Assembly (NCBI GenBank): GCA_910573755.1
Contig: CAJTBO010000001.1
Coordinates: forward strand, 124,001 to 188,000
DNA: 64,000 bases
Direction: 5' to 3'
Origin: Lachnospiraceae bacterium
GTDB taxonomy: Bacteria > Bacillota > Clostridia > Lachnospirales > Lachnospiraceae
A model generated the notes under the pieces. It saw only the letters and a program-made list of their open reading frames with translations, did not search any database and had not been told where the DNA came from. This document shows, in pieces, positions 1 to 64,000 of this stretch (positions are counted from its first letter, which is position 1; every line of letters starts with the position of its first letter). Made by a program: the position numbers and the translations under genes.

Positions 1-2
1 CC

Positions 3-71
3 ATGCCTTTCTATCCTATCTTGTTGGTCTCTATCCTGCTGCTTTCAGCCCTGACCTTACTGTCTGCATAA
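3..71 (+). CDS. Possible hydrophobic C-terminal tail at the window edge
   Basis: An open frame of 22 codons from an ATG to a TAA encodes an almost wholly hydrophobic stretch (Leu/Ile/Val/Ser) that would suit a final transmembrane helix. The window starts only two bases upstream, so it is unclear whether this is the tail of a longer gene convergent with mreB or chance. No ribosome binding site can be checked. Confidence 0.15.
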   Translation: MPFYPILLVSILLLSALTLLSA

Positions 72-101
72 ACCGGTCGTTTCCCGGCTTATCCGTATTA
101 C

Positions 102-1094
102 TCAGTCTTCCCTGTATCCGGCCAAAAACTCCACATACCGTCCTGTACCGATCGCCACCGCCGTCATGGGATCCTCCGCCGTCATGGTATTAATGCCGGT
201 TTTGTCCGAAATCAGTTCTTCCAGTCCTCTTAAAAGGCTGCCGCCCCCTGTCAGCACAATACCGCGGTCCGCAATATCCGCCGCCAGTTCGGGAGGCGTT
301 TTCTCCAATACGCTGTGGATTGCTTCCACGATCTGGGAAGTGGTTTCTTTCAATGCCTCCTCCGTTTCCTCCGACGAAACACGGATCGTATTAGGCAGGC
401 CGGATACAAGATTTCGCCCGCGCACATCCATAAAATCCGGTTCCGGTCTCGGGAAAGCGGAACCAATACGGATCTTGATATCCTCCGCCGTCCTTTCACC
501 GATCAGAAGATTATGCTTCTTCCTCATATACCGGACGATCGCCTCATCAAAATCATCCCCTGCAATCTTAATGGATGCGCTGACTACCGTTCCTCCGAGA
601 GAAATTACCGCCACATCGGAAGTACCGCCTCCGATATCCACGATCATATTGCCGCAGGGTTTTGAAATATCGATCCCGGCTCCGATCGCTGCCGCAATCG
701 GTTCTTCGATCACGGAAACCTCCCTTGCCCCCGCCTGATAGGTCGCGTCTTCCACCGCTTTTTTCTCTACTTCCGTCACACCGCTGGGCACACATACCGC
801 AATTCTCGGTTTCCGAATGCTTCGCTTTCCCAACGCCTTCTGAATAAAGTATTTCATCATTTTTTCGGTAACGGTATAATCGGAAATAACCCCCTGGCGA
901 AGCGGCCTTACCGCCACAATATTACCGGGCGTCCTTCCCAGCATCAGCCTTGCGTCCTCACCGATCGCTTTGATCTTATTCGTATCTCTGTCAAAAGCAA
1001 CGACAGAAGGTTCTTTCAATACAACACCTTTTCCTCTGATATATACCAGTATGCTGGCTGTTCCCAAATCAATCCCTATATCCGTATACTGCAT
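102..1094 (-). CDS. mreB: Rod shape-determining protein, MreB/Mbl family
   Basis: Bacterial actin homologue of 330 residues, the usual MreB/Mbl length. It polymerises on the inner face of the membrane and guides the cell-wall elongation machinery. The actin-fold ATP site is visible: the phosphate-1 motif near residue 9 (GIDLGTA), the phosphate-2 motif near 155 (DIGGGTSD) and the adenosine motif near 285 (LTGGGSLLRG). An AAAIGAG-type connect motif lies near 135. The ATG is preceded by AAAGGGGC on the minus strand. It appears monocistronic, with no mreCD nearby. Whether it is MreB, Mbl or MreBH cannot be decided from sequence alone; the family call is secure. Confidence 0.95.
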   Translation of the reverse strand: MQYTDIGIDLGTASILVYIRGKGVVLKEPSVVAFDRDTNKIKAIGEDARLMLGRTPGNIVAVRPLRQGVISDYTVTEKMMKYFIQKALGKRSIRKPRIAVCVPSGVTEVEKKAVEDATYQAGAREVSVIEEPIAAAIGAGIDISKPCGNMIVDIGGGTSDVAVISLGGTVVSASIKIAGDDFDEAIVRYMRKKHNLLIGERTAEDIKIRIGSAFPRPEPDFMDVRGRNLVSGLPNTIRVSSEETEEALKETTSQIVEAIHSVLEKTPPELAADIADRGIVLTGGGSLLRGLEELISDKTGINTMTAEDPMTAVAIGTGRYVEFLAGYRED

Positions 1095-1273
1095 CCCAAC
1101 TTAGCCCCTTTCCATGGTTTCACTCTATTGCATCGCACCCGTTAAGCGTTATTCCCTATTCTTAATTTTTCCATTTAGCACATATTTAAACATAAACTGG
1201 CACAATATTAAACATACAAAGCCATTATAAACCACTTGAAAAGATTTTCAAAGACCTTTCACGAAATTTTTAC

Positions 1274-1319
1274 AAAAAAAAGAGACGCAAAATAAGTCAG
1301 ATCTCTTATTTCGCGTCCC
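1274..1319 (-). terminator. Intrinsic terminator of the secreted-protein gene
   Basis: On the minus strand a stem of about 15 bp (arms GGGACGCGAAATAAG and CTTATTTTGCGTCTC, one or two wobble pairs, 8-nt loop) is followed directly by eight T residues. It lies about 65 bp after the stop of the gene at 1386-2495 and insulates it from mreB. Confidence 0.85.
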
Positions 1320-1385
1320 TGCTCTTTTGTCAATATCGTTTCACCGGTTTCTCTGCAATATACGTCCGTGAAATTACAGATTCCC

Positions 1386-2495
1386 CTAAGGCAGCAGATC
1401 AAATGCGCCTTTCGGTCCCCACATGACCGCATAACTCCTGAACTGATCGGTCGCAATCGTCACTGTACTGTCATTGACATCCATATCCTTTAAAATGCTT
1501 ACCGTACCATCCGCATTCAGCACCGCTACCGCATAATCCGCATATGCCGGGAAACTGAAGGGTACTGTCATTGTCACCAGAATTTTCTGATTCGTCTGGA
1601 GAACTCTCTCTTTTCTCCCGTTTTTCAGTTCGATCTCATAACAGGAAGCCCCCCTTGCACCGGCTCTCCATGCCGCATACCGCAAAGGTCCTGCCGAATA
1701 GGGCCCCGGTTCCGCAGCCCCGACTTCCAATGTGACGATCTGGTCGCCCACTGCAGCCCTTACTGCCGCCGCATCCGTAGTCGTACCTATATCATACATC
1801 TGGTATCCCTTGGACGCAGCACTTACCGTGCTGACGATATCCTTCGCATAAGTAGATATCCAGAGCTGCTCCAACGCATAGGGACTTACATTCCGGAACG
1901 CGTTAAACGTCCCCGCCGGCGCCGCTATGACCGCAAAGGTATCAAAATTGCTGCTGTCCACTGTCAGCGTCACCGGATTCGGATCCAGATCTCCCAGAAT
2001 CTCCAGCCCTCCGTCCTGCTTTATGCTGATCACCGCATAGTCCTTTGCCGGATCGCTGCCGTTCGGAAGCACCATCCCGACCCTGACGGGGCTAACCATT
2101 CCCACTACATCCTGCGTCCAGCCTTCCTCCGTGTAGAATTCCATGTCCATGTCCAGAATTCCCACCACATGGCCGCCCAGAGATGCCGCCATATTACTAA
2201 AGGTGTTCCGCGCCTGCTCACCGCACTCACTGTCCGTCACATTCAGACGCACACCGACATTCAGTTCCAGCTGCTCCCAGCTTATGCCTGCATACATTTT
2301 CACCGTTGCCTGAGGTGTCTGTATACTGACATTGGAAAATGTCTTGGAATAATTCGCTGTATATACCCTGACATCATTCCAGTTTTTGGAATAGTCCGGT
2401 GCCGCCTCTGTCTGCAATTTTGATGCCGGTGCCGCAAACACGCACAGGGACATCGCCGCAGCCATTATTACTGCCACCACTCTTTTTACTCTCAT
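1386..2495 (-). CDS. Secreted protein of unknown function
   Basis: 369 residues with a clear Sec signal peptide: a basic start (MRVKR), a hydrophobic core of alanine/valine/methionine, and a probable AxA-type cleavage near residue 22-25. No lipobox cysteine follows, so it should be released or wall-associated. The mature part has repeated beta-rich stretches in which a segment of about 40 residues ending in 'dsstvtiatdqFrsYAVm' resembles an earlier one ending 'tvdssnFdtFaVia', suggesting two or more copies of a small beta domain. No catalytic motif was recognised. It is a single gene between uvrA and mreB with its own terminator. Function is unknown. Confidence 0.7.
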   Translation of the reverse strand: MRVKRVVAVIMAAAMSLCVFAAPASKLQTEAAPDYSKNWNDVRVYTANYSKTFSNVSIQTPQATVKMYAGISWEQLELNVGVRLNVTDSECGEQARNTFSNMAASLGGHVVGILDMDMEFYTEEGWTQDVVGMVSPVRVGMVLPNGSDPAKDYAVISIKQDGGLEILGDLDPNPVTLTVDSSNFDTFAVIAAPAGTFNAFRNVSPYALEQLWISTYAKDIVSTVSAASKGYQMYDIGTTTDAAAVRAAVGDQIVTLEVGAAEPGPYSAGPLRYAAWRAGARGASCYEIELKNGRKERVLQTNQKILVTMTVPFSFPAYADYAVAVLNADGTVSILKDMDVNDSTVTIATDQFRSYAVMWGPKGAFDLLP

Positions 2496-2684
2496 AAAGA
2501 CCTCCCATCCGGAAATACCCGTCTGATTTAATAAATACTTCTATCGTTATCAGCATATCAAATCTGTCTTGCAAATACAAGTAAATTGACGTATTGTTCA
2601 ACAAATTTTAATAATTAAGGAAATGTTTTCCTTAAATTCACACATTTCTACACGCCTCGCGGCATAGTGCAAAATCTCAGGCCC

Positions 2685-5537
<2,853 letters not shown>

Positions 5538-5667
5538 CACTTTTCTCCTCTTCCGATTCCAGAAAATTTCTCTATCTATATAAAATCAACATACAGCGCC
5601 GTCACAGCACAGCACGTTACCGTTCAAAACAGACCTATTCCCGCGGTAATTCCGCAAAGCGCCTGCG

Positions 5668-7665
5668 CTATTCTCTGTCGTTCAATATTTTCTTCAATTC
5701 CAGCATCTTATCGCGCAGTTCCGCCGCTGTCTCGAAGTCCAGATCCGCCGCCGCCTTTTTCATCTTCTTCTGCACTTCCGCCACCAGTTTTTCCAGTTCC
5801 TTCAGATCCATAGATTCAGGATCTTTCTCAAACCGTACCTCTTCCTTCGCCACTGTCCTGGAAATACTGATCAACTCCCGGACAGCTTTCCGGATCGTCT
5901 GCGGCGTAATGCCGTGCTCTTCATTATAAGCCTGCTGCAGCCTCCGGCGCCTTTCTGTCTCCTCCAACGCCGCCTGCATGGAATCCGTTATCACATCCGC
6001 GTACATCACCACATGGCCGTCCGCATTTCTCGCCGCACGTCCGATGGTCTGGATCAGCGAGGTTTCTGAACGCAGAAATCCCTCCTTGTCCGCATCCAGT
6101 ATCGCCACAAGGGAAATCTCAGGGATATCAAGGCCCTCCCTGAGCAGGTTTATCCCCACCAGCACATCAAAGACATCCAGACGCATATCCCGGATGATCT
6201 CGGCCCTCTCCAGTGTATCAATATCGGAATGCAGGTACTTCACACGGATACCCACATCTTTCATATATTCTGTCAGGTCCTCCGCCATCCGCTTTGTCAG
6301 CGTCGTCACCAGCACCTTATTTTTCTTTTCCGTTTCTTTCCTGATCTCGGAGATCAGATCGTCAATCTGCCCCTCCACCGGGCGCACCGACACTTCCGGA
6401 TCAAGCAGGCCGGTAGGGCGGATGATCTGTTCCGTCCGCAGCAGTTCATGTTCCGCTTCATACTTAGAAGGCGTGGCAGACACGAACATCATCTGGTCGA
6501 TATGCTCTTCAAATTCCGAAAAATTAAGCGGCCTGTTATCCAGCGCCGAAGGCAGCCGGAAACCATATTCCACCAATGTCGTTTTCCGGGAGCGGTCCCC
6601 CGTGTACATTGCACCGATCTGGGGCACCGTCATATGGGACTCGTCGATAATGATCAGAAAATCATCCTTAAAATAATCCATTAAAGTAAACGGCGTCGCC
6701 CCTGCCTCCAGTCCGTTCAAATGTCTGGAATAATTCTCGATCCCGGAACAAAAGCCGGTTTCCCGCAGCATCTCGATATCAAAGTTTGTCCGCTCGGAGA
6801 TCCTCTGCGCCTCCAGCAGCTTGTCCTCGCCTTTAAAAAACCGGATCTGATCTTCCAGTTCTTTCTCAATATTATCGCAGGCCGCATTAATCTTTTCCGG
6901 CGCCACTACATAGTGCGAAGCCGGAAAAATGGAAATATGGCTCAGTTCCGCGTGGGGCGCTCCGGTCAGAGGGTCCACCTCCATGATACGGTCGATCTCA
7001 TCCCCGAAAAACTCGATCCGGATCAAATAGTCCCCGCCCTGCGCCGGATAAACCTCTATCGTATCTCCCCTGACCCGGAACGTTCCCCTCTCTACATCCA
7101 TATCATTCCGGTTGTACTGAATCGCGATCAGTTCTTTCAGCACCTCATCCCGGTCCTTCTGCTGCCCGGGCCGCAGAGATACTATCAGTTCCTGATACTC
7201 ATCCGGGCTTCCCAGACCGTAGATGCAGGATACACTCGCCACCACGATCACATCCCGCCGCTCAGAAAGAGACGCCGTGGCGGAGAGCCGCAGCTTGTCG
7301 ATCTCTTCATTGATGGCGGAATCTTTTGCGATATAGGTATCTGTAGAAGGCACGTAGGCTTCCGGTTGGTAATAGTCGTAATAGGACACAAAATATTCCA
7401 CTGCGTTACTCGGAAAATACTCTTTGAACTCACCATAGAGCTGTGCCGCTAATGTCTTATTGTGCGCTATTACCAAAGTCGGCTTGTTAAGCTGTGCGAT
7501 CACGTTGGCCATGGTAAAGGTCTTCCCGGAGCCCGTAACACCCAATAAAGTCTGGAATTGATTGCCTTCCCGGAACCCATTGACCAGGGCTTCTATGGCC
7601 TGCGGCTGGTCGCCTGTGGGCTGGTATTCTGAGTGAAGTTTGAAGATTTTTTGTTCATTTTGCAC
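5668..7665 (-). CDS. uvrB: Excinuclease ABC subunit B
   Basis: Helicase-like damage verification subunit of nucleotide excision repair, 665 residues (usual 650-680). Walker A GVTGSGKT lies near residue 42, the beta-hairpin region with conserved tyrosines ([14 protein letters not shown]) near 92-105, DESH near 340, and a C-terminal UVR helix pair ([17 protein letters not shown]) that contacts UvrC. The reading frame opens with GTG preceded by AGAGGTGA at suitable spacing. An SOS box and a promoter-like pair lie about 200-250 bp upstream, in line with damage induction. uvrA follows. Confidence 0.98.
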
Positions 7666-7867
7666 AAATACTCACCTCTGATTTCGTAGTAAAAAAGACG
7701 CCTATACGCCACAAATTCGTCGTGGAGCATTTTATTTTCGTCGTGGTGTTTACTTGAATCGGGGCAAAACAGGCCCACGACGAATTCCGTTCACAATTTG
7801 CTGTTTTTGCAACCTGGCGTACCTCAGTAATTCCATACGGACAAAACAGCACTCAAAGAACTTTTTT

Positions 7868-7920
7868 ATCTTACCACAGATCACGAAATTTGTATAGATG
7901 GAAAATCGAACTTTTGTTCT
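7868..7920 (-). promoter_or_regulatory. LexA/SOS box and promoter for uvrB
   Basis: CGAACTTTTGTTCT at 7907-7920 matches the Bacillota LexA (DinR) consensus CGAAC-N4-GTTCG in all but the last base. Reading the minus strand toward uvrB, a TATACA/TAAGAT pair with a 17-bp gap (7868-7896) follows as candidate -35/-10. The box ends three bases before the stop of the integrase gene, so the island boundary is very close. SOS control of uvrBA is established in Bacillus; its use here is inferred. Confidence 0.6.
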
Positions 7921-7923
7921 TTT

Positions 7924-9225
7924 TCATCCTGCCTCCGGAAGAAATTCCGTTACGTCCATCACAATCTCCAGCAGTTCTTTTTTAAAGCTTTCCTTCTCTT
8001 CCATGTTTGGCAAAACTTCTTTCATATATGCTTCAATTTCCGGCACGCCGTCCGCTATGATACCTCTATTATCAGCATAAACATCCATTGTTATGATTTC
8101 TTTTGCATGTCCCATGAGCTTTGATACCGCTTTCGGATTGAATGCCTCTTTCAGCAGGAGCGTACAGTATGTGCTGCGCAGATCATGCCAGCGGATGTTC
8201 GGCAGGCCATTTTCAGCAAGAAGCTGTTTATAATACCTGCAATGAAATCCTTTGCTCCTCGCCCTGCCATAGGTGGAACAACAGATATAGTCCAGATCCT
8301 GAAACTCTTCCTTTCTTCGGTTTCTGTTTTTCTCATACACCTGCCGTTCCTTTAAGATCGCATCAAAGACATAATCAGGAATCGGAATTTCTCTGTAACT
8401 GGATTTTGTCTTTAATCCTACCTCCTGTTTCGTAAAAGTTTTTGGAGCAAAGTCTTCTTTTGCTGTGTTATGTACCCTCCCTAACTGGCGTTCTACTTTT
8501 AAGGTGCGGTTGATATAATCCACGTCCGAATATTTCACACCATTTATCTCGGATCTCCGAAGCCCCATCAGAACATTAAACATCACCTGCATATGGATCG
8601 GGGTATCTTTGCTCTTTTCCAGCAAAACCTGAATCTGCTCCATAGTCAGCGTTTTCTGTGTATCAATATTCCTGGTTCTAAATCCTGATTTCTGCTGCGG
8701 CTTTTCTGCTTTGGGAAGTCCTATTCCATCCACCGGACTTGCCTGGATCACTTTGTTCGTTACCGCATAACGAAAAGAGACATTCATGATTGTTTTTACC
8801 AGCTCTGCTATCGACCTCGAATAGCCTGCCTTGGTATTAAACAATTTTTGAACATCTCCACGGGTAACATCCATCATTTTTTTCTTACCCAGAATGGGAA
8901 TGATGTGATTCTTTACTATTCCGCAATAACCATAGTAGGTTTCGTAACTGTCAGTACGCTTTTTAAGGTCCGTTTCAAGCCAGAATATCATAAAATCAGA
9001 CACATTGACCTTTGTATATACAACAAACGTACCATTATATAATTCTGCGATTGTCTTCTCTCTTGCCTTATTTGCTTCTTTCTCTGTTTTGAATCCGGAC
9101 TTCTGCTGTGGTTTTTCGCTTCCGTCCGGATATCTCAGGAATACCCTGTAGCCGAAGCCGGAGCGCACAGGCATTACCTGTGACACTCTCCAATCGACAT
9201 AATTTTTCAAACTCAGATCTAACAT
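7924..9225 (-). CDS. Tyrosine recombinase / phage-type integrase
   Basis: 433-residue site-specific recombinase. Order: an N-terminal arm-binding-type region (to about 60), a SAM-like core-binding domain (about 65-165), and the catalytic domain. Catalytic residues visible are Arg in 'LMGLRRSE', the HDLR box in 'IRWHDLRSTY', a later His in 'LMGHAKE' and the nucleophile Tyr in 'TMDVYAD', so it looks active. ATG follows AGGGAGTG. An odd feature is a near-identical short repeat, EKPQQKSGF(K/R)T, around residues 37-47 and again near 173-184. It sits at the uvrB-side edge of an island with TA and IS genes, as expected for an integrating element. No att repeats could be identified. Confidence 0.9.
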   Translation of the reverse strand: MLDLSLKNYVDWRVSQVMPVRSGFGYRVFLRYPDGSEKPQQKSGFKTEKEANKAREKTIAELYNGTFVVYTKVNVSDFMIFWLETDLKKRTDSYETYYGYCGIVKNHIIPILGKKKMMDVTRGDVQKLFNTKAGYSRSIAELVKTIMNVSFRYAVTNKVIQASPVDGIGLPKAEKPQQKSGFRTRNIDTQKTLTMEQIQVLLEKSKDTPIHMQVMFNVLMGLRRSEINGVKYSDVDYINRTLKVERQLGRVHNTAKEDFAPKTFTKQEVGLKTKSSYREIPIPDYVFDAILKERQVYEKNRNRRKEEFQDLDYICCSTYGRARSKGFHCRYYKQLLAENGLPNIRWHDLRSTYCTLLLKEAFNPKAVSKLMGHAKEIITMDVYADNRGIIADGVPEIEAYMKEVLPNMEEKESFKKELLEIVMDVTEFLPEAG

Positions 9226-9293
9226 GCAGAATCACTCCCTTCCGGAACAAATGTATGATTCATAAACGTAATGATCTGCTCATTCTCATCCAT
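9219..9293 (-). pseudogene. 3' remnant of a small ORF overlapping the integrase start
   Basis: The frame ending at a TAG that overlaps the integrase ATG (ATGTTAG) encodes a short charged tail starting MDENEQIITF; the same frame stays open upstream to about 9345 before a stop. The overlap suggests a gene once co-translated with int, possibly an excisionase or regulator, whose 5' part was lost where the IS110 copy begins. The identity is not recognisable. Confidence 0.35.
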
Positions 9294-9344
9294 ATAACCC
9301 GTCTTTCTGCGAAAGACACCAATGCGCCATGAAACAGTCGCACA

Positions 9345-10515
9345 GGCTTTCGCTTTTTATTTTTGTTTCCTTCTGATATTATTTTTATACGACTGACACA
9401 CTACAGAACACGTGGAGGTGAGTGGCGGGGCTGTATAGCGGCGACCTCGTATTCATATATGTTGTCGGTCATCCGTTAAGGCATCAATGAGTGGCGCATA
9501 ACAGTAGCCCGTAAACTTATCTCTTCCGAAGTCGGCTCGATCTCGCCGGATGGCCAGTCACTGTCAGTTTTATCACTATATTATCAGGAGGTAGTTACTT
9601 GTCTTTCAAAATTTTAAAATCCAACTGCTGTGGGCTTGATGTCCACAAAACATGGATCTATGCCTGTGTTGGTATCACTGATTCCAATAACCGTACAGAG
9701 TATAAGCAGGCCCGCTTTTCTTCCTTCACAAAAGGATTGAATGAGCTGTGTGACTGGCTTGCAAAATACAACTGTAATGATGTATGCATGGAATCTACCG
9801 GCAAATATTGGATCCCTGTATTCAATATCTTAGAGCAACATGAAATCCGGGTTACTCTATCCCATCCCAAATACACAAAACCGATGAAAGGAAATAAAAC
9901 CGACCGCAAAGATGCCAAATGGATTTGTGATCTATACATGTGCGGCATGGTTAAACCTTCTTTTATTCCACCTGCTGACATCAGAGAGCTCAGGGATCTC
10001 GTAAGATACCGTTTCAAACTCACCTGTATGATCACCGGCGAGAAAAATCGTGCCCAAAATTGTCTTACTGTATCCAATCTTAAACTGGATGATGTCTTTT
10101 CTGATGTATTTGGTAAGTCTTCCCGTTCTATTACAGAACAGATTTTGCAACACCCCGGGGAAAAAATTGATGTAGCGCCTTTCGTCCACGGTCGCTGTAA
10201 AACTCCTGTTGAAGAAATACAGGCTGCTGTTGACGGGGCTGTCTCTAAAGAACAAGCTGTGAAACTCAGACAATGCCTTGATCATATCGACGAATTACAA
10301 AAGCACATTTCAGAAATAGAACAGGAAATCCTTCGTCTCAGTGATAAATATGAGGCTGCTTTAAACTTAATAAGGACTGTTCCGGGATTCAATAAGAATC
10401 CAATGACTGCTATTCAAGTGCTTTCAGAGATTGGCGGTGATATGTCTGTCTTCCCCACAGCAAAACACCTTGTCTCATGGGCAGGATGCTGTCCCCGAAA
10501 TGATAAGTTTGGGAT
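9345..10515 (+). mobile_element. Truncated IS110-family element
   Basis: Holds a structured non-coding leader and an IS110 transposase gene whose 3' part is missing. The left edge is approximate (between about 9330 and 9415). The right break is after about 10506, where the conserved 'SWAGCCPRND' coding sequence changes abruptly into AT-rich sequence containing the promoter of the AbiE operon. IS110 elements lack inverted repeats and do not duplicate targets, so edges cannot be fixed from sequence alone. Confidence 0.7.
9417..9580 (+). ncRNA. Candidate bridge RNA of the IS110 element
   Basis: IS110 elements transcribe a bridge RNA from the non-coding end upstream of the transposase; it has two loops that pair with donor and target DNA. 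This 180-bp leader has no ORF and shows paired arms: GGGGCTGT near 9426 with ACAGTAGCCC near 9502, enclosing smaller GACC/GGTC pairing, then a second hairpin in which TCGGC (near 9532) pairs with GCCGG around a TCGATCTC loop. Placement right before the TTG start fits the IS110 group. The exact ends and loops are not determined. Confidence 0.45.
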
Positions 10516-10561
10516 GTTCAGATTGACTATATTTTTAAAAAATGTTATTATAATTGCATAA
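9599..10561 (+). pseudogene. IS110-family transposase, C-terminally truncated
   Basis: 320 codons against about 400 or more in intact members. It starts at TTG, six bases after AGGAGGT, typical of the group. The N-terminal RuvC-like DEDD domain is recognisable: 'GLDVHKTWI' near residue 12, 'CMESTGKYW' near 60, and 'GNKTDRKDAKWI' near 97. The second domain starts with the helix-hairpin motif ('IRTVPGFNKNPMTAIQVLSEIG') and reaches 'SWAGCCPRND', after which the frame runs into unrelated AT-rich DNA. The segment bearing the catalytic serine is absent, so it should be inactive. Confidence 0.85.
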
Positions 10562-10571
10562 AAATATGCAA
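10523..10571 (+). promoter_or_regulatory. Promoter and probable operator of the AbiE-type operon
   Basis: A TTGACT box (10523-10528) and TATAAT (10549-10554) are separated by 20 bp. Directly after the -10 lies the inverted repeat TTGCATA-AAAA-TATGCAA (10554-10571). AbiEi antitoxins are known to repress their own promoters through inverted repeats, so this is a reasonable operator; the long spacer leaves the -35 uncertain. Confidence 0.5.
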
Positions 10572-10608
10572 AGAGCGTAAAAATAATAACAAAGAAGGGA
10601 GTGGCCAT

Positions 10609-11277
10609 ATGAACAATATAGGATACAGGAATTTATTGATCCAATATATAGACAGACAGGAAGCCGATCAGCCGATTTTGACAACTCAGATCACGCAGTA
10701 TGTTGCAAGGGAAACCGGTTTGGATGAAGCAGACGTAAAAAAAGCGGTTAATGTGAATATGGCCAGACTGGAAAGGGCAGACAAGATCCTGCGGATAGAA
10801 AAGGGCGTCTATTGTAAAAAGATTAAAACGGCATTTGGATATTATACACCCAACAGAGAAACCTTATTCTGCAGGCAGCTATTATATGATGAGGATGATG
10901 TGATCGGATATGAAACAGGGTTGTCTGTGCTGAACCGTTTAGGTCTGGTGTCCCAGATGCCCAAAAGGAGATGCATTGCGACAAACCGGTATACCAAAAG
11001 AGTACCCGCCGGTATGCAGGTTGAGATAAAAAAACCTTCTGTAAACGTAAACCGATCCAATTACCGTTATCTCCAGATTCTGGATGTGATAAGAGATTTG
11101 GATATTGCCCCGGTTGATGCCGCAAAACCGGAAGAACTGTTAAAGCGGACGGTAAAAACATTAGAGCTTGACACAGATGTCCTGATCTATATGGCAAGGA
11201 AATTTTACAATCCGAAAATACTGGTCAAAACAATTGATATTATGCTGAGAGGGCTTTATGAAACTGCACAGGGATAA
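10609..11277 (+). CDS. AbiEi-like antitoxin / transcriptional regulator (DUF6088 type)
   Basis: 222 residues. The N-terminal 70 residues form a winged-helix-like DNA-binding region (ITQYVARETGLDEADVKKAVNVNMARLERADKILRIEKGVYCKK), followed by the AbiEi-type core around 'GYETGLSVLNRLGLVSQMPKRRCIATNRY'. In type IV toxin-antitoxin systems this partner blocks the nucleotidyltransferase toxin without binding it tightly and represses the operon. ATG follows GAAGGGAG. Its stop overlaps the next gene by 20 bp, implying coupled translation. Some such pairs give phage defence by abortive infection; that role here is inferred from family only. Confidence 0.8.
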   Translation: MNNIGYRNLLIQYIDRQEADQPILTTQITQYVARETGLDEADVKKAVNVNMARLERADKILRIEKGVYCKKIKTAFGYYTPNRETLFCRQLLYDEDDVIGYETGLSVLNRLGLVSQMPKRRCIATNRYTKRVPAGMQVEIKKPSVNVNRSNYRYLQILDVIRDLDIAPVDAAKPEELLKRTVKTLELDTDVLIYMARKFYNPKILVKTIDIMLRGLYETAQG

Positions 11278-12220
11278 ATATTCATTTTTAAATATCATCG
11301 GGCTTATTCATAGTGTCACTGGAATAAGGGAAGATATACTGGAGAAGGACTATTATGTTACTCTTCTCTTAAAGGAGTTATCAGAAAAACAAGAGACACT
11401 TCCCGCATACTTTAAAGGAGGAACGGCTTTATATAAGGCTCAGAAAAGTATCCGTCGTTTTTCTGAAGACATTGATCTGACAATTTGTATTGATAACTGT
11501 AGCGGGAGCCAGGCAAAAAAGCATTTGGAAACCGCAACTAAAAAATATATCTCGTTGCCCAGGACTTCCAGAAAGGAACTGGAAGATGACAGAAAAGGAA
11601 GCATTACAGCAGTCTATGATTACATGCCGTTGGTGACAGTGGATACGGATGACCCTCTCCAGAGGTTTGGTTATGTCAAAGTGGAGGGGACTTCGTTTAC
11701 TGTAAGCGAACCTTTTTCTACTTTGGAAATTGAACCTGTCATATACACATATGCCACAGAAGAACAGAGATCTATCCTGCGGGAACAGTTCGGGGTAATG
11801 CCGTTCCCGATAAAAACGATCCGTCTGGAAAGGATATTTGCAGATAAAATATTCGCAGCTGAATTTTATTATGAGCGTGGCATGTATTTTGATGTTGCAA
11901 AGCATATCTATGATGTGAGTGTTATGCTGGATCTGCAGCCAATTCAGGATATGCTTGGGAATACTGGTCTGTTTCTTGAAATGTCTGAATATAAGAGACT
12001 GGAAGAAACACGGAGGACGGGCAGTGACCTGGCAGACAGGAAATTCCCTGACTTTAAGATATTCTATGATATCTCTGATAATACAGCTCTCAAAGACGCT
12101 TATCAGAATATGCAAAAGAATTATGTTTTTTCGGAGAAAGATTTACTGACATTTGAATTTGTTATAAGTCAATGGAAGAAGTTACAGGAAGTTTTAAATG
12201 ATATAGAAAACGGAAAATAG
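11258..12220 (+). CDS. AbiEii/AbiGii-family nucleotidyltransferase toxin
   Basis: 320-residue toxin of the DUF1814 nucleotidyltransferase family. The catalytic signature is present near residue 50: 'FKGGTALYKAQKSIRRFSEDIDL', combining the GG-S/T loop with the DxD metal-binding pair. Members transfer nucleotides, for example to tRNA acceptor ends, and stop growth when unneutralised. The start lies inside the end of the antitoxin gene, as usual. Length and motifs look intact. Tandem tRNA genes lie 1 kb downstream; a functional link is not shown. Confidence 0.85.
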   Translation: MKLHRDKYSFLNIIGLIHSVTGIREDILEKDYYVTLLLKELSEKQETLPAYFKGGTALYKAQKSIRRFSEDIDLTICIDNCSGSQAKKHLETATKKYISLPRTSRKELEDDRKGSITAVYDYMPLVTVDTDDPLQRFGYVKVEGTSFTVSEPFSTLEIEPVIYTYATEEQRSILREQFGVMPFPIKTIRLERIFADKIFAAEFYYERGMYFDVAKHIYDVSVMLDLQPIQDMLGNTGLFLEMSEYKRLEETRRTGSDLADRKFPDFKIFYDISDNTALKDAYQNMQKNYVFSEKDLLTFEFVISQWKKLQEVLNDIENGK

Positions 12221-12230
12221 ATATATAGTC

Positions 12231-12539
12231 TTGCATTATTCTCGAAATAAAACGATTATTGCCGTATTATTAAAGGAAAGAAGGGACGACTGGAATGTGC
12301 TGAGCGAGTATCTGTCAGGGCGTGAAAAGGAGGTTGTGGATATTATGATGACGTTGTTTAATGAAGAATATATTTTAAAGACTTATGTGGAAAGCAGAGA
12401 AAAGGAAGCATCTGAGAAAACAAAAATTGGGACAGCTCAGAAATTGTACAAAAAAGGAAATACCATAGAGGATATTGCAGATATTCTTGATGCTTCTGTG
12501 AAAGAAGTGGAGCAGTGGCTTGGACTTGTTAGAGCTTAA
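12231..12539 (+). pseudogene. C-terminal remnant of an Rpn/PD-(D/E)XK transposase-like nuclease
   Basis: The frame opens with TTG, lacks a clear ribosome binding site, and encodes about 100 residues. The tail resembles that of Rpn/YhgA-like PD-(D/E)XK proteins: a charged helix, then 'GTAQKLYKKGNTIEDIADILDASVKEVEQWL', a helix-turn-helix-like end. The nuclease core that should precede is missing. It starts 10 bp after the toxin stop, so it was probably joined here by deletion. Confidence 0.5.
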
Positions 12540-12738
12540 TGGCATTGTTAATTATATAATCTAAAACAACTGGTGGAATATGGTTTTATATTTTTTTGTC
12601 TTATAATGTGATAGATTTTGTTGGATGGTGATCTACTCACAAATTATATTACTGGTATAATGACAATTCCGAGAATTAGTGTTATAGTGATTACAGTTAG
12701 AACAAAGCGGACTGGATGAATCCAGAAAGGAAAGAATT

Positions 12739-12882
12739 ATGGCAACAGTTAATTTCGCAGCGAATGTTTTCGCATATTATCTGCATAGCGAACATTATGA
12801 GGCACTGTTCAGTAAAGAAAAAGAACAGAGTCTGGTTAAAATGCGCTCATGTAAGGTAAGGAAACGGCGAAAAACTGTGTGA
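12739..12882 (+). CDS. Small protein of 47 residues, unknown
   Basis: ATG preceded by AAAGGAAAG at good spacing. The product has a hydrophobic/aromatic first half (VNFAANVFAYYLHSEHYEALF) and a strongly basic end (RKRRKTV). A terminator-like hairpin follows at 12937. The ribosome binding site and terminator make translation plausible. It belongs to the accessory island; no function is recognised. Confidence 0.5.
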   Translation: MATVNFAANVFAYYLHSEHYEALFSKEKEQSLVKMRSCKVRKRRKTV

Positions 12883-12936
12883 TATCCGGAAGGCAGGATT
12901 ATAAAGATCCTGCCGGAAGCAGAACATGGATTTGTG

Positions 12937-12972
12937 TACCGCTTATCTTGTATGAGGTAGGCGGTATTTTTT
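12937..12972 (+). terminator. Intrinsic terminator before the tRNA-Lys gene
   Basis: TACCGC (12937-12942) pairs with GCGGTA (12961-12966), followed by a run of six T. A second perfect hairpin without a T-run, GGCAGGAT-ATCCTGCC at 12892-12914, lies just upstream. Confidence 0.55.
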
Positions 12973-12974
12973 AT

Positions 12975-13047
12975 GCTCCATTAGCTCAGATGGGAGAGCA
13001 CTCGACTTTTAATCGAGTGGCCATGGGTCCGAGTCCCATATGGAGCA
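12975..13047 (+). tRNA. tRNA-Lys (anticodon TTT), variant T-loop
   Basis: A complete cloverleaf of 73 nt: 7-bp acceptor (GCTCCAT/ATGGAGC), D-stem GCTC/GAGC, anticodon stem CTCGA/TCGAG with loop CTTTTAA, 5-nt variable loop, T-stem ATGGG/CCCAT, discriminator A; CCA is not encoded. The T-loop reads TCCGAGT, so the near-invariant T55 (the pseudouridine position) is C. It may be a specialised or decaying tRNA carried by the island. Confidence 0.85.
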
Positions 13048-13090
13048 TGACCGCCTGGATATTGAATTTTGATAACAGGAGGTGAAAGGC

Positions 13091-13345
13091 ATGGTAAATC
13101 TGCCAACCATAGATATGACGGGAACAGGACAGAACATCAACAGGCTACGGAAGCAGGCAGGATTGTCCGTAAAGGATTTACAGGATATTTTTGGTTTTGC
13201 CACACCGCAGGCCATATACAAGTGGCAGCAGGGCGCAGCTCTGCCCACCATAGATAATCTGGTAGTGTTGGCGGCAGTCCTGCAGGTACGACTGGATGAT
13301 ATTCTGGTCATAGATGCAGCGGCCCAGATGCAGATTGGAGCATGA
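13091..13345 (+). CDS. Small XRE-family helix-turn-helix protein
   Basis: 84 residues from the ATG at 13091, which follows AGGAGGTG at 7 bp; the GTG at 13082 lies inside that site and is rejected. The fold is a single XRE domain: 'INRLRKQAGLSVKDLQDIFGFATPQAIYKWQQGAALPTIDNLVVLAAVLQVRLDDIL', with the recognition helix around PQAIYKWQ. It probably binds DNA as a dimer. It sits between two tRNA(-like) genes, 43 bp after tRNA-Lys. The target is unknown. Confidence 0.8.
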   Translation: MVNLPTIDMTGTGQNINRLRKQAGLSVKDLQDIFGFATPQAIYKWQQGAALPTIDNLVVLAAVLQVRLDDILVIDAAAQMQIGA

Positions 13346-13397
13346 TATGGAAAAGAAAGAACATTGTTGATTCGCAGGCTGAAAATGCCTGCAGCAA

Positions 13398-13521
13398 GGT
13401 CCCCTGGTCTAAAGGTCAGGACACCGGCCTTTCAAGCCGGAGGTATTGGGTTCAAGGTCTACGCTCCGCTTCGGTCGGTGCTAAGCGTGGTCCGCTGGAC
13501 CACAGCACCCCATGGGGATCG
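13398..13521 (+). tRNA. tRNA-Glu-like gene (anticodon TTC) with an expanded T-loop
   Basis: The 5' half is a clear tRNA-Glu: GGTCCCC, short D-stem, anticodon stem CCGGC/GCCGG with CTTTCAA, then the T-stem start TTGGG and TTCAA. The partner GGGGATC, able to close all seven acceptor pairs (one G-T), comes only at 13514-13520, preceded by CCCAT for four T-stem pairs. The T-loop is thus 58 nt instead of 7. The extra sequence holds a perfect hairpin GTGGTCC-GCT-GGACCAC (13487-13503) and an ACGCT/AGCGT pair. It is either a tRNA interrupted by a REP-like palindrome or a decayed gene; function is doubtful. Confidence 0.5.
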
Positions 13522-13529
13522 TTATGGGT

Positions 13530-14207
13530 TCACTCCTTATCATTTTCTTCCTCGAAATCTGCATCTGGTAAAGGGGCCTCTCTGAAATCTGCTATGTAAA
13601 AATCCGCCGCCTGCTCCATCTGTACCCTGTACCTGGCAGAATATTTGTCATATACAGCGCCTACCAGCATTCCGGCCTGTTTTGCGCTTTTGACAGCCGG
13701 CAGAACATCCTCGAAGACCAGATAGTGCTGTGGGGCTGCCCCTAACCTCTGCGCCGCAAGTTCAAATATATCCGGATACTCTTTTCCACGTTTTACTTCA
13801 TCGGTAGAACAGAGAATATCAAACAATTCCAAAACAGAATTATGTTCAAGGCAGGGAAGGAACAATTCTCCCGGCAGTCCTGTGGCAACCGCCAGTTTCA
13901 TGCCGCGTTTTTTAAGCTCGATAAGATATTCCAGAGCATATGGCGACAGTTTCACATGATGGGCATATTCATAAACGGCCATCTCATTCCATTCCCTGAT
14001 GATATCCTCCGATTTTTCGGAAAGTCCAAACATATCTATTGTATACTGCGCCGCTTCCTCAAAGCTGCGGGCACAGATTTCAGCCACATAATCTGTCGGA
14101 ACCGTCAGTCCACGCTTCTGAAGAAAACAAATATCAATCTGCTCCCAGACATCCATCGAATCAAGCAGTGTACCATCCAGGTCAAAAATCACGGCTTCAA
14201 ACCTCAT
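13530..14207 (-). CDS. HAD-superfamily phosphatase (beta-phosphoglucomutase-like)
   Basis: 225 residues from the ATG at 14207, preceded by GAGGAGG; an upstream in-frame start lies within the preceding gene. HAD motifs are complete: nucleophile 'DLDGTLLDS' at residue 8, motif II Thr in 'VATGLPGE' near 105, Lys in 'EVKRGKEYPD' near 140 and acidic motif IV 'FEDVLPAV' near 163. The helical cap between motifs I and II indicates subclass I phosphatases acting on small sugar phosphates or nucleotides. It was the last gene of the TetR-CPBP-HAD operon before the IS insertion; the start overlaps the CPBP stop by 11 bp. Confidence 0.85.
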   Translation of the reverse strand: MRFEAVIFDLDGTLLDSMDVWEQIDICFLQKRGLTVPTDYVAEICARSFEEAAQYTIDMFGLSEKSEDIIREWNEMAVYEYAHHVKLSPYALEYLIELKKRGMKLAVATGLPGELFLPCLEHNSVLELFDILCSTDEVKRGKEYPDIFELAAQRLGAAPQHYLVFEDVLPAVKSAKQAGMLVGAVYDKYSARYRVQMEQAADFYIADFREAPLPDADFEEENDKE

Positions 14208-14884
14208 ATTTGTCCTCCTCACATAAAAATGCGGCTGAAATATCAAACAGGAAATGAACTGCCATACACAAATACAAGGAACCTGTACTGATATACAAAA
14301 ATCCGAACAATATACCCAGAAGTCCTGTTTTTATCACGCCTTTGATACCTTGATAAAAATGGGCTGCCTCGAAGCAGACACCTGCCAGAGTTGCCAGAAG
14401 AAACGGCGATAGTTCCGGAAAAATTCTCCTCAAAACATACAACAAAAATCCCCTGAATACAATCTCTTCACAGATACCTGCTGCCAATGCCGTTGCAACA
14501 AAATAACTTTTCTCCCGTCTGGTTCTTGGAATAAGCCCGTTTACAACACGGCCATAGACTTTCCCTGAATGTGTTTTTTCCTCTATCTGTTTCGAAACAG
14601 AACCCCTGTAGGACGGATTCATCAAAAACACAGCTATTTGAAAAATAAATACCGCACTCAGCAGGCCGCATAGAATCCATGTTCCAAACACCAGATATCT
14701 ATGGCTTCCCTGCAAAAAGCGGATCGGGCGGAAGCCTGTTTCCTCCAGAGTAGCCGGTCCCATAACAATAAGTAACATAACAACACCCCCGGAAACCACA
14801 TTCCACAGAAAGGAAAACCGGTATCTTTGTATCCGTTTTTCTTCCGACAGCTCATTCCCTTTTAATTTTTCTATCGCCGCATAC
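14197..14884 (-). pseudogene. CPBP (CAAX protease/bacteriocin-processing) family gene, 3' part
   Basis: C-terminal part of a multi-pass membrane protease. The two diagnostic motifs are here: 'CEEIVFRGFLLYVLRR' (EExxxR) and 'CFEAAHFYQG' (FxxxH), with a third 'HFLFDISAA'. The matching 5' part is at 17496-17717, and both ends share an identical 159-bp stretch, so one gene was split by the IS1634-type element. The family makes prenyl-protein or bacteriocin-related proteases and immunity proteins; the substrate is unknown. Expression of this piece alone is unlikely to be functional since the first helix is lost. Confidence 0.85.
14726..14884. repeat. Left copy of a 159-bp target-site duplication
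   Basis: Identical, base for base where I compared, to 17500-17658. Both copies lie in the same frame of the CPBP gene and directly abut the IS1634-type element, so they are the insertion duplication. The IS1634 family is known for long, variable target duplications. Confidence 0.85.
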
Positions 14885-14986
14885 TCAAGTTTTGAAGCAA
14901 AAACGGCGTAACCCTTATAAACACTGGGCTGCGCCGATTTCTCTGTATAGCGTAATGGGAACTTTTTTGAAGTAATAAAAATATTT

Positions 14987-16798
14987 TTAGTAGCGTAAAA
15001 GCCGCTGTATTTCCTGACGGGTTCTGTATTTATTATCTAGAGTCATATCAAATGCTTTCCCTATAGACTTTAGTATTTCATCAAAATATGTGAATTGGTA
15101 GTTGTTCTTATCAAGCGGAATGCAGCAGTAGTCCTTAAGGGATTTTATGATCCTGCCCACAGGATATTTATTATCAAGCTTTGCCTGAAGGAGCCTTATA
15201 AGGACAAGTGCCGTAAAGCAGGTCGCAAAGTGGGCATCGATATGATTATTGGTCCATACGAAAACAGGCCTTGAATCAAACTCGGATTTTGATATCTTAA
15301 AGGTATCTTCTATCCGGGCCAGCCCCCGGTAGATTTCCCTCATTTCCATATCCGGCATCTTTAACTCACTTGTAACTATAGAATAGTATCCGTCATATTT
15401 TTCTTCTTCCTTTATCTTTTCAAGATCCAGTTCCAGTGCTTTGCCATCGACGATCTCCCCGGTATCTTTGCTGAAAGAGATATTCAGGACATAAGCGGCT
15501 GAACCGGCAGAAGTCACTTTATCATATTTTTTGGGGTGTTTGATCAGATCTTTTGCCCGCTGTATCATTACTTCCCTGTCGGCTTTTTGTTTTTTCGCAT
15601 ATTTTTCGGAATAGTAAGCCATTTGCTTCTGGTCTATGGATACTGTTTTCTTGGATTTCTTTTTCTGCCCCGGCTTTGTTACATTCACATGCAGCTCTTT
15701 AGGATGTATCCTTGATTTATGTTTAAAAGTTATTTCTTTCCCATCATCATCCACGATCTTATCCGTAACGTAGTTCCCGCCCAGTACCCAGGTTTTAAAT
15801 TCTGCGTCTGCGCCCCTGACAGACTGACCGTAAACGTATCCATCCCTTTCATTTATCTCTCCTTTGTTATCCCCGTTAAGGTAATAGATGTTGTCGGATG
15901 TATTTAATCCCCTGTCTGCGACAAATATGATACGGCTGTCCGAAAATTCATTTTTTATACGGTTTATGATCGAGCGCATATGAACCTTTTCGGATTCGTT
16001 TCCGGGAAACAGGTCAAAAGCAAGAGGGATTCCCCTTCTGTCCATTAACAGTCCCATTTCAACGATAGGATCAGGACGATGGTTCTTTTCAGGCCCGCGT
16101 TTCCTGTATTTAGCCGGAACAGGATTTCCATTTTTATCGGCAGGATTGCCGTCATCATCAAGGATGTCCATGTCAGAGCGCCCGATATCAAAGTAGTAAT
16201 TCGTACAGTCAAAGTAAGAAACAGATAAATCCCTTTCGCATATCTTCCCGGAATGGTCATAGATCCATTTCTGGAGAGACACGTTATTCTCACAAATGAT
16301 ATCTAAAGCATGGTAGACATCATCAAGGGAAAAATCCCCAAAGTCTTCAAAATAAAACCCCCTGTCATCGAAAGTGCCTTTCTTTGAGGCCGGCATAAGT
16401 ATCCGGGAGAATACAAGCAGCCTGAATATCTTGTCAACGCTGTATCTGATGGAAAGATTTCTGGTCTTCCAGTTCCAGAACTTATCGAGTTCAAGCTGTT
16501 TATAAAGGGCTTTCAAAACACCATAGCCTGCATTTTTAACGTCATCAGTATCCGTAGTCATTTTTTCTGTGGAATCAATAGTAAAAATATGCGACCTGCT
16601 TCTTTTTTTCTCCTTAGTCATTTCAGCGGCTTTGCTGGTAAAATAAGCAACAGGATCATCATACTCTTTTTTCAGGGCCTCCAGATAACCAAGGCTTTGC
16701 ACTGTGCGGGTTCTGCTTTGTTTTGATGCGCTGTCATAGTAACTTTCCTGAATTGCCAGGTAGATTCCCTGCGGCCGCTTGATTTTTCTTAAATACAT
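14987..16798 (-). CDS. IS1634-family DDE transposase
   Basis: 603 residues, intact. N-terminal 'MYLRKIKRPQGIYLAIQESYYD' and 'RTVQSLGYLEAL' are characteristic of the family's DNA-binding start. Catalytic-core landmarks are 'SYFDCTNYYFD' near residue 195 (first Asp), 'IIFVADRGLNTSDNIYYL' near 290 (second Asp) and 'RIEDTFKISKSEFDSRPVFVW' near 510 (Glu). It excises and inserts the element through a DDE mechanism. The ATG is preceded by GGGGGGATGACAG, which lies inside the end of the kinase-like gene; the two frames overlap by 10 bp, so translation should be coupled. Confidence 0.9.
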   Translation of the reverse strand: MYLRKIKRPQGIYLAIQESYYDSASKQSRTRTVQSLGYLEALKKEYDDPVAYFTSKAAEMTKEKKRSRSHIFTIDSTEKMTTDTDDVKNAGYGVLKALYKQLELDKFWNWKTRNLSIRYSVDKIFRLLVFSRILMPASKKGTFDDRGFYFEDFGDFSLDDVYHALDIICENNVSLQKWIYDHSGKICERDLSVSYFDCTNYYFDIGRSDMDILDDDGNPADKNGNPVPAKYRKRGPEKNHRPDPIVEMGLLMDRRGIPLAFDLFPGNESEKVHMRSIINRIKNEFSDSRIIFVADRGLNTSDNIYYLNGDNKGEINERDGYVYGQSVRGADAEFKTWVLGGNYVTDKIVDDDGKEITFKHKSRIHPKELHVNVTKPGQKKKSKKTVSIDQKQMAYYSEKYAKKQKADREVMIQRAKDLIKHPKKYDKVTSAGSAAYVLNISFSKDTGEIVDGKALELDLEKIKEEEKYDGYYSIVTSELKMPDMEMREIYRGLARIEDTFKISKSEFDSRPVFVWTNNHIDAHFATCFTALVLIRLLQAKLDNKYPVGRIIKSLKDYCCIPLDKNNYQFTYFDEILKSIGKAFDMTLDNKYRTRQEIQRLLRY

Positions 16799-17349
16799 CT
16801 GTCATCCCCCCTGTCGTCACAAAGATGGAACTGGTCCATCATTTCTGCTGCAGCTTCTTCAGGAGTCATTCCTGAGACATCAAATATGTTTTTTATATCA
16901 GAATAAACTGCCCCATACCAGTTGAGGTCTTTCCGGATCTCTTCAAGATAGTGATCCCTGTGCCGGTTTTTATAATCATCATCTTTGTAGACAACATCAT
17001 TTTCGTCGCTGAAAATCAGCCGGTCAAAAATATTTTCTGCTGAATCTGTGAGTACAATGCTTATCACATCAGGGGAAGAAAAAAGGCATCTGATACCGTT
17101 GATGTACGACAGGGGAGTAACGGCAATGACCTTGTTACCACGCTTACATATTAAATGATTAAGGATACGGCATCGTATTGCGTCACGCTTCATAAGGTTT
17201 TCTGTAGAAACAAATTCCTCAAGGGTAGTATTTTGGTCTTTTTTGACTTCATCATTAAGATCATAAAAGGAATAGCCGAGAAGGCCAGCCAGAAGCCAGC
17301 CTGATACGGACTTGCCAACATTTGATACGCCAAACAAAAGGATATTCAT
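16789..17349 (-). CDS. P-loop kinase-like passenger protein of the IS1634 element
   Basis: 186 residues from the ATG at 17349, which follows GGGAGGT. The start 'MNILLFGVSNVGKSVSGWLLAGLLGYSFYDLNDEVKK' has a Walker A motif (GVSNVGKS, residues 7-14) and a short Asp-rich segment after it, an arrangement like shikimate or other small-molecule kinases. A lid-like basic stretch (KNRHRDHY) lies near 130. Family guess: AAA_18/shikimate-kinase fold; the substrate is unknown. It overlaps the transposase start by 10 bp inside the IS boundaries, so it moves with the element. It could be a transposition cofactor like the IstB-type ATPases, or a cargo kinase. Confidence 0.7.
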   Translation of the reverse strand: MNILLFGVSNVGKSVSGWLLAGLLGYSFYDLNDEVKKDQNTTLEEFVSTENLMKRDAIRCRILNHLICKRGNKVIAVTPLSYINGIRCLFSSPDVISIVLTDSAENIFDRLIFSDENDVVYKDDDYKNRHRDHYLEEIRKDLNWYGAVYSDIKNIFDVSGMTPEEAAAEMMDQFHLCDDRGDDRCI

Positions 17350-17495
17350 GTTCGTTACCTCCCACAAAGTAGTCTATAAATATATAATACCATATTCCAT
17401 TAGATTGCGCTATATATAAAAAACAAAATGTTGACAAAAAATTTCCAGCATCCATAATAGATTGCTGGATCATTTCAAAATATAAACTTCAAAAC

Positions 17496-17717
17496 TCAGG
17501 GGCGGAAGCCTGTTTCCTCCAGAGTAGCCGGTCCCATAACAATAAGTAACATAACAACACCCCCGGAAACCACATTCCACAGAAAGGAAAACCGGTATCT
17601 TTGTATCCGTTTTTCTTCCGACAGCTCATTCCCTTTTAATTTTTCTATCGCCGCATACCCTGTATATGCCGTTATAATAAGATAGATGATTATGCCCACA
17701 AGTAAAATGATATCCAT
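17496..17717 (-). pseudogene. CPBP family gene, 5' part
   Basis: Begins at the ATG at 17717 (after GGGGAGAA) and encodes one N-terminal helix ('MDIILLVGIIIYLIITAYTG') plus the segment repeated at 14726-14884, then meets a TGA created at the IS end (17496). Joined to the 14197-14884 piece it gives one normal-length CPBP membrane protein. It is 23 bp downstream of the tetR-like gene, in the same operon. Confidence 0.8.
17500..17658. repeat. Right copy of the 159-bp target-site duplication
   Basis: Pairs with 14726-14884. Sequence diverges immediately outside: IS end on the left, and the unique remainder of the CPBP gene on the right. Confidence 0.85.
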
Positions 17718-17740
17718 TGTTCTTCTCCCCACAATGCAGC

Positions 17741-18343
17741 TTACTTCAAATAAGCAATTCTCCACTGCCCGACTCGTTTCAAAAAATCCCTTTCCAGGCC
17801 GTCCGGGTCCAGCTTCCCGACGGATAGCATCTGCCAGAGACTCTGAAACAGATAGCTGTCAATCTCCTCCAGCAGCATTCCCACGTCAATACCCGGGCGG
17901 AACACGGAAAGATCCACGGCCCCCAGCAGCTTGCCCGCTGCATCTTCATATACTTCTTTATATGACTTCCCGGTTGCCTCCCTGATTTCCAAAGGCTCCG
18001 CAAAAAGAGCCCGTATGGAAAATAAATATTCATCAGGGACCGTTCTCATAAACTCACACCTTGCCAGGACCTTCCGGGTCATGGCCTCAAAGAAATCTGA
18101 CGTTTCCCTGTAATACTTCAGCTCTATTTCATTTGATATCCTGTCGATATTCTCCCAGAGGTATAAATACAACTCTTTTTTATTCTTGAAATAATGGAAC
18201 AACAGGGACTTTGATATGTCACCGGCATCCGCAATCTTGGATGTGGATGCATTTTTGTAATTATTATGGGCAAACACCACATATGCTGCTTTTATGATCC
18301 GTTCCTGCTTTTCCGATGGCAGCTCAAAAAATTTCCCGTTCAT
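17741..18343 (-). CDS. TetR-family transcriptional regulator (copy 1)
   Basis: 200 residues from the ATG at 18343, preceded by GGGAGG. The N-terminal helix-turn-helix is clear ('IIKAAYVVFAHNNYKNASTSKIADAGDISKSLLFHYFKNKKELYLYL'); the ligand-binding region starts near residue 60. It is very similar to the gene at 26690-27295, including the ribosome binding site. It follows an ABC ATPase and permease and precedes the CPBP gene, so it likely controls that transporter operon in response to an exported or toxic ligand. The ligand is unknown. Confidence 0.9.
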   Translation of the reverse strand: MNGKFFELPSEKQERIIKAAYVVFAHNNYKNASTSKIADAGDISKSLLFHYFKNKKELYLYLWENIDRISNEIELKYYRETSDFFEAMTRKVLARCEFMRTVPDEYLFSIRALFAEPLEIREATGKSYKEVYEDAAGKLLGAVDLSVFRPGIDVGMLLEEIDSYLFQSLWQMLSVGKLDPDGLERDFLKRVGQWRIAYLK

Positions 18344-18412
18344 TATGGTCCTCCCAGTATTTGTCCGGCTAATCATTCATGATCCTGAAAATCCACGATT
18401 TAGATTTTTTGT

Positions 18413-20005
18413 TTATAGTTTTCTCAGCATTGATGTCCCCTGTCTGGCAAGGATCAGGGTACATACTGCGGCAAACATAGCGAATAACATTAAGGGAAGC
18501 GCCAGCGCAATCCACTGGGCCATTTTACTGCCCCAATAATATAACCCCGCCGCTATTCCAAGTAGCGCCATAGGAGCGAGCATCGCCAACACGGCAGCCA
18601 TAGACTGCTTGATAATGACAGTCTCGTTCACTGCATCAAGTTTAGGAAAGCACAAACCCATAAGCATTCCAAAGGCAGCATGCCCTATGGCGAAAAGCAG
18701 TGTGGCAATGAGCAGCACCGCCCCCTGCCGCAAAGAAAAACCAAAAGCAATCGAAATACACAGCCCGGCAATTACGGTACAGGGCAGGGTCAGCAGAAGT
18801 TGAAAGCCGACTTTAACCCGGAGCAGGGAGCTTTCCTCTATGGGGGATTCCCGCAAAATCCACAAGTATTTTCCCTCCAGGCTGATGGAAGGTGCTGTGA
18901 TGGGGCAAGTGCAGAGGCAGAAACCAATCACGGCTGCCGCCATAGGAAGCAGCGGGAAAGGATACCCTGCCATTTCCACATAAGCCAACAGTTTCTCTCT
19001 CATAACCAGGGAGGCTCCCCCTGCGGCCAGCAGCATAATCAGACCGATACCGGCATTCCAGAAGTACATAGGCGTACCAAAAAAGCGCTGCATTTCCTTT
19101 TTCAGCAAAGCCTTCCTCTGTCCGGAGGCAGTCTGTTCCGAGAGTTTGTAATTGCTCTGTACGGACCGCGCGGCAAAAGCAGTCACGGCCTGACGGTATC
19201 CCCGGCCAAGGCCCGTTACCACCAGGGCAAACGGGAACACGCAGCACAGGACAAAGGCCAACAGCATTTTCCAGTCTCCCATAATGCCTTCCCCCATCCA
19301 CAGCATGGGCGCCGCCCAGATAAGGGAGTTTTTCACTCCGGCGGCATTCTCAGCAAGGCTGTTAATCATACCACTTAGATGAAACGAGAAATAGAACACT
19401 GCTGCCATGAATATTCCCATCACAATATTCTGCCCCAACGCTCTGTGGGACACCCGGACAGACAGAAACGCGACCAGCGCCCCCAACAATACGGACAGCG
19501 CCGTATCCAGCAGCGGAAGGGCCAGCACCGCAAGCCCCAGCCGCATCCAGAACAGCAGGCTAAGCCCCACACCGTTTTGTGTCAGAAACGTACAGATTAC
19601 CCCGGCGGGAACCAGTACGAAAACGGCAAACAGCAGGTTTTCCAGATAAATGGCGGTTACCCGGCTGGCCATCAGCATAGTTGTGGACACCGGCATACTT
19701 AACAGCAGGTCATTGTCCTTTCCGCCAAATACCACGCCCTTCACCGCAAAGGTGGTAAACAAAAGCCCGCCCACCAGTGCCCCTATGCCCATGAATACAA
19801 ATACCAGCACTTCCATATTGGATGGCGCCAGCGCCTTCATCAGCATATAACTGTAAAACCCGGACAGATACAGACCCAGAAAGGCAATGAGAAAAACCGC
19901 GCCCAGCCCGGTAGCCGCTTTTCTCTTACTGCGTCCCCTGGAATTGGTTGAGGAAAGAAACATGGACCGGAGGCTGACGTTCAACAGGACAAAAAATTTA
20001 TTCAT
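18413..20005 (-). CDS. ABC transporter permease (ABC-2-like)
   Basis: 530 residues starting at the ATG (MNKFFVLLNVSLRSMF) that overlaps the ATPase stop as ATGA; the longer open frame upstream lies inside the ATPase gene and is rejected. About 12 hydrophobic segments are evident, e.g. 'TGLGAVFLIAFLGLYLSGFY' and 'LVFVFMGIGALVGGLLF'. It forms the membrane half of an exporter with the neighbouring ATPase. Its length suggests one polypeptide with two membrane halves. The substrate is unknown; the CPBP protease in the operon would fit a peptide-related role. Confidence 0.85.
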   Translation of the reverse strand: MNKFFVLLNVSLRSMFLSSTNSRGRSKRKAATGLGAVFLIAFLGLYLSGFYSYMLMKALAPSNMEVLVFVFMGIGALVGGLLFTTFAVKGVVFGGKDNDLLLSMPVSTTMLMASRVTAIYLENLLFAVFVLVPAGVICTFLTQNGVGLSLLFWMRLGLAVLALPLLDTALSVLLGALVAFLSVRVSHRALGQNIVMGIFMAAVFYFSFHLSGMINSLAENAAGVKNSLIWAAPMLWMGEGIMGDWKMLLAFVLCCVFPFALVVTGLGRGYRQAVTAFAARSVQSNYKLSEQTASGQRKALLKKEMQRFFGTPMYFWNAGIGLIMLLAAGGASLVMREKLLAYVEMAGYPFPLLPMAAAVIGFCLCTCPITAPSISLEGKYLWILRESPIEESSLLRVKVGFQLLLTLPCTVIAGLCISIAFGFSLRQGAVLLIATLLFAIGHAAFGMLMGLCFPKLDAVNETVIIKQSMAAVLAMLAPMALLGIAAGLYYWGSKMAQWIALALPLMLFAMFAAVCTLILARQGTSMLRKL

Positions 20006-20715
20006 CGCTCTCCCTCCAGTTCTAAAAATACGCTTTCCAGGGTGGAATCCCCCACCAGCTCTGCCGTAGGGCCGCTTTGTATCAGTTTCCCGTTTTTGAT
20101 AATGGCAATCTGATCGCACAGCTTTTCCGCCACCTCCAGTACATGAGTGGAAAAAAATACCGCTGACCCGCCTTGGCATAATTCTGAAAGATAACCTTTC
20201 ATTATATGTGCGGCCGAAGGGTCCAGACCTACAAATGGTTCATCCAGAATCAGCAGCCTGGGCCGCCGGATAAAAGCAGAAATCAAAGCCAGCTTCTGCC
20301 GCATCCCATGAGAGTAGCTGCCAATGGGGGAACCCAGATTGTTCGTGAGTTCAAAAGCATCGGAATATTTGCCAATGTCTGCAGTACGCTGAACCGCAGG
20401 AATGTCATACAAGTCGGCAATGAAATTAAGATAGTCAATGCCTTTCATAAACTCATAGATATCCGGGTTATCCGGAAGAAATGCGGTAACCCGTTTCGCC
20501 TGTACCGGGGACTTTTTAATATCGTGGCCATCAATGGTGATGGTGCCTTCTGTAAAATCCATCACCCCTGCCGCAGCCCGAAGCGTGGTGGTTTTGCCCG
20601 CCCCGTTGTGCCCGATGAATCCATAGATTTCGCCAGAACGTACATGCAGAGACAAATCATCCACGGCTTTCTTCCCACCAGGATAGGTCTTAGAATAATG
20701 TTTAATGCAAAGCAT
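20002..20715 (-). CDS. ABC transporter ATP-binding protein
   Basis: 237 residues. Walker A 'GHNGAGKTT' near residue 37, a signature near 135 that departs from LSGGQ (SYSHGMRQK), Walker B 'LLILDEPF' near 157 and the switch His in 'VFFSTHVLE' near 190. The altered signature is typical of ABC-2-type drug/peptide exporter ATPases. It overlaps the permease by 4 bp. Upstream lies the 400-bp region also found before the second TetR gene. Confidence 0.9.
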   Translation of the reverse strand: MLCIKHYSKTYPGGKKAVDDLSLHVRSGEIYGFIGHNGAGKTTTLRAAAGVMDFTEGTITIDGHDIKKSPVQAKRVTAFLPDNPDIYEFMKGIDYLNFIADLYDIPAVQRTADIGKYSDAFELTNNLGSPIGSYSHGMRQKLALISAFIRRPRLLILDEPFVGLDPSAAHIMKGYLSELCQGGSAVFFSTHVLEVAEKLCDQIAIIKNGKLIQSGPTAELVGDSTLESVFLELEGER

Positions 20716-20726
20716 TGGTAAACTCC

Positions 20727-21129
20727 TTTCGTAATTCCGTTTAGCTAATTATTTTAATATAAGTATTATTGTCAAAAAATATAAGATATCATTCCTGTAT
20801 AGTATTTGAAGTCTGTTTTTATATTGCCGTCCTTTCACTGTAATACTGATTATCAACTACAGGCCGGATATTAGTTAAACTCCCAATTCTCTTTTGTGTT
20901 CCTAATATTAAAATGCAAGTCCTGATTGTATAATAATTAACGGGTTGATATCGTCCATATATTGGCTGCGGCTTCCCGTTCCAATACGAGAGCGTCCGAT
21001 TCTTCACCCCGGTCAAAATATATTTTTTCAGGCTCATTGGCTACCTCCTTATTTTCGAACATCTCTCTGTTTATCAGGTATATCTTGCCGGAAATGCAAA
21101 AGTAAATTGGAATTAGGTAAAAAATAAGA
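20727..21129. repeat. Duplicated promoter/peptide region, copy 1
   Basis: Shares long stretches with 27332-27608: the start TTTCGTAATTC, GAAGTATTATTGTCAAAAAA-like sequence (identical across AAGTATTATTGTCAAAAAAT), CTGATTATCAACTACAG, and the stretch CTCCTTATTTTCGAACATCT. Copy 1 has about 130 bp extra inside the peptide ORF. It stands upstream of the ABC-TetR operon, copy 2 upstream of the second TetR gene. Confidence 0.75.
20819..21037 (-). CDS. Short peptide ORF upstream of the ABC-TetR operon (72 codons)
   Basis: ATG at 21037 preceded by AAGGAGGTAGCCA, an excellent ribosome binding site. The product starts MSLKKY and ends VVDNQYYSERTAI; the paralogous ORF at 27425-27514 starts MSLKKY and ends VVDNQYHSERAVI, but is only 29 residues. 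The middle 50 residues here look like inserted sequence. The conserved ends and start signal suggest a real peptide in at least one copy, perhaps a leader or signal peptide for the downstream genes. Not assigned to a family. Confidence 0.4.
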   Translation of the reverse strand: MSLKKYILTGVKNRTLSYWNGKPQPIYGRYQPVNYYTIRTCILILGTQKRIGSLTNIRPVVDNQYYSERTAI

Positions 21130-21239
21130 GTTCCCAATATAGATCAGAAGCTCTTTCATACGCACCTATCCAGCTGGCCTTCTGTAGATGACAGGATGAT
21201 AACGTTCCTTCTTTGATCCACCTTCTTATTACCACCCTG

Positions 21240-21259
21240 TTGACCGATTTTGAGAAGAC
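21240..21259 (+). repeat. Copy of the TTGACCGATTTTGAGAAGAC motif
   Basis: Exact 20-bp match to copies at 33042 and 34453, in the same orientation. Here and at 34453 the upstream bases are CACCCTG preceded by TTATTA-like sequence. It lies in the 330-bp spacer between the duplicated promoter region and the SRPBCC gene; apart from this I see no convincing gene in that spacer. Confidence 0.7.
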
Positions 21260-21373
21260 CCGCCCACTATCCATTCTGTCCAAGTTCAAAGCTACCATAA
21301 AGTCAACAACCCCGCAGCAAGCTGATGAGGCATCCAACATTCCCACATGCTATTTCATACCCGTAATGCCGCC

Positions 21374-21769
21374 TCATTGCCCCAAAGCCTTTTTCAGGTC
21401 CTTTATATATAAAGCCTGCTGCTTTTTCAGATACGCCCCGATAAACGGTTTCATGAACCATCTTTTTGCTGTAACGTCCTCCGTGAAATCAATTGTTGTT
21501 ATGCCGCCCTTGCTGGAAAAAATCCCTGTCCAGTGACCATGCATGTTGTCGTTTTCCATATCAAATTCCCATCTCCTGCATTCTTCCCTTACAGTTACAG
21601 TAAAAACTGTCTGATAACCGGAAGTTGTATGTTCCACAAACTGTTTCTCATCTATGACCTCCACTTTGCTTAAATCACTGCGCCATGCGGTATCCTCCAG
21701 CGAAGTCACAATATTCCAGACCTTTTGTAATTCCGCATGAAAGTCTGCCCGTATATTTGAAATTGCCAT
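21374..21769 (-). CDS. SRPBCC-superfamily protein
   Basis: 131 residues from the ATG at 21769 (GAAAGGA upstream; a start three codons earlier is too close to it). It has the START/polyketide-cyclase-like pattern of a helix-grip fold: 'LQKVWNIVTSLEDTAWRSDLSKVEV' at the start, strands around 'GYQTVFTVTVREECRRWEFDME' and 'ITTIDFTEDVTAK', and a long C-terminal helix. Such proteins bind small hydrophobic ligands. It is the last gene of AraC-AlkD-(TetR remnant)-SRPBCC. A decayed paralogue lies at 48445. Confidence 0.75.
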   Translation of the reverse strand: MAISNIRADFHAELQKVWNIVTSLEDTAWRSDLSKVEVIDEKQFVEHTTSGYQTVFTVTVREECRRWEFDMENDNMHGHWTGIFSSKGGITTIDFTEDVTAKRWFMKPFIGAYLKKQQALYIKDLKKALGQ

Positions 21770-21770
21770 C

Positions 21771-22052
21771 TTAATCATTCCTTTCTTTCAGGTATACCAT
21801 CCTCCACTGTCCCGTCCTCTTCAAAATATCCTTTTTCAGAAAATCCGGGGCGAGTTCACCGGATGAAAACATCTGCCGTTAGCAGCTAAGTAAATAACCA
21901 TTGATTTCCTCCAGCAGCAGCCGTGTGTCAATGCCCGGCCGGAACGAATCCGTATCCATCGACATCAGCATATTATCTATCCCCTGGTTGTATGCCGCAT
22001 TGATGATCTGCCCCTGCCTTTCTACCGGGAGCGCAAAGAATTTCTCATTCAT
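21771..22052 (-). pseudogene. TetR-family gene with internal deletion and stop
   Basis: Starts at an ATG that overlaps the AlkD-like stop (ATGA). The first 25 residues (MNEKFFALPVERQGQIINAAYNQGI) match TetR starts in this window, then the helix-turn-helix and most of the ligand domain are missing and the frame resumes at 'DSFRPGIDTRLLLEEINGYLL', hits TAA, and continues as 'DILKRTGQWRMVYLK', the TetR tail. A deletion plus nonsense mutation is the simplest explanation. Confidence 0.75.
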
Positions 22053-22804
22053 CCCGATCCTCCTGTGGACTGTTCCTCCATCGTCTCTTTCCCCATCCTG
22101 GTATTTGCAGAGATCAGGCGTCTGCGTCCCTCTGCCTTTACCATAGTTTCCAGCTCTTTCACTACATCCTTTCCAATCCACCTCTGTGCTTTGCTTCCTC
22201 TTTCCATCCATTCATGGGCAAGCATAAGCGCTTCTTCGTTATAATGAAAATTTTTCTTTCCGATTTCCTTCAGGGCGCTGGAGGCCGCTTTTTTCACATG
22301 TTCCCGTTCATCATCCGAATACTGCATGATCAATTCCAGGTAACCGTCCACCGTTTCATCCGGCAGCTTCTTATCATGTATCACAGAACCTGCAATCAGT
22401 ACAAATGCCGCCCTTTTTTTATAAAGCTGCGCCCCCTGAATCCAATTTGTAATGAAGGTATCCCGGCCCTTCATTTTCAGGAATAAATTCCTGCACAGGT
22501 GGTCACATAAGTCCCAGGATGCCACATCACATAGCAGCCTTTCTACCTCCGCTTCTGCTGTTGCCTTCGGATTCATCAGCAGGACAGACAGCATCCGAGC
22601 CTCATGGTATTTTGTGTCCCACAGTTCAAATGCAAGCCCCTGCGATTTCCCGATTTTCTTTGCAAAACTTCTTATCACGGATGCTGCCACACCGATACTG
22701 TTTTCTTCCGGTATCCCCATCCGAATTACATTTGCTTTATATTTCTCAGACGCCTGTGCCTTCAGTTCTTCTATAATCTCCTGACAACCCATCTCTGCCC
22801 CCAT
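22049..22804 (-). CDS. DNA alkylation repair protein, AlkD-like
   Basis: 251 residues, all-helical HEAT-like repeat protein of the AlkD glycosylase family, which removes alkylated bases such as N3- and N7-alkyl purines. Characteristic stretches: 'VRIRSFAKKIGK'-like 'VIRSFAKKIGKSQGLAFELWDTKYHEARMLSVLL' near residue 43-75, 'SWDLCDHLCRNLF' near 95 and 'IGKDVVKELE' at the end. It stands after an AraC-type regulator with a 18-bp gap, consistent with ada/alk-like control of an adaptive response, though this is inference. Confidence 0.85.
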   Translation of the reverse strand: MGAEMGCQEIIEELKAQASEKYKANVIRMGIPEENSIGVAASVIRSFAKKIGKSQGLAFELWDTKYHEARMLSVLLMNPKATAEAEVERLLCDVASWDLCDHLCRNLFLKMKGRDTFITNWIQGAQLYKKRAAFVLIAGSVIHDKKLPDETVDGYLELIMQYSDDEREHVKKAASSALKEIGKKNFHYNEEALMLAHEWMERGSKAQRWIGKDVVKELETMVKAEGRRRLISANTRMGKETMEEQSTGGSG

Positions 22805-22822
22805 TCCTGTTTCATCTCCTTC

Positions 22823-23659
22823 CTATTGTACCGGAAGCCAGTATTCATAGACCGCATCTTCCGGGTCCGCCCGGATATATACTTCAATATCCGGTATATT
22901 TGCATAAGTATAGCCGGATGTGGGGAGCCACTGTGTAATGACACGCTTTTCCAGTTCCTGGAGTGTGCGGTTTGTTCCACAGCCTTCAAAGACTGCCCAC
23001 CTGCATGCAGGGATTTGATATTCCTCAAATTCCCCGGCTTTTTGGTCTGAACGGACGGCAATCATATATTTCCAGTCTTCTGTATGATGGACACTGACAC
23101 CCAGCAGGCCTTTTGGCTCCCCATCTGCCATGGAATTTAACCGGGCAAGTGTACCGTCCTTTAGTGCGGCATCCCATACCGCTGGAATCCTCTCAAAATT
23201 TTCTGTAAGTTCTTTAGACAACGGGCAGGACAGCCCTATGATCCGGAACGCCCCCTTTTCTTCCACCCGGAACTGCAATGGCGCCCCTCCATGTACTGCC
23301 ATGGAAAAAGAAAGGGGCGGATATGCCTGAAAGGAAACCGGCTCTGTTTTTAAGGCAGAGGGAGTCGTTCCATGGAAGTTCTTGAATGCTCTGGTAAATG
23401 CAGTAGGGGATTCATAGCCATACTTCATGGCGATATCGGTCACCTTCCTATTGCCTTTTTGCAGCTCCACAGCCGCAAGGGACAGCCTGCGCCGCCGTAT
23501 GTATTCCCGTAATGTCATGTCCGTCATGTATAAAAACATCTGCTGGAAGTAGTAGGATGGGCAGCCCGCAATCCCGGCCACATCTTCATAATCCAGTTCC
23601 CCATCCAGGTTTTCCTCTATAAATTCAATCGCCAGGTTTAACCTCTTGATCCAGTCCAT
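22823..23659 (-). CDS. AraC-family regulator with GyrI-like effector domain
   Basis: 278 residues from the ATG at 23659 (GGGAGGG upstream; earlier in-frame starts lack one). Two helix-turn-helix units occupy residues 1-105 ('DYEDVAGIAGCPSYYFQQMFLYMTDMTLREYIRRRRLS' and 'VTDIAMKYGYESPTAFTRAFKNFHGTTPSALK'). Residues 125-278 are a GyrI-like small-molecule-binding domain ending 'PDIEVYIRADPEDAVYEYWLPVQ'. It likely activates the downstream AlkD-SRPBCC genes or the adjoining transport genes on binding a toxic ligand. A shortened paralogue is at 48742. Confidence 0.9.
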   Translation of the reverse strand: MDWIKRLNLAIEFIEENLDGELDYEDVAGIAGCPSYYFQQMFLYMTDMTLREYIRRRRLSLAAVELQKGNRKVTDIAMKYGYESPTAFTRAFKNFHGTTPSALKTEPVSFQAYPPLSFSMAVHGGAPLQFRVEEKGAFRIIGLSCPLSKELTENFERIPAVWDAALKDGTLARLNSMADGEPKGLLGVSVHHTEDWKYMIAVRSDQKAGEFEEYQIPACRWAVFEGCGTNRTLQELEKRVITQWLPTSGYTYANIPDIEVYIRADPEDAVYEYWLPVQ

Positions 23660-23765
23660 AATATCCCTCCCTGCTAATTTAAAGTATAGCCGATTATCAG
23701 ATAAAAAACCTCGCATTTGAACAATAAGAATTGCTAGCTTATTCTCTGCTGATATCGTTTTTATT

Positions 23766-23796
23766 ATAAAAGGCAGCAGCGTTTCATGCTACTGCC
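23766..23796 (-). terminator. Terminator after the ABC-2 permease remnant
   Basis: On the minus strand GGCAGTAGC pairs with GCTGCTGCC (one wobble) around a 7-nt loop, followed by TTTTATAATA. A similar hairpin lies at 27686. Confidence 0.6.
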
Positions 23797-23874
23797 CTTT
23801 AAAAAGTTATGGAACTTCATTTTTCCTTCATATGAAAGAAAATAATATTTTTTCTCTCTTGCTATGGGATGCGG

Positions 23875-24288
23875 TCACTCCCATTTAAAACATTTCACCG
23901 CAACGCCTGTACATAAGATGGTAACGGTTCCCATGACTGCTGCCGGCATCCATATAGATTCTGTATGCATTCCCAGAGAAGCCGCCTTCATAAGCTGTAT
24001 CCCCTGTATCAGCGGGAAAAAGGCGACTATCCTCTGCATAATTTCCGGCATTACCTCAAAGGGCAGTCTGGTCCCGGAAAAAAACAGCATGGGAAAATAC
24101 AGCAGGCAGGCAATGACGCTGGCCATTTTTTCATTTTTTGCGATACCGCCCACCATCATCCCGATGCTTAACGTGGAGACCAGGGTAAGGAGCCAGCTTC
24201 CAAGGAATCCCACCGGGCTGATGGGCGCCACCCGGAACCGTTTGAGGATTTTCCGTTCCCTGTACCCGGCTACCACCAGGGGCAGCCG
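23875..24288 (-). pseudogene. ABC-2 permease remnant with internal deletion
   Basis: Matches the intact gene at 49120-49863 from '[18 protein letters not shown]' to the end 'AVKCFKWE', but about 45 residues after 'ISPV' are missing, joining straight to 'FLGSWLLTLVSTLSIGMMVGGIAKNEKM'. The N-terminal third is also absent and replaced by a UvrA-like start. It cannot form a full transporter. Confidence 0.8.
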
Positions 24289-24294
24289 GATTCC

Positions 24295-24488
24295 CGGACA
24301 TAAGCGCTGTAGGTCCCGTTCATCCGGCGTTGGTTCTCCGCCGCAATGGTGTCAAACACGATGCTGGATTTTCCGGAGCCGGAAAACCCGGTAAATACAA
24401 CGGGCTTTTCTTTTGGTATCTTTAAGGAAATGTTTTACAGATTGTTCCGGCATAAGCCTTTTATGATGATATGGTTCTGATCCGGCAT
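24295..24488 (-). pseudogene. N-terminal fragment of a UvrA-like ABC protein
   Basis: ATG at 24488 follows AAGGAGAA. It encodes 'MPDQNHIIIKGL', an in-frame TAA where Lys is expected in the next loop, then '[27 protein letters not shown]', the first Walker A region of UvrA-like proteins (UvrA2/DrrC type, linked to drug tolerance). After about 63 codons it runs into the ABC-2 permease fragment. It is distinct from the housekeeping uvrA at 2685. Confidence 0.7.
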
Positions 24489-24697
24489 GAAATTCTCCTT
24501 TCTGACTTTTGCCCTGGTCTTAGCAGTATAAACTCTACATCACCTTTTGTACTATTTGGAAATTTATATAATATCTGCTCATCCCTGACAAGAAAAAACG
24601 AAGTATCCTCATACTGCCAGGATGGCGGTCTGCAAGATACAAATGTAACTTCTCCCCAACCATCTAATGTAACATCAAACGACTGCTCCGGTATCAT
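24461..24697 (-). pseudogene. Fragment of an unrecognised secreted/regulatory protein
   Basis: 78 codons from ATG: 'FDVTLDGWGEVTFVSCRPPSWQYEDTSFFLVRDEQILYKFPNS', resembling the beta-rich core of surface proteins in related genomes, then a likely frame-shifted basic end that overlaps the UvrA-like start. No ribosome binding site. It lies 8 bp after the next fragment and both are probably one decayed region. Confidence 0.4.
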
Positions 24698-24705
24698 ATA
24701 CTTAT

Positions 24706-25006
24706 TTATTTTTTCTCTACCGCTTCCCCCAAAGGCGGAAACTGTCTTGCAAATATCATCTCATATTCATAACCGCCTGCATCTGCATGGTAGCCGCAAT
24801 ATTCCCTCACCTGTTCTACGGATACCGGGAAGCAGGTGGTCATGACACGCTCATAAATCTCCGCCGGTATCAGCCCGCCATCTGTCCGAAAAGGTTCATC
24901 TGTGTATATCCGGTATATATCCTCAAACATGCGCGGCATTAAGATTTTCTCCACATTACCGGCGTCCCAGTTCGTTACACAATAAAGAGACCATATTTTT
25001 AAAAAG
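24706..25006 (-). pseudogene. DUF6070-like C-terminal fragment
   Basis: The frame runs from a stop near 25006 without a usable start and encodes 'IWSLYCVTNWDAGNVEKILMPRMFEDIYRIYTDEPFRTDGGLIPAEIYERVMTTCFPVSVEQVREYC'-type sequence, which resembles the conserved end of DUF6070 lipoproteins of Lachnospiraceae. The signal peptide and first half are missing. I quote the family from memory, so the name is tentative. Confidence 0.4.
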
Positions 25007-25152
25007 CAATTTCACATCTACCACGATTCTGTTCCTTCCGTACTATTTCAATAACTATAAGGGATCTGAAACCTTATTTTAAAGAATTCCATCCATCATC
25101 AGAGGATTTATAGACCTCCTTCCTGCCTTATAATGATTTGTGTATTGTATTC

Positions 25153-25449
25153 TTATTTGCGGCATATCGTATTTGCCAAAACAATTGTCAATATTATGAT
25201 AAAAATTACAATTGCAGAAAAAATATTTTCCAGATCCTCCATGGCCTCCTCACCTAATATCAAGGATATGATAATTAAAATATCAACACTCCCCAGACAA
25301 TAAGCCATCACCCGGCACAGCTTTTTCCTGTCAGTTTTCTGTTTCTCCTTATCATTCATGGTATTATATCCAGCAATTAGCCAACTGCCCTTTCCACTCC
25401 AAAAGATGACTGTTAAAACCGTCAATATGAAAACCAAAGCATATTCCAT
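25153..25449 (-). CDS. DUF3784 family membrane protein
   Basis: 98 residues, three hydrophobic helices (residues 3-15, 45-65, 74-94) and the family motif 'GKGSWLIAGYNTMNDKEK' between helices one and two. ATG follows AGGAGGATACTCATAG. Function unknown; such proteins are common near ABC transporters and regulators in clostridia, as here. Confidence 0.75.
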   Translation of the reverse strand: MEYALVFILTVLTVIFWSGKGSWLIAGYNTMNDKEKQKTDRKKLCRVMAYCLGSVDILIIISLILGEEAMEDLENIFSAIVIFIIILTIVLANTICRK

Positions 25450-25547
25450 CTATGAGTATCCTCCTGTATCCTTTTGTCAATGCAGCTTTCTCCTGCCTGA
25501 TTCCTTTAAGCATTTCTGAAACAAATTGATATGACTGCTTAACCCCT

Positions 25548-26125
25548 CTATTTGTTACGCCAGATCATCTTTCCTGATAGCAGTATGGCACACGCACAGA
25601 CAGCCAATACAAAAATCACCAGCATCGGCAACAGATTTTCCAGCCCCAAAGTCCCCCCTGTCATCAGTCTGTATCCCCATGAAGCCGGGAACGCTTTCCC
25701 TGTTGTTTCAAGCATTTGGGGGCGCATTTCAACCGGGAACATAATTCCAGAGAGCATGATTGAGGGCAGAAAAACAATAATGGAAAACATGGAGGTTTTC
25801 GCCTGGTCTTTTAACGCCAGGCCAATTATGCTGGCTATGCCGAGTGATACCGCAATAAAAATGGAAAGGGAGACAAAGTATACGCCCGGATTTCCCGGTA
25901 TCTTGGCATCAAAGGCAAGCGGCGCGGCAATATACAGGATAATGCTCATAATAAACAGGTGGATAAACGCCTAGATGTTGGCCAATGCAATACCCAGATA
26001 TAGAGGAACACCATTTGCCAGATAAACCTTCTTAATATCGCTGCCATAAATTTCCACAAGGGAAGGCGGCAGACCGATCAGAGCGCCCATCGTCACGCCA
26101 AATACAGTCATGGATTGAATAAGTG
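25548..26125 (-). pseudogene. ABC-2 permease remnant with in-frame stop
   Basis: A membrane protein frame runs from about 26125 ('DTLIQSMTVFGVTMGALIGLPPSLVEIYGSDIKKVYLANG') to a TAG at 25971-25973, where 'ALANI-stop-AFIHLF' suggests an original Trp, and then to 25548. The N-terminal helix is missing because the gene begins inside the end of the ATPase fragment. A restart at the ATG after the stop would give only a 133-residue tail. Confidence 0.75.
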
Positions 26126-26375
26126 TATCCCCTTTTCCCTGCACTGCACCAGCAGCGTAAGTAAAGTTTCCCCGATATTGTCAGACTCATATTTCCCGGT
26201 GCCGGTTTCCGTTTGAATGGTGATATTATAATGCTTCCCTACAGTTTTACCAAGCTGTTCGACTGTTCCACTAAAGGCAATCCTGCCCCCGGAAAGAATG
26301 GCAATCCTGTCACACAGGTTCTCAACCTCGGCCATATCGTGGCTTGTTAATATGATTGTCTTTCCGGGTGCCCCC
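26108..26375 (-). pseudogene. C-terminal fragment of an ABC ATPase
   Basis: Only the part after Walker B remains: 'GKTIILTSHDMAEVENLCDRIAILSGGRIAFSGTVEQLGKTVG' with the switch His. Walker A, signature and Walker B are gone; upstream sequence belongs to another gene fragment. It overlaps the permease remnant, with which it once formed an exporter. Confidence 0.8.
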
Positions 26376-26676
26376 AGAAATGTTTCAGGCAGCCTTCCAG
26401 ATAGTCCACAGGGCAATGCCTGGATAATCCGATCTGGAGCCGCAGGCAAACCTCCGGCGCAATCCGCTCGTTGATTTCCCGGAATGTCTCTATCAGTTCC
26501 ACAATGTCATTATGGAAAAACTCATTTAACCCCCAGACCTCTTCCCCTATCTCCAAGATCGCAATGCCGTCATGCTTTGCCTGGGCAAAAGTTGCCTCTA
26601 TAAGAAATTTGCGCATGTTGCTGCCAGAGAATCTCTCACCAATGTATCTGCTGTTCCAGCCATCCATTTCCCCCAC
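26370..26676 (-). pseudogene. Internal fragment of an uncharacterised (amidohydrolase-like?) protein
   Basis: About 100 residues including 'FAQAKHDGIAILEIGEEVWGLNEFFHNDIVELIETFREINERIAPEV' and 'QIGLSRHCPVDYLEGCLKHFW'. The pattern recalls the middle of TIM-barrel adenosine-deaminase-like proteins of clostridia, but I cannot confirm it. Both ends are cut: by the TetR gene tail on one side and by the ABC ATPase fragment on the other. Confidence 0.4.
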
Positions 26677-26689
26677 TGGACAGCACAGT

Positions 26690-27295
26690 TTACTTCAAAT
26701 ATGCTGTCCTCCATTGCCCGACCCTTTTCAAAAAATTCTTTTCCAGGCCGTCCGGGTCCAACTTTCCAGCGGAAAGCATTTGCCAGACACAGCGCATCAG
26801 GTAGCTGTCAATCTCCTCTAACAGCATCCTTACGTCAACGCCTGGACGAAATATGGAAAGGTCCAGGTTTCCCAGCATCCTGTCCGCCGCATCCTCATAT
26901 GTTTTATCATAGGACTTCCCGGTTGCCTCCCTGATTTCCGGGTTTTCCGCAAAAAGAGCCCGTAATGAGAATAAATATTCTTCGGGAGCTGTTCTCATAA
27001 ACTCACATCTTGCCAGAACCTTCCGGGTCATTGCCTCAAAGAAGTCTGACGTTTCTTTGTAATAATACTTCAGCTCTATTTCATTTGATATCCTGTTGAT
27101 ATTCTCCCAGAGGTATAAATACAGATCTTTTTTATTCTGAAAATAATGGAACAGCAGGGACTTTGATATGCCGCCGGCATCCGCAATCCTGGACATGGAT
27201 GCGTTTTTGTAATTGTCATGGGCAAATACTATGTATGCTGCTTTTATGATTCGTTCTTGCTTTTCCAATGGCAGTTCAAAAAATTTCCTGTTCAT
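26690..27295 (-). CDS. TetR-family transcriptional regulator (copy 2)
   Basis: 201 residues from the ATG at 27295 (GGGAGG upstream, same context as copy 1). The helix-turn-helix lies at residues 15-60 ('NASMSRIADAGGISKSLLFHYFQNKKDLYLYL'); the rest closely follows copy 1 at 17741 with one extra residue. Unlike copy 1, no transporter separates it from the duplicated promoter/peptide region. Only ABC fragments follow, so it may act in trans on the first operon. Confidence 0.9.
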   Translation of the reverse strand: MNRKFFELPLEKQERIIKAAYIVFAHDNYKNASMSRIADAGGISKSLLFHYFQNKKDLYLYLWENINRISNEIELKYYYKETSDFFEAMTRKVLARCEFMRTAPEEYLFSLRALFAENPEIREATGKSYDKTYEDAADRMLGNLDLSIFRPGVDVRMLLEEIDSYLMRCVWQMLSAGKLDPDGLEKNFLKRVGQWRTAYLK

Positions 27296-27331
27296 TATGG
27301 TCCTCCCGGCACTTGTCTGGCCAATCATCCA

Positions 27332-27608
27332 TTTCGTAATTCTGCTTAGTTAACCATTTTAGATAGAAGTATTATTGTCAAAAAATATAAGGTATAATTC
27401 CCACATAGTATTTATAGCCTGCTTTTATATTACAGCCCTCTCACTGTGATACTGATTATCAACTACAGAAACGATCAGGATGACCAAAACAGGCGCATAT
27501 TTTTTCAGGCTCATTGCCCACCTCCTTATTTTCGAACATCTGTCTGTTTATCAGGTATATCTTGCCGGAAACACGAAGGTGAATTGGGATTAGGTAAAAA
27601 ATAAGATG
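27332..27608. repeat. Duplicated promoter/peptide region, copy 2
   Basis: Counterpart of 20727-21129; see the shared stretches there. It keeps the shorter and probably ancestral peptide ORF. Confidence 0.75.
27425..27514 (-). CDS. Peptide ORF of 29 residues upstream of TetR copy 2
   Basis: ATG at 27514 preceded by AAGGAGGTGGGCA. The peptide has a basic start (MSLKKY), a hydrophobic core (APVLVILIVSVV) and a polar end (DNQYHSERAVI). This is the layout of a membrane-inserted or exported small peptide. The ORF at 20819-21037 preserves its start, its end and its ribosome binding site. It is 130 bp upstream of the TetR gene and could be a leader, a small membrane protein or a signal peptide; no family is recognised. 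Confidence 0.45.
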   Translation of the reverse strand: MSLKKYAPVLVILIVSVVDNQYHSERAVI

Positions 27609-27685
27609 GTGATAGGATGGCAGCCCTTCTTCTCTGATCCATTTTTTATTATCACCTTTTTATTAGTGAAACAGCAGGGATTTTG

Positions 27686-27716
27686 ATAATAAAAGGCAGC
27701 AACGCTTCCGGCTGCC
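27686..27716 (-). terminator. Terminator after the PNPOx-like gene
   Basis: Minus-strand hairpin GGCAGC/GCTGCC with a 10-nt loop followed by TTTTATTATC; 16 bp past the stop of the gene at 27732. Confidence 0.6.
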
Positions 27717-27731
27717 GCCCCTTCACATCAA

Positions 27732-28154
27732 TTATGAAACATCAAAATCCTCTGAGTGGAAATTACTGTAATATCTTCCTCTCACAGCAGTAAATTTCAG
27801 CACACAGTAATCAGGGTCTGTTACGCCTTGGGGATAATACATCGTATCACCCTCCTGCCATATTAACTGTTTGCTTTCTGCATCTTCTAATACTTCCATT
27901 GTACCAAGCAGCATAACTCCCCTGAAAAAACGTCTGTCGCAGAAATAAATGCTGGCATTGGCGTTTTCCCGATACTGAGAAACCCTCATAGAAGAAGTAT
28001 TGGTGGTAAACCAAAACTCTTTGATTCCTTCCCGCTTCCGGGGTGGGAGCATGGCTTTCATACATGGGAACCCATCTCCGGAAATAGAAGCAATAAAAGA
28101 AACACTCTGTTTATCAATCAAGTTACCCACTGTTTGTTCCGGATTTTTCATCAT
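27732..28154 (-). CDS. Pyridoxamine 5'-phosphate oxidase-like flavoprotein
   Basis: 140 residues, split-barrel FMN-binding fold. Landmarks are 'SVSFIASISGDGFPCMKAML' (first strands), 'FWFTTNTSSMRVSQYRENANASIYF' (FMN phosphate region) and 'FRGVMLLGTMEVL'. ATG follows CAGGAGGG. These small general-stress-type proteins bind FMN or F420-like cofactors and reduce unknown substrates. It is a single gene with its own terminator. Confidence 0.85.
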   Translation of the reverse strand: MMKNPEQTVGNLIDKQSVSFIASISGDGFPCMKAMLPPRKREGIKEFWFTTNTSSMRVSQYRENANASIYFCDRRFFRGVMLLGTMEVLEDAESKQLIWQEGDTMYYPQGVTDPDYCVLKFTAVRGRYYSNFHSEDFDVS

Positions 28155-28358
28155 GCTAAAATCCCTCCTGTTTTTTACACTTCAATAGAAAAAAATTCAT
28201 TTGTACATTACACACTTTTTTATCCGGACAGTGCCGGCCAATAACCCTTCATTCGATCAAGTCCTGACGCTGCCTGTTTGATTACTTCTGTCCGGATACT
28301 TTCCTTCCCACTTTTAATTTCACTTTTGAATCATGGTCACGATCTCAGCTGTGAAAAT

Positions 28359-29240
28359 CTACTTTTCTTCCCCTTCTGTTCCTGCCATCCTCCCATGCCC
28401 CACCAGAAACTCGGCGCTCAGTGTTTCCACCACAAGCCTGTACGTCCCTGGCTCCAGCGTGCCGTAAATATCCAGATTATATGTCTCGCTGGCACTCTCC
28501 CCGCCCGGAAGGATATGGGCAATATCCCGGAAGCCAACATTATCCGCCCTGACAGGCATTGTGTACCACTGGCCGTCTATCTGTTTCTGGAGGGAAAAGT
28601 ATTCCCCATAAGTGAATTCTTCCCCGCTGTTATTGGCAATCAATACCGTAATCTCACTTGTCCCAATGTCCTGGACAGTCATAGACATCCCCTCTGTACC
28701 CTCTGCAGGCAGCTCATCCGCTTTCAGCAGGAAACAGCTGTGATATACGGACAAATGCCCGGCATTGGGAAAGTTAAGGACATTCAGGGTATCCTCATCA
28801 CTGCCTTCCATCTCTCTCCATAGAAAGGAGAGGTCCGTATCCCCATAATAAACCGCCCCGTCATTCCTAAGCCAGACCCCGCCGGATGCCGTCACGGAAA
28901 TGTCATACCCTTCCCCGCTGCTGATCCAGATTCCAAAGAAGGGAGTCTCCATCTGGGAGAGAGCCTGTTCATCTGCGGCCTGAAGGGGAATATCATTGAT
29001 CCTTTTAATCACTTCCTTCTCCGTACTGCTGTCATACAACGTCCTGACCATAACCCTTTCCCCGTCATAATAATACAGTTGGAAAGCACTTGTATCCGGG
29101 CTTGCCCCAACAAGGATATTTCCGCCTTTATCATTTTTGTAAAGAAACACGGCAAACAGAACGCCTGCCACAGCCAAAAATAACATGATGAAAAACACAA
29201 CTGGTATATATTTTGTTTTCCTGTTTTGAAATGTCCTCAT
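28359..29240 (-). CDS. Membrane-anchored protein with a C-terminal Ig-like domain
   Basis: 293 residues: cytoplasmic basic start, one transmembrane helix (residues 12-33), then an extracytoplasmic part. Residues 195-285 form a bacterial Ig-like domain ('TSEITVLIANNSGEEFTYGEYFSLQKQIDGQWYTMPV ... YNLDIYGTLEPGTYRLVVETLSAEF'). The middle resembles small sensor-like domains of surface proteins and has no catalytic motif. ATG after AAGGAGGA. The preceding 200 bp (28155-28358) hold no gene that I can see. Confidence 0.7.
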   Translation of the reverse strand: MRTFQNRKTKYIPVVFFIMLFLAVAGVLFAVFLYKNDKGGNILVGASPDTSAFQLYYYDGERVMVRTLYDSSTEKEVIKRINDIPLQAADEQALSQMETPFFGIWISSGEGYDISVTASGGVWLRNDGAVYYGDTDLSFLWREMEGSDEDTLNVLNFPNAGHLSVYHSCFLLKADELPAEGTEGMSMTVQDIGTSEITVLIANNSGEEFTYGEYFSLQKQIDGQWYTMPVRADNVGFRDIAHILPGGESASETYNLDIYGTLEPGTYRLVVETLSAEFLVGHGRMAGTEGEEK

Positions 29241-29321
29241 CGGTATCCTCCTTATATAAACCTGTCTATATTAGAGAAGCCGCAGTATAAAGAACTGCCG
29301 GCTCCTTTTATTATCCTCCAA

Positions 29322-29340
29322 TTGACCGATTATGGGAAGC
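29322..29340 (+). repeat. Degenerate copy of the TTGACCGATTTTGAGAAG motif
   Basis: TTGACCGATTATGGGAAGC, two mismatches to the exact copies, again preceded by TTATTATCCTCC. It lies in the 270-bp gap (29241-29514) which otherwise shows nothing. Confidence 0.5.
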
Positions 29341-29514
29341 CCTGAAATGGAACATACTATCCTGTCTTTTCCTCCTCTGGGGCATTAACAATATACAAAC
29401 TACAAAAAACTGCCAACCAAGCATGCCACGAACCACCGCTTACTGATTCCTGACATGCTTACCTGACATATTGAGGTATATTAAATTATTTTCCTGCAGC
29501 CGGAAGATACCGAC

Positions 29515-30666
29515 CTACTGCCGCGCCGCCGGAACATAATGGAATTTTGTTCCTTCTGCTGCCAACCACATATTCGTTGGATCATCCTCATCCCATTTGT
29601 AATTTCTGTCCAGAAACAGCACCCTTCCATCTGGCAGTGTTGCCATCGGGAAATATCCCTCTGTGCTGAAAGGCAGCTCGCCTGCGGGAACCTTCCATTT
29701 GATACTGGCACTCCCCAGGTCATAGCCAAGGATTCCCTGTCCGCCGAAAATTACAAGGTCACAGTCCCTCCCCGGACATACACAGTTATAGAAGCTGCCG
29801 TCACTGTGGAGAAGAAAAGAAGTGACATCCCCTATACTACCATTGCGCCCGTCCAGTTCAACGATCACGGAAGTGCCATCATTTGCAATACTGTCCCAAA
29901 GTACGGCGTATACCTTTCCGTCCCGTCCTCTTCCCATGGCGGTGCGCAGCGTATAAACCTTGTAATCATAACTGATCTTATTCAGGAAGTTCCCTTCCGC
30001 ATCAAAGGCCAGCACTGCTGTTCCATCGTTCTGTGTGGAAAGGTAGATATCCCCGTTTCCTGCCACTGCAATCATACGGGGTGAAAAAACTTCCTGTTTT
30101 ACATATTCGGAAATGTCCAGTTTTGCCGTCACCTCACCGGACGGGCTGACCCTCCATACTTCACAGTGTTCTGTAGGGCAGACAACCTCATCATCCCTCA
30201 TCGTTTCCTCAATATCCTTATCCTCCGCCACCACATACAGGTTCCCCTGCTCATCCGTGGTCATGACGGAAAAAGTCATCCCATCCGGCGCCGTCACCTG
30301 CAGAGCCTCCCCGTCAGCCTCCCCTGGCTTCATCTTCAGGATTCCGGAGCCCCCGTCCTGATCCCTGCTCAATAAATAAATGGCATCCGAAGACGCCGTA
30401 AGCCAGTCTACAGGCACACTCCCCTTATAATCTATGGTCTGCGCTTCTGTAGATAACGGCGGCAGTACGGAACTCTGGCCGCTTTCCTGCGGGGTAATGC
30501 CAGAATCCCCACCGGAACCGGAATCTGCGGAATCCTCCAGCAAGCCCGTCTGCTGTACATCCGCCGCCATAACGTCTGCATTCGATTCCGTGCTGCCGCA
30601 GTCAGTTAGACACAAAGCCCCTGCCAATAACAGCGTACCCAAAAGCCTGTATTTTCCTGTTCTCAT
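29515..30666 (-). CDS. Putative lipoprotein with beta-propeller-like repeats
   Basis: 383 residues, signal peptide with a lipobox-like end at Cys23 ('LAGALCLTDCGS', not a perfect lipobox), then a Ser/Gly/Asp-rich linker and a body with repeats of the type 'NLYVVAEDKDIEE', 'GDIYLSTQNDGTAVLAFDAEGN', 'GKVYAVLWDSIANDGTSVIVELD' and 'GRVLFLDRNYKWDEDD', typical of NHL/SMP30-type propeller blades. Probably an extracytoplasmic binding or sensing protein. It follows the sigma/anti-sigma pair by 170 bp and may belong to its regulon. ATG after GGAGGAAAAG. Confidence 0.65.
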   Translation of the reverse strand: MRTGKYRLLGTLLLAGALCLTDCGSTESNADVMAADVQQTGLLEDSADSGSGGDSGITPQESGQSSVLPPLSTEAQTIDYKGSVPVDWLTASSDAIYLLSRDQDGGSGILKMKPGEADGEALQVTAPDGMTFSVMTTDEQGNLYVVAEDKDIEETMRDDEVVCPTEHCEVWRVSPSGEVTAKLDISEYVKQEVFSPRMIAVAGNGDIYLSTQNDGTAVLAFDAEGNFLNKISYDYKVYTLRTAMGRGRDGKVYAVLWDSIANDGTSVIVELDGRNGSIGDVTSFLLHSDGSFYNCVCPGRDCDLVIFGGQGILGYDLGSASIKWKVPAGELPFSTEGYFPMATLPDGRVLFLDRNYKWDEDDPTNMWLAAEGTKFHYVPAARQ

Positions 30667-30833
30667 ATTTTCTCTTTTCCTCCATGTATACGGGCTGATT
30701 CCGTTTCGCTCTTACAGGGCATCATGGCCTGTTCAATCCTGATGCCCTGTACCTGCCTGCTTTCAGACAGTATCAATCCTGTATTTTCTTTCCGCGTTAG
30801 TGCGTTTACGAAAAGCCACCTTTTCCCCTGTTT

Positions 30834-31487
30834 CTAACGAAGCGTATCGGAATCGTTTGCCTCTTCCCATGCCTCCTGCCTCTGCTGCTGCACGTCCGGA
30901 TTCTGTTCAAGAGCAAAGTCTCTTTTGGAATTAAAATCCAGGATCTGCAGAAGTTCTTCGTCTGTCAGTGCCCTTTCCGGCAGATAGAAGCAGCCGGTGT
31001 CTCTGGCATAAACCAGCTGGTCAGAATCCACAGCCTGCCCTGCATTTTCCACCAGTGTCAGCGTACCCTCCGGGAATCTGCCGTTCTCGTACTCCTTCCT
31101 CAGCGCTTCCTTCCGACTCTCTTCCTCCTTCGTATATTCCCTGTTAAACTGGTCGGCATGGAAGCTGCGCTGCTCATACTGGACCATGTTATAAATATCC
31201 TGCACCTCTGCTTCGGGAACCTCCTGCATCCTTGCCATTACTTTGTCGCTGGTGATCGCGCTCCGGAGTCCCAGATACCCTGCATAGGCCGGAATGGACA
31301 CTGTCCCGATTACCAGCAGGCAGGCTGCTGCCGATACCATATTCCTCTTAAAACTGTTCCGTCTGTAGGTTCCGTCTGCCATCTGTGTTCTTACATTCAT
31401 GATAATTTCCTCCTGCATATTTTCTTTCATGTGTACCTGTTTCATAGCATGTCTCAGCTGTCCGCCATTCATCTCACTCATCTGCAA
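30834..31487 (-). CDS. Anti-sigma-factor-like membrane protein
   Basis: 217 residues; one transmembrane helix at about residues 50-68 ('MVSAAACLLVIGTVSIPAYAGYL') after a cytoplasmic segment, and a charged, helix-rich outer domain. The start overlaps the stop of the ECF sigma gene by 10 bp, the usual arrangement of a membrane-bound anti-sigma factor with its sigma. No zinc-binding HxxxCxxC motif is visible. Role assigned from context. Confidence 0.65.
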   Translation of the reverse strand: MQMSEMNGGQLRHAMKQVHMKENMQEEIIMNVRTQMADGTYRRNSFKRNMVSAAACLLVIGTVSIPAYAGYLGLRSAITSDKVMARMQEVPEAEVQDIYNMVQYEQRSFHADQFNREYTKEEESRKEALRKEYENGRFPEGTLTLVENAGQAVDSDQLVYARDTGCFYLPERALTDEELLQILDFNSKRDFALEQNPDVQQQRQEAWEEANDSDTLR

Positions 31488-31945
31488 TATTCCTCCTTCC
31501 AGGTAGTCCGAAACTGCTCCCTTCCACGCTGCAGCCTCTTTTTGACCGCATGCTCCGTGATCCCCAGGATACCGGCAATCTCCTTTATCTGGTATCCTTC
31601 TACATAGTGGAGTACCATTACTGCCCTCTGCTTTGGGGGCATCTGGAGGAGTTCACGCACCGCCTCCCTGTCTTCCTGCCGGGATACCAGTGTGCCTGCA
31701 AGCTCCTCAATGGGCACCTTCGGATGCCGGAATCTGAACCGCTGTATATCCCTGCAGTGGTTGGTCGCCACCTTGATCAGCCATGCCTTTTCATGCTCGC
31801 TGTCCACAAATTTCGGTTTTTTCTCCAGATATTTGCAGAAAGTCTCCTGAATGGCATCCTGGGTATCCTGCTCACTGCCAAGTATCACAATGCAGATCCG
31901 GTACAGCATCTCGCTGTGTTTCCTTACTGCCGCTTCCAGATCCAT
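31478..31945 (-). CDS. ECF-type RNA polymerase sigma factor
   Basis: 155 residues from the ATG at 31945 (AAAGGAGA upstream); the longer open frame has no plausible start. Region 2: 'MLYRICIVILGSEQDTQDAIQETFCKYLEKKPKF ... KAWLIKVATNHCRDIQRF'. Region 4: 'LLQMPPKQRAVMVLHYVEGYQIKEIAGILGITEHAVKKRLQRGREQF', a complete helix-turn-helix. It directs polymerase to stress promoters, held inactive by the overlapping anti-sigma protein. Confidence 0.9.
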   Translation of the reverse strand: MDLEAAVRKHSEMLYRICIVILGSEQDTQDAIQETFCKYLEKKPKFVDSEHEKAWLIKVATNHCRDIQRFRFRHPKVPIEELAGTLVSRQEDREAVRELLQMPPKQRAVMVLHYVEGYQIKEIAGILGITEHAVKKRLQRGREQFRTTWKEEYCR

Positions 31946-32172
31946 ATCTTTCCATCTCCTTTCTGTTCCACATCCATCGCTCAAAATACCCGGACCCGGA
32001 AGAATTCCCTGCGAACTACATCCGTGCCCGAAAATCTTTCCGGGTATTCTTCGGCTGGATGCTGTTATACTTATGACACGCAATCAGAAGACGAAAGGTG
32101 ACCTTTTTGAAAATTCTTTTAAGACATGCCTTTTTTATAAAAGAAATACAGGAAATAAAGGCTTCATTTAAG

Positions 32173-32222
32173 AAAAACTGCCCTCTCCTGACAAGGGTTT
32201 TCTCCTTATCAAAAGAGGGCAG
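32173..32222 (-). terminator. Terminator of the lipoprotein gene
   Basis: CTGCCCTCT (32178-32186) and AGAGGGCAG (32214-32222) form a 9-bp stem extended by TGACAAGG/CCTTATCA; read on the minus strand it is followed by TTTTTC. Confidence 0.8.
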
Positions 32223-32230
32223 ACAATGTC

Positions 32231-32902
32231 TCAGGCCACTTTTACAATACAAATCTGGGTTGCTTTCAGTCCGCTGCCGGAAGAACTTCCCCATACCCGA
32301 ATGAACTGGCCGGATGCCAGGTCTGCCGCTGTTGCCTCTGACATTTCAGATCTGGCCCCTCCATCATAGATCGTTTGTATAGCAAACAGGGTATTTTCAT
32401 CGTATGTAACTGAAATCTTATTAAACTCAGAATCATCCCCGCTTCCGGGCACCACCATGATGTCACCGCCATTATCCGACTTTGCTGTAATGGCCTCTAC
32501 CACGGTAAGCTGCCCATCCTTCAGCTCTTTGATATCCCCTTCCAGATTGGGAGTACTGTCCACCCATTCTGCAGATGTGCCAGACGTACTTTGACTTTGT
32601 GCTTCCGGCTGTTCTTTCTGTGTGCTGTCTGTTCCCTGGCTGCTGCTCTCACCGGATTGCGGTTCCGGTGATGCTTCCGGTGACTCCGGTTCATTCCCGG
32701 CGTCGGTTCCTTCTGCATCCGCCGCCGGTTCCGGAGCAGAAACATCGTCCTCTGTATCATCCTCCGGAATCGGCTCGCCCTGAACCACCTGTGGTTCCTG
32801 GGTATCTGATGCTTCCTCCGTCTTTCCACAGGCACATACCGCAAGGCTCAGGATGCACAGCACCCCTGTCAATAAGATCATTTTTCCTGTTTTCTTTTTC
32901 AT
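32231..32902 (-). CDS. Lipoprotein with acidic linker, unknown function
   Basis: 223 residues: lipoprotein signal peptide with Cys25 ('LAVCACGK'), a long low-complexity stretch rich in Glu, Pro, Ser and Gln (about 30-110), then a compact beta-type domain of about 100 residues ('DIKELKDGQLTVVEAITAKSDNGGDIMVVPGSG ... FIRVWGSSSGSGLKATQICIVKVA'). The linker suggests the domain is held away from the membrane through the wall. ATG after AGAGGAG. A broken paralogue is at 51753. Confidence 0.7.
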   Translation of the reverse strand: MKKKTGKMILLTGVLCILSLAVCACGKTEEASDTQEPQVVQGEPIPEDDTEDDVSAPEPAADAEGTDAGNEPESPEASPEPQSGESSSQGTDSTQKEQPEAQSQSTSGTSAEWVDSTPNLEGDIKELKDGQLTVVEAITAKSDNGGDIMVVPGSGDDSEFNKISVTYDENTLFAIQTIYDGGARSEMSEATAADLASGQFIRVWGSSSGSGLKATQICIVKVA

Positions 32903-33040
32903 GTTATTCTCCTCTCATATAAAATTCAATCCACAGCTTATCCAGTATTTCTGCGGATTCTTCGTTCATTCTATCAGAGCAGCCTCTAAAAAGCCTCTAA
33001 AACATCCTAAAAAAGAATGAACTTAATTTATTATTGCTCC

Positions 33041-33094
33041 ATTGACCGATTTTGAGAAGACGCTTGTTTTCGGTCCTTCCCAAAATCGGTCAAT
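33041..33094. repeat. Inverted pair of the TTGACCGATTTTG motif
   Basis: ATTGACCGATTTTG (33041-33054) is mirrored exactly by CAAAATCGGTCAAT (33081-33094) with a 26-bp gap. The left arm continues as the same 20-bp motif seen at 21240 and 34453. Looks like two facing ends of one mobile unit, or a large palindromic operator or terminator. The 277-bp gap 32903-33179 holds no gene. Confidence 0.7.
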
Positions 33095-33179
33095 GATAGT
33101 AAAATTGACAGAAGAGGATAAAATCAGAAACCATGGTGCAGGGACATGGTCATTACTCCAATTTTGAAAGGGAAAAAAT

Positions 33180-33968
33180 ATGACAGGTATCTATTTAAGC
33201 GGTACGGGAAACACAGAACATTGTATCAAAAAGCTGCTTTTTTTACTGGATAAAACTGCGCAGGCAGTTCCGATGGAGCAGGAAGACGCGGTACATTTAT
33301 TATCACAGCATGACTTTATTGTTTTTGCATATCCTGTTCAGTTTTCAAACGTTCCCGTCATGGTAAAAGATTTTATCAAAAACCATCCGGATCTTTGGAA
33401 GGGTAAAAAAATACTCTGCGTTGCCACTATGGGATTGTTCAGCGGAGACGGCGCAGGCTGCTCGGCACGGCTGTTCAAAAAGTATGGTGCCAAAATCGTT
33501 GGCGGTTTCCATATCCGTATGCCTGATTCTGTCTGTGATGTAAAGCTGCTGAAAAAATCCTTTCAGGAGAACCGGGAAATCATCCGGAAAGCAGACAGAA
33601 AGATTGAGAAATGCGCAGAGGAAATCAGGAAAGGCAGGTATCCCAAAAACGGCCTGCATCTTTATAGCCGAATCGCCGGATTACTCTGCCAGCGTTTGTG
33701 GTACTACAGCAAAACCAAAAGTTACTCAGATCAATTAAAAATCAGTAATGCCTGTACAGGCTGCGGGCTTTGTACCCGGCTCTGCCCGGCCGACAACCTT
33801 ACCCTGAAAAATGGAAAAGCGGCTGCCGGAAAACACTGTACAATGTGTTACCGGTGCATCAGTTCCTGTCCGGCAAGGGCAATTACATTACTGGGACACA
33901 CAGTCATTGAGCAGTGCCGCTATGATAAATATATCCAAAACGAGAAAAAGAACGAGCCTTTAAAATGA
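33180..33968 (+). CDS. EFR1-family ferredoxin-flavodoxin protein
   Basis: 262 residues. The first 160 form a flavodoxin-like domain with the FMN-binding start 'YLSGTGNTEHCI' and 'FAYPVQFSNVPVMVKDFI'. The C-terminal part has two [4Fe-4S] motifs: 'CTGCGLCTRLCP' near residue 197 and 'CTMCYRCISSCP' near 225. Such fusions move electrons between flavin and iron-sulfur carriers in anaerobes; physiological partners are unknown. No strong ribosome binding site beyond GAAAGGGA. Confidence 0.9.
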   Translation: MTGIYLSGTGNTEHCIKKLLFLLDKTAQAVPMEQEDAVHLLSQHDFIVFAYPVQFSNVPVMVKDFIKNHPDLWKGKKILCVATMGLFSGDGAGCSARLFKKYGAKIVGGFHIRMPDSVCDVKLLKKSFQENREIIRKADRKIEKCAEEIRKGRYPKNGLHLYSRIAGLLCQRLWYYSKTKSYSDQLKISNACTGCGLCTRLCPADNLTLKNGKAAAGKHCTMCYRCISSCPARAITLLGHTVIEQCRYDKYIQNEKKNEPLK

Positions 33969-34000
33969 AATGAAACATAAAGCAAAGGAGGACGCAGGCT

Positions 34001-34465
34001 TTGAATGTACATAAAGGCAGGAAGAGTATTACACAAAGACCATTTCGTATTTTAGCAGACTACGAAAGAATCTACCTGTTTTTAATTGAAATTTATGAGA
34101 GGGACTGGAGAAACGGCGTACCAGCCCCCTTTTTTGAATACGCATACGCATCATTTTCTTACCGGATGGATATTTCCTATTCTTTCAAAAACCTCATCCG
34201 GGAATGCAATGGTGAAATCGTGGCGTTCTGCTTTTATGAAAATCCGGGCTCTTTTTCGCTGTCTCCTTTTCTTTCGCGGTTTTCTGCATATCCGCCGAAA
34301 AATTTCCCTTACCCGCTGCTTTTCTTCTGCTGCTTGTGCAGGGATACGGATTCATCCCTGCACTGCTCACGTTACCAATACTCATACCAGTCTCCTTTCT
34401 TGTACCCTCTGCGGTTAAAAAGCCGGAAAACGGACTTCTATTATCACCCTGTTGACCGATTTTGA
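34001..34465 (+). pseudogene. GNAT acetyltransferase, N-terminal part fused to foreign sequence
   Basis: TTG start with AAAGGAGG at good spacing. The first 80 residues ('RPFRILADYERIYLFLIEIYERDWRNGVPAPFFEYAYASF ... CNGEIVAFCFYENP') match the start of GNAT acetyltransferases; acetyl-CoA-binding motif A never appears. After about 34245 the frame is Ser/Phe-rich junk, whereas a shifted frame there reads as a hydrophobic membrane segment, suggesting fusion to a fragment of another gene. It ends at a copy of the 20-bp motif. Confidence 0.65.
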
Positions 34466-34472
34466 GAAGACT
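34453..34472 (+). repeat. Copy of the TTGACCGATTTTGAGAAGAC motif
   Basis: Exact copy with the upstream TATTATCACCCTG also seen at 21229. It lies at the junction between the truncated GNAT gene and the end of the ABC permease gene. Confidence 0.7.
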
Positions 34473-34480
34473 CCGGGTTC

Positions 34481-36985
34481 TTATTCCACAAGTTCAATGG
34501 AATCCACAATGCTCATCCTGCTGATCTTCCGCAAAGGAATGCAGGTTGCCAGAATACATGCCCCGATGGAAAGGAGCGATGCACAGGCTACAGGAATTAC
34601 AGGAACTGCTGTCAGCCGGATAGTATCCGTTGCCCCGGCCTCCACAAATACGGTACCCAGATATCCGGCGATACTTCCGATTACCGCCGCATTTCTGCCA
34701 TAATAAAATCCTTCCCACAGGAACACCCGAAACAGACTTCCCACACTCATACCCACAGCACGCTGTATTCCGATCTCCATGATCCGGGTATGGATATTGG
34801 TGTACACCGTATTGATAATGTTCAATATCCCGATCAGACCGATGAACAGAATCAATCCCCAGGCCAGAAACCGGATCTGGGCTTCGCTTTCCTCATACTG
34901 GCGGTCCGTCTGTTCATAGGATACCGTAGCTGTCCCCGGTATCCGCCGGCCAAGTTCTTCCAGCACCTGATTGAAAGCGGTTCGGTCAGCGCCGTCTTTC
35001 AGTCCCGGACATAGTTCCGCATAGGTATCCGTTCCTGTAAGACCAGAATAGATCCGGTCGCTGACCAGAACCTGAACGCCGTTTACAAATCCGTTGTTTC
35101 CCACACTGAAATAACCGTCATAGCCGCTCATGGATAATAGTACCGGGAGCTTTTTCCCAGACACAGTGACCGTGCTCCCTTCTTCCACATGGGTCGTTCC
35201 GAAGGAAACCCCATCTATCTCCATGGGGATGGGATTGCGGACCACGCATCCCTCCCCTGCTTTCAGCATGTCAAGCTGCTCTCTTGTCAGCCTGGAAGCG
35301 AATTCATGATCCATCCAGCAGTCATTGAATCCGAAGATCTGAAAGGTTTCGCCAACCCCCAGCACAATATCGGTGTCAATCCCTATGGGCCGGTTCTGTT
35401 CATCCAACTCGTAGAGGGAAAACTGCTGCGCCGCCACGTAATCCACATTTTCTTCCAGTTCCAGCGCTTTTTTCTCCTCCGGTGAGATACCTTCGTACTG
35501 ATTGACGATGGAATAATCTCCCAGGTGTTCTGATAACGAGCCGGATACATCAAGCAGAGACAGAAAACTCTGCAGCGTGATAAAGACAGTAATGCTCATA
35601 ACCAAAGACAGGACGGTTACCGCTGTCCGCCCTTTGCTGCGGCTCAGATTCAGCCTGGCATAATACCGTTCAAAGTTCCGGATCTTTTGGGTCTTCCTTT
35701 TCTTACGTTTCATCTGCCCCCTTGTTCCCGTCATAGCCGTGACCGGCGACACTCCGGCCGCAAACCGGGCCGCCGGGGCTGCCGCCAGAAATGTAAATGC
35801 CAGAGTTACAAAGGCACTGACCAGCAGATATCCCCATTTCCCTGTACTGTTGGCGTCTATCAACGCCTGAAGCTGTTCTCTGCTTCCTGCCAGAAACATC
35901 TCCGGCGAAAGCTGATTTAATGCCGCGGTCAGAATCCCCTTTGCGGACAGACAGCCAAGCAGCAGACCAGCGGGAATCCCTGCCATACACAACAGCAATA
36001 TCTCTGCAACAACCACACGATACAGCTGCCCTTTCTCTGCACCGATGGCCCTGAGCGTACCATACTGCCCGATCCGCCCGGATACGGCGATTTTCAGAAT
36101 ATTATAGACCACCAGCCCGGCTGCCAGCAGAATCAGGGCAACGACCAGTACCCCCACGAACATCAGCCAGGAAAAACCGGCATCATCCATGGACAATTCC
36201 GAATCGGCCGCCTCCGAACGGTAAGAAATACCGAGCGCATTCAAAAGGGGGATATTGTAAAGAGTGTCCAGCTCATGAATCTCCAGCCTTTCGCAGAGGT
36301 CATCCATCACAGCCTGAAAGTTTTTTCCGTCTTCGGTGCGGATATCCATATTATAATAGAGATACTCCGGCGGAAGAACCGCCTCCGCCGTCCCCTGTCC
36401 GGCAAGGCCCAGAATATGGCCGCCGGTATAACCCAGAAAATTACTCTCTGTAATCCCTGTCAGAGTAAACTCCGCCGTATAGTCACAGGCATCCACTACG
36501 ATCCCATGACGCAGGGCCTTGGAAAGGGAAAGGCTGACGGGATCCCCAATCTTCCCGTCAAATCCCAGAAACTGCAGGGCGTCTTCCGGCAAAGCCAGCT
36601 CCATAGGAGCTTCGGGCAGCCTCCCCTTCACAAGACGGGAATATGCGGGCCTGGTGGCAATCCCTCCGTCCCAGTATTCCGCCAGATCCAGAGAAAGCTG
36701 GTCATTCAACTTATGATCTCCCAGCGGGACAAAACGGCCGGTGTAGGACAGACGGGAATCATTCTCCAGTATCTGTGCCTTTTCTTCCGTAAGCTGCACA
36801 AAGGTTGCGTAGCGGTCCCCGCCGATGGTGACTGCCTGCTGCTGGCGCATGGCAGAGAGGACACCGACGGACTGTCCTGCCGCAGTGGTCATCATGGTGG
36901 ACAGGATCACTGCAATGAGGATCAGAAAAGAAGTCAGCTTCTGCGAAATCACTTCCTTAAGCGCCAGAGTAAGATAGCTTTTCAT
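34481..36985 (-). CDS. ABC transporter permease, MacB/FtsX type
   Basis: 834 residues. An N-terminal helix (residues 16-38), a large extracytoplasmic domain, three helices forming the first FtsX core (about 275-425, 'AGLVVYNILKIAVSGRIGQYGTLRAIGAEKGQLYRVV'), a second extracytoplasmic domain, and a C-terminal FtsX core ('LNIINTVYTNIHTRIMEIGIQRAVGMS'). This is the type VII, mechanotransmission-type ABC fold, used for peptide efflux, lipoprotein handling or antibiotic sensing. It overlaps its ATPase by 4 bp. Not BceB-like in size (usually about 640). Confidence 0.9.
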   Translation of the reverse strand: MKSYLTLALKEVISQKLTSFLILIAVILSTMMTTAAGQSVGVLSAMRQQQAVTIGGDRYATFVQLTEEKAQILENDSRLSYTGRFVPLGDHKLNDQLSLDLAEYWDGGIATRPAYSRLVKGRLPEAPMELALPEDALQFLGFDGKIGDPVSLSLSKALRHGIVVDACDYTAEFTLTGITESNFLGYTGGHILGLAGQGTAEAVLPPEYLYYNMDIRTEDGKNFQAVMDDLCERLEIHELDTLYNIPLLNALGISYRSEAADSELSMDDAGFSWLMFVGVLVVALILLAAGLVVYNILKIAVSGRIGQYGTLRAIGAEKGQLYRVVVAEILLLCMAGIPAGLLLGCLSAKGILTAALNQLSPEMFLAGSREQLQALIDANSTGKWGYLLVSAFVTLAFTFLAAAPAARFAAGVSPVTAMTGTRGQMKRKKRKTQKIRNFERYYARLNLSRSKGRTAVTVLSLVMSITVFITLQSFLSLLDVSGSLSEHLGDYSIVNQYEGISPEEKKALELEENVDYVAAQQFSLYELDEQNRPIGIDTDIVLGVGETFQIFGFNDCWMDHEFASRLTREQLDMLKAGEGCVVRNPIPMEIDGVSFGTTHVEEGSTVTVSGKKLPVLLSMSGYDGYFSVGNNGFVNGVQVLVSDRIYSGLTGTDTYAELCPGLKDGADRTAFNQVLEELGRRIPGTATVSYEQTDRQYEESEAQIRFLAWGLILFIGLIGILNIINTVYTNIHTRIMEIGIQRAVGMSVGSLFRVFLWEGFYYGRNAAVIGSIAGYLGTVFVEAGATDTIRLTAVPVIPVACASLLSIGACILATCIPLRKISRMSIVDSIELVE

Positions 36986-37656
36986 CTTCCGCCCACCTCC
37001 GTCAGTATGCCGTCCACAATGGAAAACCGCCGGTCGGCCATTCCTGCCATGCGATTGTCATGGGTGATGATAACCAGTGTTTTTCCCATTTTTTCATGTA
37101 TTGCACTGAGCATTTCCATCACTTCCCCTCCGCTTCTGCTGTCCAGATTTCCCGTTGGTTCGTCCGCGAAGATCACGTCCGGCTGTGCAATCAGCGCACG
37201 GGCAATGGCCACCCTCTGCTGCTGCCCGCCGGAAAGCTCATGGGGCAGATGGGTCAGCCTGCTGCCGATCCCAAGCAGCTGCATGAGCTGTTCCAGATAC
37301 GCCTCATCCGGCTGCTTTTTGTCAAGAAGCAACGGCATCAGGATGTTTTCCCGCGCAGTCAGAACCGGAAGCAGATGAAACTGCTGAAAGACAAACCCGA
37401 TGCTCCTGCGGCGCAGTGCAGATCGTTCCCGGTCAGAAAGGCTGTAAATATTCTGACCGTCATAAGTCAGCCGGCCGGAAGTCGGCTGATCCAATCCGGA
37501 TAGCAGATGGAGCAGGGTACTTTTCCCACTTCCTGACGGGCCTGTAATCGAAATAAAATCACCCGGCATGATCTGAAACGAAGCCCGGTCCAGCGCCGTT
37601 ACCCGGCTTTCCCCTTCACCATAAATTTTTGAAAGCTCATTTGCTTCAATTTTCAT
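36982..37656 (-). CDS. ABC transporter ATP-binding protein, MacB/LolD type
   Basis: 224 residues with all ABC motifs: Walker A 'GPSGSGKST' near residue 40, Q-loop 'FVFQQFHLLP', signature 'LSGGQQQRVAIARAL' near 142, Walker B 'DVIFADEPTGNLD' and switch His 'VIITHD'. The family drives FtsX-type permeases. The gene is preceded by a direct-repeat operator shared with the promoter of the two-component system that lies just upstream, so its expression is probably induced by that system. Confidence 0.95.
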   Translation of the reverse strand: MKIEANELSKIYGEGESRVTALDRASFQIMPGDFISITGPSGSGKSTLLHLLSGLDQPTSGRLTYDGQNIYSLSDRERSALRRRSIGFVFQQFHLLPVLTARENILMPLLLDKKQPDEAYLEQLMQLLGIGSRLTHLPHELSGGQQQRVAIARALIAQPDVIFADEPTGNLDSRSGGEVMEMLSAIHEKMGKTLVIITHDNRMAGMADRRFSIVDGILTEVGGR

Positions 37657-37736
37657 AAGAATACGCTCTCCTTATCATCATTTTGCATCTGCATAAACAG
37701 GGACTGCCTGTGTGCATGCTTTATGCTGTAAAAAAG

Positions 37737-37768
37737 AGTGTAATGGATAAATCTCAAGAAACGCTCAA
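37737..37768 (-). promoter_or_regulatory. Promoter with direct-repeat operator for the ABC genes
   Basis: Minus strand: TTGAGC and TTGAGA, 11 bp apart start to start, followed by TTT, with TACACT 20 bp after the first box. The same design (two TTGAGA 11 bp apart, TATAAT 20 bp after the first) occurs upstream of the response regulator gene. Its first box overlaps the stop codon of the histidine kinase gene. An 11-bp phase is typical of OmpR-family binding. Confidence 0.55.
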
Positions 37769-38853
37769 GATTTGATGGTATTAAAAAATGCCGCAGCCGC
37801 CCCTCCGCCTTCCGGTCTGTTCTCCAGACAGAGTTTCCCGCCGTGTTTCAAGCACAGCAGGCTGCTGCTGTACAGCCCCATACCAAAATGCTCTGCATTT
37901 CCCTCCATTTTCCCAAAGGGTTTCGGTCCGTTCTTCACCAGTTCAGGCGGAAAACCGGGTCCGTCATCCACAATCGTAAGGCACAGCATCTTTTGGGTCT
38001 GCACAAGACGGATTTCCAGTTTTCTGCGGGCAAAACGCGCCGCATTTCCAATCAGGTTTTCTGCCACGGTCAAAAAGATTCCATGGTCTATCCTGACAAT
38101 CCCCAGATCCGATACAGGCAGTATGAGATCAAGTCCGGGCGCAAGCAGATGTGCAGTCTCTTGCAATTCTTCCAAAAGGGCAGATCCGTCTGTGTCACAA
38201 AGCTGCACCTGTATCTGTTCCAGCCTCTGGATGCTGCTCATAGCCTCCACATACTGTTCCACCCGCAGCACATAGCGTTCCATCCTCTCCAGCGTGTGTT
38301 CATCCGCCCTTCCTCCTTTCATCAGCTTCACGCTCCCCTTCAGAACCGTCACCGGATTGCGCAGGTCATGGGCAAAGGCCGCATTGAGTCTTTTGCGTTC
38401 CTCCGCCTGCTGCCAAAGCTTTCGGTTTGTTTCCAAAAGCTCTTTTCGCATCACCTCAAATGCGGCACATATCTGCCCCAGTTCATCTGCCGATGCCTCC
38501 GGCATGGAAAAGTCCAGGTCATGATTTCGGATGCGCTCAGTTCCCATTTTCAGAATTTCAATGGGGGATTTCAGCTTCAGATGATAAAACAGAATCCCGG
38601 CAATGCCCAGTCCGCCTGCCGGAAACAGTACCGCCGAAAGCAGCCGGACGCCGTCCAGCAGCTCCAGAATCTGCATCTGTTCCTGATCCGGTCCGGCCAG
38701 CTCTGCAACCGTGCCGCCGGAATCAATGGCAATTCCTCCCTGAGGATACCTCTCTGCAATTCTTCCGCATAACAGATATACTCCCAGTATAAGCAAAAGC
38801 GCAGTCACCAGGCAGAAAACGGACAGCAGAAAAAAGCACCGCTTCAGCCCCAT
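37765..38853 (-). CDS. Sensor histidine kinase
   Basis: 362 residues from the ATG at 38853 (GGAAGGG upstream; the ATG at 38871 is an alternative). Two transmembrane helices (about 6-28 and 90-108) flank a short outer loop, then a HAMP-like linker, the DHp box 'AAFAHDLRNPVTVLKGSVKL' with phospho-accepting His, and the ATPase domain with 'NLIGNAARFAR' (N box) and 'VDDGPGFPPE' (G1). It starts 5 bp after the response regulator stop. It likely senses envelope stress or an antimicrobial and phosphorylates its partner. Confidence 0.9.
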   Translation of the reverse strand: MGLKRCFFLLSVFCLVTALLLILGVYLLCGRIAERYPQGGIAIDSGGTVAELAGPDQEQMQILELLDGVRLLSAVLFPAGGLGIAGILFYHLKLKSPIEILKMGTERIRNHDLDFSMPEASADELGQICAAFEVMRKELLETNRKLWQQAEERKRLNAAFAHDLRNPVTVLKGSVKLMKGGRADEHTLERMERYVLRVEQYVEAMSSIQRLEQIQVQLCDTDGSALLEELQETAHLLAPGLDLILPVSDLGIVRIDHGIFLTVAENLIGNAARFARRKLEIRLVQTQKMLCLTIVDDGPGFPPELVKNGPKPFGKMEGNAEHFGMGLYSSSLLCLKHGGKLCLENRPEGGGAAAAFFNTIKS

Positions 38854-38858
38854 ATTTT

Positions 38859-39530
38859 TCAGCCCTTCCATCGGTACCCGCACCCCCAGACTGTTTCGAT
38901 ATAAGCAGTAAATGTATGGGCTGCCAGCTTTGCCCGGATTTTCCGGACATGCTCCATGACCACATCGCTGCTGCCCTCCCCGTCGATTCCCCACACACTC
39001 TCATAAATACGCTCCCGGTCAAACACCTGTCCTGTGTGCAATGAAAGCAGCTCCAGGATATCAAACTCCCGTCTGGAAAATGTCACCGGCTCCCCGTTTA
39101 CCGTGACCGTGCGGGCTGTATAATCAATGGCAAGCTCCCCAAAAAACTTTACCGCAGAAATGTTCTGCCGCCGCTGTTCCCTCCGCAGATGAGCGGCAAC
39201 CCTTGCACCCAGTTCGTCCAAATCAAAGGGCTTTACAATATAGTCATCTCCGCCTGCCTGAAACCCCACAATCTGATCTGCAGATTCTATACGGGCTGTC
39301 AGGAAAAGAATCGGACAAGTCACATGGTTTCGTATGTTTCTGCAGACGGAAAGACCGTCCATACCGGGCATATTGATATCCAGCAGAATCAGGTCCGGCT
39401 GCATCTGTGCTTTTTGAATCGCTTCCTTCCCATTATAAGCAGTCAAAACATCATACTCTTCAGAAAAATAACTTCTCATCATATCCACAATTCCCTGCTC
39501 ATCATCCACAATCAATAATTTCCTTTTCAT
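38859..39530 (-). CDS. Response regulator, OmpR/PhoB family
   Basis: 223 residues from the ATG at 39530 (GGAAGGTGG upstream). Receiver domain: acidic pair 'VDDEQ' near residue 8, phospho-Asp in 'LILLDINMPGMDG' near 50, Thr/Ala in 'FLTARIES' and Lys in 'IVKPFD'. The winged-helix DNA-binding domain occupies 125-223 ('FSRREFDILELLSLHTGQVFDRERIYESVWG ... VWGCGYRW'). The TTGAGA direct repeats before this gene and before the ABC genes are its probable sites. Confidence 0.95.
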   Translation of the reverse strand: MKRKLLIVDDEQGIVDMMRSYFSEEYDVLTAYNGKEAIQKAQMQPDLILLDINMPGMDGLSVCRNIRNHVTCPILFLTARIESADQIVGFQAGGDDYIVKPFDLDELGARVAAHLRREQRRQNISAVKFFGELAIDYTARTVTVNGEPVTFSRREFDILELLSLHTGQVFDRERIYESVWGIDGEGSSDVVMEHVRKIRAKLAAHTFTAYIETVWGCGYRWKG

Positions 39531-39558
39531 ACTTTCCACCTTCCACAGAGATTTTTTT

Positions 39559-39590
39559 ATTATATCACAGAAATCTCAAAGAATTCTCAA
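39559..39590 (-). promoter_or_regulatory. Promoter with direct-repeat operator for the two-component system
   Basis: Minus strand: TTGAGAATTCTTTGAGATTT (two TTGAGA boxes 11 bp apart, starting at 39590), then TATAAT (39564-39559) 20 bp after the first box. Matches the layout at 37737-37768, suggesting autoregulation and shared control. Confidence 0.6.
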
Positions 39591-39625
39591 CCATCATAAA
39601 AAGGTACGGAAATCAATTAATTGCA

Positions 39626-39772
39626 TTAAATTGAAAAAATATTTTTTATACTTTTCCCCAGTAGTTCAATTTTTCCGATTTTTTCTAAATCCTTTCTTAA
39701 TTTTTCTCCGTTATTGTCTTTTCCGGCAATCACTTTTACAATCTTTGTCCCTGGAATAAGCTGCTTTTTCAT
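39626..39772 (-). CDS. Small basic protein of 48 residues
   Basis: ATG preceded by AAAGGAGGTGACAG, a near-perfect ribosome binding site. The sequence starts MKKQLIPGTKIVKVIAGK and continues with many Lys, Glu and Ile residues; no transmembrane segment. It lies between the two-component system and a truncated Rgg-like regulator. Not recognised; the start signal makes expression likely. Confidence 0.5.
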   Translation of the reverse strand: MKKQLIPGTKIVKVIAGKDNNGEKLRKDLEKIGKIELLGKSIKNIFSI

Positions 39773-39964
39773 TCTGTCACCTCCTTTTGTGGAATAAGGT
39801 CATTATACATTCCCTATCTCTTTGCACACAAAAAGTCCGAGTATTCCGACTAAAAAGTATTTCTATATGATATAATGAACAAAATAAAGGTGACTGAGTG
39901 TGAAAAAACAAGAATTATCATTGCCGTTTATACCTGAATGAAACGAAAGGAAGGAATCATTAGC

Positions 39965-40045
39965 ATGAAAAACTACGGTTCAACTGTCCGTCAGATTAGA
40001 CTAAGTAAAGGTTTTAGTCAATTTCCCGACAGCCCCTTTTTATAG
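39965..40045 (+). pseudogene. N-terminal scrap of an Rgg/XRE-type regulator
   Basis: 26 codons: 'MKNYGSTVRQIRLSKGFSQ' is the typical start of Rgg-like XRE regulators, then unrelated residues and a stop. GGAAGGA precedes the ATG. The rest of the helix-turn-helix and the peptide-binding TPR part are gone. A TATAAT at about 39871 may be its old promoter. Confidence 0.5.
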
Positions 40046-40119
40046 AAAAAGATTGGAGTGTGATATTATTTGCTGCTGATAAGAAGAAACTGCTCAAAGC
40101 TATTTGAACAATACTGATA

Positions 40120-40403
40120 AATTTAGTACATAGGGGAAATTGCCCCGTACGCCTTACCATCTAAATCAATAACCAGACAAATGCTGCCATTGTGTTTCGG
40201 GATTTCTTCCGCAACAACAAGTATTTCCTTCCCCTTGTAATTTTCAATATGCCATTCTGAAGATGAAAGAAAAGTAAGCGGATCAATATCTTTCTGGGCG
40301 GTTGAAGTTTTAATAATTGGTCCATAATTTTATTCCACTTTTTATTCATTCCGGCATCTTTTCTATAATTTTCTATGGCAATCGGATTATACGGCGATAA
40401 CAA
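40120..40403 (-). pseudogene. Frame-shifted small hypothetical protein
   Basis: One frame starts near 40400 ('SPYNPIAIENYRKDAGMNKKWNK') and another takes over at about 40330 ('NYGPIIKTSTAQKDIDPLTFLSSSEWHIENYKGKEILVVAEEIPKHNGSICLVIDLDGK') to a TAA at 40120. The join needs a frameshift, so the gene looks broken. The second part resembles immunity-type or SMI1-like small proteins. It partly overlaps the end of the SUMF1-like gene. Confidence 0.4.
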
Positions 40404-41329
40404 AAGTAATTTTTCGACAAACCAGGATGACGTTCATTGACCGGTTTGCGATAAAAGGCAGTATAGCAAGGCAGGACATATATTGCCCCATCGCCGCCGC
40501 AAAGGGAACATCCGCCATCCCCGCCTTTTGTATAGGATGTATTATCAATGATTTCATTTTTATATGAATCGTATGCCATAAACAGCCCCAGCATATTCGG
40601 CTGATCCAATATTGTATTTTCCTCGGTATTTCCGACAGCGCCCACATTATAAATTTCTCTCAGCACATCACATAATATATCACCCCACCAGAACAATGTG
40701 CGTGTGCCGCCGTTACAAAGATATTCCCATTCATCTTCTGTCGGCAGCGTAAAAGGGCCTCCTTTCAGTGAGAGGACAGCCTGCGCCAGAGATGGCGCAT
40801 CCTCGTCCAGCTGGCGGCTGTCCACCTCTACAATCATATCTCCAATATCGGCAGTACGCAACGGCGATAGGCAACTGGACAGATGTTCGTTCCATTTTGC
40901 CAGGAATCCCTCCCAGCTTGCGTAACCCTTCTCTTCTATGTCTTTGTTCATCTGCTCTAATTCTTCTGCCAGTTCCGCACGCAATTCATCGGCTTTCACA
41001 GAATCGCCGTTTTCTTCTGCTTCGTCGATCTGTTCCTGATAGTCATCTTTTAAATTTTCCATTTCTTCCTCATAGTAATACTCATGACCGGAAGAAAATT
41101 CTTTCCGCAGACCCTCTAATACGCCATCTCCCAGAGGACACCTGTCCGTATCCCATCCTAAAGTGACATTTTTCCTGCCGGGTACAAAAATAAACTGGGA
41201 ACCCTCATATTCCAGAAGCCATGTTTCCCGTTCTGCTCCATCCGTACCGGTTTTGATTGTTTTTATAAATTGAAAGCCTATCCCCAATGATTCAATACGA
41301 GAACGAATATTGTTTAATAATTCCGACAT
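40373..41329 (-). CDS. SUMF1/formylglycine-generating-enzyme-like protein
   Basis: 318 residues from the ATG at 41329 (AAGGAGA upstream). The C-terminal half carries the C-type-lectin-like SUMF1 signature 'FTLPTEDEWEYLCNGGTRTLFWWGD' near residue 190 and ends 'FCYRRIIRLP'. A coiled, acidic stretch rich in Glu (about 95-145) precedes it. True formylglycine-generating enzymes need two catalytic cysteines; 'SLCGGDG' near 280 offers one, so activity is doubtful. In the context of immunity-like genes it may be a structural or immunity protein. Confidence 0.6.
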   Translation of the reverse strand: MSELLNNIRSRIESLGIGFQFIKTIKTGTDGAERETWLLEYEGSQFIFVPGRKNVTLGWDTDRCPLGDGVLEGLRKEFSSGHEYYYEEEMENLKDDYQEQIDEAEENGDSVKADELRAELAEELEQMNKDIEEKGYASWEGFLAKWNEHLSSCLSPLRTADIGDMIVEVDSRQLDEDAPSLAQAVLSLKGGPFTLPTEDEWEYLCNGGTRTLFWWGDILCDVLREIYNVGAVGNTEENTILDQPNMLGLFMAYDSYKNEIIDNTSYTKGGDGGCSLCGGDGAIYVLPCYTAFYRKPVNERHPGLSKNYFCYRRIIRLP

Positions 41330-41387
41330 AGCAAATCTCCTTTTTGAAAATATAAGTATGTTAAGATGTTTGTGTGCTTTTAGTAAA

Positions 41388-41894
41388 TCACTTTTCCCAT
41401 GGGAAACCATACTTGGGCCGGGGGCGGTTCAGGTGGCTGTAATCCATCAGAACAGTCTGGATCAATGCCTGAGGACAATCCATTGTGTTGATTGCAACAT
41501 CAAGACCATACCGAACAGCAATTTTAGCCAGACCTTTCCGCAGGCGTGTAGTGCAGTTCATAGACTCCCCGGTCAAACACCCCCGCTTCCCACCGTTTAT
41601 CCAAAAACTGTTCATATAAAGCAGGGGCTACACGGTAAGCCAGCAGGGGCAGGCTGCTCACATATTTCTTTGCGATCCAATCATCCGAAATCCCGCGTAT
41701 GAAATCCCGAGAAGCCTCCGATAAAGCCGGGAACTTGTCCATGCTGCTGACCTCCTGTAACATTCCCACCTGGGATGCTGCTCTCCTACACAGCCGCTGA
41801 CAGACAGGATCTGCCTGCTGATCCCCTGCTGCCACCCAGGAGTATCGTTTATTTCGCATATATAATATCCGATTACTTTAAAACGGTCTTTCAT
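41388..41894 (-). pseudogene. Frame-shifted hypothetical gene
   Basis: The start 'MKDRFKVIGYYICEINDTPGWQQ' at 41894 overlaps the preceding ORF (ATGA), the middle ('FPALSEASRDFIRGISDDWIAKKYVSSLPLLAYRVAPALYEQFLDKRWEAGVFDRGVYELHYTPA') is in a second frame, and the end ('LRKGLAKIAVRYGLDVAINTMDCPQALIQTVLMDYSHLNRPRPKYGFPWEK') in a third. Each part reads like protein, so two frameshifts in one former gene of about 165 codons are likely. No family recognised. Confidence 0.45.
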
Positions 41895-42094
41895 TCTTTC
41901 TTTTTACCTTTCCCGATGATAGCTTGGAAAGCTGCCATTGCAGTAGACACAAAGCGTGCCGGCAGTTCCTCCGGATGTACAAGGCCAATCCGCCCCTGTT
42001 CGGGGAAAATCCTGCCGGAAAGCGCCTCCCCATTCCTATCCGTTATCTTTCCGTCTTTTTTGCCAGACCGTGGTAATACCGCATAAACCGGCAT
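41891..42094 (-). CDS. Short hypothetical ORF between island genes
   Basis: 67 codons starting inside the end of the upstream gene and ending at a stop that overlaps the next ATG. The C-terminal part ('ALSGRIFPEQGRIGLVHPEELPARFVSTAMAAFQAII') reads like protein. It could be a remnant or a small coupled gene. No ribosome binding site identified. Confidence 0.25.
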   Translation of the reverse strand: MPVYAVLPRSGKKDGKITDRNGEALSGRIFPEQGRIGLVHPEELPARFVSTAMAAFQAIIGKGKKKE

Positions 42095-43353
42095 ACTTCC
42101 TCATAAGTCTCCCGAATCCTGTCCCGCCGTTTCTCTGCCTCCGGGATCTCCTTTGTCCTAAGAAACAGCTGTGCGTTGCGGTACATCACCGCCATGGCGT
42201 CTCTTGGATCATTGCAGGCACCCGGGAACTCCTTTAAACGTTCTTTCATATAATCGGAATTGTGTCTCACACATTCTTCCAGGTGTGCGTACCCTTCCGT
42301 TTCCTTTCCGTTCAACAAATCCCACACGCCAAACAGATAGTAGTCCGCACGCCAGGGATCTTCCTTTCCTCCTTGATCCAGGTTCCACATGGGCCTGCCG
42401 GTCCTTGGATCTTTCGGGCCTGTTTCACTGGCTTTCAGGTAATCCCGGCGTTCCTCCACAAAATATGTCTCCAGGCTGTCGATCTTCTGCCACTCGGGCA
42501 ATACGCCATCCGCCAGAAATATCAGAATATCATCAAATTTTCTGTTGATACGCTCCACCATGGCAGCGTCCACAGCTTCCATGCCATACTGAATCACGCC
42601 CCAGTCCTTCTGCATCCTTTGGAAATTCTCTCCCTGGCAGATGTGCCCCGGCAGACCTAAGATCCCGTACTGTATGGCATATAGAGGGCAAAGATAACAG
42701 AACATCGCCTCGTATCCGCCGCCTCTGAAATAGCCGATAAATTGGATGCGGGATACCAGGCCGTTCTTCTCCCTCACAAAGGTCTTGGGGCCTGCTTTTT
42801 TCATGCCGTATGCTTTTGCCACAGGAGCGATCTTTGCCTGCAAATTTTCTTTCAGGCGAAGCTTTAGTTCTTCCCCGCACTCTTTCCACTGTTCCGTTGT
42901 CCTTGCATGTTTATAAGGAAAATCCCTTGCCGTTTTCTGTCCGGCAGGTGTCCCCAGCAGGCTTTTCCAGTCAAAAACGATTGTGTCTGTGGGATGGTCT
43001 TTGAGATATGCCTCCCACCGCTGTCTGGCAGGTGCGGTATCCTTATGATAGCCTTCCATGGCTTTCTGTCTTTCACGCATTTCCTCTTCCTGCATTTTTT
43101 CCTCATAATAGCTTGAAACCTTTACCGGACGTCCCTGAGCATGAAAATAATAAGCAACGCCGCTTTGTGTCTTTGCCATCCAATAATAGTTGGCGTCCCA
43201 TAGGGCAGGCATCATCCGTCCTCTGTCTCCCCGGTTGAGGGATTCTTCCAGCTTAGTCTTATTGCTGTTCCACCATGCTTCCCATTCTTCCGGTTCCACT
43301 TCCCCTGCGGCAACACGTAAAAATATCTGTTTCATCTCATCCTGAAAGCTCAT
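42043..43353 (-). CDS. Hypothetical protein of the immunity-gene-like cluster
   Basis: 436 residues from the ATG at 43353, which follows GAGAGGT. Soluble, rich in Trp, Tyr and charged residues, mostly helical by appearance; a central region 'FVREKNGLVSRIQFIGYFRGGGYEAMFCYLCPLYAIQYG' and a C-terminal helical part ('DYYLFGVWDLLNGKETEGYAHLEECVRHNSDYMKERLKEF') stand out, the latter TPR-like. No signal peptide. I do not recognise the family. Its neighbours are SUKH-like and TPR-like proteins. Confidence 0.6.
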   Translation of the reverse strand: MSFQDEMKQIFLRVAAGEVEPEEWEAWWNSNKTKLEESLNRGDRGRMMPALWDANYYWMAKTQSGVAYYFHAQGRPVKVSSYYEEKMQEEEMRERQKAMEGYHKDTAPARQRWEAYLKDHPTDTIVFDWKSLLGTPAGQKTARDFPYKHARTTEQWKECGEELKLRLKENLQAKIAPVAKAYGMKKAGPKTFVREKNGLVSRIQFIGYFRGGGYEAMFCYLCPLYAIQYGILGLPGHICQGENFQRMQKDWGVIQYGMEAVDAAMVERINRKFDDILIFLADGVLPEWQKIDSLETYFVEERRDYLKASETGPKDPRTGRPMWNLDQGGKEDPWRADYYLFGVWDLLNGKETEGYAHLEECVRHNSDYMKERLKEFPGACNDPRDAMAVMYRNAQLFLRTKEIPEAEKRRDRIRETYEEVCRFMRYYHGLAKKTER

Positions 43354-43455
43354 CTTCATACCTCTCATGTTCATCCTGATACGGATTCAGATCAATACCC
43401 ACACAAAATGGATGCCTTCTTTTTCTTCATATCTCTGCCCTATTTCTGCTGTCCC

Positions 43456-43890
43456 TCATATCGCTTCTCCAAGCCCTTCCATGGCCTCCATCAGCTTCTT
43501 ATATCCTGTCTCGCTGGCGGCTCCATAAAGCATTTCCAGGTCGCCACAGTCCATAATGACAACCATATTGTCAAAGGCATTGCTGTAAAAACTCATGTCC
43601 ATCCCCAGCCAGCCATAAAGCCCAAAAGGTTGTTTTTCAAGATCGGACCTGACAGTTTCCAGTTCCGCTTCCGTAAGCCAGTACATAAAATCCTTCCTCT
43701 GGAAAGGAAACGCAAATACGGCTTCATAGGCAAGCGCTACCTGCAGAAATCCACTGAGTGTCCCAGTGCACAAGGTCCATTTGCAATCATCTATCTCATC
43801 TGCAGCCACATAGACCGGCGGATCTGTTTTTCCCAAATCATTTCTTCGGATTCCTGCCCGGCAACATCCCTGATTTTCAATCAGAATCAC
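43456..43890 (-). CDS. SUKH/SMI1-like immunity-type protein (C-terminal frame)
   Basis: 144 codons from a GTG: 'ILIENQGCCRAGI', 'DPPVYVAADE' and 'CTGTLSGFLQVALAYEAVF' match the middle and end of SMI1/KNR4 (SUKH) proteins, in which 'ENQGV..WGI' is a hallmark. In such proteins about 80 residues precede this; here those would lie in the overlapping upstream frame, so a frameshift near 43890 joining both is likely. SUKH proteins neutralise polymorphic toxins. Confidence 0.5.
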   Translation of the reverse strand: MILIENQGCCRAGIRRNDLGKTDPPVYVAADEIDDCKWTLCTGTLSGFLQVALAYEAVFAFPFQRKDFMYWLTEAELETVRSDLEKQPFGLYGWLGMDMSFYSNAFDNMVVIMDCGDLEMLYGAASETGYKKLMEAMEGLGEAI

Positions 43891-44252
43891 CAGGTAATCG
43901 CTATTTCTTCCTCTGTATAGCCCTGCAGCTCTTCCATGCCATACAACTGCCGGATCGTTTCCATATAATCTCTTCTGTTCTGCCCCTGCGCTCCGGTTTC
44001 ATCTTGCTCTGCTTCTGACGCTTCCGCAAACAAATAGGGAACTCCGGGCCATGTAAGCTCAGGCATTTCTTCCAGCTTATTAAAATAGAGGCAAATAATC
44101 TGGTCGTCTCCCCAATATCCGGATTCCGGCCTTTTCGTGCAGGCTGTTATATGATAGTATCCGTCCGGCAGAGACAATATCTGATCCTGCGGGAAATCCA
44201 TATTCCAGTTACTCAGCCAAAACAAGTCACAAAACTGCAGGGAGGCGCACAT
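43887..44252 (-). CDS. Hypothetical protein, probable first half of a frame-broken gene
   Basis: 121 codons containing 'SLPDGYYHITACTKRPESGYWGDDQIICLYFNKLEEMPELTWPGVPYLF' and ending 'YMETIRQLYGMEELQGYTEEEIAITW'. Its stop overlaps the GTG of the next ORF, and reading through one frame earlier would give 'DYLVILIENQG', the expected SUKH continuation. It also overlaps the end of the 56-codon ORF upstream. No ribosome binding site. Confidence 0.4.
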   Translation of the reverse strand: MCASLQFCDLFWLSNWNMDFPQDQILSLPDGYYHITACTKRPESGYWGDDQIICLYFNKLEEMPELTWPGVPYLFAEASEAEQDETGAQGQNRRDYMETIRQLYGMEELQGYTEEEIAITW

Positions 44253-44397
44253 CTTCTATCTTCTTTACGGCGGAAAAATTTCTTTTTCTGCTGTTCAGGC
44301 ATTTGATCTTTGCAAGATCACTGAACATCTGCAGGTTATGTCCTGTATTCTTTTGTATCCAGATCACATGCCTCGGATCGATCCCATATTGCTTCAT
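44227..44397 (-). CDS. Small basic ORF of 56 residues
   Basis: ATG preceded by TTAGGAGGATC. The product starts MKQYGIDPRHVIWIQKNTG and is rich in Lys/Arg, with no membrane segment. Its end overlaps the next frame, into which it may once have read. Could be the true N-terminus of a now frame-shifted gene covering 43456-44397. Confidence 0.4.
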   Translation of the reverse strand: MKQYGIDPRHVIWIQKNTGHNLQMFSDLAKIKCLNSRKRNFSAVKKIEDVRLPAVL

Positions 44398-44472
44398 GCT
44401 AAAAGATCCTCCTAATTTCCTTTACTGTCATTATTTCTCTTCTCAAATTTCTTTTTATGGAAAGGCATATTT

Positions 44473-44952
44473 TTATAGCTGGAGTTCGCCACGGATTATC
44501 TTTTTCATAAAATCCTCAAAAGAATCAGCAACTATCTTGCATTCCTCGAATTCCGGTTCACTGCCATAAACAATGCTGCCTTCTTTTATGGAGATTGCAT
44601 AATAAGCATAACCGCTTTCCAAAGATAAGAAGACAGGTAGATGCCCGTCCCAGAATTTTCTGATCTCATCCTTCCATGCTGCGTCATTTCCTGCGGCCTC
44701 CAGGCTGAGCAGTTCCCATTCATTCCATTGCCATGCTTTGTCTCCCTGCACATCATAATCTTCTGAGCATAAAAACCAGACTTCCTCATCTCCTCGTATC
44801 ATACTTTTTACAGTAGAAACAAATTCCACCCAGCTTTCCGGGTAGCCGGTATACCTGCTTTTCATTGGCTCAGGCAGGCAGAATTTCTGTTCTTTATTCG
44901 TCTCTACTGTCCAGCCCCAGTTTTTCATACAGTCTAAAAATTTATCTATCAT
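44473..44952 (-). CDS. SMI1/KNR4 (SUKH)-family protein
   Basis: 159 residues with the SUKH pattern: N-terminal helix and 'RYTGYPESWVEFVSTVK' (entry loop), a central strand region, 'HLPVFLSLESGYAYYAISIKEGSIVYGSEPEFEECKIVADSFEDFMKKII' at the end, which is the conserved core. ATG after TTTGGAGG. SUKH proteins are commonly immunity factors against contact-dependent or secreted polymorphic toxins. No toxin gene lies nearby. Confidence 0.75.
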   Translation of the reverse strand: MIDKFLDCMKNWGWTVETNKEQKFCLPEPMKSRYTGYPESWVEFVSTVKSMIRGDEEVWFLCSEDYDVQGDKAWQWNEWELLSLEAAGNDAAWKDEIRKFWDGHLPVFLSLESGYAYYAISIKEGSIVYGSEPEFEECKIVADSFEDFMKKIIRGELQL

Positions 44953-44992
44953 TTTGTGTTTTCCTCCAAAAATACCAGCGCCTCCCTGTATT

Positions 44993-45973
44993 CTATCTCT
45001 TGAAATTTACAAGAAAGCTTTCATATTCCTGCTCTAACTGTTTTGCATACGGATCATTCATGGCTTTTGCCGCCGCGATCCCCTTTGTATATAAATTTCC
45101 ATACCAGCTCGACTGTGGGACTTTCTGCAGTTCCGTCTTTGCCCACTTCCACAAGCCGGCTGCCGCCTTAGTATGATTTGCCGTAACCTCAAAACAGGCT
45201 TCCAGAATATCCTTGAACAGCCGGATCGTACGGATCTGTCCGTAATCCGTGGTTTTGATTACTTTTTCGCATAAACAAAGTGCCTTTCCATAATCGCATG
45301 TATGTATGTAATGCCGGATCAGATTTTTATACCCGGAAATGATATCTCTTGTACTGCTTCTTTCTGTTGACAGGATCTCCGCCAGCTGTTCTTGATAAAG
45401 TCTTTCATTTTCTGCATCTCTTCCCAGAAACGTGTTAAAGTCGATCAGTACCCTGCGGTTGGGAGCGGACCATTCTTTGGTATTCTCTTTCCACTCGTCC
45501 ACCAGACTTCCCATCACATCTTTGTATTCCATTTCCTGACATAGATAGATACAATCCAGCAGGCTGTTTGCCTCAAAGTCATCCTCCATCTGTCCGTCCG
45601 GGTCATAGCCGCAGGCGCAGTCAAAGTTTGCGCTCTTTGCCTGCTCCAATAAACCGGCATATTTTCCATCTCCATTGTATTTCCCGATAAGGTGAGTCAG
45701 TATTTGGAGTGTACTTCCTATCCCCTGAAATGAATTCCGCTCCCTGTCTTTCAGTTCCTCCCCAAAAAGGAAAGCAACCGTCTCTTCATCCTCGATATGG
45801 CAGTACAGAAGGTAATACGCCAGCCGCAGGCGGTTTGTATAATTTTCGTCATCCGTCCCCCACTCCCCGTTATGAAATTCCTTATAGCGGACTGTGCCAT
45901 CATTTCCTGCTTTCAGAGCTTGATAGACGGTCTGCTGCTCTTCTATTTTAGATTTTAACTGTCCCTTCCCCAT
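44993..45973 (-). CDS. TPR-like helical hypothetical protein
   Basis: 326 residues, soluble, rich in paired helices; repeats such as 'IISGYKNLIRHYIHTCDYGKALCLCEKVIKTTDYGQIRTIRLFKDILEACFEVTANHTKAAAGLWKWAKTEL' resemble tetratricopeptide units of 34 residues. It overlaps the end of the upstream membrane-protein gene by 26 bp, so the two are coupled. Function unknown; the pair may act together. Confidence 0.6.
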   Translation of the reverse strand: MGKGQLKSKIEEQQTVYQALKAGNDGTVRYKEFHNGEWGTDDENYTNRLRLAYYLLYCHIEDEETVAFLFGEELKDRERNSFQGIGSTLQILTHLIGKYNGDGKYAGLLEQAKSANFDCACGYDPDGQMEDDFEANSLLDCIYLCQEMEYKDVMGSLVDEWKENTKEWSAPNRRVLIDFNTFLGRDAENERLYQEQLAEILSTERSSTRDIISGYKNLIRHYIHTCDYGKALCLCEKVIKTTDYGQIRTIRLFKDILEACFEVTANHTKAAAGLWKWAKTELQKVPQSSWYGNLYTKGIAAAKAMNDPYAKQLEQEYESFLVNFKR

Positions 45974-46829
45974 AGCCTGTTTCTTTCATCCGTTCCTTTT
46001 GCGTCAGTTCCGCCAGCATACGCCGGGCATCTTCCACCACATACAAAGTCCCACCCTCCTGGATTGCATATTCCAGATGTATTCCGGCGTTCTTTAGTTC
46101 TCCACAGGCAATATCAACATCTGCAAGACATACGGCGGAAACCACCTTTTGAATCTTTGCTGTATATCTGGCACTTCGGGCTTCCTCCATACGGCGGTAT
46201 GTCTCATGATCCCCCCGCCATAGGGCCAGGCTGGCATCCATAACGTTCAGCAGCTCCTGCCCTGTTCTCTGTAAGGATGCTTTTGTGAATGAGGAAATAA
46301 GAACCTCCGCCTCATGTTTAACCTGCATTGCCCTTTCCAAATCTTCCATTTTTTTATAACAGTTAAAACGAATGTTCAAAAGAGAAATCTGATAATTAAC
46401 ACTTAATTTGTACTTACGCAAAGGCTCCGCCAAAGCTAGGGCATCAGAAAACTGTCCGGACCACATAAGGCCGGATGCCTCATTGATACGTATAGCCACG
46501 GCGCTCCGCTTTCTTTTATGTACTTTTTCAAGCAGGCGCATCACCCGAACATAAGTTACCGGATCGCAGTCCTGGTTCAGAATCAGATTCAGAGACATAA
46601 AATCCCCGGAAATCCAGACGTTGATTGGAAAAGTGATCACAATTAGAATGAACAGTTTAAGCAATACATCTGCCATGCCATCATCACTCCACCAGATTCC
46701 CTTAATATTGATAATGATATATAGCAGCAAGATCAGTATGAGAAGCCCCTGCTTAGTCCGAAGTCTCATTTTGTATTGACAAACAATCTCTTCCGGAGTT
46801 TTATTTTGATATTGCATAGCAGCTTTCAT
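45948..46829 (-). CDS. Membrane protein with TPR-like C-terminus
   Basis: 293 residues from the ATG at 46829 (AGAGGGT upstream; an ATG 14 codons earlier has none). Two transmembrane helices in residues 28-75 ('LLILILLLYIIINIKGIW', 'LLKLFILIVITFPINVWI'), then about 200 residues of helix pairs ('SGQFSDALALAEPLRKYKLSVNYQISLLNIRFNCYKKMEDLERAMQVKHEAEVLI') like TPRs, facing the cytoplasm. Coupled with the next gene. Unknown function. Confidence 0.6.
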   Translation of the reverse strand: MKAAMQYQNKTPEEIVCQYKMRLRTKQGLLILILLLYIIINIKGIWWSDDGMADVLLKLFILIVITFPINVWISGDFMSLNLILNQDCDPVTYVRVMRLLEKVHKRKRSAVAIRINEASGLMWSGQFSDALALAEPLRKYKLSVNYQISLLNIRFNCYKKMEDLERAMQVKHEAEVLISSFTKASLQRTGQELLNVMDASLALWRGDHETYRRMEEARSARYTAKIQKVVSAVCLADVDIACGELKNAGIHLEYAIQEGGTLYVVEDARRMLAELTQKERMKETGYGEGTVKI

Positions 46830-46913
46830 GCTTGTTTTTACCCTCTTTTCTTTTATGTTATGTTGGTACATTCCGTTTAACCGTTATGAACCCCACACAA
46901 ATTGAATGTTACT

Positions 46914-47261
46914 TTATATAGTTTTTATAAATGCCGGTTCAATAAATTCTTTTACTGCATATATGTCTGCAAATTTTTCATACTTAGGGAACCCCTCTAA
47001 ATTCTGCTTTGAATAAGTCAGATGAAAAATATAATAAATATCTGCACCCTGTTCTCCATCAGTAACATATAAAACATCATCATTAGATTCACATTTTGCT
47101 ACTGCCCAGACTTTTTTATGAAATAAAAAATGTCTTTTTCCAATCTCTTTTTTTAATTCTTCAACAAGTATACCATTTGATTGTGATAACGGCACCATAT
47201 GCCAGTTAAAATCCTCACCATATTTATCGAATAAATTACAAAAAATTTCTTCTGCTGTCAT
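46914..47261 (-). CDS. Immunity-type hypothetical protein
   Basis: 115 residues, ATG after AGGGAGGG. Small, acidic to neutral alpha/beta protein; the end 'DIYYIFHLTYSKQNLEGFPKYEKFADIYAVKEFIE' resembles a family of small immunity-like proteins that I recall from polymorphic toxin loci. No toxin nearby. Family name not assigned. Confidence 0.5.
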   Translation of the reverse strand: MTAEEIFCNLFDKYGEDFNWHMVPLSQSNGILVEELKKEIGKRHFLFHKKVWAVAKCESNDDVLYVTDGEQGADIYYIFHLTYSKQNLEGFPKYEKFADIYAVKEFIEPAFIKTI

Positions 47262-47304
47262 TTATACCCTCCCTAAAAATTAATTTTATAGGCTATATGC
47301 TTCT

Positions 47305-47418
47305 TTACTTACCGAATGCAATTCTAATTCCCTCTAAAATAGGATATCCTAATGTCCCATGCACAAACCAATACGAAAATTGTCTTACTGCACCGGATAA
47401 ATAATTACTCACTTTCAT
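47305..47418 (-). CDS. Small peptide ORF of 37 residues
   Basis: ATG preceded by AAGGGAGTG at slightly long spacing. The product starts MKVSNYLSGAVRQFSYWF and ends GIRIAFGK; it is aromatic-rich and weakly basic. It lies between two cluster genes. Evidence is only the start signal and an intact frame. Confidence 0.25.
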   Translation of the reverse strand: MKVSNYLSGAVRQFSYWFVHGTLGYPILEGIRIAFGK

Positions 47419-47451
47419 GTAACGCACTCCCTTGCAAACTTGAAGTTATGA

Positions 47452-48009
47452 TTATATTTCTTCAAACCGCCTTAGACGATTCTCCCAAGCCATTTCAAAA
47501 AACTTACATTTGCACTCCGGACAGACTGACGGAATAATCAGCGGACAAAATTTCAGCTTCGCGTATTTGATATGCCGCCCCTCTATGTTCCGTAAACATT
47601 CCTTTTCTTTCAGGTTATCCCCTCGTGTCGGAACATAATACGGAAATGAATGCCCGCAGCAAGGACACCGCAAAAAAAGTTTTGAGGTAAATCCAAACGG
47701 AACAGCCGCAAAAAAAATCGAAAGTGATATAGCAGCCACCACAATGAAAAACGCCAAAAACGGTTTGTTCTCTATCATAGCGCTCAATCCCATGTTCCTG
47801 CCCCAAATAACCACGGGAATGAACAGCACCATACTGCAAACACAAAAAGCAGCAAAGCATCCCCATTGTATCAGAAATACTGCTTTCGCAAAGGCACAGC
47901 ACCACCGGAAACGGAGCGGTATCCGAGGGAAAACATATGGGTACGGTTTTGATGTATTCTCCTGCTGTAATCGCCAGCTTGCAATATCATTCATGGGTTT
48001 TCTCATCAT
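47452..48009 (-). CDS. Membrane protein with zinc-ribbon-like C-terminus
   Basis: 185 residues: two transmembrane helices (about 42-68 and 85-108), then a cytoplasmic tail with two cysteine pairs, 'CPCCGH' near residue 116 and 'CPECKC' near 163, enough for one zinc site. ATG after AGAGGACAGG. No recognised family. It is the first gene of the immunity-like run on this strand. Confidence 0.6.
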   Translation of the reverse strand: MMRKPMNDIASWRLQQENTSKPYPYVFPRIPLRFRWCCAFAKAVFLIQWGCFAAFCVCSMVLFIPVVIWGRNMGLSAMIENKPFLAFFIVVAAISLSIFFAAVPFGFTSKLFLRCPCCGHSFPYYVPTRGDNLKEKECLRNIEGRHIKYAKLKFCPLIIPSVCPECKCKFFEMAWENRLRRFEEI

Positions 48010-48059
48010 CCTGTCCTCTGGCGGCTCCTTAAAATCCTACATACTACTATGCTTTGTGC

Positions 48060-48430
48060 CCTGTTCATAACTTAATAAAAGTATCTGCATCCAAATAATA
48101 GTTCAGCGCTTTCAACAATTCTTCCCCGGTGGAATCTTTTTTCTGGTCTAAAGCATTTTTGCGTATGCAACAACGGGAATATCCACCTCTATATTTCCGG
48201 AAATAGAAGCGGGGTCTATATTTATATGGATGATTGCCACATGGGTGGCAAAGTGTCCGGTTTTTCCTGTTATGCGTTCATTAAACCTTGTCCCGATAGG
48301 CTTGTTTCGTCCATTCCCCTGAACAAGTACTTGCTGTTATTCTATTCTCCTTTTTGCCAAAAATCAACAGAAACGATAATTCCTCCTGCTTTACTTATGA
48401 GGTATGTGTAACAGTTCAGATAACTCTTGA
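48060..48430. other. Gap without a convincing gene
   Basis: On the minus strand short open pieces ('HINIDPASISGNIEVDIPVVAYAK' and 'STGEELLKALNYYLDADTFIK') look like decayed coding sequence, but no start, stop or family could be set. Confidence 0.3.
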
Positions 48431-48444
48431 ACTGTTATAGGTAT

Positions 48445-48740
48445 GCTCTAAAGCTTTTTTCAAATCCGTTATATATAAAGCCTGATGCTTTTCAGATACG
48501 CCCCGATAAACGGTTTCATAAACCATTTTTTTGCTGTAACATCCTCCGTGAAATCAATCGTTGTCACGCCGTCTTCGCCGAAAAAAATCCCTGTCCAATG
48601 CCCATGCATATTATCATTCCCCATATCAAATTCCCGGCACTGGCATTCTTTTCCCTCACTGTAACGATAAAGACGGTCTGATAGGATTTGGATACCCCGC
48701 CGGCATCCGCAAGCCTGGACATGGACGCATTTTTACCCTT
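48445..48740 (-). pseudogene. SRPBCC gene remnant fused to a TetR scrap
   Basis: The frame opens with 'GKNASMSRLADAGGVSK', a TetR helix-turn-helix piece, and joins directly 'SYQTVFIVTVRE', the middle of the SRPBCC protein (compare 21374-21769), continuing through 'GDDVTAKKWFMKPFIGAYLK'-like sequence with frame changes and a single-base deletion near the end. Thus two neighbours of the other cassette have been collapsed into one by deletion. Confidence 0.7.
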
Positions 48741-48741
48741 C

Positions 48742-49032
48742 TTATCGTACAGGAAGCCAATATTCATAGACCGCATCTTCCGGGTCTGCATGGAGATACA
48801 CCTCAATATCCGGTACGTTCCCATTTCCCTTTTGCAGTTCCACGGCGGACAAAGACAGCCTGCGCCGCCGTATGTATTCCCGCAGTGTCATGTCTGTCAT
48901 ATATAAAAACATTTGTTGGAAATAATAGGAAGGGCAGCCCGCAATCCCGGCTGCCTCCTCATAATCCAATTCCCCATCCAGATTCTCTTCTATAAAATCA
49001 ATCGTCTGGTTCAACCGTTTTATCCAGTCCAT
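48742..49032 (-). pseudogene. AraC-family gene with a large internal deletion
   Basis: ATG at 49032 after AGGGGGGAA. Residues 1-73 copy the AraC regulator at 22823 ('MDWIKRLNQTIDFIEENLDGELDYEEAAGIAGCPSYYFQQMF ... VELQKGN'), then jump in frame to its last 22 residues ('VPDIEVYLHADPEDAVYEYWLPVR'). The second helix-turn-helix and most of the effector domain are lost, so it should not regulate normally, although one helix-turn-helix remains and it is still an open frame. Confidence 0.8.
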
Positions 49033-49119
49033 CGTGTTCCCCCCTGCTGTTTTAAGTATAGCCGATTCTCTCACAAAAACCTCGCATTTGAACGATACGG
49101 ATTGATAGCCCGAAAAAAC

Positions 49120-49863
49120 TCATTCCCATTTAAAAAATTTCACCGCCGCACCTGCGCACAGAATGGTAACGATTCCCATAACCGCTGCCGGTACCCGGAC
49201 AGATTCCATATGTATTCCCAGAAAAGCCGCCTTCATAAGCTGTATCCCCTGTGTCAGCGGGAAAAGGGCAACGATTTTCTGCATCATCTTGGGCATCACT
49301 TCAAAGGGCAGCGTGGCCCCGGAAAAAATCAGCATGGGAAAGTACAAAAGGCAGGCAATCACACTGGCCATTTTTTCATTTTTCGCAATGCCGCCCACCA
49401 TCATCCCGATGCTTAAGGTGGAAACCAGGGTAAGGAGCCAGCTCCCAAGGAATGCCGCCGGGCTGCCGGGAATCCTTACGCCCCAGAATACCGCCGCCAT
49501 AAGAAAAACCAGGGCCATGGAAACCGCGGCATACAGCACATAGATGGTAAATTCCACCCCCAGCAGCATCACCGGGCTGACGGGCGTCACCCGGAACCGT
49601 TTGAGGATCTTCCGCTCCCGGTACCCGGCTACCACCAGAGGCAGCCCCATCAGGCCCCCGGCGCAGATGGAGATGGTGCAGACCGCACTCATGGACTGCT
49701 CCAGGAATGTATACTCCGCCCCCGGAAGAGCGGGCTTTGTCCGGTAAATGAAACCAAGGATGACCAGTACCACAACCGGCATAATGACGGCAAAAATCAC
49801 CATGTTCATATTCCGGATATTCAGCTTCAGTTCTGTTTTTAAAAGACTGAAAAATGTTCTCAT
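49120..49863 (-). CDS. ABC-2 type transporter permease
   Basis: 247 residues, six hydrophobic helices (e.g. 'MVIFAVIMPVVVLVILGFIY', 'YVLYAAVSMALVFLMAAVFW', 'MASVIACLLYFPMLIFSGATLPFEVMP'), with the ABC-2 amphipathic start. It pairs with the ATPase whose stop overlaps its ATG by 4 bp. Intact counterpart of the remnant at 23875-24288. Likely exports a drug or hydrophobic toxicant. Confidence 0.9.
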   Translation of the reverse strand: MRTFFSLLKTELKLNIRNMNMVIFAVIMPVVVLVILGFIYRTKPALPGAEYTFLEQSMSAVCTISICAGGLMGLPLVVAGYRERKILKRFRVTPVSPVMLLGVEFTIYVLYAAVSMALVFLMAAVFWGVRIPGSPAAFLGSWLLTLVSTLSIGMMVGGIAKNEKMASVIACLLYFPMLIFSGATLPFEVMPKMMQKIVALFPLTQGIQLMKAAFLGIHMESVRVPAAVMGIVTILCAGAAVKFFKWE

Positions 49864-50615
49864 GCCACAACCTCCTCGTCCGCAAATTTCAAATAGGCAT
49901 CCTCCAGACGCTCACAGCCGCTCTGCGCCTTAGCCTGCTCCACAGTGCCGTAAAACACAGCCTCCCCTTTTCTCAAAATACAGATCTCATCGCAGAGGGC
50001 CTCCACCTCATCCATGAAATGGGAAGTGAGGAAGATGGTCAGCCCTTCGCCCTTTAAATCCTCAAGAATCTTCCACACCGTCCGGCGTGCCCTTGCGTCC
50101 AGCCCGGTAGTCAGCTCGTCCAGGAACACAAGCTCCGGGTTCGGTATCAACGCCAGAACAATAAACAGCCGCTGACGCTCCCCGCCGGAAAGACTTTTCA
50201 CGGTGTTTTTTATCTTATCCCCGATTCCGAAACGTTCACACAGCTTCCGCCAGTCTGCCGGTCTCTCATACAGGCAGGCGGTTTCCCCGCAAAGCTCGGA
50301 TACCCTGATTTCCGGCTGGTAATCCCCTTCCTGAAACTGGACGCCCACTTTCTGAAACACGGTGCGCCGCTCCTTTTTTGCATCCCGCCCCAATACCAGT
50401 GCGGTTCCTCCATCCGCCTGTTTCGTTCCCAGGATGCATTCGATAGTGGTACTCTTTCCGGCGCCGTTTGCCCCCAACAGGCCAAAGACCGTGCCGGCCT
50501 TGACTGACAGGTTCAGACCTTTCAGCACGGTTCTTCCCTGATAGCTTTTGGTCAGGTCCTTTGTCAGGACAGCTTCTTTTATCTTTTTATGGTTTCTTTT
50601 TATGGTTTCGCTCAT
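49860..50615 (-). CDS. ABC transporter ATP-binding protein, drug-exporter type
   Basis: 251 residues from the ATG at 50615 (AAGGGAGGA upstream; the earlier open frame lies over the AraC gene). Walker A 'GANGAGKST' near residue 48, signature 'LSGGERQRLFIVLAL', Walker B 'LVFLDELTTGLD' (Leu in place of the usual Pro after Glu) and switch His 'FLTSHFMDE'. Forms an exporter with the next gene. It follows an AraC-type regulator by 34 bp. Confidence 0.9.
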   Translation of the reverse strand: MSETIKRNHKKIKEAVLTKDLTKSYQGRTVLKGLNLSVKAGTVFGLLGANGAGKSTTIECILGTKQADGGTALVLGRDAKKERRTVFQKVGVQFQEGDYQPEIRVSELCGETACLYERPADWRKLCERFGIGDKIKNTVKSLSGGERQRLFIVLALIPNPELVFLDELTTGLDARARRTVWKILEDLKGEGLTIFLTSHFMDEVEALCDEICILRKGEAVFYGTVEQAKAQSGCERLEDAYLKFADEEVVA

Positions 50616-50649
50616 CTTATCCTCCCTTTTCCGGCAGCGGCATGCACCG

Positions 50650-51540
50650 TTACTCCTGCTGCTTTTTAATTGCCCGAAGCTCGATATATCCCCTCTCCCC
50701 TCTGGGTTCCAACTGGATGCGGGGGTTTTCCTCATCCCACTCATACCCAATCACAGAGGGGTCATAATGGTCGATAGCATACTGTACGGCAAGGATCGCC
50801 TGGGAATAATCCTCCTCCCGGAAAGGCTCCCCCTGAACCATCAGATACTCGGCGGCAGGCAGGGAAATGACATCAAATCCCTCCGGAATTTCCCCTTCGT
50901 AATCCGACTCTGCCTCCACGCCCTGTACATAGGTGGAAGTGCCGGGCTTTTTATAGGCTCCCGGCAGCCACAGGCAGACCGGCTCCCCGCAGAGGGAACC
51001 CATGCTTTTTAATATCCCCCAGACCTCGCAGCTGACTTCTCCACAGTACGTAAAATAATCTTCCGCTTTTATCCCCCGTTTGATGATGACTTTTCTCTCC
51101 GGTTTCCGGATTACCTGGACAAATACGCTCTGCGGTTTCTTCCTTTCCATATCCAAAACATCCTCCCTCAGTTCTCTAAATTTTACGCCGTATGGGATAA
51201 ACAGGACAATCGGCACCGGGTCCTTCAGGTATTCCCCCGGCCTGCAGCCGAATTCCCGGTAAAAGGCACGGGTATACCCGTCCACACTGCCAAATCCGCA
51301 GTCAAAGGCCGCCTCCGTCACAAGGCACTGTTCCTCCTTCAGCCGCATGGCGGACCGGGAAAGCCGAAGCCTGCGGATATATTCTGCCGGCGTCACCCCC
51401 AAAAACTCCTTAAACAGCCGGTAGGAATGCCATGGGGAAAACAGGGAGACAGCCGACAGCTGTGCCAGTGTGATATCCGCTTCCAGATGGGCTTCGATAT
51501 AATCCTGCATCCTCTGGACCGCCGCTGTCTGTTCTTTCAA
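50650..51540 (-). CDS. AraC-family regulator with GyrI-like effector domain
   Basis: 296 residues. The N-terminal AraC DNA-binding domain (residues 8-108; 'LAQLSAVSLFSPWHSYRLFKEFLGVTPAEYIRRLRLS' and 'VTEAAFDCGFGSVDGYTRAFYREFGCRPGEYLKDP') is followed by a GyrI-like ligand domain ('VFVQVIRKPERKVIIKRGIKAEDYFTYC ... GFDVISLPAAEYLMVQGEPF'). BmrR/Rob-like logic: drug binding activates the adjacent ABC exporter. ATG after AAGGAGGTG. Confidence 0.9.
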   Translation of the reverse strand: MKEQTAAVQRMQDYIEAHLEADITLAQLSAVSLFSPWHSYRLFKEFLGVTPAEYIRRLRLSRSAMRLKEEQCLVTEAAFDCGFGSVDGYTRAFYREFGCRPGEYLKDPVPIVLFIPYGVKFRELREDVLDMERKKPQSVFVQVIRKPERKVIIKRGIKAEDYFTYCGEVSCEVWGILKSMGSLCGEPVCLWLPGAYKKPGTSTYVQGVEAESDYEGEIPEGFDVISLPAAEYLMVQGEPFREEDYSQAILAVQYAIDHYDPSVIGYEWDEENPRIQLEPRGERGYIELRAIKKQQE

Positions 51541-51627
51541 AATAAATCACCTCCTTCCTGGAGTTCCTATTTTATAATGCCCCCCGCTTTTTGTCTCGAC
51601 TTTTTTTGCTGTTTTCGGATTCTTTAG

Positions 51628-51654
51628 GGAAACGCTGATTTTATCAGCGCTTCC
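51628..51654. terminator. Hairpin, possible terminator
   Basis: GGAAACGCTGAT and ATCAGCGCTTCC form a 12-bp stem (one wobble) around TTT. No T-run follows on the minus strand; on the plus strand neither. It overlaps the end of the remnant at 51644. Confidence 0.35.
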
Positions 51655-51800
51655 TCAGATAATCAGCCGTAATGGTCTGTCCGTGCTCCGCCAGATCCTG
51701 CAGGGTTCCGGTAAAGACTCCCCCGCCTCCCAGCGTCCCCCCGTCCGGGCAGCTATAAAACCATGCCTTCAAGAGCTTCCCCGCTGCCAGGCGATACCAT
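51644..51800 (-). pseudogene. Possible C-terminal scrap of a UvrA-like protein
   Basis: The frame ends 'DGGTLGGGGVFTGTLQDLAEHGQTITADYLRKR', a pattern like the C-terminus of UvrA-like ABC proteins (gly-rich loop, G-T-P-like turn, then 'yTgqYLrk'). It is out of frame with, and directly follows, the lipoprotein remnant. Identity is tentative. Confidence 0.3.
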
Positions 51801-52073
51801 GATATCGCCGCCGTTATCCGCTTTTTCAGTAACAAATTCAACCACGGTCAACTGCCCGTCTTTCAGGTCTTTGGCATCTCCCTCCAGATTCGGCATACTG
51901 TCAACCCATTGTGCCGATGAGCCGGATGTACTTTTCGCCTCCGGCTGTTCTCTCTGTGTACTGTTTGTTCCTGAATTACTGTTTTCTCCGGATTCCGGCA
52001 CCGTTTCAGCCTCTGGACTTTCCTGCTTGTCTTCGCCTTCTGTGCCTTCTGTTTCTGCGGATTTTTTGTCCAC
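51753..52073 (-). pseudogene. Remnant of the acidic-linker lipoprotein
   Basis: 106 codons matching the middle of the protein at 32231-32902 ('NSTQREQPEAKSTSGSSAQWVDSMPNLEGDAKDLKDGQLTVVEFVTEKADNGGDIMVSPGSG'). The signal peptide with its lipid-anchor cysteine and the last 60 residues are missing. Confidence 0.7.
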
Positions 52074-52350
52074 TCTATCAGAGTAGTCTCTAAAAAGCCT
52101 CCAAAAAATCAGAAACTATGGTATATGAAAACAATAATTCCTTCAAAAGGATAAGGTAAAGACAGATGAATAAAGTACAATATCCCCTTCACATCAACGT
52201 CCAGATAAGAACACCAATCTGCAGTACAGAACAGTATCTCTCAATACGTTCTGTACAAAAACAAGCGCCGCTGCTTTTGTACAGTGCCGACTACTACGGA
52301 TCCCCCTCATTCTTATATCCATCCGACATAAAAATTATGAATTTTTTCTT

Positions 52351-52424
52351 AACACTACTGCGGTAGTGTTGACAGCCCGATAAGAAAGGTGTAATGTATA
52401 ACCACACGGAAACTACTGCAGTCT
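52351..52424 (+). promoter_or_regulatory. BlaI-type promoter with two operator sites
   Basis: A perfect 8-bp inverted repeat, AACACTAC-TGCG-GTAGTGTT (52351-52370), runs into TTGACA (52369-52374), 17 bp before TAATGT (52392-52397). A second site with the same half, ACTACTGCAGT, lies at 52412-52422 before the ribosome binding site AAGGAGG. BlaI/MecI dimers bind such ACTAC-type palindromes, so the operon should repress itself. Confidence 0.8.
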
Positions 52425-52443
52425 TATAGAAAGGAGGATAAAA

Positions 52444-52803
52444 ATGGATATTAAACTTTTCGACTCAGAATTGAAAGTAATGTGTGTGCTTTGGAGTGAG
52501 GGCGATACCACGGCAAAACATATATCTGATGTTCTGAAAAAAGAAATTGGCTGGAACATGAATACCACCTACACATTGATAAAAAGATGTATTAAAAAAG
52601 GGGCGATTGAGCGTTCCGAACCGAATTTCATGTGCCATGCCCTTATTCCCAAAGAAGAAGTACAGGAAGCAGAAACAAATGAATTGATTGACAAGATTTA
52701 TGACGGTTCAGTTGACAAACTGTTTGCAGCCCTGTTAGGCAGAAAAAATCTCTCCGCTGAACAGATTCAGAAGCTCAGGCAGATTGTGGAAGATTTGGAA
52801 TGA
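52444..52803 (+). CDS. blaI: BlaI/MecI/CopY-family repressor
   Basis: 119 residues, the standard size. A winged helix-turn-helix fills residues 5-75 ('DSELKVMCVLWSEGDTTAKHISDVLKKEIGWNMNTTYTLIKRCIKKGAIERSEPNFMCHALI'), followed by a helical dimer domain. The protease-sensitive hinge of BlaI lies around residues 95-105. It is 10 bp before the M56 peptidase gene and has BlaI-type operators upstream. The antibiotic link is not shown, as no beta-lactamase is nearby. Confidence 0.9.
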   Translation: MDIKLFDSELKVMCVLWSEGDTTAKHISDVLKKEIGWNMNTTYTLIKRCIKKGAIERSEPNFMCHALIPKEEVQEAETNELIDKIYDGSVDKLFAALLGRKNLSAEQIQKLRQIVEDLE

Positions 52804-52813
52804 GGTGATATAA

Positions 52814-55018
52814 ATGAATTTACTGCAAATGAGCTTTTCGGGGGCTGCTTTCATTACTGCGGTAGTGATTATCCGTACGGTGGCAATCAATAAACTGCCG
52901 AAAAAGACTTTTCTTGTTTTATGGGAACTGGTAATGTTAAGACTGCTTATCCCGTTTTCGATTCCGTCAATGTTCAGTATTTATACGTTGTTAACTCACA
53001 GCATATCTTCTACAACCCTGCCGGAAGCCGGAACAGATTACAACATTCCCACTATGCAAGGGCTGTTTGTTACAACACAGGAAGCAGTGCATTCGCCAGC
53101 GGATATTTCACCATCTGTTTCCATGTGGTTTATTGTATGGTGTGCAGGAATCATACTTACCGCATTGTTTTTCGTAATGTCTTATTTGCGTTGTCTGATT
53201 GAATTTCGGGCAGCTTTACCCGTCCACAACCATTATATAGAAAAGTGGCTGGAAGAACGCCCATTGAAACGTCCAATTTGGGTAAGGCAATCTGATAGGA
53301 TTTTGACCCCATTAACTTATGGCATTTTCCGTCCTGTTATTTTAATGCCGAAAAAAATGGACTGGAACAATGAAAAGCAGCTGCAATATGTCCTCTCACA
53401 TGAGTATGTGCATATCTATCGCTATGATACTGTTACAAAGTTGATTGCGACACTTGCCCTTTGTATTCATTGGTTCAACCCTTTTGTGTGGGTGATGTAT
53501 CTTCTTTTTAATCGTGATATAGAACTGGCTTGTGATGAAAGCGTGATACGGCAATTTGGAGAAAAATCAAAATCCGCCTATTCGCTAATGCTTATCAACA
53601 TGGAAGCAGCAAAAAGCGGTCTATTGCCATTTTGTAACAACTTTAGTAAAAATGCCATCGAAGAAAGGATTACAGCGGTTATGAAAATTAAAAAGACCTC
53701 ACTGCTTGCAATTTGTATTGCTGCAATACTCATTGTTGGTGTAACTACTACTTTTGCGACTTCCGCAGCGGACAGCAGCAGGGAGAAAGATACTATCCAT
53801 GACACAGATTTTTCTGATGAAGAAATTGATAAATTGCTCGCCTTACAATTTGACGGTTACGAAGATATGAGTGTTTCGGAATTTCAAAATAAAGTATGGG
53901 AATTAACAGATACGGAAGAATATCGTAATCTGTTGGAGAAGTTCTCTCAAAATACTGCTCTATATGAACAAAAGGACAGTAATGAAATTGCGTCTTTTCT
54001 GTTTTACACATTAGAACCCCTTACGGCTGAAAAGTGGCAGACACGGGATTTTGGAGGAGGCATAGCAACTGATTATCCCGGTGCTTCTGATAATGCCATG
54101 TTGGAATTTGTTTTTAGCCTTACCATTCAAAATGCTGATACACTTACTGTCGGTGAGTACAATGCCACACGTTTGGGCGTTACCAACGGATTAAAAAATA
54201 TCTTACAAGGCAAAACGAAAGAACAGTTGCAGAATGATTCATTCATACAGGAAGCAATCCATACTGAAATCGAAAAACTGAATGAGCAATGGAATACAGA
54301 TAAACTGCAAATTTCCGTGGAATATTCTTTCATGCCCCTTTCGGAATTGGACGCCGGAAAGGGTGAACAGGAAAATATACGGCAAGAACAGGAACCCCGG
54401 GAATATCCTAATGGTACAGAGGAAGATTACCGTTCCTTATTGGATTTGAAAACAGCCGATTACCAAAGCAGGTCAGTTGCAGATTTTAACATGGATTTAC
54501 TGGAATGGGCAAATGAAAATTATGAACGAATGGAACGAATCAATGTTGATACTTCCCAGCAGGATTTTTCCGTGAACCTGAACAGAGACGAACTTTCCTT
54601 TGTAGCATTAACCACATGGCTTTCCGGAGTGGAAAATGGAAAATATGTGCAAAGTATTAACACGGGACGGAAAGAGGAAGACCCCGTCTATAATCAATAT
54701 CTTCCGTCAAAAACAACGGAAGAAAACGGATACGGAGCGTGGTGCGATCTGTTCTACCAGTTTTCCTATCACATCGCAGACAAGGAAGCTCTTACTGTTG
54801 GAGAACGTGACGATCGTATCGGCAATATGATGAACGGGATACTGGATTTTTGGAACAGAACAGATATGGAAGAAATGTTAAGTATGACAGAAGATGATAT
54901 TGTAAGTAAGCTGAAAGAAATTGCGGCAGAATACAGTAACGATAACATAACAATTATAATTCGTGAAGATTCTGTAAATTTTGAAAAAATGGACGAACGA
55001 AACAGAGGATTTGATTAA
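52814..55018 (+). CDS. BlaR1-like M56 metallopeptidase with non-canonical sensor region
   Basis: 734 residues. The N-terminal 310 have four transmembrane helices and the zinc-peptidase motif 'SHEYVHIYRYD' near residue 196 with the downstream 'ELACDE'. In BlaR1 the outer part is a penicillin-binding domain; here residues 330-734 lack the STxK serine motif and instead show two related halves ('DEEIDKLLALQFDGYEDMSVSEFQNKVWEL' and 'EEDYRSLLDLKTADYQSRSVADFNMDLLEWA'). It probably cleaves the BlaI-like repressor on sensing something other than a beta-lactam. GAGGTGAT precedes the ATG. Confidence 0.85.
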   Translation: MNLLQMSFSGAAFITAVVIIRTVAINKLPKKTFLVLWELVMLRLLIPFSIPSMFSIYTLLTHSISSTTLPEAGTDYNIPTMQGLFVTTQEAVHSPADISPSVSMWFIVWCAGIILTALFFVMSYLRCLIEFRAALPVHNHYIEKWLEERPLKRPIWVRQSDRILTPLTYGIFRPVILMPKKMDWNNEKQLQYVLSHEYVHIYRYDTVTKLIATLALCIHWFNPFVWVMYLLFNRDIELACDESVIRQFGEKSKSAYSLMLINMEAAKSGLLPFCNNFSKNAIEERITAVMKIKKTSLLAICIAAILIVGVTTTFATSAADSSREKDTIHDTDFSDEEIDKLLALQFDGYEDMSVSEFQNKVWELTDTEEYRNLLEKFSQNTALYEQKDSNEIASFLFYTLEPLTAEKWQTRDFGGGIATDYPGASDNAMLEFVFSLTIQNADTLTVGEYNATRLGVTNGLKNILQGKTKEQLQNDSFIQEAIHTEIEKLNEQWNTDKLQISVEYSFMPLSELDAGKGEQENIRQEQEPREYPNGTEEDYRSLLDLKTADYQSRSVADFNMDLLEWANENYERMERINVDTSQQDFSVNLNRDELSFVALTTWLSGVENGKYVQSINTGRKEEDPVYNQYLPSKTTEENGYGAWCDLFYQFSYHIADKEALTVGERDDRIGNMMNGILDFWNRTDMEEMLSMTEDDIVSKLKEIAAEYSNDNITIIIREDSVNFEKMDERNRGFD

Positions 55019-55198
55019 CATTAACCGTTATCAGCTAACAATATCAATCTGCCCCATGTGGGAGAAAAGGGGGAGCATCTATGCCTTGCACAGAAGAAAA
55101 GTTTTACCTTTCAGGCACAACAGACAAATATTTTAAAGCACTCTGTAAAGAATAGCCCTTACAGTATTCGGTCAGACAGTTATCCTCACCAGCGGGGA

Positions 55199-55231
55199 AC
55201 AGGAAATCAGGAAAAGGTTTCCTGTTTTTTG
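55199..55231 (+). terminator. Terminator after the blaI-M56 operon
   Basis: ACAGGAAA and TTTCCTGT pair perfectly around an 11-nt loop, then TTTTTT. It lies 180 bp past the stop; between them I see no gene. Confidence 0.8.
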
Positions 55232-55334
55232 CGCCCGTTTTTGGTGTTTTGAAAAATTGCCAGTATTATGCCGCTCAGAGGGGGGATAGAAAGAACTTCA
55301 ATCCTTCCGCCTCCTTCAACAGCCCCATATGGAA

Positions 55335-55361
55335 GGCTTAAAAGTCCTTTACTTTTAAGCC
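55335..55361. terminator. Perfect hairpin between convergent operons
   Basis: GGCTTAAAAG-TCCTTTA-CTTTTAAGCC, a 10-bp stem. Located 18 bp after the PepSY gene stop on the minus strand; no strong T-run on either side, so a terminator role is only likely. Confidence 0.45.
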
Positions 55362-55378
55362 CTCTGTACACCTCCTGT

Positions 55379-56272
55379 TCAATCATAGTCCACATCGTAC
55401 TCGATAATATTCCCGGAAACTGCATCTATAGTATAGTCGTACTCTGTTCTGCCGGAATAGAATTCAATTTCATATTCCACTCCACCATCATCATTCTCCA
55501 GCTTTGCTTTTGCAAACTGTACATCTGATTCGTTCATCCGGGCGTGGTTTAGTGCAATCTCTTTCGCGCGGTCAACTCCAATATAATCATTGCCGGAGCT
55601 GTTTATGGCACTGTCTGTTGGGGTCGTCTGGATCTGAAATTGCTCAATATTCTTTTCAAGTACCGTTCCGTTGGAAGCATCGATTTCATAATCGTATTTT
55701 GTATCAGAAGTATAAAATTCAATGTCATATACCTGTGCTCCATGGCTATGATCAAGCTCGGTCTTTTTAAATGTGACATCTGATTCAGACAGGCCTGCAT
55801 CCTTGAGCGCTGCAGCTTTCGCCTCATCAAGAGAATCTTCCTGTGGCTGTGCCGTGCTGTTTCCGTTTGCAGCAGGCTGATTCTCTGCATCTTTCCGCGA
55901 TTGTACAGAACTGTTTTCGTCTGAGGCAAACTGATTTCCTATATCCTGCATATCATTATTCCCGTTTCCTTTACCATCAATGTCTCTTGCTATAATCTCT
56001 CCATTCTTAGCCTGAATTAAATATTCATACTCTGTACCGTTGCTGTAGAAATCAACTTCATATTGAAAACGTCCGTCATCAAATTCGAGCCGTGCGCGCA
56101 GAGCAGATGCTTCTGCTTCGCTCAAACCGGCATCTTTGAGAGCGACAATCTTTGCCTCTGCCTTGGTAATCAGAGCACTTTTGAATGCTGTTACACTGGC
56201 GGCTATCATAACAACCACTATACAAATCGCTAAAATAATCATCTTCTTTGGTGTACTGAATAATTTTTTCAT
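55379..56272 (-). CDS. Membrane-anchored protein with three PepSY domains
   Basis: 297 residues: a signal anchor (residues 11-30), then three tandem PepSY-type units of about 65 residues, at about 35-98, 145-210 and 225-297. Each has the pattern 'ALKDAGLSE.e......le.ddG...YevdFys..teYdY.Ida.nG.i...d'. An acidic Asn/Gln-rich linker separates the first two. PepSY units often inhibit peptidases or sense cell-surface state. The gene follows a two-component system by about 75 bp and is probably part of its operon or regulon. Confidence 0.85.
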   Translation of the reverse strand: MKKLFSTPKKMIILAICIVVVMIAASVTAFKSALITKAEAKIVALKDAGLSEAEASALRARLEFDDGRFQYEVDFYSNGTEYEYLIQAKNGEIIARDIDGKGNGNNDMQDIGNQFASDENSSVQSRKDAENQPAANGNSTAQPQEDSLDEAKAAALKDAGLSESDVTFKKTELDHSHGAQVYDIEFYTSDTKYDYEIDASNGTVLEKNIEQFQIQTTPTDSAINSSGNDYIGVDRAKEIALNHARMNESDVQFAKAKLENDDGGVEYEIEFYSGRTEYDYTIDAVSGNIIEYDVDYD

Positions 56273-56346
56273 ATCATTTATCCCCGCTTTCCTATTTTTA
56301 GATCAGTATAATAGAAAAAGATTAGAAAAACATTAGAGTCAGAAAA

Positions 56347-57744
56347 TTATACAGGAAACTTTACGGTAAATTTGCTTCCTTTCCCTACGGCAGAAACAAC
56401 TTCTACAGTTCCTCCGTGATATTTTGCTATATCCTCCACCATGGCAAGTCCAAGGCCTGCGCCCTCACTGAACCGGGCAGATTCTACCCGATAGAAACGC
56501 CTAAAAATCCTTTCTTGCTGTTCAACGGGAATCCCTATTCCATTGTCCTCGACAGACAACAAAATGCCGTTGTTATATTTTAACCGAATGGAAATCCTTC
56601 CATTCTGCTTTCCATATCGGTAACCGTTGCTTATCAGGTTTGTAACCATTCTTGTGAGCAGCATGGCATTTCCCATCAAAAATATACCCGGTTCAATCTC
56701 CCGGTCAAGCACAATATGTTTGCTTTTCAGGAGTGCCATATCTATACAGATATCCTGAACAAGTGCGCTGAAATCAACCATTTCTCTGGGATAACTGTCC
56801 TTATTCTGCTCAAGGCGCGCAACACAAAGCATATCTTCAATCAGCTTCGACATTTTTCTTCCCTGTCGCTGAATCACCTTCAAAGCCGCCTCATATTCCT
56901 CCGGTGTTCTCGTATTCTCCAGTATGTATTCACACTGTGCCATAATTACAGACATAGGCGTTCTGAGTTCATGGGAAGCATCGGAAGTAAATTGTTGTTC
57001 TGATTTAAACGCCTGATCCAAACGATTTATCATGTTGTCCAGCACATCTGCAAGCTGGTGAAGCTCATCCGTTCCACCGCCCAGATGAATCCGTTTATCT
57101 AAATCCTGTCCCTGACTAATCCGGGCCGCTGTCTGAGTAATCTGGTGTATCGGCTTTAATGCCCTTCCGGCAATCCAGTAGCCGCCTATGACGGCCAGAA
57201 GCAAAAGAGCAGGAAGTGCAATTATGGAAAGCCGGACAAGCCACTGAAGCTGCTGTGTACCCTGATTCCGGGAAACCATTCCTCTCAGCCATAGCCCGTC
57301 AATACCATAACCGGAGAGCAAACGGTCGTATACATAATAGACAGTCCTGTTCCATGTTACTTTCTTGACAATGCCGTCCGAAAAAGGGATTTCCATACCT
57401 GCCCTGACGGACGGATTTTCCCCATACAACAGCTTTCCTGTTTCCTGATAAAGGGAAGAATAAATTCCATTCACCTGATCCAGAAAATCATCATCTATTT
57501 CCAGATATCCGTCCGCATATTCAATATACTGGTCATCTTGAAGCTCTTTCCTGTAATTTTTTTCCTCGCAAAATTCAATTTCGTCCACATTTAATTCTAC
57601 GATTTCAATTAAATTATCCTGTATGCTTTTCTGGGTGACTGAATTGCTCACCCAGAAAATAATGCCAAATGTTACGGCAACAATAAATGCCATAATACCT
57701 GAGAACCATGCGGTTATTTTTACTCTGATTGATAGATTCTTCAT
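56347..57744 (-). CDS. Sensor histidine kinase with HAMP domain
   Basis: 465 residues. Transmembrane helices at 10-34 and 160-182 bracket an outer sensor domain of about 125 residues; HAMP at about 183-236; DHp 'FTSDASHELRTPMSVIMAQCEYIL' near 250; ATPase with 'NLISNGYRYGKQNG' (N box), 'VEDNGIGIP' (G1), 'FRRFYRVESARFSEGAGLGLAMV' (F and G2). It overlaps the response regulator stop by 4 bp. Signal unknown. Confidence 0.95.
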   Translation of the reverse strand: MKNLSIRVKITAWFSGIMAFIVAVTFGIIFWVSNSVTQKSIQDNLIEIVELNVDEIEFCEEKNYRKELQDDQYIEYADGYLEIDDDFLDQVNGIYSSLYQETGKLLYGENPSVRAGMEIPFSDGIVKKVTWNRTVYYVYDRLLSGYGIDGLWLRGMVSRNQGTQQLQWLVRLSIIALPALLLLAVIGGYWIAGRALKPIHQITQTAARISQGQDLDKRIHLGGGTDELHQLADVLDNMINRLDQAFKSEQQFTSDASHELRTPMSVIMAQCEYILENTRTPEEYEAALKVIQRQGRKMSKLIEDMLCVARLEQNKDSYPREMVDFSALVQDICIDMALLKSKHIVLDREIEPGIFLMGNAMLLTRMVTNLISNGYRYGKQNGRISIRLKYNNGILLSVEDNGIGIPVEQQERIFRRFYRVESARFSEGAGLGLAMVEDIAKYHGGTVEVVSAVGKGSKFTVKFPV

Positions 57745-58415
57745 ACTTTTTTCTCTATCATATATCCGTATCCCCTTATCGTATGAATGAGTTTGTCCCG
57801 ACAGTTCCCATCGATCTTTTTCCGGAGATAGCTGATATAAACGTCCACAACATTTGTTCCACCTTCATATTCAAAATTCCAGATATGATTTTCAATTTTT
57901 TCCCTTGACAGTACAATCCCTTTATTCAGCATAAGATATTCCAGAAGATTATACTCTTTTGCGGAAAGCATGATTTCATTTTCTCCTCTTTTTACAGTAT
58001 GGGAGCCCGTATCCAGTGTCAAATCCCCAACCTGAAGTATGTTGGCAGTTATGTTGAATTTTTTCCTTGTCATTGCCCGGATGCGTGCGGTAAGTTCTTC
58101 TAAAGAGAACGGTTTAATTAAATAGTCGTCAGCTCCGCTGTCAAGTCCTTTCACTCTGTCCCCAACAGAATCCTTTGCTGTCAGAAACAGTACAGGTGCA
58201 GATTTTCCCGTATTTCTTATATGGCGCAGAACTCCGAATCCATCAATCTTCGGCATCATGATATCCAGAATCACTGCATCATAGTCCGCCATTTCCAGAA
58301 AATCTATGGCTTCGCTGCCGTTGTAACAGCTGTCAACAGAATAGCCATCCGAAGTAAGTTTCCGAGTGATGATCTGGTTTAAGTCAGCCTCATCCTCAGC
58401 TAATAAAATACGCAT
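57741..58415 (-). CDS. Response regulator, OmpR family
   Basis: 224 residues from the ATG at 58415 (AAGGAACTGGGGAAT upstream). Receiver: 'AEDEADL', phospho-Asp in 'AVILDIMMPKIDG' near 51, 'FLTAKDSVGD', 'LIKPFS'. The winged helix at 125-224 ('LSAKEYNLLEYLMLNKGIVLSREKIENHIW ... IRGYGYMIEKKV') binds DNA. First gene of RR-HK-PepSY. Confidence 0.95.
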   Translation of the reverse strand: MRILLAEDEADLNQIITRKLTSDGYSVDSCYNGSEAIDFLEMADYDAVILDIMMPKIDGFGVLRHIRNTGKSAPVLFLTAKDSVGDRVKGLDSGADDYLIKPFSLEELTARIRAMTRKKFNITANILQVGDLTLDTGSHTVKRGENEIMLSAKEYNLLEYLMLNKGIVLSREKIENHIWNFEYEGGTNVVDVYISYLRKKIDGNCRDKLIHTIRGYGYMIEKKV

Positions 58416-58448
58416 ATTCCCCAGTTCCTTTTTTACATAATATAGCAT

Positions 58449-58758
58449 ATGCTATTCTGTTTTTCAAACTTAATATTGGCTTCCGGAAACTCGGTCTGTC
58501 GAATTTCGTATCTGACTATCCGGAGGCCTTGCGTGAAACCGATACTTTTTCCCTTTCATGCAGCACTATCTTCCGCAATAGAAATTAAATTCATCGCTTT
58601 ACAATGTTGCATAGAATTCATGGCCACAGATGATTCCCCTGCATTCTACGAACCATTCAGACGATTTTTACTTCGCTAATGGCTATAATTCATATCATGA
58701 TATAAATTTTTAGAATATCACAGGAGAGCAATATGGAATCAGGGATCATGCGATACTC
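58449..58758. other. Gap without a recognisable gene
   Basis: The plus-strand frame ending at 58679 (ending 'ATDDSPAFYEPFRRFLLR') has no start signal and no recognised similarity. The region probably holds the response-regulator promoter on its left side; nothing else is evident. Confidence 0.3.
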
Positions 58759-58835
58759 TTGAGCCCTTTCCCAGAATATGCTAAAATAAGAACCTGACAG
58801 ACACAGGTAAGAAAGGCACCCTCCGAAGAGGGCGG
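58759..58835 (+). promoter_or_regulatory. cysK promoter and leader hairpin
   Basis: TTGAGC (58759-58764) and TAAAAT (58782-58787) with a 17-bp gap form a good sigma-A promoter. In the short leader, CCCTC-CGAA-GAGGG (58820-58833) makes a hairpin right before the start, covering the only purine-rich stretch, so it may affect translation. No T-box or known riboswitch was recognised. Confidence 0.5.
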
Positions 58836-58843
58836 ACAAAAAA

Positions 58844-59776
58844 ATGATCTATGACAATATTTTACAGGCGCTGGGCCACACGCCGATCATACGGTTAAAC
58901 CGCATGGTGTCTCCCGAAAGCGCAGAAGTTTTAGTGAAATTTGAGGGACTGAACGTGGGCGGCTCCATAAAAACAAGAACGGCCTACAATATGATCAGCA
59001 AAGCGGAACGGGAAGGAAAGATAAAACCCGATACGATCATCGTGGAGCCTACCAGCGGCAATCAGGGCATCGGGCTTGCCCTCGTGGGAGCTGTGAAAGG
59101 ATACCGCACGATCATCATCATGCCGGATTCGGTCAGCGAAGAGCGTCGCAAACTGGTGCACCACTACGGGGCGGAAGTGATCCTTATCCACGACGCGGGG
59201 GATATCGGCGCCTGCATCGAAGAATGCCTCCAGACAGCGCTGCGCATGGAACGGGAAAATCCCAAAGTCTATGTCCCCCAGCAGTTTGAGAATCCGAACA
59301 ACACAAAGGCACACAAGCACCATACCGCCCTTGAAATACTCGAACAGGTAGCCGGCACCATCGACGGCTTCTGTTCCGGTATCGGCACCGGCGGCACCAT
59401 AACCGGCATAGGCGAAGTGCTGAAATCCCAGAATCCCCAGATGGAAATTTGGGCTGTCGAGCCGGAACATGCGGCGATCCTCTCCGGCGGTGCCATCGGC
59501 ACCCACCTGCAGATGGGGATAGGGGACGGACTGATCCCGGCAATCCTGAACCGGGAAATCTACGATGACATCTGTATCGTCACCGATGAGGAAGCGCTGC
59601 AGACTGCGAAAGACCTCTCCAGAAAGGAAGGCATCCTCTGCGGCATCTCCAGCGGCACAAATGTAGCCGCTGCACTGAAGCTGGCTGAAAAACTCGGTCC
59701 CGGAAAAACAGTCGTGACCGTGCTGCCGGATACAGCGGAACGATATTTCTCGACACCATTGTTTGAAGGTGAATAA
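58844..59776 (+). CDS. cysK: Cysteine synthase (O-acetylserine sulfhydrylase)
   Basis: 310 residues, PLP-dependent fold type II. It makes cysteine from O-acetylserine and sulfide. The PLP lysine is in 'GGSIKTRTAYNMI' near residue 44, the substrate loop is 'PTSGNQGIGLALVGA' (residues 70-84), the phosphate loop 'GTGGTITGIG' near 180, and the C-terminal serine motif 'CGISSGTNVAAAL' near 266. Length matches CysK. It has its own promoter and stands alone. Confidence 0.95.
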   Translation: MIYDNILQALGHTPIIRLNRMVSPESAEVLVKFEGLNVGGSIKTRTAYNMISKAEREGKIKPDTIIVEPTSGNQGIGLALVGAVKGYRTIIIMPDSVSEERRKLVHHYGAEVILIHDAGDIGACIEECLQTALRMERENPKVYVPQQFENPNNTKAHKHHTALEILEQVAGTIDGFCSGIGTGGTITGIGEVLKSQNPQMEIWAVEPEHAAILSGGAIGTHLQMGIGDGLIPAILNREIYDDICIVTDEEALQTAKDLSRKEGILCGISSGTNVAAALKLAEKLGPGKTVVTVLPDTAERYFSTPLFEGE

Positions 59777-59873
59777 ACCGCACAGCTGCGGGATCAAATA
59801 AAAACAGCAGGCAGGTTCTCTTTCCGGGTAATCCCGTATTGAAAACCGGCCGGCTGTTCCTTTTTCTTCTTTC

Positions 59874-60094
59874 ATCGCCCCCCGAGTTAACCCCTGCACA
59901 ATCCGGTGGTACAAACGCAGCCGCACCAGAACCACAGTCCCTTCTCCAACGCCGCTGCTCAGCGAAATCCCATATTGCTCTCCGTAAAGAATCCTGATCC
60001 GCTTTTCCACGCTCAAAATGCCGAATTGTCTCTTCTCCTCCAGCGGACGGAACCGGTCTTCAAATATCGCTTTATCGATTCCTGCGATCACCAC
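59874..60094 (-). pseudogene. C-terminal remnant of a YesM-type histidine kinase
   Basis: The frame reads 'GILSVEKRIRILYGEQYGISLSSGVGEGTVVLVRL', the G2/C-terminal end of sensor kinases of the YesM class ('GIGLrNv.eRi.l.yGe.yGl.i.S..g.GT.v.i.iP'). The sensor, histidine box and N box are missing, and the frame runs on antisense through cysK, which is not a real gene. The rest of 59777-60255 contains a perfect CAGGCCGG/CCGGCCTG hairpin at 60107-60128 and no gene. Confidence 0.6.
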
Positions 60095-60255
60095 GCCCTC
60101 ATCTCTCAGGCCGGATTTCTCCGGCCTGTAATGGATCGTTCAGATCATGTTCCCACGGAATGCGCACTCCTGCCCCGCGAAAAGCAACAGACGTTCAGTC
60201 TGGAACCGAACCGTTGCACTTGCATTCTTTTATGATCTCCATCCTCCCCGGATGA

Positions 60256-61107
60256 TCACACAACGCCAATCCCTGACAATATAATACAAATCACCATCAC
60301 CGCGATAAGGATCGTTGTCGTCTTTACCTTCTTACCGAGCAGCCAGTACATGATCCCGAATAAGGCAGCCGGCAGAAGCCCCGGCATGATCTCATCCAGA
60401 TAATTCTGCAAAGGTTCCGCCCAGTCGCCGCTTCCCACATTGATCGCCAGATTGAAATTCACGTTTGCCGCCGTCATGCCGCCGATCACCATGAGACCCA
60501 GCATCGTTGCTGCTTCCGTGATCTTTGTGATGATGCCGCCGCTGCTGATATCCTTGAAGAACTGCGTCCCGTATTTAAACCCTTTATCCAGACACAGATA
60601 GCGCAGGATAAAATGAGGGATATTGATGATCAGGAAGAACAGGATCGGTCCCATGATATTCCCCTGTGATGCCAGCGAAACGCCTACGCCTGCCGCTATC
60701 AGCAGCAGCGTTCCCCAGAAGAACGAATCTCCCACACCTGCCATCGGTCCCATAAGACTCGACTTTACCGCGTTGATACTGTTCTCGTCAAAATCCGGAT
60801 TCTTTGCGTTTTCTTCTTCCATCGCCCCCGAAATACCTACCAGCAATGTGCTGATATGAGGCGTCACGGACATAAATTCGAGATGTCTCTTCAACGCCGC
60901 AGCCCGGTCTTCTTTATTCTCATACAGCCTGCGGATGATCGGCGCCATCATATAACAATATGCTATATTCTGCATACGCTCATAGTTCCAGGAAGAGTCC
61001 AGTGTCAGAGAGCGCCAGAAGCACTGGTTGAAATCTTTTTTCGTGATCTTGCTCTCCGGAGATATTGTCTGAAGATCCTTTGTCATATCCTTAGAATTCG
61101 TTGTCAT
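60256..61107 (-). CDS. PTS mannose-family transporter subunit IID
   Basis: 283 residues. Start 'TKKDFNQCFWRSLTLDSSWNYERMQNIAYCYMMAPIIRRLY' and 'LMGPMAGVGDSFFWGTLLLIAAGVGVSLASQGNIMGPILFFLIINIPH' are hallmark IID sequences. With IIC it forms the sugar channel of a mannose/fructose/sorbose-type (ManZ) PTS. Last gene of the operon; overlaps the IIC gene by 17 bp. Sugar specificity is not evident. Confidence 0.95.
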   Translation of the reverse strand: MTTNSKDMTKDLQTISPESKITKKDFNQCFWRSLTLDSSWNYERMQNIAYCYMMAPIIRRLYENKEDRAAALKRHLEFMSVTPHISTLLVGISGAMEEENAKNPDFDENSINAVKSSLMGPMAGVGDSFFWGTLLLIAAGVGVSLASQGNIMGPILFFLIINIPHFILRYLCLDKGFKYGTQFFKDISSGGIITKITEAATMLGLMVIGGMTAANVNFNLAINVGSGDWAEPLQNYLDEIMPGLLPAALFGIMYWLLGKKVKTTTILIAVMVICIILSGIGVV

Positions 61108-61852
61108 CTGCCACTACCTCCTTCTTCCCCATAAAATTAACATAGATCAATGCCACTACCACGCCGAACAGCGCAATGCCTGTTACAGAAATACCAAAAT
61201 ATGCCGCCATCAGGAACCCGAGCAGCAGAAATGCCGCTGTCTTCTTGCTGATCATCATCCTTGCCAGCATTGCGAAACCGATCGCAGGGATCACGCCTGC
61301 CGCCACATCCAATCCGTAAGTCACAAATTCCGGAATATAGGATAATATCTTTTCAATCATCGGAACGCCCAGTATGTAGCCTAAGCCTACCACCAGCGCC
61401 AGTACCAGTTTATTTCCGATACCAAAAATGATCTGTACCCTTTCTACACCTCTGATATCGCCCTGTTCCGCATATTTATCCGCAATATGGGAAGCCCAGG
61501 TGAGCACTACCGTCATCATAAAATTATCAAATAACAGAACCAGTGTAGCGATCGGCACTGCCAGTACGACTGCTGCCGTAACTTCACTTCCGCTCAAAAT
61601 AATATAAGCAGTGGAAATGATCGTTCCCGATACGAAATCCGGCGGGTTGCTCGCACCGATGGGAAAGGCTCCCATAAATACCAGTTCCAGCGTCGCCCCG
61701 ACGATGATACCGGTCTGCAGGTCTCCCAGCACCAGTCCCACCAGCGTCGCAACAATGATCGGCCTGTTATGCATGGTAGATCCCATATAACAATGCATAT
61801 AAGCCAAAAATGCAATTAAAATAATAAGTATTACCTGAATTCCCTGTCCCAT
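61091..61852 (-). CDS. PTS mannose-family transporter subunit IIC
   Basis: 253 residues, about seven membrane segments; 'GSTMHNRPIIVATLVGLVLGDLQTGIIVGATLELVFMGAFPIGASNPPD' is the classic IIC signature, binding sugar in the membrane together with IID. The start lies 9 bp after the IIB stop. Confidence 0.95.
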   Translation of the reverse strand: MGQGIQVILIILIAFLAYMHCYMGSTMHNRPIIVATLVGLVLGDLQTGIIVGATLELVFMGAFPIGASNPPDFVSGTIISTAYIILSGSEVTAAVVLAVPIATLVLLFDNFMMTVVLTWASHIADKYAEQGDIRGVERVQIIFGIGNKLVLALVVGLGYILGVPMIEKILSYIPEFVTYGLDVAAGVIPAIGFAMLARMMISKKTAAFLLLGFLMAAYFGISVTGIALFGVVVALIYVNFMGKKEVVADDNEF

Positions 61853-61861
61853 AAGTCCCCC

Positions 61862-62332
61862 TTATAATAAATTCATCACCTTAACGGAAGCATCATCCGG
61901 TACCATCTGAACAAAAACTTCCTTCCCATCGTTTACCAGTTCCTTCACCTTCTCAATATCCGCGTCGGAAAGATGTACCGCCTTTGAGATTGCCTTTCTG
62001 TCGGCACCTGATTTTGTACCGCCCAGATTAATCTCTTTGATCCTGTCGGAACCCTTTGCCAGACGGTACACATCCTCCACCGATTCGCACAGAACCAACA
62101 GTTTATATTTATCCGTCACACCGGAATTCAACGCCTTAATGGAATCCTCTATGTTCTTCATAACCAGCTTTACATTGGAAGGCTTTGCCATGCGGAGCCC
62201 CGCCATACGCAGTTCATCCGCCAACAGCCCGTCGCTCGCTATCAGAATACAGTCCGTCTCCAGAAACTTCAGCCACGAAAAGGCAACCTGTCCGTGGATC
62301 AGCCGATGGTCTACACGTACTAATTTAATCAT
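61862..62332 (-). CDS. PTS mannose-family subunit IIB
   Basis: 156 residues. The phospho-accepting His is in 'VRVDHRLIHGQVAFSW' near residue 14; the rest has the IIB Rossmann-like fold ('DCILIASDGLLADELRMAGLRMAKP'). It passes phosphate from IIA to the sugar. Its ATG overlaps the preceding stop by one base (TAATG). Confidence 0.95.
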   Translation of the reverse strand: MIKLVRVDHRLIHGQVAFSWLKFLETDCILIASDGLLADELRMAGLRMAKPSNVKLVMKNIEDSIKALNSGVTDKYKLLVLCESVEDVYRLAKGSDRIKEINLGGTKSGADRKAISKAVHLSDADIEKVKELVNDGKEVFVQMVPDDASVKVMNLL

Positions 62333-63078
62333 TACACTTCCTCCCTGATCTGTTTTACAATCCTCATAAATTCCGTGACATGTTCTTTGCTGACATCCCC
62401 GATGTCTTTATAATTATCCTTAAAATAGCTTCCCACAATAGCCATATCGCCAATCTTCAACTGTTTTGCAGCGTTTTCTTTGGTCATACCCGCCGCAATA
62501 ACAAGAGGGAAATCTCCCACCCCTGCCCGGAAAGCCTGAATCTTTTCCATAGATGTTTCCTGGCCTGTGGCATTTTCCGTTACTGCGATCGCGTCACAGC
62601 GCCTCATAGCTATCTTCAGGTCTTCTTCCAGAGAATTTTCCGAGAGGAGCGGCTGATATTTAAAGCGGACACCTCCGATCAGATACGCCGTTGTCTTTTT
62701 TCTGTACAGGTCAAAAAATGCCTCCAGCGTCGCCTCATCTCTGGGTTTTACATGCCCCACCACCGAATCTACCTGCATAAATTTCGCGTCATATTTCGCC
62801 GCCAGTTCGAATCCCATGGCATCTACATTCAGACAATTTACCCCGTAAGGTACGTTCAGATTCCCCTGCGCCGCATAATCCAGAATTTTCTCAAGATGAT
62901 AATAATTTCCATAGTAATTTTCCAACATCAGGCCGTCGATCCCGCCCTCTTCCATCAGGCGGATCTCCTCTTTAGCCTTTTCAAATATTTCCGTATCGCG
63001 CTCTCCCTTTAAGTGGATCATGCCGAGAATCGGCTTTTTCACAGGAAACAGTGATAAGATCCCATTTCTTTCCTCCAT
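62332..63078 (-). CDS. BtpA/SgcQ-family protein
   Basis: 248 residues, TIM-barrel family. 'KPILGMIHLKGERDTEIFEKAKEEIRLMEEGGIDGLMLENYYGNYY' and 'NVPYGVNCLNVDAMGFELAAKYDAKFMQVDSVVGHV' are characteristic. SgcQ sits in the E. coli sgc sugar-PTS cluster, where its reaction is not established, so a step in breakdown of the imported sugar phosphate is inferred. The gene overlaps both neighbours (IIA stop, IIB start) by one base. Confidence 0.85.
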   Translation of the reverse strand: MEERNGILSLFPVKKPILGMIHLKGERDTEIFEKAKEEIRLMEEGGIDGLMLENYYGNYYHLEKILDYAAQGNLNVPYGVNCLNVDAMGFELAAKYDAKFMQVDSVVGHVKPRDEATLEAFFDLYRKKTTAYLIGGVRFKYQPLLSENSLEEDLKIAMRRCDAIAVTENATGQETSMEKIQAFRAGVGDFPLVIAAGMTKENAAKQLKIGDMAIVGSYFKDNYKDIGDVSKEHVTEFMRIVKQIREEV

Positions 63079-63494
63079 CAGAAATCTTCCTCCTCCTCTT
63101 CTTCTTTCAGCACAACTTGCATAATACCTTCCTTTGACGTATCCAGTATCTCCTCCACCGCCTTTTCTGTCAGCGGTACGCCCTGTGTCAGCACCTCCGC
63201 CGCCATATTAAAATTCATGCCGGCAAACAGTTTTACATTTTCACAGACCGTCAGCGTCATCAATGCATTACAAACGCTTCCCCCGAATACATCTGTCAGA
63301 ATGACAAACTCCGTATCCCTGTTGGCATTGATCTCTTTTTCCAGCTCTTCTTTGAAATCCGATGCGATCTCCCCCGGGTACAGGCTGTAAGCCCTGACAT
63401 GCTCTGCGCATTCTCCCAGAATCATTTTCAAAGAGTCCCTTAAGCCTTTTGAAAACTCTCCGTGAGAAGCCAATATTACCTGTCGTTTCTCCAC
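63078..63494 (-). CDS. PTS mannose-family subunit IIA
   Basis: 138 residues from the GTG at 63494, preceded by GAAGGAGGAGGAAGAAAG; the ATG at 63530 has no ribosome binding site and would put that site inside the gene. The phospho-His is in 'VILASHGEFSKGLRDSL' near residue 10; 'FVILTDVFGGSVCNALM' is the second landmark. It takes phosphate from HPr. The tail is a run of glutamates. First gene of the IIA-BtpA-IIB-IIC-IID operon. Confidence 0.9.
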   Translation of the reverse strand: MEKRQVILASHGEFSKGLRDSLKMILGECAEHVRAYSLYPGEIASDFKEELEKEINANRDTEFVILTDVFGGSVCNALMTLTVCENVKLFAGMNFNMAAEVLTQGVPLTEKAVEEILDTSKEGIMQVVLKEEEEEEDF

Positions 63495-63568
63495 CTTTCT
63501 TCCTCCTCCTTCATTTTTCTTCTCACTCATTTCCCGTATTTTTTCCTGTCGAAGACATATTACATAAA

Positions 63569-63601
63569 TATTATATTGTCTTATAATAATACAATATAAT
63601 A
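63569..63601. promoter_or_regulatory. Inverted repeat between the PTS operon and gntR
   Basis: TATTATATTGT and ACAATATAATA form a perfect 11-bp inverted repeat with an 11-bp spacer, about 75 bp before the IIA start. It also contains TATAAT-like boxes. A likely GntR operator overlapping the PTS promoter. Confidence 0.5.
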
Positions 63602-63680
63602 CTTTTTATTTATAAAGGCAATAGCAGTTTGCATATTTTTTATTTTTTGTGCATTATATACAAAAACATGTTAATTTTAT

Positions 63681-63710
63681 TAGACAAGCCTTATCCGCCT
63701 ATGGTATAAT
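63681..63710 (+). promoter_or_regulatory. gntR promoter
   Basis: TAGACA (63681-63686) and TATAAT (63705-63710) with an 18-bp gap, 28 bp before the ATG of the GntR gene; GAGGAGGT follows as ribosome binding site. Confidence 0.65.
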
Positions 63711-63737
63711 CGTGGTATATTTTCGAGGAGGTCATAT

Positions 63738-64000
63738 ATGGCTACACTGAAGCATCTAAGCCCTGTTACACTGAAAGAACAGCTCTACCGGGAAATTCTG
63801 ACTCAAATACAAACCGGAACCTATAAACCGGGCGATAAGATACCCACAGAACTGCAGCTCAGTGAAATGTATGATATAAGCCGCGTGACCGTCCGCCAGA
63901 CACTGGCGCGGCTGGTAGAAGAACAGATTCTGATCAAAAGAGCCGGAAAAGGCACCTTTGTTAAGGACACCCCGTTCATCGAGAACTTTTTCTCCGGCGG
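63738..64000 (+). CDS. GntR-family regulator, N-terminal part (cut by the window)
   Basis: ATG at 63738, GAGGAGGT eight bases upstream. The 87 residues seen comprise a GntR winged helix: 'LYREILTQIQTGTYKPGDKIPTELQLSEMYDISRVTVRQTLARLVEEQILIKRAGKGTFV', residues 15-77, of the HutC type. The linker continues 'FIENFFSG' and the ligand domain lies beyond the window. Divergent from the PTS operon, so it most likely controls it in response to the sugar phosphate. Confidence 0.9.
   Translation, partial: MATLKHLSPVTLKEQLYREILTQIQTGTYKPGDKIPTELQLSEMYDISRVTVRQTLARLVEEQILIKRAGKGTFVKDTPFIENFFSG

Follow-up and report, generated by a model that had tools for sequence, protein, structure and literature searches.

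The window is the whole stretch of DNA that was analysed, 64,000 nucleotides from a Lachnospiraceae bacterium (assembly GCA_910573755.1, contig CAJTBO010000001.1, forward-strand positions 124,001 to 188,000). At 14884-17499 it holds an IS1634-family insertion sequence (IS) with two genes, one encoding the transposase and the other a small shikimate-kinase-like P-loop protein, here called the kinase. The features and the basis for each are:

14726..14884, no strand: target-site duplication, copy 1, identical to 17500-17658
14884..14897, plus strand: terminal inverted repeat CTCAAGTTTTGAAG, end downstream of the transposase (end comparison)
14987..16798, minus strand: IS1634-family DDE transposase, 603 aa (ORF, profile matches)
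16673..16798, minus strand: transposase codons 1-42, segment tracking kinase presence (identity by segment)
16789..17349, minus strand: putative passenger gene, 186-aa shikimate-kinase-like P-loop protein (ORF from ATG, profile match)
16806..16812, minus strand: ribosome-binding-like AGGGGGG of the transposase, within the kinase gene (junction comparison)
17384..17392, minus strand: extended -10 promoter-like site TGGTATTAT (conservation across leaders)
17444..17469, minus strand: hairpin plus T-run close to the end, terminator-like and inward-facing (folding of single leaders)
17487..17499, minus strand: terminal inverted repeat CTGAGTTTTGAAG, promoter end (end comparison, leader alignment)
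17500..17658, no strand: target-site duplication, copy 2, identical to 14726-14884

The original prediction had bounded the element by 159-bp duplications, and the direct repeats at 14726-14884 and 17500-17658, 159 bp each, are indeed identical. Measured C to C the element comprises 2616 bp (14884-17499), so that one base is common to end and repeat. Both ends, CTGAGTTTTGAAG and CTCAAGTTTTGAAG, begin with C as in the IS1634 family, and the CTCAAGTTTTGAAG end recurs with 0-2 mismatches at four other loci (L003, L046, L011 and L026). The kinase gene is an extra gene inside the ends of a single IS, one of the traits of a transporter IS.

The transposase matches the NCBIfam IS1634 model (NF033559) with E 8.7e-97 and 325 bits (cut-off 100), and Pfam DDE_Tnp_1 with 25.7 bits (cut-off 23). 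As predicted, the kinase-like and transposase genes (16789-17349 and 14987-16798) lie head to tail and overlap by 10 bp (ATGTATTTAA, 16789-16798), and the G-rich run at 16806-16812 places a ribosome-binding-like sequence of the transposase within the first gene. The overlap is not general, the transposase ATG sitting a few bases past the kinase stop in the carriers or relics L034, L046, L031 and L033. A ribosome-binding-like sequence lies within the 3' end of the kinase gene at 5/5 junctions (the window and these four).

The kinase, which begins MNILLFGVSNVGKS, resembles shikimate kinase (2pt5, 1kag) in its Walker A motif, the FYD-x-D region and a Pfam SKI match (E 3.3e-7, 31 bits, above the gathering score of 22.1). 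It differs in that this match covers chiefly residues 1-75, in scores far under the NCBIfam shikimate-kinase equivalog cut-offs (best 30 vs 204 bits) and in Asn32 of the window copy. Position 32 is the second Asp of the D-x-D motif, which the window kinase does not preserve; every one of the 16 other relatives in the alignment has Asp there. With Asn32, the window copy may be altered. Shikimate kinases also have a glycine-rich stretch, which was not evident for the window kinase in the alignment, uncertain in that region. The expectation of a kinase-like protein without AAA+ features held: Pfam gave no AAA+ match at cut-off, the only one being AAA_18 below it (E 0.016).

In the leader, TGnTA is present in 11/11 aligned sequences and TGnTATAAT in 7/11; the -10 site is absent from the consensus scan list and is thus inferred from conservation. 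Support for the leader hairpin is mixed. With seven leaders folded singly, z-scores were -3.2 for L003, -2.0 for the window and L063 and about 0 for L046 and L011; the inward hairpin is not among the consensus scan entries, and in the covariation check the fixed columns fitted only part of the alignment.

Relatives with and without the kinase gene

The order end, promoter region, kinase, transposase, end recurs in Butyrivibrio proteoclasticus (L034) and in a Clostridia MAG (L046), so the arrangement in the window is not due to chance. An IS1634 transposase or end is found at 10 of the 27 kinase-family places counted (window, L011, L026, L031, L033, L034, L035, L046, L050 and L062), with weak additional cases in L028 (leader only) and L094 (a 44-bp transposase-like fragment). 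The search suggested in the original prediction, for the protein beside other IS1634 transposases, shows that the pair recurs at other loci and that the kinase also occurs alone and not always within an element.

Intact relatives without the kinase exist. L003, in the same genome as the window, resembles the window element in the kind of its ends, has an intact transposase of 603 aa, 86% identical to that of the window, and is flanked by an exact 113-bp repeat; L063 and L064 have transposases 67% identical to the window's with intact open frames. The degraded copy L089 (G135) is not counted as a kinase-free element, since the place expected for the kinase falls within its deletion. Among the sequences fetched, a small sample, carriers and non-carriers are about equal in number in the close subfamily, and kinase presence varies within it. 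Kinase-free close relatives and free homologues (L028, L030, L032), which the original prediction had named as evidence against itself, were both found, but among the sequences fetched the relatives without the gene do not make up most of the close subfamily. The same kind of end and leader occurs with the kinase (window, L034, L046, L011, L050, L062) and without it (L003, L063, L064), and in the leader alignment, judged by eye, the end variants do not separate carriers from non-carriers.

Exact duplications measure 159 bp in the window, 113 bp in L003 and 125 bp in L046 (137 bp with 4 mismatches), and in L034 95 bp as far as the contig end. Against this long-duplication trait, only 6 bp adjoin the ends of L064; the contig of L063 stops at the IS.

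Identity by segment links the kinase to the start of the transposase. Residues 1-42 are 81-95% identical among four carriers and 37-59% identical to five non-carriers. Between window and L034 identity is 83% in residues 1-42 and 69% in residues 112-603, whereas for the non-carrier L003 the values are 54% and 92%. Among the loci examined, every carrier-type N-terminus (identity of at least 80%) came with a kinase. It looks as if the kinase and the start of the transposase had been exchanged together as a cassette, and a trace of kinase-transposase coupling may remain in residues 1-42 and the sites at 5/5 junctions.

Several observations run against a passenger reading. The kinase comes first and contains a ribosome-binding-like site of the transposase, which is unusual for mere cargo; carriers resemble one another more in residues 1-42 (81-95%) than in the transposase body (69%, window/L034), a possible sign of coupling; and the kinase is not always kept, being frameshifted together with the transposase in L046 and truncated in G208 (L011, L026) and in L033.

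A second IS1634 type carries a kinase of the same family. The transposase of L035 (IS1634, E 1.9e-75) shares 23% identity with that of the window over 290 residues, and the kinase lies downstream of it, inside the element ends, which points to an independent association of the kinase family with IS1634. Over 2111 bp L035 and L098 share 93.7% identity; unrelated genes follow and then a 30-bp end (93% identical), as would result from a slot swap in which a near-identical backbone received a different gene in its downstream slot. Other slot genes matched no NCBIfam name and only one was named by Pfam; six slot genes of this type had no PADLOC match at E 0.01 or below.

Solo kinases and genomic context

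Kinase genes without any transposase nearby exist, and the free genes L028, L030 and L032 encode proteins 80%, 63% and 59% identical to the window kinase. L028 retains an IS-type leader (leader plus gene, 82.7% over 640 bp). The relic L031 consists of an IS end, promoter, an intact 182-aa kinase and about 12 transposase codons, followed by another gene. Pairwise dN/dS is 0.22 for window-L028 and 0.12 for L031-L032, values that mix IS-borne and solo branches and so do not date the selection to after transposase loss. The clade uniting IS-borne and solo kinases is weakly supported (89/89, unstarred), so that a single capture is no more than likely. The claim that all IS kinases form one clade was dropped, because the group test compares labelled rows only and 17 rows are unlabelled.

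Some solo kinases have neighbours related to other genes that occupy IS1634 slots: next to L038 lies a relative of the L103 gene (46% over 181 aa), a relative of the L104 gene (78% over 95 aa) is about 5 kb from L036, and L095 adjoins a PRiA4_ORF3 gene. The neighbours of L044 we take, by eye, to be restriction-modification-like genes. PADLOC, with five proteins scanned, gave a best match of E 0.0067, and the kinase was rejected as a defence gene. In PHROGs the window kinase had no match at E 0.1 or below, and the matches of L044 were weak (best E 0.0005, 'ATPase'). At E 1e-5 the kinase matched nothing in the phage and plasmid collections, and a pattern scan of viral contigs confirmed none; a phage or plasmid origin was rejected. 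In eight other genomes of the genus, some incomplete, neither gene matched at the thresholds used. The flank 14200-14884 occurs in the window's own genome only, among 9 genomes of the genus, so an empty site could not be shown in a sister species.

A passenger gene and its alternatives

The window element is probably a transporter IS, that is, an IS1634-family element with one passenger gene behind its own promoter. The comparisons suggest a kinase that elements can gain and lose and that is not required for the element's jumping. Among the roles first envisaged, that of a cargo kinase is favoured over that of a transposition partner or target-choice factor on which the element depends, as L003, L063 and L064 are intact without it; an obligatory IstB-like helper was rejected on the same ground. 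The transposase alone would mobilise the 2.6-kb unit through its ends, producing long target duplications, and transcription from the IS promoter would reach the kinase before the transposase. The gene may have entered the IS lineage once, from a Clostridia solo family, and then spread with the lineage. In the window, a cassette of kinase and transposase N-terminus may have reached an L003-like backbone by recombination within the first ~75 transposase codons. Least certain, the protein might be an ATP-dependent small-molecule kinase helping host or element, and hence sometimes kept after transposase loss.

It seems rather unlikely that the kinase is a transposition helper or regulator that works with the transposase, by way of its co-travelling N-terminus, in activity, choice of target or control. 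Its place as first gene behind the putative IS promoter, the ribosome-binding-like site inside it at all five junctions, the tracking of residues 1-42 with no carrier-type N-terminus lacking a kinase among the loci examined, and the use of one rare kinase family by two distant IS1634 types would fit such a role. However, intact kinase-free elements occur in the same subfamily, one (L003) in the same genome with a long repeat, solo kinases stand without a nearby transposase, end variants are unsorted by eye, and AAA+ matches at the Pfam cut-off are absent. Simple recombination would also produce the N-terminus link, since downstream of the kinase the sequence that the elements first share is the transposase start. 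It is likewise doubtful that the kinase and the first ~42 transposase residues form an exchangeable control module making IS1634 transposition dependent on cell state; if true, this would account for the recruitment of one rare kinase family by two distant IS1634 lineages and for the co-travelling N-terminus.

That the gene is selected on the element because it protects element or host, as a defence, addiction or regulatory trait, we hold to be improbable. The PADLOC, PHROGs, phage, plasmid and viral searches speak against it, as does the lack of a partner gene in the element to make a toxin-antitoxin pair; low pairwise dN/dS, recurrent recruitment, the solo kinases near relatives of other IS1634 slot genes (L038, L036, L095) and the presumed restriction-modification setting of L044 are in its favour. 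An ordinary host gene caught between two repeats, outside the element, is very improbable and already largely contradicted: free relatives do exist, but the kinase lies within inverted ends and an exact duplication, the same order recurs in other genera and the eight other genomes of the genus yielded neither gene at the thresholds used.

If the gene is a passenger, passenger-carrying ISs extend to the IS1634 family; in the open-access literature we found no report of a passenger gene within a single IS1634 element. Window/L003 and L035/L098 are natural pairs, closely related and differing mainly in cargo, which make testable both the capture or swap of single genes by simple ISs and the action of such genes on transposition. 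The finding also suggests how orphan genes may arrive in Clostridia on an IS and can remain once the element decays.

Comparison with known systems

IstB of IS21 and TnsC of Tn7 are AAA+ proteins needed for transposition. The window element shares with them a gene with an ATP-binding motif beside the transposase; its kinase differs in having no AAA+ match at cut-off and in being absent from intact close relatives.

PMC2266710 reports target duplications of 8-514 bp for IS1634 and IS1549, tabulates the IS1634 family at 1500-2000 bp with 5-6 bp duplications and gives the end consensus C-----YT. By that account the window element resembles IS1634 and IS1549 in transposase family (NF033559), C-initial ends and long duplications of variable length, and differs in its second gene and its 2616 bp. 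Tn6097/ISPfe2 (PMC3281130) is an IS1634 element that mobilises other genes as a composite transposon, with cargo flanked by two IS copies; in the window the cargo lies within a single IS. ISs with passenger genes are termed transporter ISs in PMC9330008 and PMC3129680. The IS231 group (IS4 family), according to PMC2266710, accommodates passenger DNA in the interval from the left end to the transposase gene, as the window element does between end and transposase gene; it belongs to another IS family, and the window cassette extends into the transposase N-terminus, while the second IS1634 type uses a downstream slot.

The element in the window and its probable passenger

The IS1634-family element in the window is a genuine, clearly delimited insertion sequence that carries a second gene, probably a passenger, ahead of its transposase.

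14884-17499: IS1634-family element, 2616 bp, with the terminal C of each inverted end included
14726-14884 and 17500-17658: flanking direct repeats, exact, 159 bp
16789-17349, minus strand: kinase-like gene, 186 aa
14987-16798, minus strand: transposase gene, 603 aa

End comparison gives the terminal inverted ends as CTGAGTTTTGAAG and CTCAAGTTTTGAAG; the single base 14884 is common to repeat and inverted end. The exact repeats bracket both genes, as the original prediction held, and its 10-bp gene overlap is borne out by the ORF coordinates. The transposase matches NF033559 (IS1634 family, E 8.7e-97). In a Pfam profile search the 186-aa protein matches the shikimate kinase family SKI (E 3.3e-7); no AAA+ family reaches its cut-off, in line with the predicted lack of AAA+ features. 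The element has split a CAAX-protease-like gene (Rce1-like; the longer part matches at E 5.6e-22), whose parts at 14200-14799 and 17499-17765 have a stretch in common because the duplication is long; the downstream part keeps a 200-aa open frame. The window also holds an AbiEii-type nucleotidyltransferase gene (11258-12220, Pfam E 1.1e-21), possibly part of a type IV toxin-antitoxin system.

Against solved structures, a profile of the kinase family matched shikimate kinases, 2pt5 most strongly (E 1e-11), with the match largely confined to residues 1-75. All 17 aligned rows share G7, V11-G12-K13 (Walker A), F28-Y29-D30 and Arg55. These profile matches and conserved residues point to a shikimate-kinase-like P-loop protein which is probably not a true shikimate kinase. 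Position 32 is Asn in the window kinase and Asp in 16 of 16 other aligned rows; the window copy may be altered.

Relatives with and without the kinase

A pattern-based scan of an 84,980-species genome collection found 35 loci (L-numbers denote loci, G-numbers Lachnospiraceae genomes); L009, L010 and L012 refer to the places also numbered L028, L037 and L045, respectively, and L036 and L037 encode identical kinases. Complete or near-complete elements in the window gene order are L034 (Butyrivibrio proteoclasticus P18), with both genes intact and a repeat of 95 bp up to the contig end (about 151 bp if reaching the element), and L046 (Clostridia MAG), with both genes frameshifted and a repeat of 125 bp exact or 137 bp with 4 mismatches. 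In L034 (8365-8750), about 300 additional bases lie between transposase stop and IS end, by eye an apparent long inverted repeat and perhaps a small nested element. IS end, leader and kinase are visible as far as the contig end in L050 and L062 (Butyrivibrio). In relic L031 the kinase is intact and still accompanied by an IS end, the promoter and some 12 codons of the transposase; in relic L033 (Fusibacter) the kinase lacks its N-terminal residues and the transposase carries an internal deletion.

The same protein family also exists as free genes, one part of the finding named beforehand as speaking against the original prediction: solo kinase L028 (Parablautia) is 80% identical to the window's and has an IS-type leader upstream, L030 and L032 are 57-63% identical, and further solo genes are more distant. 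L029 is listed as solo, its contig beginning at the gene. After solo kinases L037 and L045 (also L010, L012), in two genera, comes a gene for a SWIM zinc-finger protein (Pfam SWIM E 1.7e-6 in L037).

In a 25-protein tree, six window-type IS-borne or relic kinases group with solo L028, L029, L030, L032 and L039 (89/89, unstarred); the window and L028 pair at 98/89, L031 and L032 at 100/99. Pairwise dN/dS, which pools branches, is 0.22 (window-L028) and 0.12 (L031-L032) for the kinase and 0.11 for the transposase (window-L003). These relationships are compatible with a kinase captured once, carried along by the IS and left behind at the solo loci; the joining fork is weak, and other histories may apply.

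Intact kinase-free relatives exist. In the window's own genome, the ends of L003 are of the same kind as those of the window element, its 603-aa frame is intact and 86% identical to the window transposase, its repeat is exact at 113 bp, and it lacks the kinase. It is flanked by two very similar genes (L003 139-1134 and 3554-4525, the second with a weak Transposase_31/YhgA-like match); by eye, a third stretch near 4640 looks similar to its duplicated sequence and has diverged from the two exact copies at the IS. IS1634 matches at E 1e-40 or better occurred in 36 of 299 family genomes; within the close subfamily, G220 (L063) and G051 (L064) are each 67% identical, intact and kinase-free. A degraded copy in G135 (L089) was dropped as a kinase-free example, its deletion spanning the kinase position. 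Among survey loci fetched for part of these matches with flanks of up to 1.5 kb (L063-L091), the only kinase match was G208, with two degraded copies bearing kinase pieces (L011, L026). Eight other genomes of the window's genus matched neither transposase (E 1e-100) nor kinase (E 1e-15).

Places were counted at >=40% identity, provided that they covered >=80 residues, were cut by a contig end or were visibly degraded. The 27 places are 18 in L028-L046 (L036/L037 as one), L050, L051, L062, the window, L011, L026, L093, L094 and L095; L047-L049 (33-35%) and L052-L061 (short or distant) were left out. An IS1634 transposase or end is present at 10 of the 27, with a weak trace at two more (L028, L094); roughly, chance would place IS1634 within 6 kb of a random locus once in a thousand, assuming IS1634 in about 12% of sampled genomes.

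Probable joint exchange of kinase and transposase start

Over residues 112-603, the window transposase is 92% identical to that of kinase-free L003 and 69% to that of kinase-bearing L034; over residues 1-42 the values are 54% for L003 and 83-93% for L034, L046 and L033. In this stretch identity is 81-95% among the four carriers and 37-59% when they are compared with five non-carriers (L003, L063, L064, L096 and L097, the last with only 294 bp upstream and thus of uncertain kinase absence), L031 with its 12 residues being excluded; L003 and L063 are 78% identical. A carrier-type N-terminus (>=80%) is found, besides the window, only in L046, L033 and L034 and, over a piece of 11 residues, in L031. 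Window and L003 DNA are 51-59% identical over the first 225 bp and mostly 76-92% after. N-terminal identity thus tracks kinase presence, which argues, on sequence comparison, that kinase and transposase start were swapped as one unit.

The transposition helper originally proposed is not supported as an obligatory one, given intact L003, L063 and L064 without the kinase. Functional coupling of the kinase to the transposase N-terminus is unlikely; the cassette exchange needs no more than recombination within the first coding stretch that carriers and non-carriers share. Both have a common leader, in which the end and a T-run are accompanied by TGnTA (all 11 rows; TGnTATAAT in 7 of them). This argues that the kinase was inserted downstream of the promoter and ahead of the transposase. 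That promoter, a putative one based on conservation, was not listed by a consensus scan; of the seven leaders folded, only some had a hairpin before it that outperformed shuffled sequences. At 5 of 5 junctions a ribosome-binding-like run of the transposase lies inside the kinase gene.

A second IS1634 type and known systems

The inverted ends CTTAACTTCCAG of L035 (Lachnospiraceae MAG RGIG3012) enclose three genes, for a 578-aa transposase (NF033559 E 1.9e-75), a 78-aa protein and a kinase. Compared with the window's proteins, the transposase shows 23% identity across 290 residues, and the kinase, which belongs to the same family, 49%. This transposase type (E 1e-60 or better) occurs in 17 of the 299 family genomes at 18 places, none with a kinase match in the DNA examined. 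A plausible second end was seen at eight of these; in six the stretch from the 78-aa-gene position to the end holds a gene, and in L100 and L107 it holds none.

Slot genes of the second IS1634 type
L098: 89 aa
L099: 72 aa
L102: PRiA4_ORF3 protein, E 9.5e-24
L104: about 181 aa
L113: 73 aa
L114: 118 aa, in degraded copy

L103 and L106 have a slot gene and no recognised end. The small genes in this slot near the right end differ by genome (kinase, PRiA4_ORF3, others), several without any family match. The clearest swap is L035/L098, 93.7% identical over 2111 bp, after which come unrelated genes and, beyond these, a 30-bp end that is 93% identical. In L094 the kinase adjoins a 44-bp stretch weakly resembling the L035-type transposase (79.5%, E 0.003). 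Solo kinases L038 and L036 lie near slot-gene relatives (46% over 181 aa and 78% over 95 aa), and L095 near a PRiA4_ORF3 gene related to the slot gene.

Transporter IS is an accepted term (PMC9330008, PMC3129680), and a thermophile IS1634 element generated 6-bp repeats (PMC8024623). The open-access literature, covered mostly at the level of listed entries, yielded no report of a passenger inside a single IS1634 element; the sole IS1634 cargo met there is that of Tn6097, in a composite arrangement (PMC3281130). Passenger-carrying ISs themselves are already known, and what appears to be new is a probable passenger gene in a single element of the IS1634 family.
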